From an uncultured Schlesneria sp. (GTDB lineage: Bacteria; Planctomycetota; Planctomycetia; Planctomycetales; Planctomycetaceae): a stretch of DNA of 35,603 nucleotides. The position numbers and the translations under genes are program-made. A model generated the notes under the pieces. It was given only the letters and a program-made list of their open reading frames with translations, was not told the DNA's origin and did not search any database. How positions within the stretch are numbered: position 1 is the first letter of the stretch; the number at the start of each line of letters is the position of its first letter. The stretch covers positions 1-35,603 of the forward strand of contig CAIULL010000009.1 of NCBI GenBank assembly GCA_903899985.1, given 5' to 3'. This document shows positions 1-35,603 of the stretch, piece by piece.

Positions 1-164
1 CCCCTGCGGCGGTGGTTAACGGGCCTTTGCCCTACCGGCTATCAATCTTCCCTCTTCAACATTCGCGGCAGGCCAAATATCCAAAAAAGATCTTCGAACC
101 AGAGCTGGGGTAAAACATTGGCACAATCGCTGGTGCAAAGGCCCGATGACCACCGCCGCAGGGG
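1..164. repeat. Terminal-inverted-repeat element, MITE-like candidate
   Basis: Positions 1-30 and 135-164 are inverted copies of each other, matching at 28 of 30 bases, with 104 bases between them. No coding region is evident inside. The arms begin and end with CCCCTGCGGCGG and its complement. The left arm starts at the first base of the window, so the true outer end and any target duplication cannot be seen. It lies just downstream of the first DUF1559 gene. It could be a short non-autonomous transposable element or a long structured 3' RNA; the spacer is too long for a simple terminator. Confidence 0.5.
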
Positions 165-208
165 CGGTGGGGTTTCGTGAGAATGGCTGCCTCGCCGCCA
201 TACGCGTC

Positions 209-1258
209 TCAAAAATTGCTGTTCACTTCGCCACCCGCTCGTGAACCAAGTCCCTGCCAGACGGAAAGATCGACGTTGTTGCTGACAAACCGCACGCCCC
301 CATCACACATCAGGACGTGAACACCCCCAACGTGGCGGCTGCGAGCCGCTGTCAAGCCGGAGCTGTGACTCGTGTTACCACAATCGAACTGACTGGAGTT
401 AGGGGGCAGGCCGTGGTTATACAGCGTGTCGCCGTAGTGCCCGTTCAGCCATTTTGCGCTGCGAATCCCCGACCAGAATCCACCAGCCCCCACGACACAC
501 GTGGCGAGACTCGTATCATTGGCATCGGTATACGGACCACCTGAGGTCTGTGACGTTGTCAGATTGAGAACTTGTTGAGAGGGACTGACCGGAGCGGTCG
601 AACCGGCGATGACTGTAGCCACTCCTGCAGCACCTCCACCCCCCATCGCATAGCCATTCCCCAGGATTTCTTCGCTCACCGCGACTGTATTGGAAAGGCC
701 ATCCGTGACATCCCGGAACTTCACGATCCCCTGAAGTTTGGGGTCATACATTACTCCGTCCCCGGCGCGGATGTATCTCGTCGTCGGGCTCGATCCGCTT
801 CCCGTACAGACGACGTAGTTGGTCGGTCCGTACGAATTTCCCGGCACCGTTGCCAGATCGCTCGGACAGAGAAACATCGGTACTTTGGTGAGTGCCGCAA
901 TCACGTTTGCGGAATAGGGGGCGACCGGTGGCTCAGCAAACGTCGGAGCGGTGCTGAAGTCGATACTGTTATACAAATTGGCTGCGTCGAAGTAAGGCAT
1001 GAGTTGCGCGTGGGCCGAGAAGACCATCGGGTATCCGGTCCTAGCCGGTGGAAAGCTGCCGATACTTGATTCGTAATTGTGAAGCGCAAGCCCAAATTGC
1101 TTAAGATTGTTTTTGCACTGAGTGCGGCGAGCCGCTTCTCGAGCCTGTTGAACGGCAGGCAGCAGCAAGGCAATCAGAATCGCGATGATGGCAATCACAA
1201 CAAGCAGTTCGATCAGGGTAAACCCGCGGCTGCGGCGCGGTGGAAAATCTGTCGTCAT
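209..1258 (-). CDS. DUF1559 pseudopilin-like protein
   Basis: A protein of about 349 residues with a type IV pilin/type II secretion style N-terminus: a short basic leader (PPRRSRG), then [24 protein letters not shown], the prepilin cleavage and hydrophobic helix segment. This is followed by [27 protein letters not shown], typical of the DUF1559 family that is greatly expanded in Planctomycetes. The C-terminus carries the family H-x9-DG motif ([12 protein letters not shown]). A start 12 bases upstream (TTG, 1270) is possible, but ATG at 1258 has GGAG seven bases before it. The role is unknown; the leader implies processing by a prepilin peptidase and membrane or envelope location. It is one of five paralogues in the first 7.4 kb. 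Confidence 0.9.
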
Positions 1259-1313
1259 TATTTTCTCCAAATCATCAGAAGATGATATTACTTATCGAAG
1301 GGGAATAGTTTGC

Positions 1314-1404
1314 GCGGTCCGCGATGGCACGCTCACAATCGGGTTGGTTGGCACTTGTGGAGAGCTAATCAATAGCCAATCGTGAGCGTGCGATATCAGA
1401 CCGC
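1314..1404. repeat. Imperfect inverted repeat, 29-nt arms
   Basis: Arms 1314-1342 and 1376-1404 are inverted copies, with a perfect 10-base core GCACGCTCAC at 1327-1336 and flanking GCGGTC matching GACCGC. The loop is 33 bases. It sits between the start of the first DUF1559 gene and the end of the Cys-rich gene, both on the minus strand. It may end the upstream transcript or form a structured 5' leader for the DUF1559 gene. There is no T tract, so a classic rho-independent terminator is not supported. Nothing else is seen in the gap 1259-1615. Confidence 0.45.
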
Positions 1405-1615
1405 ACGAATCCTGTGGCAACGAAAGTCGATGTCCACTTCTGTCTGCCAGAATCCGTTGGCAAAGAAGCGAATTTCAAAATTTGGCGGGAAGAGATCTGC
1501 CCAAAGCCAGACCGCCTGTCGTGGCTCGACCTGACTAACCTGAGGACAAATCATCAAGCGGTCAGCGTTCGAACGTCCATTCTTCAAGAAATGGAGCTGC
1601 GAAACTGGGACAGAT

Positions 1616-2245
1616 TTACGCCACAGAAATACGCGGTGGGGGAACCGGTGGCTCAGCAATCGCCTGGACTATGACCGATCCCCGATTGATGAATCGCTCA
1701 ACAATCGATTCAACCAGGGGATTCAACGAAGTCATCGGAGGAATCAAAAAGACGGCCTGACCGAATGCGGTCTTGGCCAGGCCCTGACAGTCGTCCGCAA
1801 CCGCGCCGATCACGATTTTATATCGTGACGATGACGCCGCTTTTGCCTTGGGCGGGCGATGTGCGACTTTAGCTTTCGAACCGTTCTTGATCGTACAACA
1901 GACCTGAGGAGAAGCTTCGCAAGCCGGCGCCCGTTTCGCCGTCAAAACCACAACTTCTGAAGGGTCGACGCCGTGGCGTTTCGCCCACGCGAGTTTTTGC
2001 TCATCAGAAAAACAGCAACACTTCTTTTTACATTGCGCAGCAGACATACATCCGCAAGGACGATTCTGGCAGGGAAAAGGACGCGAAAGGTCCTTTCCCA
2101 CTTTAGAAGAAAAAGAAATCAACGGGATCGGCAGCAGCGCAATCACGAACCCCACCAGCAGCAAAAGCGAAATACTTTGCTGACGCGAAGAATGAGTCCA
2201 GGCATGCCACGAAAACGAAAGCACAGAAATTACCTTGTCCTTCAC
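1616..2245 (-). CDS. Planctomycete Cys-rich membrane-anchored protein (PCxxxPCGC motif)
   Basis: A 209-residue protein with one hydrophobic segment near the N-terminus (SISLLLLVGFVIALLPIPLI, about residues 24-43), so probably a signal anchor. Directly after it is a dense Cys cluster, PCQNRPCGCMSAAQCKKKCCC, followed by FSDEQKLAWAKRHGVDP. This cluster is recalled as a conserved planctomycete motif of unknown role; the spacing suggests metal binding or disulphides outside the cytoplasm. The C-terminal part is not recognised and ends in a Pro-rich tail. The start is GTG at 2245 with no clear ribosome binding site, so it is uncertain. It is followed 358 bases later by the first DUF1559 gene on the same strand. 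Confidence 0.7.
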   Translation of the reverse strand: MKDKVISVLSFSWHAWTHSSRQQSISLLLLVGFVIALLPIPLISFSSKVGKDLSRPFPCQNRPCGCMSAAQCKKKCCCFSDEQKLAWAKRHGVDPSEVVVLTAKRAPACEASPQVCCTIKNGSKAKVAHRPPKAKAASSSRYKIVIGAVADDCQGLAKTAFGQAVFLIPPMTSLNPLVESIVERFINRGSVIVQAIAEPPVPPPRISVA

Positions 2246-2368
2246 GGACAGTCTGATTGGCTATCGATTCGCTCTCCACACGAAAAAGTATAACCAGGTT
2301 GCCTGCAATTTTCGCTAGTGCGACGGCATTGAATCCGATTTTCCCACCCGCGGGAACAATCCAATGGT

Positions 2369-3436
2369 TTAGAAATCGCCGACGACGTTCCCGTCGTCAC
2401 GCGCGACAAGATTTCGAAGAGTGAGCCAGTTGAGGTTTTCGGAGATAAATCGAACGCTTCCATCCCCCATCAGAGCCTGAACTCCACCGACATGAAAACT
2501 GAAGGGCTCCATATTCGGACCGCAATTAAGAGTGGTCCATGGGCAGTTTGCAGGACCACCAAGTGGAGTCTTATTGCCATTGATGTATTGCAAGGTCCCT
2601 CCCGCGACATTCGTGAGCTGGCCATTGATGCCGGCACTGGCATCACCATCAGCCCATCGGTTTGGAGCGGTGTACTTTCCACCTGGCATCAGGGATGCGT
2701 CGATCCCCGGGCAATTACCAATTGTAAAATTGAATGCATACTTACCCGCAAGCCCCGCCGGTTTCCCTGCACATTCAATCACCGCGATCGTATTACTCAA
2801 CCCATCAGTCACGGCTGAGATCGGAAGGGGGAACAGCCCGTGCATACCTTCTTTTGTGGCGTTAACACTTGTCCCACCACCCGTCGGAAATGGGCCAATC
2901 GTATTCCCGGCGAGACCGTTTTTCAGCCCCGTAACGGGATCGATATCGACGTATTCGGTCGGATCGTAATCCGTCGTTCCAAACCCCTGAGGGTCGGCTG
3001 TTGTCACAGGATTAGAGGGACACAAGAACGCGGTAATTCTGGTCCTCGCAGCCGTGGCATTGTTCGATAACGTGCTGTTCGTGTAGTGCAGCGACAAATT
3101 AAACTGGTTGTAAACGGAAGCCTGATCCAGAAACGGCAAGATCTCGGTGAAATAAGAATCTGGAAAGCCGTAGAGATTGATCAGATTGAAGCTGACCCCC
3201 TTTCCTCCCGAAGGGAGCAAACTATATGTGGACTCGTAATTTGCTGAGGCCAGACCGAGCTGCTTCAGGTTGTTCTTACACTGTGTTCGGCGAGCCGCTT
3301 CGCGTGCCTGCTGCACGGCGGGAAGCAACAGGGCGATCAAGACCGCGATGATGGCAATGACCACTAGCAGCTCGATCAGCGTGAAGGCAGGACGACGATG
3401 GGCGTCGTGGCGAATGTAAAGGTGGGTCTGGCGCAT
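2369..3436 (-). CDS. DUF1559 pseudopilin-like protein
   Basis: About 355 residues. The leader [17 protein letters not shown] precedes [24 protein letters not shown] and [22 protein letters not shown], the prepilin-type N-terminus and first conserved block of DUF1559. The C-terminus has the H-x9-DG motif ([12 protein letters not shown]) and a final NVVGDF. The frame is open further upstream to 3529, but ATG at 3436 has AGGA eight bases before it and places the leader at the usual length. The gene diverges from the next DUF1559 gene (3854) across a hairpin-rich 417-base gap. The protein should be inserted in the inner membrane and cleaved; its partner or assembly is unknown. Confidence 0.9.
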
Positions 3437-3568
3437 TTCACGGTTCCTGCAGTGAATTGGTTTTGAATCGGCAGAATTTAACGCAAGTGACGCGCAACAC
3501 AAGTGAAAGATTCCATTTCGTTTTTCCAACCGAAGTCAATGCGACATGATCCTGCCATTTTATGTCAG

Positions 3569-3612
3569 GATTGTCACATTTGATTGTCGGGTTTGCATTC
3601 GATGTGACAATC
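3569..3612. promoter_or_regulatory. 11-bp perfect inverted repeat, possible operator
   Basis: GATTGTCACAT at 3569-3579 and its exact complement at 3602-3612 are separated by 22 bases. They lie in the divergent gap between the DUF1559 genes at 3436 (minus) and 3854 (plus), about 130 bases upstream of the minus-strand start. Centre-to-centre spacing of 33 bases, about three helical turns, would suit two regulator dimers or a looped complex. The surroundings are AT-rich (3640-3662). No known regulator consensus is recognised. Confidence 0.35.
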
Positions 3613-3740
3613 GATCGCGTGTGGCATCCCATTTTCCAACTTTAAAATAAAAAAACAAAATCGGAATTGCCCCACGTTTCTGCTGAAACACCGGGATAAT
3701 TCACTACACACCAACGAGTTTGATTGACTGACATCCTTAA

Positions 3741-3765
3741 GTTTGTGAGAGTTTCTCTCACAAAC
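3741..3765 (+). promoter_or_regulatory. Perfect 11-bp hairpin in the 5' region of a DUF1559 gene
   Basis: GTTTGTGAGAG at 3741-3751 is exactly complementary to 3755-3765 around a TTT loop. The stem is 88 bases upstream of the ATG at 3854. There is no following U tract and no upstream plus-strand gene to terminate. It could be a leader hairpin or a regulator-binding palindrome. Its position between divergent starts is all that suggests a role. Confidence 0.4.
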
Positions 3766-3853
3766 CTTGATCCGCGCCAGGAATACCGCCTTCCTGGGAA
3801 TGATCCGTCTTCAAAAATCTGTGTGAACCCGAGAGCATTGACCGGAATCGAAA

Positions 3854-4657
3854 ATGGAAACTCGAAGACACGATCGCTTTCGACGCGGGTTCACACTCGT
3901 CGAATTACTCGTCGTGATTGCGATCATCGCCTTGCTGATCGCATTAATTCTCCCCGCTGTGCAGCAGGTCCGCGAAGCGGCTCGCAAGATGGATTGCCAG
4001 TCGCATCTGCGACAGATTGGCCTGGCCGTTCATCAGTATTACGAAATCTACAATGGCCGGTTTTTTCTGCATCATCCGTTTGATGCCGATGTGATTGCCA
4101 ATAGCGGAGCGGCGGATTCGTTTGCTGAAATCTATTGGGCTGACAAGATCATGCCGTTTGTGGGAAGCGCTGCGGAGTCCGATGAGTCCGTGGCGAAAAG
4201 GGGGATCAACATCGCGACGAATAAGATTTATCGGTGCTTGTCCGACACGTCGACTCAGACGCCGTACATCGACTCTGTGACTGGCCAGCCAGATGGAATC
4301 GAGCAGCGGACCAGTTACATGATGAATTCGCTGCTCAGCCATAAGACGCGACGCTACGGCTTATGGACATTCCCCAGGTTCCAGATCGAAATCGGGCTCT
4401 CCAATTTCATCTGTTTTTCGGAGCGGGATGCGACCGCGTTTGCTCCGACGTCAGACAATGATCCGCGACAGGACGATTATGACGTCTGGCTGGGAACGGA
4501 CATTCTGCAGCCGTGGTTCGCGTACAAGCGTCACAACGGTGCCGCGAATTATCTGTACATGGACGGACATGTCTCGACAATGATTTTCGACAACGCCATC
4601 ATCGACATGTACCCGGACAAAAAAGTTCTGATCGACGACGGCAGCTATCCGAACTGA
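3854..4657 (+). CDS. DUF1559-like pseudopilin, short variant
   Basis: A 267-residue protein, shorter than its neighbours. The leader [12 protein letters not shown] precedes [24 protein letters not shown] and [22 protein letters not shown], a diverged DUF1559 first block. A degenerate H-x9-DG motif is present near the C-terminus ([12 protein letters not shown]), followed by [19 protein letters not shown] rather than the usual ISSNID/GGE ending. The middle also lacks similarity to the other four copies in the cluster, so it is an outlying paralogue. ATG at 3854 is preceded by a weak GGA. Export and prepilin-type cleavage are inferred from the N-terminus. Confidence 0.85.
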
Positions 4658-4860
4658 AATCCTGCGAGATGATCCGAGTGCCGTGTGTGAGCAGTTGCCG
4701 TCGGTCTGCCGCAGCAATTCACTCGTCAGTTGGATCCCAACGGACGAACCGGGGAAAATTCCCTCGCACCCGGTGATTTTTTCCTCATCCGGTTAACTCA
4801 CCTTCGGGAAATTGGCGGTATTTTCGTGGAGATTTCTCTGGAATGAACTTTGCGTTCCGA

Positions 4861-4882
4861 GCGTTGTGAAAGAAAACAACGC
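4861..4882 (+). promoter_or_regulatory. Small hairpin overlapping the translation start region
   Basis: GCGTTGT at 4861-4867 pairs with ACAACGC at 4876-4882, leaving a purine-rich eight-base loop (GAAAGAAA). It ends two bases before an ATG at 4884 and four bases before the GGAG used by ATG 4896. It could tune access of ribosomes to the DUF1559 gene. It is short and could be chance. Confidence 0.3.
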
Positions 4883-4895
4883 AATGGAGCCTTTT

Positions 4896-5903
4896 ATGAT
4901 GAGAAGTCGACGTCGGAATGGATTCACGCTGATTGAGTTACTGGTTGTGATCGCCATCATTGCCGTCCTGATTGCCTTGCTGCTGCCGGCGGTTCAACAG
5001 GCCAGAGAAGCGGCGCGACGGACTCAATGTAAAAACAACCTCAAACAAATCGGGTTGGCGCTGCACAATTATCTGGACGATCACTCCGCATTTCCGCCAA
5101 GTTTTTGTTTTTCAACTACAGGCTCGTGGTCCGTTCACGGTCGGATCCTGCCGTACATGGAACAAGCCAGTGCGTACTCACAGGTGAGGCTTGATCTCGA
5201 CTGGGCCAATCCGATTAATGAGGCGACACACGTGGCCCAGCTGCGCGTTCCATCGTATGTCTGTCCGTCAGATCCGAACGGGGATCGAATGCATTACGCG
5301 GGTCCCGACGAAGGAAATATCCGACCGCACAACTATGGAGTCAATTTTGGAACCTGGAAGATCTACGACCCGATCACCAATTCTGGCGGTGACGGCATTT
5401 TCTATCCGAACAGCCGGACTCGAGCCGCAGACGTTTTCGACGGGATGAGTAATACGCTGCTGACTGCCGAGGTCAAAACGTATCAACCCTATTTCCGCAA
5501 CACGGCCGACCCCGGCCCGACCCCTCCGTCGACCGTGTCATTCGTCACCGGATTTTCGGGCGAGGCGAAATACGGTCCGAATCTCGACGACAACGCGGGA
5601 CATACGGAATGGTGTGACGGGCCGGTTCATCAAAGTGGTTTTACAACGACGTTTCCACCCAATACCCGCCTCCCCTTTACCGATGGCGGAATCACGTACG
5701 ACACCGATTTCAATTCGCGCTACGAAGGAACCAGCTTGACTCAAACCACGTACGCCTCGATTACATCTCGCAGTTACCACACGGGGATCGTGAATGTGGG
5801 ACTGGCCGACGGATCAACACGAACGATCAGCTCGAATATTGACCGTCAGGTCTGGCGTGCGATGGGGACTCGGATTGGTGGAGAAGTCGTTGGCGATTAC
5901 TGA
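4896..5903 (+). CDS. DUF1559 pseudopilin-like protein
   Basis: About 335 residues. The N-terminus reads MMRSRRRNG then [24 protein letters not shown] and [26 protein letters not shown], the standard DUF1559 prepilin-type start. The middle has YVCPSD and a C-terminal H-x9-DG motif ([12 protein letters not shown]) followed by [18 protein letters not shown] and a GGEVVGDY ending. The frame opens at 4812, but GGAG at 4886-4889 lies six bases before ATG 4896, which gives the usual leader; ATG 4884 is an alternative. Its body is most like the frameshifted copy at 6367, sharing for example KNYQPY/KTYQPY, so these two are probably recent duplicates. Confidence 0.9.
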
Positions 5904-6366
5904 CGATCGATCGCTGCTCGTCTCGACACCCGTTTCCAAGTCCAAGACTGACAACGCGACCACAAGCACTCGTGAAATAAGCGGGAGTTCCGTGTTGTTT
6001 TTTCAATTTGCGATTCTTATTCGCAGTGCTTCCACTTCGGACGATTTTCATCGATCGGCCACCGACCGCCTAAACCATGCTGCAAAAGGTGACGACGCGG
6101 GCGAAATCAATAGGAATTTCGTTCAACAACTGTGAACCTCAGGTCGTCAGGGATGCGAAATGAGCGTGCTCATCACCGTTCTGGTTGAAATCTCAAACAG
6201 GGAACAACTGGAAGAAAATCAAGCACGGAAACCGACAGGATCGATTGCACCGTGAATTGATCGCTGCCGTTGAATTCTCATGAATTGACAATCCACCCTA
6301 TTTTCAATACAGAATGTCTTTAGTTTGACGAAGCGACTTTTGTTTGCAAGTGAGTGAGAAATACTC
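5904..6366. other. Intergenic region, no gene seen
   Basis: A 463-base gap between two co-directional DUF1559 genes. Frames open here are short and show no family resemblance. No terminator-like stem with a T tract is evident after 5903. A possible promoter lies at its right end (6285-6313). Confidence 0.5.
6285..6313 (+). promoter_or_regulatory. Possible sigma70-type promoter
   Basis: A consensus TTGACA at 6285-6290 is followed after 17 bases by TACAGA at 6308-6313, which matches the -10 consensus poorly (three of six). It lies about 54 bases upstream of the TTG start of the next DUF1559 gene. The position and spacing are right, but the -10 box is weak. Confidence 0.3.
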
Positions 6367-7423
6367 TTGTGCCGATCGGTAAAGCGCCAACCCGCGTTTA
6401 CGCTTATTGAGCTGCTTGTCGTGATCGCGATCATCGCAGTCTTGATTGCATTACTGCTTCCGGCCGTTCAACAGGCACGCGAAGCGGCTCGGCGTGCCCA
6501 GTGTAAGAGTCAATTAAAACAATTCGGCCTCGCAATCCACAATTACGAATCGTCGATGACCTGCCTTCCCCCCCGCGTCGGTCATTATCAAACGGACGGA
6601 CGGATCGATCTGGACGATGGATGTCAGTCCGTTTGCCAGACTTCTGCCCTATTTCGACCAGGGTAACGTTTACAACATGATGAACGTCAATGCCGAATAC
6701 AACGATCCGACGCTTTACAACTCGAACGCCGTCGGACGAGTGATCCCCTTCTTTCTTTGTCCCTCAGAAATCAATCGGGCGCCTAACTTCGTTGCAAAGT
6801 ACGGAAACATCGGCGGTGTGAATTACGGTTTTTGCATGGGGGACTGGTATGTCTGGTCAGGGATCAATGGCAGTCCCGCCGGTGACCCGCCAACTCGGTC
6901 GGCCTTCGGTGTGAATCTACAAAGACGCTGGGCCGACTTCACCGATGGTGTGAGTACTACGCTGCTGATGTCCGAGGTCAAGAATTATCAGCCCTACATC
7001 CGTGACTGCGGTTCATTGTCTCACATCAACACGCCAGGCAACATTCCATCCCCCGGTGCCGATCCGATGACGGTCGCACCGGAATACAGTGGAAGTGGCT
7101 GTACAATCCTGGCGAATGCGCACACCCAGTGGAACGAAGTGGCCGTGCACCACATCGGCATGACGACAGCCTGGCCGCCGAATAAGAAAACGCCCGGTGG
7201 GCCTGGCAACCTTTATCCCGACGTCGATTTGAACAGTCAGCGAGAGAGAATCGGCGGACCGACCTACGCGGCGATCACCTCGCGCAGTTACCATACGGGC
7301 GGCGTGAACACTCTTTTTGGTGACGGTTCTGTCAAATTCCTTTCCTCGTCCATTGACGGACTTGTCTGGCGAGCTGTCGGGACCGTAGCCGGCGGCGAAT
7401 TGGTTTCTGGCGATTCTTATTGA
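6367..7423 (+). pseudogene. Frameshifted DUF1559 pseudopilin-like gene
   Basis: The first part (6367-6600) encodes a prepilin-type start, [25 protein letters not shown] and [29 protein letters not shown]. The rest lies in the +1 frame and reads [25 protein letters not shown] through the H-x9-DG motif (HTGGVNTLFGDG) to 7423. Together they make a normal family member of about 350 residues. The shift falls between 6568 and 6603, where there is a run of seven C (6568-6574) and three tandem ACGG units (6592-6603). Removing one C or one ACGG unit restores the frame. The start is TTG at 6367, since TGA at 6355 excludes anything further upstream. It may be decayed, phase-variable or a sequencing indel. 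Confidence 0.85.
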
Positions 7424-7441
7424 AGCCGAAGGGCTGGTCCA

Positions 7442-7819
7442 ATGCACGGTCACGTCCGCGTCACGATTCTCTTCATTCTACTGGCGATTTTGGGCTGCTC
7501 GACACAATCACCCAACCAGATCGAAGATTCCGCGCGAGCGAAATACATTCTCGTCACCGCACTCGATGCATGGAGAGCAGGAAAAACGAAATCGCTGATA
7601 ACGCGCAATCCTCCGATCCGCTTTGTCGATGACGATCAGATCGCGGGAAGGGAACTGGTCGACTACGAACTCAAGGACGAGTCGGCTCCCATTCAGCCGT
7701 TTACAAATGTCGTCGTTATTCTTTCCCTGAGAGACGACGGGGGGCAGATCATTCTGAAGAACGTCGAATACCAGGTGGGAGTTGACCCTGTTCTGACGGT
7801 ACTTCGCAGCGATCGTTGA
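7442..7819 (+). CDS. Small lipoprotein downstream of a DUF1559 gene
   Basis: A 125-residue protein with a lipoprotein signal: MHGHVRVTILFILLAILGC, lipobox LAILGC with Cys19. After it come about 100 mainly soluble residues with no recognised domain. The pattern YILVTALDAWRAGKT followed by a mixed-strand segment is only loosely like small NTF2-type folds, and this is a guess. It begins 18 bases after the preceding DUF1559 stop, so it is probably co-transcribed. Small lipoproteins in this position are common after planctomycete DUF1559 genes. It should be membrane-anchored on the periplasmic side. Confidence 0.75.
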   Translation: MHGHVRVTILFILLAILGCSTQSPNQIEDSARAKYILVTALDAWRAGKTKSLITRNPPIRFVDDDQIAGRELVDYELKDESAPIQPFTNVVVILSLRDDGGQIILKNVEYQVGVDPVLTVLRSDR

Positions 7820-7981
7820 ACGGAATATCGCAATTTGGATCGATTTGAAATCACTTCGGACATTACAAATACCGTGAATTTGAATTCATCCGGTCAGAAA
7901 TCGCCGTGAATGCCGACAGCCAGTTGTGTCGCCGATCATCATCTTGTTGTCATCGCGCCAAAATGACATTGGATGAAACGC

Positions 7982-8938
7982 TCAAAACCGTGAAACGACT
8001 ACGTAGGCAATTGCCGACAGAACTGCGGCACAGGGAACGGTGCTGACCCAGGCGAGCAAGATCTCTCCGACTTTGCGCCATTTTGCCTGGCCGGTCGTTG
8101 CTCCCATTCCGAGTAGCGATCCGACGCTGACATGAGTCGTGCTGACAGGGAGGCTGTGCAAACTTGCCGTCGTGACAAGTCCGGCGGTGACAAGACTGGC
8201 GGCGAAACCCTGACCCGGATTCATCCCCGTCACTTTTTTACCAAGAGTCTCGGCCACTCGTTGAGCGTCGAGCAATCCTCCAATGGCGATCATGACGGCG
8301 ACCATAATAAACGCCCATCTCAAGTCGACTCCAGGCGCGATCAGCAGCAGCGCTGCCATTTTCGGCGTATCGTTGAGACCCCGGGCAAAGCTTGCGGCTC
8401 CGGTGCTTGAATAATGCAGAAAATCCAGTAGAGGTGTGCGATGGTCTGGTGCAAGACGCAGCAACTTGAGGATCAGATAGGATGCGGCCCCCAGCACGGC
8501 CGCGACCGCCGGGCTGAAGAACAGGGGATAAAGGAAGTTCTTTCCCAGGGCGGCAAATTGCACATTGGTGCCGCTGCCAGCTAATCCCGCACCCAGCAAT
8601 GCACCGACCAGTGCGTGAGTCGTAGAGACAGGAAAGCCGAACCGGTTGGCAAGGAGACTCGTCAAAGCCGCCCCGACTGCCACCGCGACAATGAACTCGG
8701 GTTGTTGCACCAACGCTTCGGGGACAATTCCACGACCGCTGAATTTCTTCAGCATTCCTCCCGCCAGAAATGCGGAGGCGATCGAGCCAACAAGTGTTGT
8801 TGCGGTACCCCACCAGAGCGCGCCCCGCAGCGTGGTGGTCTCACTTCCATACAGCGACGCCACCCCCTTGAAGTTGGCGTTCGCCCCGTTGGTGAAGGCG
8901 ACGAAACAGACAGAAAGAATCAGGATCGTGGTCAACAT
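7982..8938 (-). CDS. PiT-family inorganic anion permease (phosphate or sulfate)
   Basis: A 318-residue integral membrane protein. Two family signatures are visible: the N-terminal FTNGANANFKGVASLYGS and the internal duplicated motif PVSTTHALVGALLGAG, repeated near the C-terminus as PVSTTHVSVGSLLGMG. These are typical of PiT transporters (PF01384), which carry phosphate with protons or sodium; the CysP branch carries sulfate. It is shorter than many family members but near the compact bacterial type. The ATG at 8938 has GAGG eight bases before it, overlapping the end of the upstream rhodanese gene, so translation is probably coupled. That partner makes a sulfur oxyanion substrate plausible, but phosphate remains equally possible from sequence. 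Confidence 0.9.
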   Translation of the reverse strand: MLTTILILSVCFVAFTNGANANFKGVASLYGSETTTLRGALWWGTATTLVGSIASAFLAGGMLKKFSGRGIVPEALVQQPEFIVAVAVGAALTSLLANRFGFPVSTTHALVGALLGAGLAGSGTNVQFAALGKNFLYPLFFSPAVAAVLGAASYLILKLLRLAPDHRTPLLDFLHYSSTGAASFARGLNDTPKMAALLLIAPGVDLRWAFIMVAVMIAIGGLLDAQRVAETLGKKVTGMNPGQGFAASLVTAGLVTTASLHSLPVSTTHVSVGSLLGMGATTGQAKWRKVGEILLAWVSTVPCAAVLSAIAYVVVSRF

Positions 8939-8948
8939 AGGATCGGCC

Positions 8949-9863
8949 TCAATTGGCCTTATTTTCTTTCGTCTCGGCAGGATGTTGCTTCAGCGATACG
9001 TATTCTTTCCACGACCCTTCGTAGAGACGGACTTTGGGATATCTGGCAACATGTTTGAGGTAGAAACGCAGCAGGCTTCCTTCGCGTGACGTTCCGCAGT
9101 AAACGATGATCTCTTTATCCGGAGTCAGACCTGCGGCTTCTAATTCAGACCTGGTCTGCTGGAACGAGCGGAATTTGTGAGTGTTGTCCTGTTCCATCAG
9201 ACGGGCCCAATGGAAACTGATCGCGCCCGGAATGTGGCCCTTCCGCAGCCAGACGTCATCATCACCGAGATACTCGTTGCGTGGTCTTGCGTCGACGAGG
9301 ACCACACCAGACTGTCCTCTTCGCTGAAGAAGCTCGTCGATTGAGATCCCAATTTCTTTTTCCGGGTTTTCTGGCAGTGTTCCTGATGGATTACCAAAGT
9401 ATTCCTGGGTTACTGGAAACTTCGAGTTTTGCCAGGCGGGAAGTCCACCGTCGACGATTCGAATCTCTTTGACTCCAAATTTCTCGAGCACATAAGCCAC
9501 CATGCTGGCGCTCAGAACTTCGTCATTTGGCAATTTGTCGCCCGTCGCATAAACCAGATGGATTCGGTTGCGATCCACGCCTGCGCGAACGAGCAGCGCC
9601 TTCGTCAGTTCGTCGGGCAGGTATTGCACCGGAACACCATGATCCGTACCGCGCAAGGTATCAAAGTTGAGATGATGTGCTGTAGGGATGTGGCCCCGAA
9701 AATAGTCCTTGTAACCACCTCGAGTGTCGATGACCACTGGCCTTTTGCTGACGTCAGACGACTCGATCAGCAGCCTGGCATCAGCGGGCGAAATCGTTCC
9801 GATTTCCGCTCGAGCGATATTTCCTGCCAACAACAATGCGATAACCGGAACAACGATTTTCAT
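8949..9863 (-). CDS. Exported tandem-rhodanese sulfurtransferase
   Basis: A 304-residue protein with a signal peptide (MKIVVPVIALLLAGNIARA) and two rhodanese domains. The C-terminal domain has the active-site loop CGTSREGS with Cys256, which would carry the persulfide. The N-terminal domain has ATGDKL at the matching place (Ala106), so only the second domain is catalytic, as in thiosulfate and 3-mercaptopyruvate sulfurtransferases (EC 2.8.1.1/2.8.1.2). CGTSREGS is neither the classic CRKGVT nor the CGSGVTA loop, so the donor is uncertain. Export places it in the periplasm. It is the first gene of a two-gene operon with the PiT permease ten bases downstream. Confidence 0.88.
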   Translation of the reverse strand: MKIVVPVIALLLAGNIARAEIGTISPADARLLIESSDVSKRPVVIDTRGGYKDYFRGHIPTAHHLNFDTLRGTDHGVPVQYLPDELTKALLVRAGVDRNRIHLVYATGDKLPNDEVLSASMVAYVLEKFGVKEIRIVDGGLPAWQNSKFPVTQEYFGNPSGTLPENPEKEIGISIDELLQRRGQSGVVLVDARPRNEYLGDDDVWLRKGHIPGAISFHWARLMEQDNTHKFRSFQQTRSELEAAGLTPDKEIIVYCGTSREGSLLRFYLKHVARYPKVRLYEGSWKEYVSLKQHPAETKENKAN

Positions 9864-10281
9864 GAGACTGTGTCGAATCCTGTACGAGAAGGTGGCTTTG
9901 ATGGCGTCGAGATTTGGTGAGGCAGATCAGCGCAGTTGAATTTCTTCCCAATAACCAACCAAATCTGGCTGCGAACGGGTTGGAGCACGTGGACAACGTT
10001 TGCGATGATTGCTCTTGACTCAATACCCGCCTGTTCCCTCACGAACACACGATCGAGACACTCCCAAGGGAGTGATCATGCTCGACGATAGAGAACATTC
10101 CAGCCTTCGTAAGAGTATCTTAACATTATTAGAATTTGAAGGAATAATTCCTGGCAACGCATCGGATATCGTGTGAAGGTTGGCAAAGCGTCCGTTAGCC
10201 GGCAGAACAACATCCGCGCGTGCAAACTGGTGCCGAGACGCTGGAATTCAGGCGGTTTTCATGATCGTGAAGAGACTTGTT
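9864..10281. other. Intergenic region with one short palindrome
   Basis: A 418-base gap upstream of the rhodanese operon and downstream of the SASA esterase gene. At 10059-10074 CACTCCC and GGGAGTG form a 7-bp stem around AA, which could be an operator for the rhodanese operon about 200 bases away. No convincing terminator or gene was found. Confidence 0.4.
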
Positions 10282-11943
10282 TTAACGTTTCTTCAAGTAA
10301 GCATCGGCCATTTCGTCCCCCAGCATCAATGTTCCAGCGGTTCCGAAATGATGTCGCCCGTGAGGCAATCCGGACGTCCTGATGATCGTGATGCGTGGAT
10401 CGGTATCGGCCAGCTTGTTCAAGGCAGCGTTAACAGCTTTGATGTTACCCCACGGAGAGCGTTCGTGCTGCTCGGAAATGAACCACGGAAGATCGGGTTG
10501 CGAAAGGTCCGCCTGTGTCCGGTCGATCAACTGTTTCAACCATTCGGCGATATTTCTTGAGTAGGGGGCGAAGTAAGTGTCATTTTCACCGGGATGCCAG
10601 AAAATCCCTTCCAGGCGGCAGTCGAAACCCCGCTGCTGCAGATCGACTTGAGCGGCTCGAACAAAATTGATGAACTTAGAATACAGATTACGATGCGACT
10701 CGGGCGAGCCGTTCGGGAACCAGTCGGGACCTTGTGCTCCGCTGTGCGTAAACTTGACGATCGCGACTCCGTCACTGGCGTCAATCGACTTGCGCAAGCG
10801 AGCACCGAAGCTCAGTTCCGGACCAAAGTTGCCAAGGAACTCGACAGGACCAAGCGGCTCCCATTCGGATGACGACGTAACCCCACCACCCAGCGAGTAC
10901 CGGAACAAGTTGTCGCTTTGATCTTTGGCCAACGGTGCGTAACTCGGTTGCTGCTCGATTTCAGAGACAAATGAATCTTCGCCTTCCATATTGCGCTGAC
11001 CTGCCAGCACGAACAGATGGACGCGGGCCGACTTGGCGATCGGCAGTCCCTGCTTGAAGCTGCGATCTGGCGCCACGAGCGGTTTTCCAAGATCGCGGAG
11101 ATACGCATCGGCAAAGGCTTCACCCATTTGAAGCAGGCCCTGTGTGCCGAAGTGATAATGAGGCTGTCCGTTTCCCATGACCTCGAACGCCAGATGCGAC
11201 GTCGGCACCCAGCGTACGAGCGGGTCGTCCTTCAGCGCCTGCTCTTGTTGCTGTCGGAAGATGCCGAGATTGCTGCGGTGATCCATCCCCCAGATCCCCT
11301 TCTCGCTGACTTCGCCGAGATACCATTTCAATTCGGGAGTCTTGAGGTCCGCACGCAGACGGGCGATGAGCGTCGTCAATCCTTCGGCGTATTGTTTGTA
11401 GAGAGTTCGGTCGAGCATGTCATTTTCACCCTGATGCCACATCACGGCTTCGAGTTGATAGCGAACTCCGCGTTTGTCCAACTCGGCAAGTGAATCTCGA
11501 ATGAGTTTGAGCGTTCGCGGATACAGTTTCTGTCCCTTGTCCGGCGCAGCGGGATTCCAGTCAAAAGCCATTGTCGTCCCACCGACGGCGGACTTAATAA
11601 TGGCGATCGGGAATGCAGCCTGCTTTCGGACCCGTCTTGCGAATGTCACTTCCGGACCGAACGCTCGTAACGGCGTCAAAGGTACCCATCCATTCGAAGC
11701 TTCGTCGCGATTCCCAAGAATGTAAGAGAAGAGGACATCGCTTTGCGGTGCTCCGGCCCCTTTGAAATTCGGGTAGTCGTCGATGCGATTCGCGTTCGCG
11801 TCCGACCCGACCATGTTCGACTGACCGGCAAACAGAAAGACACGCGTCACCTCGTCGGCGATGACCACATTCGACATGATGAAGACCGACGCAATTAACA
11901 CCACCGCTGACACGATCGTTTTGCGAAAAAAAAACGGATTCAT
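10282..11943 (-). CDS. Secreted two-domain SASA (sialate O-acetylesterase-like) protein
   Basis: A 553-residue protein with a signal peptide (residues 1-29) and two SGNH-type SASA domains (PF03629). Domain 1 is complete: LFAGQSNMVG with Ser42, WHQGEND (169-175) and PHYHFG with the likely catalytic His near 264. These enzymes remove acetyl groups from sugars, such as acetylated plant polysaccharides or sialic acid. Domain 2 reads LAGQRNMEG, with Arg317 in place of the nucleophile Ser, and WHPGEND instead of WHQGEND, though its C-terminal HHFG is kept. Domain 2 is therefore probably inactive and may bind carbohydrate or stabilise domain 1. GGAAGAG precedes the ATG. The neighbour on the other strand carries an SGNH domain too. 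Confidence 0.88.
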   Translation of the reverse strand: MNPFFFRKTIVSAVVLIASVFIMSNVVIADEVTRVFLFAGQSNMVGSDANANRIDDYPNFKGAGAPQSDVLFSYILGNRDEASNGWVPLTPLRAFGPEVTFARRVRKQAAFPIAIIKSAVGGTTMAFDWNPAAPDKGQKLYPRTLKLIRDSLAELDKRGVRYQLEAVMWHQGENDMLDRTLYKQYAEGLTTLIARLRADLKTPELKWYLGEVSEKGIWGMDHRSNLGIFRQQQEQALKDDPLVRWVPTSHLAFEVMGNGQPHYHFGTQGLLQMGEAFADAYLRDLGKPLVAPDRSFKQGLPIAKSARVHLFVLAGQRNMEGEDSFVSEIEQQPSYAPLAKDQSDNLFRYSLGGGVTSSSEWEPLGPVEFLGNFGPELSFGARLRKSIDASDGVAIVKFTHSGAQGPDWFPNGSPESHRNLYSKFINFVRAAQVDLQQRGFDCRLEGIFWHPGENDTYFAPYSRNIAEWLKQLIDRTQADLSQPDLPWFISEQHERSPWGNIKAVNAALNKLADTDPRITIIRTSGLPHGRHHFGTAGTLMLGDEMADAYLKKR

Positions 11944-12225
11944 GGTTGTGCTCTTCCAATAGTTCTACGCAAAATCTTAAAGCAAAGGTCTTCAACGAAC
12001 GACTCACGTTTCGGCAGACGGGAAAGCGAAAGAGTCATACTGCTGAGACGGGATTGTTTCCTTCGAAGGAGATACAGCATGTCGACATCGAAATCGAGTG
12101 CTCCCCGTCTATGTCGCACGACCGTGTTAATGAATTTCTACGTCGGCTCGCGTGTTTTTTCCTGATGTGACAGGTATTATGCCCGACCTTCAATTTTGAT
12201 TGACAACGTAATCAGGAGAGCGAAG

Positions 12226-15009
12226 TTGAGAAGTCTACTTGTCGCGGCGGTGCTTTGTTTTTCGGCCACAGGGTCGCTACTCGCCCAGTCGATTGAATTC
12301 AATAAGAACGATCATATCTGTCTGATCGGAAACACACTCGCCGAACGGATGCAGCATTACGGCTGGCTGGAAACCTTGCTGCAGGCGCAGTTTCCCGAAC
12401 ATCACCTGGTTGTCAGAAATCTCGGTTACAGCGGTGACGAGATCGATGGCTGGAAGAACAACAGTCATCGACTGCGATCAATGTCGTTCGGTTCGCAGGA
12501 CGAATGGCTGGCCGGTGTTTCCCCCGTACCACAAATTAAGAAACTCTCCCCACGCGACGAGGGGAAGGTTCGCGACAACCGTCTGGAACTGACGAATACA
12601 AAAGCCGACATCGTCTTTGCTTTCTACGGTTACAACGAATCTTTCGCGGGCGAAGCGGGATTGCCAAAATTCAAGGCGAACGTCAAAGAGTTCATCGAGC
12701 ACACCAAGGCGCAAAAATACAATGGGCACTCGGCCCCGAAGCTGGTGTTGTTTTCTCCCATCGCACAGGAATTGCTCGCCGATCCAAACCTGCCAGGACA
12801 AGAGGCGATCGCCAGGGCCAATGTTCGACTGAAGCTTTATTCCGATGCATTGGCTGAGGTCGCCAAGGCGAATGACATTCCGTTTGTTGATCTATTTGGT
12901 CCAACGGCTCAATTCGGTACGGAACTTCCCAGTTCACCGGCGCGGCCGATCACAATTAATGGAATCCATATCAACGAAAAGGGGGACCGCTGGCTCGCCG
13001 TCTATGCGTTGGACCAATTGGTCAAATCGCCTCATTCCTGGGAAAAAGGGGAATGGTGGAAGACTCTTGAACCGCTGCGGAAAGCCGTTCTTGACAAGGA
13101 TTTTTACTGGTTTAACCGCTACCGGGTGACAGACGGATACTCCACTTACGGCGAACGGGCATTTCTCAAATTTTCCGAAGGACCCGGGGGCTATGGCGAA
13201 GGACTCTCAAATTATTCCGTCGCTCAACGAGAACTCGATGTGCTGGACGTATTGACCAGGAATCGAGATTCCGTTGTCTGGGATGCCGCCAATGGGAAGA
13301 AATCGGAAGCTTACGACAAGGATCTTCCAGAATTCATTCCGGTCATTTCCAACAAGCCTGGTCCGCTCGAAGGTGGAAAACACATCTTCCTGGGTGGCGA
13401 AGAGGCCATTTCGAAGATGAACGTCGCAGAAGGCCTGCAAGTCGGTCTGTTCGCGTCCGAAGAAAAATTTCCTGAACTGATCAATCCGGTGCAAATGGCC
13501 TTCGACGTGAAGGGTCGCTTGTGGGTCGCCTGCTGGACCACCTATCCACACTGGAAACCAACCGAGCAGATGAATGACAAGCTGTTAATTCTGGAAGACA
13601 CGAACGGGGACGGAAAAGCAGACGTCTGCAAGACGTTCGCGGGTGATATCCACAACCCCACCGGTTTTGAATTCTGGAACAACGGGGTCCTTGTGGCGCA
13701 GGGTCCGGATTTGCTGTTTCTGAAGGATACTGACGGCGACGACAAATACGACGTCAAAGAGCGAATCGTGCATGGACTCGACACAGCCGACACGCATCAC
13801 ACATCGAACAGCTTTACGCTCGAACCCGGTGGGGCAGTTTATTTCCAGGAGGGAACATTCCATAATTCGCAGGTTGAAACCCCCTGGGGTCCTCCCCGTC
13901 GAGTCGCCAACGGAGCGGTCTTCCGCTATGAACCCCGTGCCCAGAAGTTTGACGTTTATGTTTCGTTCGGGTTTGCTAATCCGCACGGACACATTTTCGA
14001 CCGATGGGCTCAGGACATTGTCTGGGATGGAACGGGTGCTCAGCCTTATCATGCCATTCTGTTTTCGGGCGACATCGATTTCCCGAACAAACATGCCGCT
14101 CCCCCGCAAGTCTACAAGCAGCGGACGCGACCCTGTGCTGCAACCGAGGTTCTGTCGAGCAAACACTTCCCGGACGAGTATCAAGGGAATCTGCTTGTCC
14201 TGAACGTCATCGGCTTTCAAGGAATCTTGAGATACAAAGTCGAGGATAAGGATTCGAGTTTCGGTGCGGTTGAGCAGGATCCAATTCTGTCGTCCACCGA
14301 CGCAAATTTCCGACCTGCTGATATTGAAATGGCACCGGACGGTTCGATGTATTTCGTCGACTGGCAAAACCCGATTATCGGCCACATGCAGCACAATCTG
14401 CGCGATCCAAGCCGCGATCGAATTCATGGTCGAGTTTATCGAGTCACCCACAAAACGCGGGAACTCAGCAAGCCAGCGAAGATCGCAGGCGAACCGGTCG
14501 AGAAACTGCTGGACCTGCTGAAATCTTCCGAAGATCGGGTGCGCCATCGGACTCGAATCGCCTTGTCAGGCCTGGAGACAAAGGATGTGATTCCCGCCGC
14601 CAAGAAATGGATCGCCGCACTCGACAAAACAGACGCCGAGTACGAGCACCATCGTCTGGAAGGCCTGTGGTTGCATCAGAGCCACAACGTGCTCGACGTG
14701 GATCTGCTCAAGCAGGTCCTTCGTTCGCCAGATTTCCGGGCTCGATCAGCGGCAATACGAGTACTTTGTGCGTGGCGAGATCGAATTCCTGAAACACTCG
14801 ATCTGCTGCAGGTTCAGGTGAATGACGAACATCCACGGGTTCGCCTGATGGCGATCTGGGCACTCAGTTACTTCGACGGCGCCAATGCCAAGAAGGCTGC
14901 TGAAATCGCCGTGGAAGCTTTAATTCATCCGGAAGATCCGTTTATCAAGCATGAATTGTCCGAAACGAACAAGACTCTTGATCGCCGGATCCAGGCTGCG
15001 GCAAAATAG
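12226..15009 (+). CDS. SGNH hydrolase fused to PVC-type membrane-bound dehydrogenase domain with HEAT repeats
   Basis: About 927 residues. A signal peptide (RSLLVAAVLCFSATGSLLAQ) is followed by an SGNH-like domain: FNKNDHICLIGNTLAERMQ, NLGYSGDEIDGW, FAFYGYNESF and GIHINEKGDRW. The first block has GN in place of the usual GDS, so activity is uncertain. Residues about 390-740 match the PVC putative membrane-bound dehydrogenase domain (TIGR02604), a beta-propeller with GLQVGLFASE, DVKGRLWVACW, DTNGDGKADV and PADIEMAPDGSMYFVDW. The end holds HEAT-like repeats. The start is TTG at 12226, with AGGAG seven bases before it. The haem-binding domain normally fused at the C-terminus is in the next gene. 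It is likely a periplasmic sugar-oxidising or -hydrolysing complex; substrate unknown. Confidence 0.88.
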   Translation: MRSLLVAAVLCFSATGSLLAQSIEFNKNDHICLIGNTLAERMQHYGWLETLLQAQFPEHHLVVRNLGYSGDEIDGWKNNSHRLRSMSFGSQDEWLAGVSPVPQIKKLSPRDEGKVRDNRLELTNTKADIVFAFYGYNESFAGEAGLPKFKANVKEFIEHTKAQKYNGHSAPKLVLFSPIAQELLADPNLPGQEAIARANVRLKLYSDALAEVAKANDIPFVDLFGPTAQFGTELPSSPARPITINGIHINEKGDRWLAVYALDQLVKSPHSWEKGEWWKTLEPLRKAVLDKDFYWFNRYRVTDGYSTYGERAFLKFSEGPGGYGEGLSNYSVAQRELDVLDVLTRNRDSVVWDAANGKKSEAYDKDLPEFIPVISNKPGPLEGGKHIFLGGEEAISKMNVAEGLQVGLFASEEKFPELINPVQMAFDVKGRLWVACWTTYPHWKPTEQMNDKLLILEDTNGDGKADVCKTFAGDIHNPTGFEFWNNGVLVAQGPDLLFLKDTDGDDKYDVKERIVHGLDTADTHHTSNSFTLEPGGAVYFQEGTFHNSQVETPWGPPRRVANGAVFRYEPRAQKFDVYVSFGFANPHGHIFDRWAQDIVWDGTGAQPYHAILFSGDIDFPNKHAAPPQVYKQRTRPCAATEVLSSKHFPDEYQGNLLVLNVIGFQGILRYKVEDKDSSFGAVEQDPILSSTDANFRPADIEMAPDGSMYFVDWQNPIIGHMQHNLRDPSRDRIHGRVYRVTHKTRELSKPAKIAGEPVEKLLDLLKSSEDRVRHRTRIALSGLETKDVIPAAKKWIAALDKTDAEYEHHRLEGLWLHQSHNVLDVDLLKQVLRSPDFRARSAAIRVLCAWRDRIPETLDLLQVQVNDEHPRVRLMAIWALSYFDGANAKKAAEIAVEALIHPEDPFIKHELSETNKTLDRRIQAAAK

Positions 15010-15154
15010 TTTCGTCCGCCGCAATTTCGAAATCGACAGGTTCTCAAGTGCCATTGGTTATGCCAGTGGCATCTTGCTTATAATCCCGGTCAGAATCGGG
15101 GCTTTTAAGATTTCTGTCACCAACTTATTACTTCCGTTTTATAAAGCACGAGCG

Positions 15155-16948
15155 ATGTTTTGCCGATTTTCCTTGACGAGTTTAGTGGTGCATTCGACAT
15201 CATTCGCGGTCCTGTTCGTTGGATGTCTGCTTGGTCAAATCTCTGCCCAGGAACCTCCGTCGGCTGTCGGGCCGTTATTAAAACTTTACCGCAGCGGCAA
15301 GTTACCACCGGAACGCCAGCCGGCGGTCATCGAAATGATATGCTCACGTGGCAACGAGCATGATCTGCGGGTCGTGCTTGAGAAACTGGTCGACCCCGCG
15401 GCAATGACGGCAGAATCACGTCAAAAAGCGATCGCCGGATTGACCGACGCCGCCGCAACCCGAAAGATCAAACCGGCCGGAGATTTGTCGGATCTTGCGA
15501 AGTTGCTCGACGAATCTGACCCGAATGTCCGTCTGGGTGCCGTACAACTGGTTGCAGCCTGTCATATTCCCCAGGCGACACCTTCACTCAGGAAACTGGC
15601 ACTTGATGAAAACTCGGATCAAGACCTGCGCCGCGCCGCGATCAATGGACTAGTCACATTCGGAGGCGAGGTCAGCCGCGAAACGCTCGCTGAACTGGCT
15701 CAGAAGGCAACTTCGACACGGGTTCGACTTCAGGCGGCTGCCGGGCTGGTTGGATTCGATGTCAAACTGGCGGCGAACCAATCAGCAAATGTCCTCACAA
15801 ACGCCACGCCACAAGAGGACTTTATTCCCTTACTTGACTCGTTTTTCGCTCGCAAGGAGGGTTCTCAGGAACTTGCCAACAGTTTGAAGACGACCAAGCT
15901 TTCGATTGATGTTGCCAAACGATTGTTGCGGACGATGTACGGCATGGGCCGCAGCGATACCGAATTGTCGGCTGTTCTCAGCAATGCTGCGGGGATTGTG
16001 GCTGATGCTCATCCCCCCAAACCCGAAGAGATTGCGGCACTGGTTCAGGAAGTGTCGGAAAAAGGAGACCCGGCTCGCGGCGAGCGAATTTTTCGGCGAG
16101 CTGATCTCAGTTGCATGCGCTGCCACAGCGTCAGTCGGGCGGGTGGTCAGGTGGGACCTGAACTCAGTGCCGTGGGTGGGACATCGCCGCTTGATTATGT
16201 CGCGAACTCGATCCTCAATCCAAACCTGGCCGTTAAGGAACAATATGTCACCCGGATGTTTGAACTGAATGACGGGAAAGTGTTAAGCGGGGTTGTCGTC
16301 GATCGGGATGATACACGAGTCAGAATCCGAGACGCTCAAGGGAAACTGGTCATCATCCCCAAGGCCGACATTGAAGAAGAAACCGCTGGCGTCTCGATGA
16401 TGCCGCAAGGATTAACCAAATTCCTGACACACGACGAACTGCTTGACCTGATTCGTTTCGTCTCGGAGCTTGGTAAGCCAGGTGAATATGCTGTGCAAAC
16501 GACTCCCCGGATTCAGCGTTGGCAGTTGCTGGCGAACCCCGCGAAAGAGTTGATCGCCGAAGTGCCTCATCTGGAGCATCTGCGTCAACATGTCGCCGGC
16601 CTTGGTCCTGAAGCGTGGTCGTCGATCTACGCTCGCGTTTCGGGCGTTCTGCCCCTGGAAGAATTGCGTCAGGCTGACAAGCCTACCGTCGTGATTCTAC
16701 GTGGTGAATTCGAAGTGAAAGAGCCGGGTATTGTGGCAGTCCATCTGGAAAATACCGAAAATTATCAGGCATGGATTGATACTGAACCGGCACCAGCAAC
16801 GCCAGATTTTGAAATCACGCTCCAACCGGGACGGCACGCTCTGATTCTGCGCGTGGAGATCTCAAACCGCCCGAATCCCGAACTGCGTGCCGCGATCACT
16901 CACCCCGCCGGATCAACCGCAAGGTTTGAAATTATCGGCGGAATGTAA
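15155..16948 (+). CDS. PVC-type haem-binding protein with HEAT repeats (c-type cytochrome)
   Basis: About 597 residues. The signal segment (MFCRFSLTSLVVHSTSFAVLFVGCLLGQISA) is followed by HEAT-like helical repeats to about residue 290. Then comes the PVC putative haem-binding domain (TIGR02603): GERIFRRADLSCMRCHSVSRAGGQVGPELSAVG, with the covalent haem site C320-x-x-C323-H324, then NPNLAVKEQY and MMPQGL near the axial Met. The last 120 residues form a probable beta-sandwich (LQPGRHALILRV) of unknown role. The frame is open back to 14951, but the signal begins at ATG 15155. It follows the dehydrogenase-domain gene by 145 bases and probably accepts its electrons in the periplasm. Confidence 0.87.
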   Translation: MFCRFSLTSLVVHSTSFAVLFVGCLLGQISAQEPPSAVGPLLKLYRSGKLPPERQPAVIEMICSRGNEHDLRVVLEKLVDPAAMTAESRQKAIAGLTDAAATRKIKPAGDLSDLAKLLDESDPNVRLGAVQLVAACHIPQATPSLRKLALDENSDQDLRRAAINGLVTFGGEVSRETLAELAQKATSTRVRLQAAAGLVGFDVKLAANQSANVLTNATPQEDFIPLLDSFFARKEGSQELANSLKTTKLSIDVAKRLLRTMYGMGRSDTELSAVLSNAAGIVADAHPPKPEEIAALVQEVSEKGDPARGERIFRRADLSCMRCHSVSRAGGQVGPELSAVGGTSPLDYVANSILNPNLAVKEQYVTRMFELNDGKVLSGVVVDRDDTRVRIRDAQGKLVIIPKADIEEETAGVSMMPQGLTKFLTHDELLDLIRFVSELGKPGEYAVQTTPRIQRWQLLANPAKELIAEVPHLEHLRQHVAGLGPEAWSSIYARVSGVLPLEELRQADKPTVVILRGEFEVKEPGIVAVHLENTENYQAWIDTEPAPATPDFEITLQPGRHALILRVEISNRPNPELRAAITHPAGSTARFEIIGGM

Positions 16949-17018
16949 GCAAGGCGCTGGGCCGGCTATGAAAACTCGTTCTGTCAATTTTTGATTGATA
17001 GCGAACAGACGAGGAATC

Positions 17019-17485
17019 ATGCGAGAATTCTTCAAAGGATGGAGAAGGAAAACCGGACTGCTGACTCTGGTGCTGGCCTGCATGGTGATGGGCGTCTGGT
17101 TGAGGAGCCGGTTGGTCGTCGATCAGATCATGTTCGCAAAGGGAACAATCTTCACGTTTTGAATTCCGACAACGGCAATATCGTATGGCTCGCGATTGAA
17201 ATGACGGCCGATGACATCCGGGCAATCGGGTTTGTGTGGCAGTCAAGCCCGACCAAGTTACTTGATAAGGTCGAGCAATCGGACGACGAAGCAATGTCGG
17301 TTCGTCAATGGAAGTTTTGTGGGATCAGCTTTGGAGAAGGTTCATTCGCGACAAATTGGCAACCACTCAAAATGAAATGCTGGGGCATTTTTTATGCGTC
17401 AATGACGATCCCTCTGGCTGTGATCTCTACCCGGTTGCTTCTCAGCCCTCAAAAAAAACAGGATTTCCGTCCACGATCGAATTAA
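17019..17485 (+). pseudogene. Frameshifted small planctomycete membrane protein (MREFFKGWRRK type)
   Basis: ATG at 17019, with GAGG just upstream, starts MREFFKGWRRKTGLLTLVL, then a membrane helix, and stops at TGA 17160-17162 after 47 codons. The -1 frame continues directly as LNSDNGNIVWLAIE and ends with IPLAVISTRLLLSPQKKQ, a second membrane helix and basic tail. Together they fit a small planctomycete family recalled as MREFFrGWRRK...IPLtllSayLLLskprk, about 155 residues. One missing T in the run at 17157-17160 explains the shift. The function of the family is unknown. The gene may be dead or the base may be lost in assembly. Confidence 0.72.
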
Positions 17486-17563
17486 GACTGCATTTTTGGT
17501 TTGAAGACCAAGACGTCATCGCTGAAATTTGACTTTGAAAACCGATTCCAGCGACAATTTTTG

Positions 17564-17589
17564 CGAGATAGATCCCTATCTCGTTTCTC
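17564..17589 (+). terminator. Possible rho-independent terminator
   Basis: CGAGATAG (17564-17571) pairs perfectly with CTATCTCG (17576-17583) around ATCC, followed by TTTCTC. It lies 78 bases after the frameshifted small membrane-protein gene. The T tract is short, so termination is only moderately supported. The rest of 17486-17793 shows no gene. Confidence 0.4.
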
Positions 17590-17793
17590 AGACAGACGTT
17601 AGGATGGAGAGGCAAGGGTTTAATCTGCAGCGCACTTGGTTTTTTGGCAAAATTCGACGACAAGGGCGACAGCGTTGCAGGCGGACGCGTGCTTCGTTAA
17701 ACTTCTCGGTCCTCGCGTGCGCCTTCTTTGTGGGTAAGGCTCTCACATTGAACCGGCGACGGGTCAGAATTTATCATCAAGGTACGTGTTTTC

Positions 17794-18462
17794 ATGTCGA
17801 AGGAAGCTAAGCTAGTCGTCAGGACGCGAACGGACAAAGAACAAGGTTCGGCAGCGTGTCGGCGATTGCGTTGGAGTGGTCAGGTCCCCGGTAACATTTA
17901 CGGGCATAACGCGCCACCGATTTCTGTCGTGATTGACTCCGACGCTTTGACACCCGTTTTGACGTCGGGTGCAAAGGTTGTTGATGTTGAGCTGGATGGC
18001 AAAATTGACAAGGCGGTCGTTCGCGAAATCCAGTGGGATATCTTCGGTCGACGAATTAACCACTTTGACCTGTTGCGCGTCGATCCGAACGAACGAGTGA
18101 ACATTATCGTTCCGCTGGAACTCAAGGGGACGGCCCCTGGCGTTCTGATGGGTGGCGTGCTTGAACACGTGATGCACTCGATCACCATCGACTGTCTCGC
18201 GTACCAGATTCCGGACACGATTCATGTGCGAATTGGATCCTTGGAACTCGGCAAGTCGATCCACGTTTCCGATCTGGTTCTGCCAGAAGGTTCGCATGCT
18301 CACGCAGCACCTGATGCCATCGTGGTCCATATCGTGACCGCGAAGGCTCAGGAAGAAGTTCCTGCTGGCGCTGGCCCGATTGAACCGGAAATGATTGGCA
18401 AGAAACCAGCTGCTGATGCCGCAGATGCCAAGGACGATAAGAAGGACGCAAAGAAGAAATAA
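17794..18462 (+). CDS. rplY: 50S ribosomal protein L25, CTC type
   Basis: A 222-residue L25/general stress CTC protein that binds 5S rRNA in the large ribosomal subunit. The N-terminal L25 domain starts VVRTRTDKEQGSAACRRLRWSGQVPGNIYG. The C-terminal beta domain includes VPLELKGTAPGVLMGGVLEHVMHSITIDCLA and IHVRIGSLELGKSIHVSDLVLPEG, both highly typical. The tail is a charged Ala/Asp/Lys extension ending DAKDDKKDAKKK. The ribosome binding site (AAGG, about 11 bases upstream) is weak. It precedes peptidyl-tRNA hydrolase by 87 bases, the usual bacterial pairing of these two genes. Confidence 0.95.
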   Translation: MSKEAKLVVRTRTDKEQGSAACRRLRWSGQVPGNIYGHNAPPISVVIDSDALTPVLTSGAKVVDVELDGKIDKAVVREIQWDIFGRRINHFDLLRVDPNERVNIIVPLELKGTAPGVLMGGVLEHVMHSITIDCLAYQIPDTIHVRIGSLELGKSIHVSDLVLPEGSHAHAAPDAIVVHIVTAKAQEEVPAGAGPIEPEMIGKKPAADAADAKDDKKDAKKK

Positions 18463-18549
18463 GCCTCGACTGGTGAATGAAATGCCATTTCGGACAGGGT
18501 TTGACGGAAATCTGATTCCCGTAAGTCGAATGCAGTTCGGAATGACGTC

Positions 18550-19152
18550 ATGAAGCTGGTCGTGGGGCTGGGTAACCCGGGATCCAACTACGAAGGAACC
18601 CGGCACAATATCGGCTTTGAAGTGATATCAGAGCTGGCCCATCGGTGGCAGGCAACTCGGCCAAAGCTTCGGTTTGAAGCCAATTTGGCCGAGGCCAATT
18701 ATCAAGGTGAAAAGGTGCTGCTTGCGGCACCAAAGACGTTTATGAATTTGAGTGGACGTAGCGTCCAGCAGATCGTTAAGTTTTATCAGATTCCACTGAA
18801 CGATGTGCTGGTGATCTGCGATGATATGAATCTGAAGCTCTGTCAATTGCGATTGCGGGCAGCTGGTTCTGCTGGTGGTCAGAAGGGATTACTGAGTATT
18901 TTGCAGGTCTGCGGAACAGAACAGATTCCCAGATTACGGTTCGGTGTGGGACGTCCTCCTGAAAAGATGGATGCCGTCACATTCGTTCTGGCAAAATTTC
19001 GAAAAGATGAATTATCGGACATCGATGCGGCTGTCAGAAGTGCAGCGATGGGTGTTGAAATCTGGATTCGGGAAGGGATTTCGGCGGCGATGAATGTCGT
19101 CAACCTGGCTCCTTCCGATTCGGGTGACAACCAGACCGGAAAGCCGGATTAA
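18550..19152 (+). CDS. pth: Peptidyl-tRNA hydrolase
   Basis: A 200-residue cytoplasmic enzyme (EC 3.1.1.29) that frees tRNA from stalled peptidyl-tRNA. Motifs are complete: VVGLGNPGSNYEGTRHNIGFEVI with the catalytic His of TRHNIGF, KTFMNLSGRSV, and VICDDMNLKLCQLRLRAAGSAGGQKGLLSI with the conserved Asp; FGVGRPP follows. Length is normal. It lies between L25 and the S6-SSB-L9 genes, all on the same strand. Confidence 0.97.
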   Translation: MKLVVGLGNPGSNYEGTRHNIGFEVISELAHRWQATRPKLRFEANLAEANYQGEKVLLAAPKTFMNLSGRSVQQIVKFYQIPLNDVLVICDDMNLKLCQLRLRAAGSAGGQKGLLSILQVCGTEQIPRLRFGVGRPPEKMDAVTFVLAKFRKDELSDIDAAVRSAAMGVEIWIREGISAAMNVVNLAPSDSGDNQTGKPD

Positions 19153-19266
19153 TAAGAGAGTTTGAAAAACAAGATTGTTTGAAAAACCAGTACGGGGCAA
19201 ACACGGGTTTCAACCCGACAGTGAACGATTTTCGCCGGATGGCATCGAAGATTTTGGGAGAGAATT

Positions 19267-19686
19267 TTGACCGAGTACATGTACGAAGGAATGTTCCTGG
19301 TGGATAGCAACCGCTATGCTGCTGATCCTGAGGGAACTCAAAAATCCGTGCTTGGCATGCTGGAGCGAGTCGGTGCCAAGGTGGTCGCTTCACGACCCTG
19401 GCAGGAAGGAAAACTCTGCTATCCAATCGAAGGTCAACGCAAGGGGTTGTATTACCTTGCTTGCTTTACGATGGACGGTGGCAGCATGACCGAACTCAAT
19501 CGATTGTCAAAATTGAATGAGACTGTCCTTCGCCAACTGGTGCTTCGTCATCCGAAAGTCATCTTCGACGCAATGGTCGATGCCTTGACTCAACACGATG
19601 GGGCCATCCATAGTCCAGAGCAGAAGGCCGATCGCGATGCTCGCGGCGACCGTCCGATTGAAGATGTTATTGACGAAACGCGATAG
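19267..19686 (+). CDS. rpsF: 30S ribosomal protein S6
   Basis: A 139-residue S6 protein. It begins TEYMYEGMFLVDSNRYAADPEG and contains GKLCYPIEGQRKGLYYLACFTMDGG, the central strand region that contacts S18 and 16S rRNA. The start is TTG at 19267, supported by GGGAG six bases before it. The C-terminal tail (EQKADRDARGDRPIEDVIDETR) is longer than in E. coli without the glutamates. In the 115-base gap after pth, GTTTGAAAAAC occurs twice (19160-19170 and 19177-19187). Confidence 0.95.
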   Translation: MTEYMYEGMFLVDSNRYAADPEGTQKSVLGMLERVGAKVVASRPWQEGKLCYPIEGQRKGLYYLACFTMDGGSMTELNRLSKLNETVLRQLVLRHPKVIFDAMVDALTQHDGAIHSPEQKADRDARGDRPIEDVIDETR

Positions 19687-19716
19687 TCAGACGCGTCAAA
19701 CGAGGGAAAACGACAA

Positions 19717-20232
19717 ATGGCCAGTTTCAACAAAGTGATTCTCGTAGGCAATTTGACGCGTGACCCGCAAGTTAAATACACGACGGGTGGCACAGCCGTG
19801 ACCGAAATCGGTTTGGCTGTTAACCGTCGCTGGCTCGACAAGCAGTCGAATCAATGGAAGGACGAAACGACTTTCGTTGATGTGACACTGTGGGGAAGGA
19901 CTGCTGAAATCGCCGGGGAATACCTGGCGAAAGGGAGGCCTGTTCTGATCGAAGGCAGGCTTCAGCTTGATACGTGGGACGATCGCGAATCGGGTCAGAA
20001 ACGTAGCAAGCTGCGAGTTGTCGGCGAGAATATGACGATGTTAGGTGGTAAGGGAGACAACCCTGGTGGTGGCGGAGGTGGTGGTGCATCAGGGCGACCT
20101 CAGTCCGCTGGTGGCTCATCCAGAAACGCTCCCATGGAATCAGATCATGACCATGGCGACTCTGGAGGGGGATATTCTCCGAGTTTCGATGATCACGCGG
20201 CTGGTCCGCAGGGTGATGAAGTCCCGTTTTAA
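19717..20232 (+). CDS. ssb: Single-stranded DNA-binding protein
   Basis: A 171-residue SSB. The OB fold covers about residues 1-110 (FNKVILVGNLTRDPQVKYT, VDVTLWGRTAEIAGEYLAKGRPVLIEGRLQLDTW). A Gly-rich linker follows, and the acidic tip GDEVPF matches the DDDIPF-type tail that recruits replication and repair proteins. GAGGG lies ten bases before the ATG. It starts 30 bases after S6 and 42 bases before L9, so the three are probably one operon. Confidence 0.96.
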   Translation: MASFNKVILVGNLTRDPQVKYTTGGTAVTEIGLAVNRRWLDKQSNQWKDETTFVDVTLWGRTAEIAGEYLAKGRPVLIEGRLQLDTWDDRESGQKRSKLRVVGENMTMLGGKGDNPGGGGGGGASGRPQSAGGSSRNAPMESDHDHGDSGGGYSPSFDDHAAGPQGDEVPF

Positions 20233-20274
20233 TTTGAATTGAAACCAGTTAGTTATCGCGACGGAAATTAAATC

Positions 20275-20778
<504 letters not shown>

Positions 20779-20810
20779 ACTGACAAACCCTTACGGATTT
20801 GATCAAATTA

Positions 20811-20847
20811 AAAAGAGACGCTTCCGGTCACCGGAAGCGTCTCTTTT
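20811..20847. terminator. Strong bidirectional rho-independent terminator
   Basis: A perfect 17-bp stem (20811-20827 with 20831-20847) around a TCA loop, with A and T runs at the two ends. It lies 33 bases after rplI and 58 bases after the end of the convergent lipoprotein gene, so it can stop transcription from both sides. Confidence 0.92.
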
Positions 20848-20904
20848 GTTTCGTATTTCACAGCCAGCACAGTCGAAGATTAAACTTCGGAACTTTGAAC
20901 ACGG

Positions 20905-21564
20905 TCAGTTCCCGATCTCGTCGGCGATATAATATTCGTAGAAGAAGCGACCAATTTCGTCGCTAAGACGAGTCAGATATTCGCCCTTGAACGTCGTGTA
21001 AGTCTTGTCACCTGAGCTGACCGGCTGGTGCATGGGATACTTCGATGTCTTTTCCTGGCTGAAGATTTTCTCGGCGTGGTTGTCTTCGTCCATTTTCCAG
21101 ACGCTGACGATACTTTCCGCTCGACCACGATAAAGATTCGGGCTTCCTTCTTCGTACAACGTGAACTCGTTGAGATCGATGTAGATCACATGGGTCACTT
21201 TGAAGTAAGCACCAATTTCCTCTGGCTTATCCCAATCTTTGTTTTCTTCCAGCCATCCTTTGACCAGATCAGGAGGAACAACCTTGATTTTATGGGCGTG
21301 CAGCTGGAAAGAGACGTACTGGGCCAGTTCGTGATCGATGCTTTCGAAGCTATGTTTGATTTCGTCGGGCGCAAAACAGACGACGACGACCTTCACATCG
21401 GGGTCTGTCATCGACTCCTTGGTCTCTTCATCAAATTTTGGCTCAACGGAAGGGGGCCCCCCGATCAGATAGCCGAACATCACAAGATAATTACATCCGC
21501 TCGCCGTCACGCAAAGTAGCAGCATGCACAACAACGTCGATAATCGATTCGGGAACGCGCGCAT
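20905..21564 (-). CDS. Lipoprotein, paralogue of the next gene upstream
   Basis: A 219-residue protein with a lipoprotein signal: MRAFPNRLSTLLCMLLLCVTASGC, Cys24 being the lipidated residue. The mature part has VKVVVVCFAPDEIKHSFESIDHELAQYVSFQL, a Rossmann-like strand and helix, and ends with PMHQPVSSGDKTYTTFKGEYLTRLSDEIGRFFYEYY. That ending aligns with PEHQPVSETGRSAIVFHKEYLARLCDLLAERFYNH in the gene 18 bases upstream, so the two are duplicates. No domain name is known; the fold may resemble penicillin-binding-protein activator-like lipoproteins, but this is only a guess. AAGG precedes the ATG. It is probably in one transcript with its paralogue. Confidence 0.75.
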   Translation of the reverse strand: MRAFPNRLSTLLCMLLLCVTASGCNYLVMFGYLIGGPPSVEPKFDEETKESMTDPDVKVVVVCFAPDEIKHSFESIDHELAQYVSFQLHAHKIKVVPPDLVKGWLEENKDWDKPEEIGAYFKVTHVIYIDLNEFTLYEEGSPNLYRGRAESIVSVWKMDEDNHAEKIFSQEKTSKYPMHQPVSSGDKTYTTFKGEYLTRLSDEIGRFFYEYYIADEIGN

Positions 21565-21582
21565 CGTATTGCCTTTGGGGTA

Positions 21583-22278
21583 TTAGAAACTTTTTCCCGG
21601 GCGGTGATTATAAAAACGCTCGGCCAGCAGATCGCACAGGCGGGCCAGATATTCCTTGTGGAAGACAATGGCTGATCGCCCCGTTTCCGACACCGGCTGA
21701 TGTTCAGGATAAGTCATGGCGAATTCACGGTTGTAGGCCATCATGGCTCGACGCTGACCACCAAAGTCCTCAATCCTGGCGACGCGGATATATCCACTCG
21801 TCTGACCGCGAAGCAGATTGTGACTGTTGGGCTCGCGCAAGCTGAATGTCTGAACCTCAATCCAGGCAATGTAGTCGGTGTCAAAGTCCTGGGCGAGTTG
21901 TTGCAGGTCCGGGACCGATGAATCGTGGCTTTCGAGCCAATCCGCGACTCGGTTCGGATTGATAATTTTCACGCCATTTAACTTCATTCGATGAGTGACG
22001 CCGTCAATCAGGTCCAGTCGCAACGTCGAATTATCAGCATCCACCGACTCGGGCGTCGAACAGACGACCAAGACGGCCTTGTCTCCCTTCGTGAGATCGA
22101 CTTGAGTCAGCTTCGTGAATTCTGAGGTAATCTTTGGATCACCAAACAGAATCTTGCCGCTGCTCAACAGAAATTTGGAGCATCCTGTTGCCGAGACCAT
22201 CGTAACGCCACCCGTGATGGCAATCAGCTTCCTGAGTGCATCGCGGCGCGAGTGGTCGATCGAATAATCATTCATCAT
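21583..22278 (-). CDS. Lipoprotein with twin-Arg-like signal, paralogue of the next gene
   Basis: A 231-residue protein. The N-terminus DHSRRDALRKLIAITGGVTMVSATGC combines a twin-arginine-like motif (SRRDALRK), a hydrophobic stretch and a lipobox ending at Cys33, so it is probably a Tat-exported lipoprotein. The rest parallels its neighbour: KAVLVVCSTPESVDADNSTLRLDLIDGVTHRM, DYIAWIEVQTFSLREPNSHNLLRGQTSGYIRV and the shared HQPVS...KEYLARL ending. The function is unknown. The two copies use different export signals, which suggests divergence after duplication. It is the first gene of a two-gene minus-strand operon. Confidence 0.75.
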   Translation of the reverse strand: MMNDYSIDHSRRDALRKLIAITGGVTMVSATGCSKFLLSSGKILFGDPKITSEFTKLTQVDLTKGDKAVLVVCSTPESVDADNSTLRLDLIDGVTHRMKLNGVKIINPNRVADWLESHDSSVPDLQQLAQDFDTDYIAWIEVQTFSLREPNSHNLLRGQTSGYIRVARIEDFGGQRRAMMAYNREFAMTYPEHQPVSETGRSAIVFHKEYLARLCDLLAERFYNHRPGKSF

Positions 22279-22383
22279 GTTAAGGCGATCCTTCGCCGAG
22301 TGAAATCAAACGAGATTCATTGTTTTCGTGTCTTGGAAACCAAATTCGTTTTCAAATGCTTTTATGTCACGGGCGAGCAAAAT

Positions 22384-22830
22384 TCAGATGACTGCGATCA
22401 ATCGAACAACCCACATCAGGACCGTCAGAGTTGCCAGGCAGACCGACAGGATACCTGCCACCGATACGGGATCAGAAACCATCCACAATCGGCCACTTCG
22501 AGCACTCCATAAACACCAGGGAATCAACAAGGCACAAACAGCAGCAAGCAATGTTCCCGCCAGGTTTGCGCGTGCTGCTTCAACAAATTGACCTCGAACA
22601 AAATAAGAAAAACTAGTCGTCATCCCGCAACCGGGACACGGATATCCAAACAGTAATCGAAAAGTACATGGAGGCAGTCCTAATTGCTGATGAGTCCCAA
22701 ACCCTCGGGGATCGGGATCGAGCAATAAGGCAATGCCAAAGCCGACAATCAGGAACAAGGCAATTCCGAGCAAAGCTGCTCGGCCACCATTTCCGATTGG
22801 CGCTTCAACAGGCTGCCGAATATCTGACAT
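22384..22830 (-). CDS. DUF2752 membrane protein
   Basis: About 148 residues from ATG 22830. Hydrophobic segments flank the family motif: PPCTFRLLFGYPCPGCGMTTSFSYFVRGQFVEAARAN. The CPGCGxTT core defines DUF2752, a small bacterial inner-membrane family of unknown function. About three helices are visible. The open frame runs back to TTG 22962, directly after the stop of the BatA-like gene (TGATTG), adding 44 residues that do not look like the family, so the shorter start is preferred although no good ribosome binding site is seen. It is co-directional with the BatA-like gene. Confidence 0.85.
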   Translation of the reverse strand: MSDIRQPVEAPIGNGGRAALLGIALFLIVGFGIALLLDPDPRGFGTHQQLGLPPCTFRLLFGYPCPGCGMTTSFSYFVRGQFVEAARANLAGTLLAAVCALLIPWCLWSARSGRLWMVSDPVSVAGILSVCLATLTVLMWVVRLIAVI

Positions 22831-22962
22831 GAGTTTTAAAAAAGGGAGAAGCGGGTGATAGTATCTGGGAAAAACGGTGGCAAGAGCGATTTCTGCTTTT
22901 AAAGACGGTTTTGGCATGTGCCCCGGCGAGATCCATTCAACTCCGGCAGGAATTGCGATCAA

Positions 22963-25398
22963 TCACGCTTCGTCTGTCCGGTAGAACCACGCTGCCGTAA
23001 ACTGTTCCATGGCGAAGGTAATGACCAGCAATCCGACGATAAAACTGTACATTTCCTGGCCCATTCGATTTGTCATAATGTTCCTCTCCAGACTGCGAGG
23101 ATCACGATTGACAGTATATCTCCCTTCCCCCAGCAGCGAATCAAGCTCACGCGGCTCAAGACGTCGTAAATCGCTTTCGGTCGAGGGAAGATTCAAGCTG
23201 AAGCCGCCATGGTAATCGACCTCGCCCGGGGCCGAGTCGACCTGATAGGAGCCGACAGCGGTAAAATCATTCAGCCGAAGAGTCTTTGCTTCTGCGGGAA
23301 TTTCTTGCGTCCGCTGTTTAAAGTCGGGCATACGAAGCACGACTTTTTTCAATTTTTGATCGCGGTCGAGTGGCAACGTCACCTCATCACCGACAAGATA
23401 ATTTGTTCGCAATGAGGATTGTTGTGACAAATACTGGGTCAGCTGATCCGCAAACACAAATGAGAGTGCAGAACCGACCATTTCGTTCCACTTTTCATTG
23501 TTGACAGACGTGGTCATCAAGATCACTCTCCCACGACCAACTCGCCGCTCAAGCAATGCCGGAGTTCCTTGTGCTCCGTCGAATCTGGCAACCGTCATTG
23601 CTGATTCCGACGGCTTTATTTTCCAGAACCCACTCACATCCATAGCCCCCAGATCCGCCAGAACCCCCGCATTCTCTAATCGTTTTAGCAACGGATGTTG
23701 CGAGTTCCGCAGGTCCATCGACTGAGGTTTGGCATTCATCACGGATGCCGTCAGTTCCCCTGGTAAAAGACGTTGAGCGGCCTCCTTGTTGTAGGCGACC
23801 GGGTCAATCTGATCTCGGCCTGGCTTCGTACTGAGCGCGGAACTGGCGGCTCCGAGAAAAACACCCAGTCCGCCCCCTGCTTCCACGTATTCATACAGGC
23901 GCGTCCAGGTCGTCTCATCAGGAGTGTTCAAATTGATGAGATACACAACGTCGAATGGCTTGAGATCCGCATTACGCAATTGACTGGACGGAAGAAATTT
24001 CGTTTGAAAGTCAGTAATTTTGGCGGACGACAGGTAGTCGATGGCCGACTGCCAATAAAAGGCGACAGACGGATTTTCGGCAACGACCAGCACTTTCAAT
24101 TGCGGCAGCGTTCTGACGGTAAAATACCCGACATCATCGATCGCCAATGGATCAGATCCAACAATCCGAAATTCTCCCTGCTGAAGCGGCCCTTCGACCT
24201 GAGGCACCTCAAACGCAAGTTGACGCTCAACCCCACTGTCGATCGCAACCGTTTGTTGACCTCGTTTCACCAGCTTGCCATCGCGCCCACTGAGAAAGAA
24301 TTCGACCGTCTGCTCCGGTTTGAAATTCCCTACCGCAGTCAATCCGACATCCAGTTTCAATGTCCCACCCGTCGGTATCGATTCCGCCGAGAGTCTTACG
24401 CCGGAGATACCGACATTCGTCGGATTCGTTTCACCAACATCGATCAAGTAAACCGAGACAAATTTGAGTCGTGCCAGTTCGTCCCGCAACACACTTGATG
24501 TTTCTTCTCGCCAGGCCGAACGAGTCAGATCGCAGAAGAGATAAATCTCGCGCAGATATCGGTCCTGCCGTTTCTCTTCGGGAATCGAAGATTGTTCGGC
24601 AGTGACCCGTCGACGATCTTCCTCCTGCGCCAGGATCACCGTCCGCAACCGGTCGTTCAACGAAAGGCCACCGGCCTTGATTTCAAAACCATCAATCCGA
24701 CTCCGTGCGGCTTGCAGATCCAGCGAAAACGGAGGTGCCGTGGTTTCATGCGAACTTGTGACCGCAACTTTGCTACCTGCAGACAATCGGCTGAGATGAT
24801 CGCGTGCAACCTGTTGAGCGGATTGTAATCGACTTTGATTTCCCTGCCGGTAACTCATGCTCGGGCTGTTATCAAACAGGAAGACCGCCGCTACAGGAAG
24901 GTTGTCGGCCGATCTTGGCAGCGGGTCTTTCATCTCGGCATTGACGCGATGAACGTAAGGCCAGCCGACGCCTAACAGCATGAGGATCGCCGCAGCGGCA
25001 CCGATGCCGCCGCGAAGCATCGTCCGGCGTGTCAACAACTGGTTTCGAGGCCAATTCTTTCGTTGCCACCACTTCATCACGCCGAAATAGCTAACCAGTC
25101 CTGCCGCAAGGATTCCGAGAATCGCTGCCCATTCGTACCAGAGCAGCGAATAATTTGCCGCCGGTAATGAAGGTCGAGTCAATCCGATCGCCAGCAGCGC
25201 AAAGACAAGCATTCGCAGCAGAAGCAACCACATATGCCGTAGCTGCATCCGACGGACATTTTGCCGACGATTCTGCTGAATCAGCCGAAGAGCCGGGAAA
25301 ATCAATCGCTTCGGTTTGGCCCGCAGCAATAAATGCAGCAGGATCGGGATGGCAGAAAATCCCAGCCCGAACAACAACGCGGGATGCAACAACGACAT
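22963..25398 (-). CDS. BatA/VWA membrane protein
   Basis: An 811-residue protein. The N-terminal BatA-type double membrane anchor (LLHPALLFGLGFSAIPILLHLLLRAKPKRLIFPALRLI, TIGR02226) is followed by more helices to about residue 150. A von Willebrand A-like domain follows, with the metal site motif D176-N-S-P-S180 (FLFDNSPSMSYR). Then come a beta-rich segment, a glutamine-amidotransferase-like segment (VVYLINLNTPDETTWTRLYEYVEAGGGLGVFLG) and a C-terminal helix (MYSFIVGLLVITFAMEQFTAAWF). In Planctomycetes such proteins usually sit beside MoxR ATPases; none is in this window. Location is the inner membrane with the VWA part likely periplasmic. No ribosome binding site is evident at the ATG. Confidence 0.88.
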   Translation of the reverse strand: MSLLHPALLFGLGFSAIPILLHLLLRAKPKRLIFPALRLIQQNRRQNVRRMQLRHMWLLLLRMLVFALLAIGLTRPSLPAANYSLLWYEWAAILGILAAGLVSYFGVMKWWQRKNWPRNQLLTRRTMLRGGIGAAAAILMLLGVGWPYVHRVNAEMKDPLPRSADNLPVAAVFLFDNSPSMSYRQGNQSRLQSAQQVARDHLSRLSAGSKVAVTSSHETTAPPFSLDLQAARSRIDGFEIKAGGLSLNDRLRTVILAQEEDRRRVTAEQSSIPEEKRQDRYLREIYLFCDLTRSAWREETSSVLRDELARLKFVSVYLIDVGETNPTNVGISGVRLSAESIPTGGTLKLDVGLTAVGNFKPEQTVEFFLSGRDGKLVKRGQQTVAIDSGVERQLAFEVPQVEGPLQQGEFRIVGSDPLAIDDVGYFTVRTLPQLKVLVVAENPSVAFYWQSAIDYLSSAKITDFQTKFLPSSQLRNADLKPFDVVYLINLNTPDETTWTRLYEYVEAGGGLGVFLGAASSALSTKPGRDQIDPVAYNKEAAQRLLPGELTASVMNAKPQSMDLRNSQHPLLKRLENAGVLADLGAMDVSGFWKIKPSESAMTVARFDGAQGTPALLERRVGRGRVILMTTSVNNEKWNEMVGSALSFVFADQLTQYLSQQSSLRTNYLVGDEVTLPLDRDQKLKKVVLRMPDFKQRTQEIPAEAKTLRLNDFTAVGSYQVDSAPGEVDYHGGFSLNLPSTESDLRRLEPRELDSLLGEGRYTVNRDPRSLERNIMTNRMGQEMYSFIVGLLVITFAMEQFTAAWFYRTDEA

Positions 25399-25710
25399 AA
25401 AAGGGGGATCACCCGGACGCGGAAACCATCAATTCAATCAAGACCACATCAGTGTATGAAGTGAGCGCGAGATTTTCACTCGCGACGACAGACCGGTTCA
25501 CGGCAGATTTATGTTTTAAACGACGATACCACGGTTTTGGCGTGACCGACAAGGCCGTGCGATCAACGGCTCCCTTTTCCATTTAAGAGAAACGGCCGAG
25601 ATTTCGACTCACGGCAAATTGAAGTGCATCAACTCTTAAACGATACTGCAGGGCGAATGAAAACCGAATCGAACTAGCGAAATCCAATCCACTTTTGAGG
25701 AACCACGAAT
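25399..25710. other. Divergent intergenic region, nothing recognised
   Basis: A 312-base gap between the BatA-like gene (minus) and the SUMF1-fold gene (plus). No gene, tRNA or clear promoter pair was found. GCGAG and CTCGC at about 25466-25486 make only a short stem. Confidence 0.4.
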
Positions 25711-26703
25711 ATGGCGAGAAATCGCGTTCTCGATTTCGTATTGATCGTAGTCCTCTTTACGATCCAACGCGGCGAGTCGCGTATCATCCGAGCGGCTGAA
25801 TCGAAGGTGATCACGAACAGCATTAACATGAAGCTCGTTGAGATTCCTGCAGGAGAATTCCTGATGGGGGCTGAGGAAACTTCGACAACGATGTTGAAGA
25901 AATATCATAATTGCGACCCGGATTGGATTAACGCCGAACTGCCCCAACATACGGTCCGAATTACGAACCCGTTCTACATGGGACAATACGAAGTCACATT
26001 GAATCAGTTCCTGAAATTTTATTACGACGCGAAATACAAGACGGAAATGGAATCGGATGGCAAACCCAGTTGGGGTTTCGACAAGGATGGAAACATGGTT
26101 GAATCGACACGATTTCGCCCGTGGGAGCCGATTGCATGGAAGATTGATCAATCTCATCCCGTGATTTACGTCACCTGGAACGATGCCGTGGCATTCTGCG
26201 AATGGCTGAGCGAAAAAGAAGGAAAGATCTACAGACTACCGACAGAAGCCGAATGGGAATACGCCTGTCGAGCGGGAACTTTACAACGATATTCCTTTGG
26301 AGACGAACCCGAACAACTTTTCCGGTTTGCGAATTCCGCGGATTCAAGTCGACTGAATGCGCTGTATCCGAAATCACCGGAAAAGAAGTTGCGATCCATG
26401 TATCTCATCGGAAGTGATGGCTACGTCTGGACGGCACCCGTTGGCAAATTCCTGCCGAACAAATTCGGCCTCTACGACATGCACGGGAACGCCTGGGAAT
26501 GGTGCTCTGACTGGTACGACGAGAATTACTACTCAAGATCGACAACCGATGACCCCAAAGGGCCTTTAAAAGGGACAACTCGAGTCCTGCGCGGAGGAGG
26601 CTTTTACGATGCCTCATTCCATCTGCGATGTGCCAGGCGTAACAGCGAAATACCAACGTCACGCGATTATGGAAGCAGCTTTCGAGTCGTCCGAGAACAG
26701 TAA
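25711..26703 (+). CDS. Secreted SUMF1/FGE-fold protein, catalytic Cys pair absent
   Basis: A 330-residue protein with an N-terminal hydrophobic signal (about residues 6-20) and a full formylglycine-generating-enzyme fold (PF03781). Hallmarks are MKLVEIPAGEFLMGAEE, YMGQYEVTLNQFLKF, HPVIYVTWNDAVAFCEWLSEKEGKIYRLPTEAEWEYACRAGT, NKFGLYDMHGNAWEWCSDWY and RVLRGGGFYDASFHLRCARRN. In true FGE two Cys residues follow the RGGS segment and bind copper; here the first place reads GGGFYDASF, so sulfatase maturation is unlikely. Many such proteins in Planctomycetes are binding or regulatory modules. GAGG lies about nine bases before the ATG. It is transcribed alone. Confidence 0.88.
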   Translation: MARNRVLDFVLIVVLFTIQRGESRIIRAAESKVITNSINMKLVEIPAGEFLMGAEETSTTMLKKYHNCDPDWINAELPQHTVRITNPFYMGQYEVTLNQFLKFYYDAKYKTEMESDGKPSWGFDKDGNMVESTRFRPWEPIAWKIDQSHPVIYVTWNDAVAFCEWLSEKEGKIYRLPTEAEWEYACRAGTLQRYSFGDEPEQLFRFANSADSSRLNALYPKSPEKKLRSMYLIGSDGYVWTAPVGKFLPNKFGLYDMHGNAWEWCSDWYDENYYSRSTTDDPKGPLKGTTRVLRGGGFYDASFHLRCARRNSEIPTSRDYGSSFRVVREQ

Positions 26704-26861
26704 ATTTCCTGAACGCAGAAAGCAAAAAACCTTTGATGGTTCGTGATATCGTTTATTGTTCCAAAGCCGTTTCACCGTCGCCGCCATGTCGAGGCAACAT
26801 CAATCGGGACGACAAGACCTCAACGGAACTTTTTCTGAGCGGCATCCAAACACGGACGGGC

Positions 26862-27476
26862 TCAGGAACTGCTCTCGGGCTCTAGCTCGTAAGCCCACGG
26901 GGTCTGAGTGGCCGATTTGAGCGCGTACCCGGCGCGTGCCAAGACGAGTGCTGCAGGGAGCACTGGCATGCTCCCAGCCTTACCAGCCGCTAGCCGTTTG
27001 CGGATGTGATATTGAATGCGGTTGGAAAGTGTTTTGAGTCCCTCCCAATTGACTCCGTCGTCCACTTCCCAGGCCTTGGCTCGTACCTGACTTTGATGAC
27101 CAAAGTGCGACGCTGTCACCACTCGGTCGCAGACACCACCGAAATAGAGTTGCATCAACCCTCCACCCTCAATGCTGTGGCGGAACGTATGCCCGTTGCA
27201 GTGGGCTGGGTCGAGTTTGAATCGCCGGATACACAAATCTCGCATCACAGTTGGCGACCAGAGCTGAAGCAGGATCGCGTGCCCGTTTCCGTGAAGGTCG
27301 GTTCCGACCGGGTAGGCTGCGGCCAGTTCATCGGTGGAGGTGAATTCCCGTAGCTCGGCGTCGGGTTCCGAATAGGATTCGAACACCCGCGCGTCCGTGG
27401 AGGAGAACAGGAAATCGAGTACCGCCCGTTGGTCAGACTCAGCGGCAAAAAAGTCTAAGTTCGCTGACCTCGCCAT
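26862..27476 (-). CDS. Conserved protein of unknown function
   Basis: About 204 residues from ATG 27476, which has AGGG eight bases before it; the frame is open further to 27581. The sequence starts MARSANLDFFAAESDQRAVLDFLFSSTDARVFESYSEPDAELREF and continues with GNGHAILLQLWSPTVM, a CNGHTFRHSIEGGGLMQLYFGG segment and TLSNRIQYHIRKRLA. No signal or membrane helix is present in this form, so it is cytoplasmic. The look is of a compact, well-conserved domain, but I do not recognise a named family. It stands alone between intergenic regions. Confidence 0.72.
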   Translation of the reverse strand: MARSANLDFFAAESDQRAVLDFLFSSTDARVFESYSEPDAELREFTSTDELAAAYPVGTDLHGNGHAILLQLWSPTVMRDLCIRRFKLDPAHCNGHTFRHSIEGGGLMQLYFGGVCDRVVTASHFGHQSQVRAKAWEVDDGVNWEGLKTLSNRIQYHIRKRLAAGKAGSMPVLPAALVLARAGYALKSATQTPWAYELEPESSS

Positions 27477-27599
27477 TTGCCGATCCCTCAACTGCCGAAC
27501 TTGCCATTCTGTCACAACAAATGTGCCACAACAAAATAGTACGAGCCTCATCAACAAATTCCGCTTGTTCCAGACAAACAAAAAAATGAATTGCCGAAA

Positions 27600-27619
27600 C
27601 TGGCGACGGGATTTGAACT
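27600..27619 (-). repeat. tRNA 3'-end-like fragment, copy 1
   Basis: On the minus strand this reads GTTCAAATCCCGTCGCCAG, like the T-loop and acceptor end of a tRNA gene. The 5-base stem before the T-loop does not pair, and only a weak GGCGAT possible 5' acceptor half lies 58 bases upstream, so it is not a working tRNA. A second copy, differing at two of 20 bases, lies at 29634-29653 in the same orientation. Confidence 0.4.
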
Positions 27620-27814
27620 GGATACTCTCCTCAGGAACTTGACGTTTTCAATATCGCCAAAGTTCCGCAGGTTCATGGAACGGGAGTTCCTGGCGAACCG
27701 CGTGCAGCGGCTCTCGAATGGGGAAGGAACTCCGTTGATTCGCCGAATACATTTTACAATGACATCCAATAATGTTGAACACGGCAGCCGCGTCGTAATC
27801 CTTGAACCGATAAC

Positions 27815-27852
27815 AAAAAAGCCCTTCAACCTGCTGGTCGAAGGGCTTTTTT
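27815..27852. terminator. Rho-independent terminator
   Basis: A perfect 13-bp stem, AAAAAAGCCCTTC (27815-27827) with GAAGGGCTTTTTT (27840-27852), with runs that give a U tract in either direction. On the minus strand it follows the cupin gene by 168 bases, which it most likely terminates. Confidence 0.85.
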
Positions 27853-28019
27853 CGGGCTTTTGTGCCGACTGGGCGAATCCTTCATCTCACTTGTTCAAGC
27901 ACGTGTCAGTTGAACATCAAACAGGCTGCGGGAATACAGCCCTTGTCATCGTGGTCAAACCGCCTCGGTCAAAATGACCAGTCAGGCGGTCCTGTACGCG
28001 GAACACCAACATCGACCGA

Positions 28020-29342
28020 CTACTTTGCACGGGCAACACCGGGCGTTTTGGTATGCGCGTGCTGTGGGAAGTCGAAGGTCAACACCAGCGGTTCAGTTCC
28101 GGTGTTCTCGATTTCCACACCGCCGTTATCAAGCGCGGCCTGAGTGATGAATCCGATTTCGGGATAGATCTCGCCGAGAATCATATTCTGGTGATAACGG
28201 ACTTCGAGCTTTCCAATGCGGCCGCTTCCGCGGTTCGTGTGGAACAGCGCGGGAGACTCGGGATGAAACTTCGTCTTCGAGCCAGGCTGCACGGTGAGTC
28301 GGAGAATCGAGCATTTCTGATCGCCGAGAAAATCACCGTAAACAATCCACTTTGCGTCGACACCGTGGCCTTGAAATTCTTCCGCTGTGATCGCCGGACG
28401 CGAATTCTTCAGCACGAAGTTCGGGTCCTGGTTCGCTGCGAAATCGAACTTTTCGACCAGGTATTCCCAGTCTTCGTGCCGGGCCTTGGGATAATCCTCT
28501 TCCCGGCAAGCGTAAAACGCATCCGCTGCGCCGATTCGTCCGTCGAGTGTCAGGTCTTCGGCCAGGAAGTGCTCATCCATCGTGACGTGCAACTCATGCG
28601 TGCAAAGGTTTGTCGGTGAGTGCAACACACCATTCGGCATCACGAACCCGTCATCAATTTTCATCATCACGTGCGGTGCCATGTGGCGAATCCCGTTATA
28701 TTCGCCCGTTCCCCAGCGCTTCATGCAGGCGAGAAACTGATCCTTCGTCACGAACGAGTACAAACCCATCGCCGTGGTGTGGTAATGCGATGCACTCACG
28801 CCGGGATTGTCAAAAGAATTGATGTCATACACTTCCCATTTCGACCAGTGAAGGTGATCTGGAATCGGATTCAAATTGTCGAATTTCTTCGACACAATCG
28901 GCCAGGTCGGGTTGCCGAACAGCTTTTTCGAAAAAGCAGTGATCTTGTCACCGATGACAGCCTTCGGGTTGGCGGTGATCAAATCCTGCAGCGAGATAAC
29001 TTGCCCATCCGCAGTGAGGGCGTGCGCTTCACCTTCGCGAAACGGAGCCTTCTTCGTGCGCGTATCGATCACACCCGTCACGATGGGAACGGTGCAACAC
29101 ATCCAGAGCTCATCGAGACCGGTGCCGTTCATGTAGTCTGGATAATACGATTTCGCGTCAAGGCGAAGGCGTTTACCTGGCGTACAAAATGTCCGGCCAG
29201 CGTAGCGGTGTAGAAGTTGCAGCACCCCACCGAACTTATTCAGGCAGTCATCAAGAATCGAGGCTCCGCCGGTTCCGTCGATCAAATCGTGTTTTGGGTA
29301 CTCGTGTAGTTTATCGGCGAGAATTGACGTGGAAGCAGCCAT
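28020..29342 (-). CDS. Cupin-fold protein of unknown function, two cupin-like regions
   Basis: A 440-residue soluble protein without a signal peptide. The middle region has HLHWSKWEVYDINSFDNPGVSASHYHTTAMGLYSF, then MPNGVLHSPTNLCTHELHVTMDEHF; the C-terminal region has VQPGSKTKFHPESPALFHTNRGSGRIGKLEV and ends LVLTFDFPQHAHTKTPG. His-rich strand motifs with PxG turns fit a two-cupin (bicupin) protein that binds a metal. Possible roles are a sugar-phosphate isomerase or a dioxygenase. It does not show the motifs of homogentisate dioxygenase. It lies alone, between two tRNA-end-like direct repeats, and has its own terminator. Confidence 0.75.
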   Translation of the reverse strand: MAASTSILADKLHEYPKHDLIDGTGGASILDDCLNKFGGVLQLLHRYAGRTFCTPGKRLRLDAKSYYPDYMNGTGLDELWMCCTVPIVTGVIDTRTKKAPFREGEAHALTADGQVISLQDLITANPKAVIGDKITAFSKKLFGNPTWPIVSKKFDNLNPIPDHLHWSKWEVYDINSFDNPGVSASHYHTTAMGLYSFVTKDQFLACMKRWGTGEYNGIRHMAPHVMMKIDDGFVMPNGVLHSPTNLCTHELHVTMDEHFLAEDLTLDGRIGAADAFYACREEDYPKARHEDWEYLVEKFDFAANQDPNFVLKNSRPAITAEEFQGHGVDAKWIVYGDFLGDQKCSILRLTVQPGSKTKFHPESPALFHTNRGSGRIGKLEVRYHQNMILGEIYPEIGFITQAALDNGGVEIENTGTEPLVLTFDFPQHAHTKTPGVARAK

Positions 29343-29909
29343 GGGTATTGCCCCTCAAATAACGATAAAAGTAGCGTGTCGGTTCCAAAACATCTTGGAG
29401 AAACGAAAGGTGATTTGATCTTGCTTAAAACACCAAGAGGCGGACGAAAGACCGAATTTCCCGGGATTATAGCGAGCCGAAGAGTGTATGAGAAAAGTTG
29501 GCGGGAGGGAATGGTATTTGAGTTGGAGTCACGTAGGGTCGAAAAGAGATCGAAGGAGTGGAACTTTCGGCTTGCGGCAAAGCATCTTCAACCAGTGATA
29601 TCCAGCGATGATCGATTGGACTCCCCACTTCGCCTGGTGACGGGATTTGAACCTCAGATGGTTTTGCCGTCGAAGGAAAGTCTCCGGGGATACAGCACGT
29701 TCGATGTCGCGAGGACTTTCACTTGCGGACAAATCATGTTCTCGCTGTTTACTGTCGCGACGGTTAAGACGGCGGTTTGCGTGCAGCTAACGAAATCGGC
29801 TCAGCAATCGAAATATGCTGAACGCACACCGTGCTGTGTCCCCTCGGTGGAGCGGAGTCGGTTGCAGAGTGCGTTTGAGCGCGTCGGTCGATGTGACCGG
29901 GGGGCGCGG
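29343..29909. other. Intergenic region with a tRNA-end-like repeat
   Basis: A 567-base gap. An open frame (29376-29948, plus) has no family look and overlaps the next gene, so it is not accepted. The only recognisable item is the tRNA 3'-end-like fragment at 29634-29653. Confidence 0.45.
29634..29653 (-). repeat. tRNA 3'-end-like fragment, copy 2
   Basis: On the minus strand it reads GGTTCAAATCCCGTCACCAG, a typical T-loop plus acceptor end. The T stem and the matching 5' half are missing, so it is a remnant. It forms a direct repeat with 27600-27619, and the pair encloses the cupin gene and its terminator. Confidence 0.4.
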
Positions 29910-31694
29910 TCAGTACGACGGCCGATCCAAAGGCCCTTCGTCGCTTAGGAGCGGACACAATTCCGCCGCATGCAGGACGTGCCGAATATCTCGCGGCTGG
30001 TCGTTCACCATGACGGTGCGACGCACGAGCCTGATCCCGTGACTGTAATCGACGTATGTGTTGTGGTGGACAATCGTCAAAGGCTGAATCGGCGCACCGT
30101 CGAGCTTGTGCCAGCCGTAGATCGCAACTCGATTTGGTTTCTCTTTCAGACGGTTCGTCACCACGACATCTTTCTTAGTCCCGGCGACCAGCTCGCCGAG
30201 TTTCCGGCCAGTCCGCTGTTTCTCAACAATCGTATTGTGCTGCAGAAAGGTTTCAGTCGCCTCCCGGGCTTCAGTCAGCGGCATCGGGGCGAGTTTTACG
30301 GATGCCGCCTTGTAGATCTGGTCCACAATTTTCTGCGTCGGCAGGGCACAACCGAAGGCGTCCGCGATCCGCTGCGCCGCCATCGGTGTCATCGGAACCC
30401 GCACGAAATCGTCGTCCGATCCGACAGCCAGATAATCTGGCATCACTTCGATGATGATTGAATGAACTGCGGAGGGGGTGGCCGTAGAGATATTGGATTT
30501 TGCTGGTTGACTAGCAGGAGCTTGCTCGCCCGGAAACGTGACAGATTGAAATCTCCGCAGGAAGCCAGGGATGTTGCCGCGGAGGATTTCTCGCGTCATC
30601 ATTTCCTCACGGTCAGCAGGTGATAATGAAGCAAGTTTCTGCAAGAGTTCTGACCCGCCTGCGGCGTCGGACGGTCGTGACGGGATGCCGGCGGCTGGCT
30701 GGATCATTTTTGTGTACGCGCGCGGGCCACCGAACGCGCCCCACTTCATCGTCGCATTCGCCGTCGCTGCGAGAAGTCCATTCATGTCGCCGACAAGGGC
30801 GGTATGCAGAATCCTCTTCTGCGGGTTCGTATGGACGTGGAACACAATCTGGTCGCCTGACCCTCGGTACGTCACGATGTCGGCAGCCTGCGATTCGGTG
30901 AGCGGAACGTCGCGGCCGAACCGGACCTTCATCCGCTCCGTCGCCCGGAACGTGCCGCCAACCGGACCGACCACCAACTTGCCGTCCAGCGTGATGTTGC
31001 GATCGTCGTATGCGATCACTGTCAGCCGCCGAGCATTATTACCGCCGAGCCAGGCCAGCAACTTGTCACCGTGCTTCGCGTCGTCACTGTACGAGTAGTT
31101 TGCGTCGAGGAAGGCGAAGCTCTCGATGTCGTTCGGTACCTCGTCCACTGATTCAAGAAACCCGAACAGGAAGCTGCCGCCACCGCTGTGCCCGGCGAGC
31201 GTGATCCGGACCTCTCGCCCCGGCATCCAACCACGGACCGTTTCCACGACACGTCGGACACGATTGTCTTCTCTCGAAATGGTCGGCGAAGTCGTGCCAG
31301 AGTCCGCAAATTGTTTCCGCCATGCTGGCCAACTCAGCCCGTCCGCCTCGCAACACGCAACCACAATGTTGTCGTCGGGCGAAACCTCCCGCAATCGACG
31401 GACTTGGGCGGCGACGTGCTGGATGTCGAAATGCCAGTCCGTCCCGGCCGGGGTCGTGCTGCCAAGGGTCTGTTCGATCGTGTTTCCGTTGGGTGTGGCG
31501 TAGATGACCAGCCGCGTCGGTCGGGCCGGATCGTACTTGGCGGGCGCGTTAACGACCACACGCACCCCATCGGCAAGCCACTCTTCACGAACTTGTTCAT
31601 CAAACCAGGCACTTCGATGAAATCCTGGCAACGTAGCAGGCGGTGTGGCGAGCAAGATAAAGGCGACGACGGCGGTCAGCATCGATGATCTCAT
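29910..31694 (-). CDS. Secreted alpha/beta-hydrolase-like protein with C-terminal YSHG domain
   Basis: About 594 residues. A signal peptide (SSMLTAVVAFILLATPPATLPG) is followed by a hydrolase-like region: RLVIYATPNGNTIEQTLG, then VRITLAGHSGGGSFLFGFLES with a nucleophile elbow GHSGG. The His and acid of a triad are not certain. After a low-complexity linker (about residue 400) comes a second domain: DYLAVGSDDDFVRVPMTPMAAQRIADAFGC, VAIYGWHKLDGAPIQPL and YVDYSHGIRLVRRTV, which I recall only from hypothetical proteins. Substrate unknown. GC content looks higher than in neighbouring genes. ATG 31694 and GTG 31697 are adjacent start choices, with no strong ribosome binding site. Confidence 0.8.
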   Translation of the reverse strand: MRSSMLTAVVAFILLATPPATLPGFHRSAWFDEQVREEWLADGVRVVVNAPAKYDPARPTRLVIYATPNGNTIEQTLGSTTPAGTDWHFDIQHVAAQVRRLREVSPDDNIVVACCEADGLSWPAWRKQFADSGTTSPTISREDNRVRRVVETVRGWMPGREVRITLAGHSGGGSFLFGFLESVDEVPNDIESFAFLDANYSYSDDAKHGDKLLAWLGGNNARRLTVIAYDDRNITLDGKLVVGPVGGTFRATERMKVRFGRDVPLTESQAADIVTYRGSGDQIVFHVHTNPQKRILHTALVGDMNGLLAATANATMKWGAFGGPRAYTKMIQPAAGIPSRPSDAAGGSELLQKLASLSPADREEMMTREILRGNIPGFLRRFQSVTFPGEQAPASQPAKSNISTATPSAVHSIIIEVMPDYLAVGSDDDFVRVPMTPMAAQRIADAFGCALPTQKIVDQIYKAASVKLAPMPLTEAREATETFLQHNTIVEKQRTGRKLGELVAGTKKDVVVTNRLKEKPNRVAIYGWHKLDGAPIQPLTIVHHNTYVDYSHGIRLVRRTVMVNDQPRDIRHVLHAAELCPLLSDEGPLDRPSY

Positions 31695-32360
31695 CACAGC
31701 TTTCGACTATTTGGCATCATGTGCCAACACTCTGAACCTTCTGCCACTGCGAGTCAATGTTGCCAGGCCCCTTCAACTCAGGCTGGCCGAAGGAATTTGC
31801 ACCGGTCCGACCACTCCGATCGATGTGACCGACGCAGACACTCGGTCCAAGAAAACGGTCGTTTGATGGGACATTCAAAAATCAATCTGTTCCCACGAGT
31901 TCTTGGAACAAAGAACGGAATTGGGCCAAGCAAGAATCCGTCCAATATCGCTGAACGGCCAAGTACAGCGGTCGATCCACACCCGGCTGCTCCCGTGATT
32001 GAGCCGCGCACCCACACGCGCAGATCGTGCAGGGTCCCCGAGTTTCGGTTTGGAGAATCGGAGTAAATCAGATGGGTCAAACGACCGTAGTGGCCCTGTT
32101 TCTGAAACAATCAAAGCAACTCCCGGTCAAGTCGTCCGAACTTGCCGCATCGAGATAATTCCGTGCAGTTGCCAGAATGCTGCGGGCGGTATGTCTTAAA
32201 GCAAAAAGGGGACAACACCTGGAATTCAATGGCTTCTAGAGCTTCTTCCAAATTGCAAAATTCACAAGTTGAATCGTCGGTAGTAACGAGAGGAAATCAA
32301 ATAGATCAGTCCAAGCTAACCGACTTCGTGGCATAGTCAATCAATAATCGACGTATCCAA
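31695..32360. other. Gene-free region with an interspersed repeat
   Basis: A 666-base gap at the start of the decayed right end. The frames here do not look like genes. It holds one copy of the repeat that recurs at 34541-34605; nothing else is recognised. Confidence 0.45.
31974..32044 (-). repeat. Interspersed repeat, copy A
   Basis: This 71-base segment matches 34541-34605 over nearly its whole length with a few substitutions and one 6-base length difference. On the minus strand it begins CTCGGGGACCCTGCACGATC and ends with GCAGCCGGGTGTGGATC. The same GGGTGTGGATC motif begins the palindrome that the group II intron splits. Part of it (CTGCACGATCTG) resembles the 3' half of the intron domain V with five bases missing, so it may be a very old intron 3' end. 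It could also be an independent repeat family. Confidence 0.6.
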
Positions 32361-32612
32361 TCACCGTTTCAATCCTCCCAGGTGGATTGCGGCGACATGT
32401 CCGACGCGAATTGTGTGCGTGGTCCGATCCGGGTATTTGTCGAGCGCCGCATTGACGGCACCATCGAAAGTCGAACCGACAAAATAATCACCCGACTCCG
32501 GCTCGATCGCGACGTACGATCCCCACGAATCCCGTTCGAGATCTTTACGTAATCGAGATTCGTAAAGGTCTTTCGCCTTCGCTGAGTTCGTTTTCAATCC
32601 CGCGGACGTCAT
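32361..32612 (-). CDS. Small conserved protein (VAIEPxSGDYF type)
   Basis: An 83-residue cytoplasmic protein. ATG 32612 has GGAGG seven bases before it, better than the earlier frame opening at 32642. The core LERDSWGSYVAIEPESGDYFVGSTFDGAVNAALDKYPDRTTHTIRVGHVAAIHLGG matches a widespread small family recalled from many bacteria, often beside a small retropepsin-like aspartic protease gene or in toxin-antitoxin-like pairs. No such partner lies downstream here; the next bases are repeat debris. The function is unknown. Confidence 0.72.
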   Translation of the reverse strand: MTSAGLKTNSAKAKDLYESRLRKDLERDSWGSYVAIEPESGDYFVGSTFDGAVNAALDKYPDRTTHTIRVGHVAAIHLGGLKR

Positions 32613-32642
32613 GACACGACCTCCCAAAAGATCATCGCTCAC

Positions 32643-33182
32643 CTGCTGAATTCGACTGCTGAACCGACTTCGTCAGCTTACGTCACGATATTGTCTGAAA
32701 CATCGGCTTTAAAGCAAGTTGAGTGTATCGTACTTCTTAAACCGGAAGTCCTCGCGATGCCGAGAAGTGGTATCTTCCCGGATGGTAAAAAGCTCGCGCC
32801 CCGCGAGTGCAAAGGCCGATTCATTCCGACGCTCACAGCGTCTGCCACGTAGCCGACGCAGTGAGCGTCGGCAAGCGTAAGGGATGCAGTAAGGAAAGGT
32901 TGAACAGAGTTCTTCAACCGTGTGATGTCTCGGTTTTCATGATGGCGGAATCCTCGGAATAATTGCGGGGAAGTTCATTGGAAGCAGGTCCGTTTCCCGG
33001 CACGCAGAAACCAAATGGAGCACCGATATCGGCAATGATCTGGCAGTTTTTCAACGAACGATTTGATGCCGGACGTCACACATCGTTTCACTCGTGTTGA
33101 AGCCGTTAAAGTCGCCTGGCGAGCAACCGGGTTTTCTTTTCCAAACACTCACACTCCGAAACCATTCCTGTGTCAAATGCAC
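32643..33182. other. Gene-free region with hairpins
   Basis: No gene was found. GCCGACGC (32852-32859) pairs with GCGTCGGC (32865-32872) around AGTGA, and CCGACGCTCAC (32826-32836) is the inverse of 32861-32871, giving two alternative stems. Motifs of this GCCGACGCTCAC kind are scattered in planctomycete genomes and may be REP-like. Confidence 0.4.
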
Positions 33183-33183
33183 T

Positions 33184-33212
33184 TTGACCGGTATTACGGG
33201 GTGTGGTAGGCT
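33184..33212 (+). promoter_or_regulatory. Possible promoter of the toxin-antitoxin operon
   Basis: TTGACC at 33184-33189 is followed after 17 bases by TAGGCT at 33207-33212, 32 bases before the antitoxin ATG. The -35 box is near consensus and the -10 box is weak. Confidence 0.3.
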
Positions 33213-33244
33213 AGTGAAAGTAATGAAGACATTTGGAGATAACA

Positions 33245-33475
33245 ATGCAGTCACTTCAACCAACCACGCTCGCAAGTTTTCACCAGTTCATTGGACAGCA
33301 ACTGGCGTCAGAATCTGCGGCTCAGATGTCGCCCGAGCTGGCACTCGCCATGTGGCGAGAGCGCCAAGATGCAGTGGCCGCAATCCGCGAGGGACTTGCG
33401 GATGTTGATGCTGGTCGAACGTACCCCGCAGAGGATGTGATCCGTGAAATGCGAGCGGAGCTGAACGGTGCATGA
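33245..33475 (+). CDS. Antitoxin of a type II toxin-antitoxin pair
   Basis: A 76-residue acidic protein from ATG 33245, with GGAG six bases upstream. The C-terminal part, WRERQDAVAAIREGLADVDAGRTYPAEDVIREMRAELNGA, is typical of antitoxins of RelE/ParE toxins: a helix with Asp/Gly-rich turn and the AEDVxREMR segment. It should bind the toxin and repress its own promoter. Its stop overlaps the toxin start (ATGA at 33472-33475), the usual coupled arrangement. Since the toxin is frameshifted, the antitoxin may now act alone. Confidence 0.8.
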   Translation: MQSLQPTTLASFHQFIGQQLASESAAQMSPELALAMWRERQDAVAAIREGLADVDAGRTYPAEDVIREMRAELNGA

Positions 33476-33805
33476 GCTTCCAAATCTCAATTTCACAGCG
33501 TGCAAAACGCGATATCCGTGAGATTGTTAATTGGATTAAGGAAAGGTCCTCAAAGGGCGCTTTGAGGTGGCTGGATACCCTTGAGAAAACGTTGAGGGAA
33601 CTTGAAACGCGGGCCGTCTCTTGCGGCCCTGCTACCGAGGCTGACGATTTCGACGTGGATTTACGACAACGGCTGTTCAAAACACGACGAGGTTAACACC
33701 TATCGTCTCGTGTTCATCCTTCGTGAGGATGTCGTCCATATCCTTGCTGTTCGCGGAACCGGTCAGGATCTCCTTCAGCTTGGAGACATCAAATTTCCAG
33801 ATTAA
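33472..33805 (+). pseudogene. Frameshifted RelE/ParE-family toxin
   Basis: Translation from ATG 33472 gives MSFQISISQRAKRDIREIVNWIKERS...LRQRLFKTRRG and stops at TAA 33694-33696 after 74 codons. The +1 frame continues NTYRLVFILREDVVHILAVRGTGQDLLQLGD to 33805. The join LFKTRRG-NTYRLVF is exactly that of a whole RelE/ParE toxin (about 110 residues). One extra T in GGTTAAC (33693-33694) causes the shift. The lost part carries the central beta-sheet strands and the catalytic or gyrase-contacting end, so the product should be inactive. It may be a real loss, or an assembly indel. Confidence 0.85.
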
Positions 33806-33807
33806 AT

Positions 33808-34551
33808 GGGTGTGGATCAGGGGACAGGTCCTGATGTATTTGGAATCGCGGTAGGGACGGCCATTGCTGGCCGCCCCCCGCACAGATCCGTACGTGCAGA
33901 ACTACTGCATACGGCTCTTACCTTGGATGATGACGAGTGTCGTCCCAACGGGTTCAAGTCGCCCCGATCCCGTTGAGTCGTTGCTCGTACGCCAAACAGT
34001 CCGTGCAATTTGGAAACCCGGCCCTGTGTCCGGACCAATAACAACTGTTTGTCGTTCGCCTTGGTCAGTCCCGTTTCCTCCACGGACTCCGCTACCGTTG
34101 TCAGTCCGGCTTTGTTCGCCCGCTTCACAGGTACTATGAGACTGTCTGACTTCCCAGGAACGTACATGTCGGACTTGTGGCATCTCACCTTCTCCGACCG
34201 ATCCGTCCCAAACGAAACGGATATTCCTGGGATCTCCCAGCTTCCGCGAGAAAAGCTTCCGACCGTGCGCGTGGCCTCTGACTCCGTGAGGGTGACATCG
34301 AACTCGCCTTTGACGTTCGACGACACTGTTGCCTTCCCCTTGACAGGACAAGGTCGGCCCTACAAAGAAATGATTTCGGAGCTCAATACACGGCCCGGTC
34401 GTACCCCTGTGAACGCTTCGACCGGTCGGTTGCCCGACAAGACGCATCACTCGGAGCCAAGGCGATTGGCTAGGTCTTACCTCGTACGAAACTTTCATTC
34501 GCAACTTTCCTCCGGCTTGTGCTGGCGCACCCTGTCCCCTGATCCACACCC
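33808..34551. repeat. 24-bp inverted repeat split by a group II intron
   Basis: The left arm is 33808-33831. The right arm is 33842-33844 plus 34531-34551. When the intron 33845-34530 is taken out, the two arms are perfectly complementary over 24 bases around a 10-base loop (33832-33841). The arm begins GGGTGTGGATCAGGGGACAG. The palindrome is probably a mobile or REP-type element that served as intron target. The GGGTGTGGATC part also occurs in the repeat copy at 31974-32044. Confidence 0.85.
33845..34530 (-). ncRNA. ORF-less group II intron
   Basis: On the minus strand the element starts GTGCGCCAGCACAAG at 34530, a group II intron 5' end. Domain V is the 34-base hairpin 33917-33884: it begins GAGCCGTA and ends TACGGATCT, with TGCAG/CTGCA closing the loop. 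Domain VI follows (a 9-bp stem, one G-U pair, about 33878-33851), with the likely branch A eight bases before the 3' end in CTACCGCGAT at 33845. The putative EBS1 CCTGTC (34347-34342) is complementary to the last six exon bases GACAGG. At 686 bases there is no reverse transcriptase; both long frames across it are non-coding. Excision restores a perfect palindrome. The domain V loop TAGTT replaces the usual GAAA-type loop, so activity may be reduced. Mobility would need a maturase supplied in trans. Confidence 0.85.
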
Positions 34552-34605
34552 GGCTGCTCCCGTAGTTGAGCCGCGTACGCACAGATCGTGCAGTGTCCCC
34601 GAGTT
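34541..34605 (-). repeat. Interspersed repeat, copy B
   Basis: This is the second copy of the segment at 31974-32044, with about 6 bases fewer. It lies between the 5' exon of the intact intron and the fragment of a second intron. Its GGGTGTGGATC end overlaps the right arm of the palindrome. The 11-base GTGTCCCCGAG at 34593-34603 recurs at 34754-34764, on the other side of the intron fragment. Confidence 0.6.
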
Positions 34606-34752
34606 CAATACACAGCCTGGTCTTTCCCCTGTGAACGCTTCGATGAGTGGGTTGCCCCACACATCGCATCACTCGTGGCCAAGGCGATTGGCTAAATCTT
34701 ACCTTGTACGAAACTTGCATTCGCTACAATCCTCCGCCTTGTGCTGGCGCAC
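34604..34752 (-). mobile_element. 5' fragment of a second group II intron
   Basis: From 34752 down, the minus strand reads GTGCGCCAGCACAAG and continues in close parallel with the first ~145 bases of the intact intron: TAGCCAATCGCCTTGG, CGAGTGATGCG, GAAGCGTTCACAGGGG and TGTATTGA occur in both. It then breaks off at GAACTC and passes into the repeat copy. Domains II-VI are missing. The fragment is bounded by two copies of GTGTCCCCGAG (34593-34603 and 34754-34764). It is a degenerate relic of the same intron family, probably made by a deletion or by recombination. Confidence 0.75.
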
Positions 34753-34952
34753 TGTGTCCCCGAGGTTGGTTGGTGATTGGTCCCGTTTGGCGGTCACACA
34801 GTTACCTCTTGTCCGGGTTGGTGCTAGAAATAACCTCCGTAAACCCTCGGCCCGAACCTTATGACACGCCCTTGAAAAGGGCAGCGTCACCGAGGTCAAG
34901 GCGCTGTCAACAAGACTGTTAGCTTCACCTTCATACGAAATCGCGACCGCCA

Positions 34953-35504
34953 ATGTTTTACGACGACGATCCAGCATTCACGCCACCGAAAAATATCAAC
35001 ACTTCCATTTGGCGATACATGAACTTCACGCAGTTCGTTTTCCTGTTGGAAACGGGATGCCTTCACTTCTCAAGACCAGACGCGTTTGAAGACAATTTCG
35101 AAGGCACAATGCCAAAGCGGTTCAGACAAAATCTAGCTTCATTGCCCGATACGGAAGTTCCGAACGTTGCTCAAGTCTTTCAGCAAGTCTTCAAGGGCAT
35201 GAGGGAGAACACGTGCGTAAATTGTTGGCACGAAAACAAACATGAATCAGCGGCAATGTGGCGCCTCTATCTCAAGAATGATGAAGGAATCGCAATACGT
35301 TCAACCTATGCAAGACTCACAAAATCGTTTGACGACGACGAGAGCATTGCAATCCACGTCGGAAAGGTGAAGTACAAAGATTATGACCGAGACAACGTGC
35401 CAGCGGACAATTTCTACTCACTCCTGATGCATAAACGGCGGAGCTTCGCACATGAAAACGAAGGTTCAACGACAAACAACGTGCGCCGTGTGAAGAGACG
35501 TTAA
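34953..35504 (+). pseudogene. DUF2971 protein truncated by an insertion sequence
   Basis: The frame starts MFYDDDPAFTPPKNINTSIWRYMNFTQFVFLLETGCLHFSRPDAFEDNFEG, the DUF2971 N-terminal signature, and continues NCWHENKHESAAMWRLYLKNDEGIAIRSTYARL, the family core. The final native part is LLMHKRRSFAHENE. From 35463 the frame reads unrelated residues (GSTTNNVRRVKRR) encoded by the end of an IS and stops at 35502-35504. The C-terminal third of the domain is missing. DUF2971 proteins are often found in defence or accessory islands, but their role is unknown. The ATG lacks a clear ribosome binding site. Confidence 0.8.
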
Positions 35505-35603
35505 CTAACCGATGAGAGCAAATTTGGCGAAGTGGAGTGCGTAGAGCTTGTAGATGAAGTACTCCGGATCACGATATCCATAAGCCATTCTTTGAAGGGC
35601 GCC
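35463..35603 (-). mobile_element. Insertion sequence, 3' end only (ISL3-like)
   Basis: The left limit is set where the DUF2971 frame loses its family sequence, at GGTTCAACGAC, likely the IS terminal inverted repeat. The element runs out of the window at 35603. It carries the end of a transposase on the minus strand. The other end, the target duplication and the second inverted repeat are outside the window. Confidence 0.6.
35505..35603 (-). CDS. Transposase C-terminus, partial (ISL3-like)
   Basis: The last 32 residues read RMAYGYRDPEYFIYKLYALHFAKFALIG before a TAG stop. The pattern RMAYGYRDxEFFxLKIxALH...KYALVG is the end of a DDE transposase, recalled from the ISL3 family. The rest lies beyond the window, so the family is only probable and activity cannot be judged. 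The gene points into the disrupted DUF2971 gene. Confidence 0.65.
   Translation of the reverse strand, partial: GALQRMAYGYRDPEYFIYKLYALHFAKFALIG

What the first reader, a model, noticed from the sequence alone, without database searches (positions are those of the whole stretch)
33845..34530. ORF-less group II intron with exact ends
Domain V, domain VI, a GTGCG 5' end and an EBS1-IBS1 match (CCTGTC with GACAGG) are all visible on the minus strand. Taking out exactly these 686 bases restores a perfect 24-bp inverted repeat, which fixes both splice points. Bacterial group II introns without a reverse transcriptase are uncommon; one this short would depend on a maturase made elsewhere.
Basis: partly seen in the sequence, partly recalled or inferred. 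Interest (0 to 1): 0.82.

Follow-up and report, generated by a model that had tools for sequence, protein, structure and literature searches.

The report
Orphan group II intron without maturase
A planctomycete genome carries a complete 686-base intron of the self-splicing type that has lost its own reverse transcriptase gene, seems to have spread with borrowed enzyme by changing its targeting sequence, and now sits inside a repeated DNA hairpin in a genome where no intact helper enzyme was found.

Summary
Window 33845-34530 (minus strand) is a complete, precisely bounded group II intron without a working maturase gene. Rfam finds domain I (157.5 bits) and domains V-VI (41.4 bits). Domains I-III fold with strong covariation: 131 pairs, 95.0% of cells paired, 56 pairs changed on both sides. 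The window copy keeps 128 of 131 pairs, about as many as a relative with an open reverse transcriptase (129). Removing the 686 bases restores a perfect 24-bp hairpin, and an uninterrupted copy of that hairpin on another contig confirms both ends. Full-length relatives (1.9 kb) carry an open maturase; the window copy is an ORF-deletion form. ORF loss recurred, also in contigs binned as Nitrospira and Syntrophobacter. EBS1 and IBS1 co-vary: 17 of 25 copies pair perfectly, in five different pairs. The window copy and its closest relative share the domain IV remnant but sit at different sites with different EBS1, so at least one probably moved after gene loss. No intact cognate maturase was found in this genome or five others searched. 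This resembles the Thermosynechococcus ORF-less introns without the driver: new member of a known kind.

The parts
33845..34530 (-). whole ORF-less group II intron, 686 nt, GTGCG...CCGCGAT
   Evidence: Rfam RF02005 and RF00029; full-length homologues with the same ends; empty hairpin on C270
34237..34525 (-). domain I (alignment A1 columns 9-324)
   Evidence: RF02005 157.5 bits; covariation
34342..34347 (-). EBS1, CCTGTC, in a domain I hairpin loop
   Evidence: sequence; covariation with IBS1 over 25 copies
34531..34536 (-). IBS1, GACAGG, last six bases of the 5' exon
34148..34236 (-). domain II (A1 columns 325-434)
   Evidence: RNAalifold and pair counts
34066..34144 (-). domain III (A1 columns 455-546)
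   Evidence: RNAalifold and pair counts
33922..34065 (-). collapsed domain IV: most of the maturase gene deleted, remnant of its coding ends left
   Evidence: alignment with the 1,919-nt maturase-bearing relative L049; remnant shared with L047, score 29 against a shuffled maximum of 11.5
33928..34320 (-). open frame aligning with residues 1-132 of the cognate maturase (relic, overlaps RNA domains)
33845..33919 (-). domains V and VI; candidate branch-point A eighth from the 3' end (reading of triad and branch point recalled)
   Evidence: RF00029; alignment of 18 copies
33808..33844 (+). one arm (33808-33831), loop (33832-33841) and three bases of the other arm of the split REP-like hairpin
   Evidence: empty copies on C270 and in G146:C157
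34531..34551 (-). rest of the other hairpin arm (5' exon, contains IBS1)
34601..34752 (-). second intron copy, first 152 nt only, 5' exon ending GGGGACACA
   Evidence: 85% identity; RF02005 83 bits at 34593-34717; exon

Best explanation
It is a complete group II intron of the RF02005 (domain I) type that lost its reverse transcriptase/maturase gene by a deletion inside domain IV while keeping all six RNA domains. Shown: structure, ends, target pairing, the existence of maturase-bearing relatives, and that the window copy and its closest relative share the domain IV remnant yet sit at different sites with different, matching EBS1/IBS1. Inferred: at least one of these two moved after the gene was lost, by reverse splicing into a DNA site matched by EBS1, with a maturase supplied in trans by a full-length relative; the window copy landed in the arm of a REP-like hairpin. 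The helper has since been lost or has decayed in this genome, so the copy is probably an orphan: structurally intact, able at most to splice by itself or to wait for a new helper.
For: Rfam hits. Covariation of domains I-III: 95.0% of 1,829 cells paired against 36.6-43.5% with slid partners; 56 of 131 pairs with both-side changes against a shuffled mean of 27.9, 0 of 500 shuffles as high. Window copy 128 of 131 pairs, ORF-less L046 131, maturase-bearing L049 129. EBS1-IBS1: 17 of 25 copies perfect, 136 of 150 Watson-Crick positions, permuted mean 99.7 and maximum 121 in 20,000; of four further copies L158, L168 and L160 are perfect and L171 5 of 6. Maturase-bearing relative with a 565-codon open frame (TIGR04416 346 bits) and three more open relatives. 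Window and L047 are sisters (99/100), are both 686 nt and align without a gap through domain IV (score 29 against a shuffled maximum of 11.5); the 700-base 5' flank of L047 matched in only its own genome of 15 in the genus. A third close copy, a 5' fragment 97% identical over 96 nt, sits at another site of the own genome behind a GATAAG exon. No intact cognate maturase in the own genome: 3 matches, all partial; its only RVT_1 match is retron-like.
Against: No RNA data: splicing is unproven. The assembly is in 296 contigs, so a collapsed or missing maturase copy cannot be excluded, and a GIIM-domain fragment lies at a contig end (C200:12-131). L047 is decaying (13 of 131 pairs broken), and between it and the window copy no pair changed on both sides, 6 on one side and 14 were lost or gained, so selection on structure after gene loss is not shown for this pair. 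Part of the domain IV remnant is old coding sequence, so its similarity alone does not prove one deletion. Eight of 25 copies do not pair perfectly; L061a pairs at only 2 of 6.
Confidence: 0.72

Rival explanations
1. A dead relic: a once maturase-bearing intron that inserted here, then lost its gene in place, and no longer splices or moves.
For: No intact helper in the genome; of 9 matches in the own genome only the window copy is full length; the intron interrupts no coding gene seen here, so splicing is not needed; its sister L047 is decaying.
Against: 128 of 131 conserved pairs intact, end branch 0.017 against 0.13 for L047, complete domain V stem; the domain IV remnant shared with L047 at a different site argues that gene loss preceded at least one insertion.
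Confidence: 0.22
2. An independent, self-sufficient ribozyme intron like C.te.I1 of Clostridium tetani, needing no maturase.
For: No intact cognate maturase in the own genome or in five other genomes, four with ORF-less copies and one with a partly deleted copy; ribozyme helices conserved.
Against: No host gene that would reward splicing; domain IV still holds maturase coding remnants, so the gene loss is not very old.
Confidence: 0.05
3. Assembly artefact: the intron and hairpin are a mis-join.
For: 296-contig assembly with repeats nearby.
Against: 686- and 688-nt copies with the same ends in two other assemblies; the ends agree with the empty hairpin on C270.
Confidence: 0.01

Closest known systems
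ORF-less TeI3 introns of Thermosynechococcus elongatus (PMC2882425, passages)
   Same: maturase deleted in domain IV with N-terminal coding remnant left, shared deletion point, spread to new sites after EBS divergence, one intron family inserted in an IS200-family element
   Different: there the genome holds maturases that act as drivers and 17 ORF-less copies from one deletion; here no intact cognate maturase was found and ORF loss occurred at least a few times
C.te.I1 of Clostridium tetani (review PMC4424553, passages)
   Same: ORF-less intron without a related intact maturase gene in its genome
   Different: self-splicing shown there; nothing shown here, and maturase remnants are still visible here
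full-length RF02005-type introns, e.g. the ltrA intron of Pseudomonas putida plasmid NZ_CP047313.1
   Same: same Rfam domain I family and domain V/VI; maturase 54.7% identical over residues 1-539, with the long N-terminal frame that overlaps the RNA domains
   Different: carries its maturase
mobile elements in REP sequences, including 2 of 9 group II introns of P. putida KT2440 (PMC1525189, one table passage)
   Same: mobile element in a repeated extragenic palindrome
   Different: Pseudomonas REPs; intron ends and pairing not examined here

Membership tests
group II intron | domain V/VI | tested here: met
   RF00029 41.4 bits, cut-off 40; alignment
group II intron | domains I-III with conserved helices | tested here: met
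   RF02005 157.5 bits; pair counts
group II intron | GUGYG 5' end and AY 3' end (consensus recalled) | tested here: met
   GTGCG at 34530 and GAT ending at 33845
group II intron | EBS1-IBS1 pairing | tested here: met
   6 of 6; covaries across copies
group II intron | kappa, lambda, alpha, epsilon, gamma contacts and EBS2 | not tested
   no dedicated test made
group II intron | splicing as lariat | not testable with these tools
   needs RNA
T. elongatus-like trans-mobilised ORF-less introns | shared ORF deletion followed by spread with EBS divergence | tested here: met
   window and L047 only, two copies
T. elongatus-like trans-mobilised ORF-less introns | driver maturase in the same genome | tested here: not met
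   3 partial matches only, draft assembly
C. tetani-like orphan intron | no related maturase in the genome | tested here: inconclusive
   none intact, but draft assembly with decayed remnants

The most novel reading that the evidence does not exclude
Orphan ORF-less group II introns form a recurrent class of non-autonomous retroelements in Planctomycetota, Nitrospirota and Desulfobacterota: they repeatedly shed the maturase, stay structurally intact, re-aim EBS1 at repeated DNA (REP hairpin arms, even a GAGCAC tandem repeat) and persist in genomes without a resident driver, being moved by maturases that come and go.
Probability: 0.3. Interest if true: 0.65.

Novelty: new member of a known kind. 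Interest (0 to 1): 0.46.

Why it matters
A review describes ORF-less group II introns in bacteria as rare and nearly always accompanied by a related maturase (PMC4424553, passages). Here five genomes with ORF-less copies and one with a partly deleted copy show no intact cognate maturase. The family offers ORF-less and maturase-bearing forms side by side with a readable EBS1 code, which makes the step from autonomous retroelement to dependent ribozyme, a step often invoked on the way to spliceosomal introns, directly testable.

Tried and rejected
A general rule that IBS1 sits in a hairpin loop was rejected: over the 9 sites scored, stems around the junction sum to 33 against a mean of 31.6 when flanks are re-paired at random, 1,077 of 3,000 as high (L168 dropped for a short 3' flank, L160 not entered, the L158 5' edge one base off). 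Only the window, Nitrospira (L158) and Syntrophobacter (L171) sites look like REP hairpins or arms; the others share the 5' half only.

High target copy number in the own genome was not supported: in 379,915 of its 8.0 million bases GGGGACAGG, GGTGTCAGG, GGGGTCAGG and GGGGATAAG occur 4, 1, 5 and 1 times, within the range of permuted words. In the order the longer motif AGGKGTCAGGARYC is enriched, 807 against 45 for the reversed control over 170 genomes, unevenly: 159 of the 807 are in G130, and the own genome has 5 against 1. That motif is the GTCAGG site type, not the window's GACAGG.

One origin of all ORF-less copies was rejected: on a tree of 23 rows, 7 labelled, the label needs 5 changes and starred branches force at least 3. 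The domain IV of L046 shows no similarity to that of the window (657 of 1,000 shuffles as high); that of L048 is borderline (14 of 1,000) and is not counted as shared.

Compensatory change after gene loss is not demonstrated for the window-L047 pair: 0 both-side, 6 one-side, 14 lost or gained pairs.

A first genome contigs pattern was mis-spaced and found nothing; the corrected one gave 16 stretches. Paper searches for group II introns with planctomycetes, REP, RAYT or Schlesneria listed no title or abstract start on this element; PMC8919778 holds no word beginning planctomyc. Only these searches support that. A search for an N-terminal ORF overlap with the RNA domains and a look into PMC3552965 gave nothing used.

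Full report
Observation. The minus strand of 33845-34530 carries a full group II intron. Rfam at gathering thresholds gives RF02005 (domain I) over its whole model at 34272-34495 (157.5 bits), RF00029 (domains V-VI) at 33845-33919 (41.4 bits, cut-off 40), and a second domain I match at 34593-34717 (83 bits) that belongs to a truncated copy. The ends read GTGCG and GAT. The exons form a 21-bp perfect inverted repeat that becomes 24 perfect pairs with a 10-nt loop when they are joined.

Exact ends. Contig C270 of the same genome holds a paralogous segment, homologous in pieces (96% over 1,070 and over 477 bases, 94% over the last 217, plus shorter ones). The last piece ends at window base 33844, the base before the intron, and C270 then continues into the other hairpin arm. 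A one-mismatch search of the whole genome for the arm core found three places: the window and, with one mismatch each, the two arms of that empty hairpin. Another empty hairpin of this kind lies in the related genome G146, contig C157. The splice points are thus fixed by an empty site as well as by symmetry.

Relatives. A DNA search of 170 genomes of the order found matches, many of them fragments, in 39. Full-length ORF-less copies are L047 (G146, 686 nt, 87%), L048 (G139, 688 nt, 82%) and L046 (G146, 671 nt, 81%); L062 and L063 (about 665 nt, 68-70%) are more distant, and L059 (491 nt) has also lost the domain III region. L049 (G076) is 1,919 nt and encloses a 565-codon open frame, a group II maturase by TIGR04416 (346 bits, cut-off 300) with RVT_1 as its only Pfam match.

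Wider distribution. An exact pattern for domains V-VI over the genome-contig collection gave 16 stretches. Four are the known L046, L048, L049 and L056 loci. Two are further ORF-less copies of about 670 nt, in contigs binned as Nitrospira (L158, 79%) and Syntrophobacter (L171, 78%). L160 (another planctomycete) lost most of its maturase. L163, L167 and L168 carry open maturases (552-553 codons, no stops, YADD present). The other six are 3' pieces, four of them beginning at a contig edge or nearly so. These are MAG contigs, so mis-binning is possible. The same RNA family carries ltrA in Pseudomonas putida and Rhizobium plasmids.

Structure. On 14 aligned copies RNAalifold gives 131 pairs, including helices of domains II and III. 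Counted on that alignment, 95.0% of cells pair, 56 pairs have a both-side change (shuffled mean 27.9) and 174 cells do (shuffled 50.2), with 0 of 500 shuffles as high; slid structures pair 36.6-43.5%. The structure was derived from this alignment, which favours it over the slid versions, and relatedness inflates the shuffle contrast. Broken pairs per copy: window 3, L046 0, L049 2, L048 6, L047 13, L063 12, L062 16. Tertiary contacts were not tested.

Targeting. For 25 copies with both EBS1 and IBS1 readable, 17 pair perfectly at six positions, with five different pairs (GACAGG, GACACA, GATAAG, GTCAGG, GACTGG). Re-pairing EBS1 among copies gives a mean of 99.7 Watson-Crick positions of 150 (maximum 121 in 20,000) against 136 observed. 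I read the hexamers by eye from the aligned hairpin; for L062 and L063 I placed the 5' end at GAAAGCGCC rather than at the first alignment edge; related copies are not independent. Ten of the 35 copies, without a readable EBS1, were left out. Four later copies add three perfect pairs, one a sixth type (AGCACG/CGTGCT, L160, in a GAGCAC tandem repeat), and one 5-of-6 (L171).

Gene loss and movement. The window copy and L047 are sisters (99/100), are both 686 nt, and align without a gap through domain IV (score 29, shuffled maximum 11.5), but have different exons and different matched EBS1 (CCTGTC and CTTATC). The 700-base 5' flank of L047 has no match in the window genome or in 13 other genomes of the genus. 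So at least one of the two most likely moved after the gene was lost. A 5' fragment on C194 of the own genome, 97% identical over 96 nt, sits behind a GATAAG exon like that of L047, another sign of spread. On the tree ORF loss needs at least three changes, so it recurs. The maturase N-terminal remnant is open in the window (132 residues) and has stops in L046, L047 and L048.

Helper. In the own genome (99.97% complete, 296 contigs) the maturase query finds three partial matches: the window remnant, C271 (residues 442-544, two stops) and C253 (residues 40-153, one stop). The only RVT_1 match, on C76, is retron-like, below the NCBIfam cut-offs; a GIIM fragment lies at the end of C200. In five more genomes, four with ORF-less copies (L156, L158, L164, L171) and one with a partly deleted copy (L160), no intact cognate maturase was found; the genome of L164 has other reverse transcriptases at 30-39% identity, and completeness is not given in that call. 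Mobilisation in trans is therefore inferred for the past, and present activity is open.

Target type. The window site is an arm of a REP-like hairpin. Sites of the GTCAGG type match a motif enriched 807 to 45 in the order. Of twelve inverted pairs that I picked from the listed places, six are 24 bp and six 730-732 bp apart. Two of the latter were looked into and enclose a Y1_Tnp (IS200-like) gene; one of the 24-bp kind was read and is a hairpin. The 3' flanks of L158 (AACC) and L171 (AGTC) continue that motif. A general hairpin-loop rule was tested and not supported.

Comparison. The review passages read call ORF-less bacterial introns rare and nearly always accompanied by a related maturase, with C. 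tetani C.te.I1 as sole exception (PMC4424553); a later survey counts 888 of 13,041 without IEP (PMC8919778). The T. elongatus introns show the same route: one ORF deletion, then spread after EBS divergence, with drivers in the genome (PMC2882425). What differs here is repeated gene loss, probable spread over several phyla, and no resident driver found. I rate it a new member of a known kind.

Noticed in passing
window 34601-34752 (-): A second intron copy, first 152 nt only, with another 5' exon type (GGGGACACA), lies 70 bases upstream of the full intron.
   Followed up: partly
L046/L164 and L049/L169: Introns in head-to-tail tandem: the 3' end CCGCGAT of one abuts the GTGCGCC 5' end of the next with no base between.
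   Followed up: partly
window 30766-33844 and G000:C270: A paralogous segment, about 86-97% identical in pieces, whose homology ends at the REP-like hairpin.
   Followed up: partly
window 33472-33690 (+): A ParE-like frame (PF05016, 23.2 bits, cut-off 23) ends early before the hairpin; its paralogue on C270 is interrupted by an insert of roughly 190 bases.
   Followed up: partly
L160 (planctomycete MAG ZE-3NOV15): An intron copy sits in a GAGCAC tandem repeat with a perfectly matching EBS1 (CGTGCT).
   Followed up: partly
G000:C76:69707-70348: A 462-codon retron-like or unclassified reverse transcriptase (PADLOC RT_other, 416.7 bits) outside the intron family.
   Followed up: partly
G025, G031, G032, G034: AGGTGTCAGGAACC-type motifs occur as inverted pairs 24 bp or about 730 bp apart; two of the latter enclose Y1_Tnp genes: a REP/RAYT-like system (name recalled).
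   Followed up: partly
window 209-7423: Several neighbouring ORFs share a prepilin-like start ([13 protein letters not shown]...), usual in planctomycetes (recalled).
   Followed up: no
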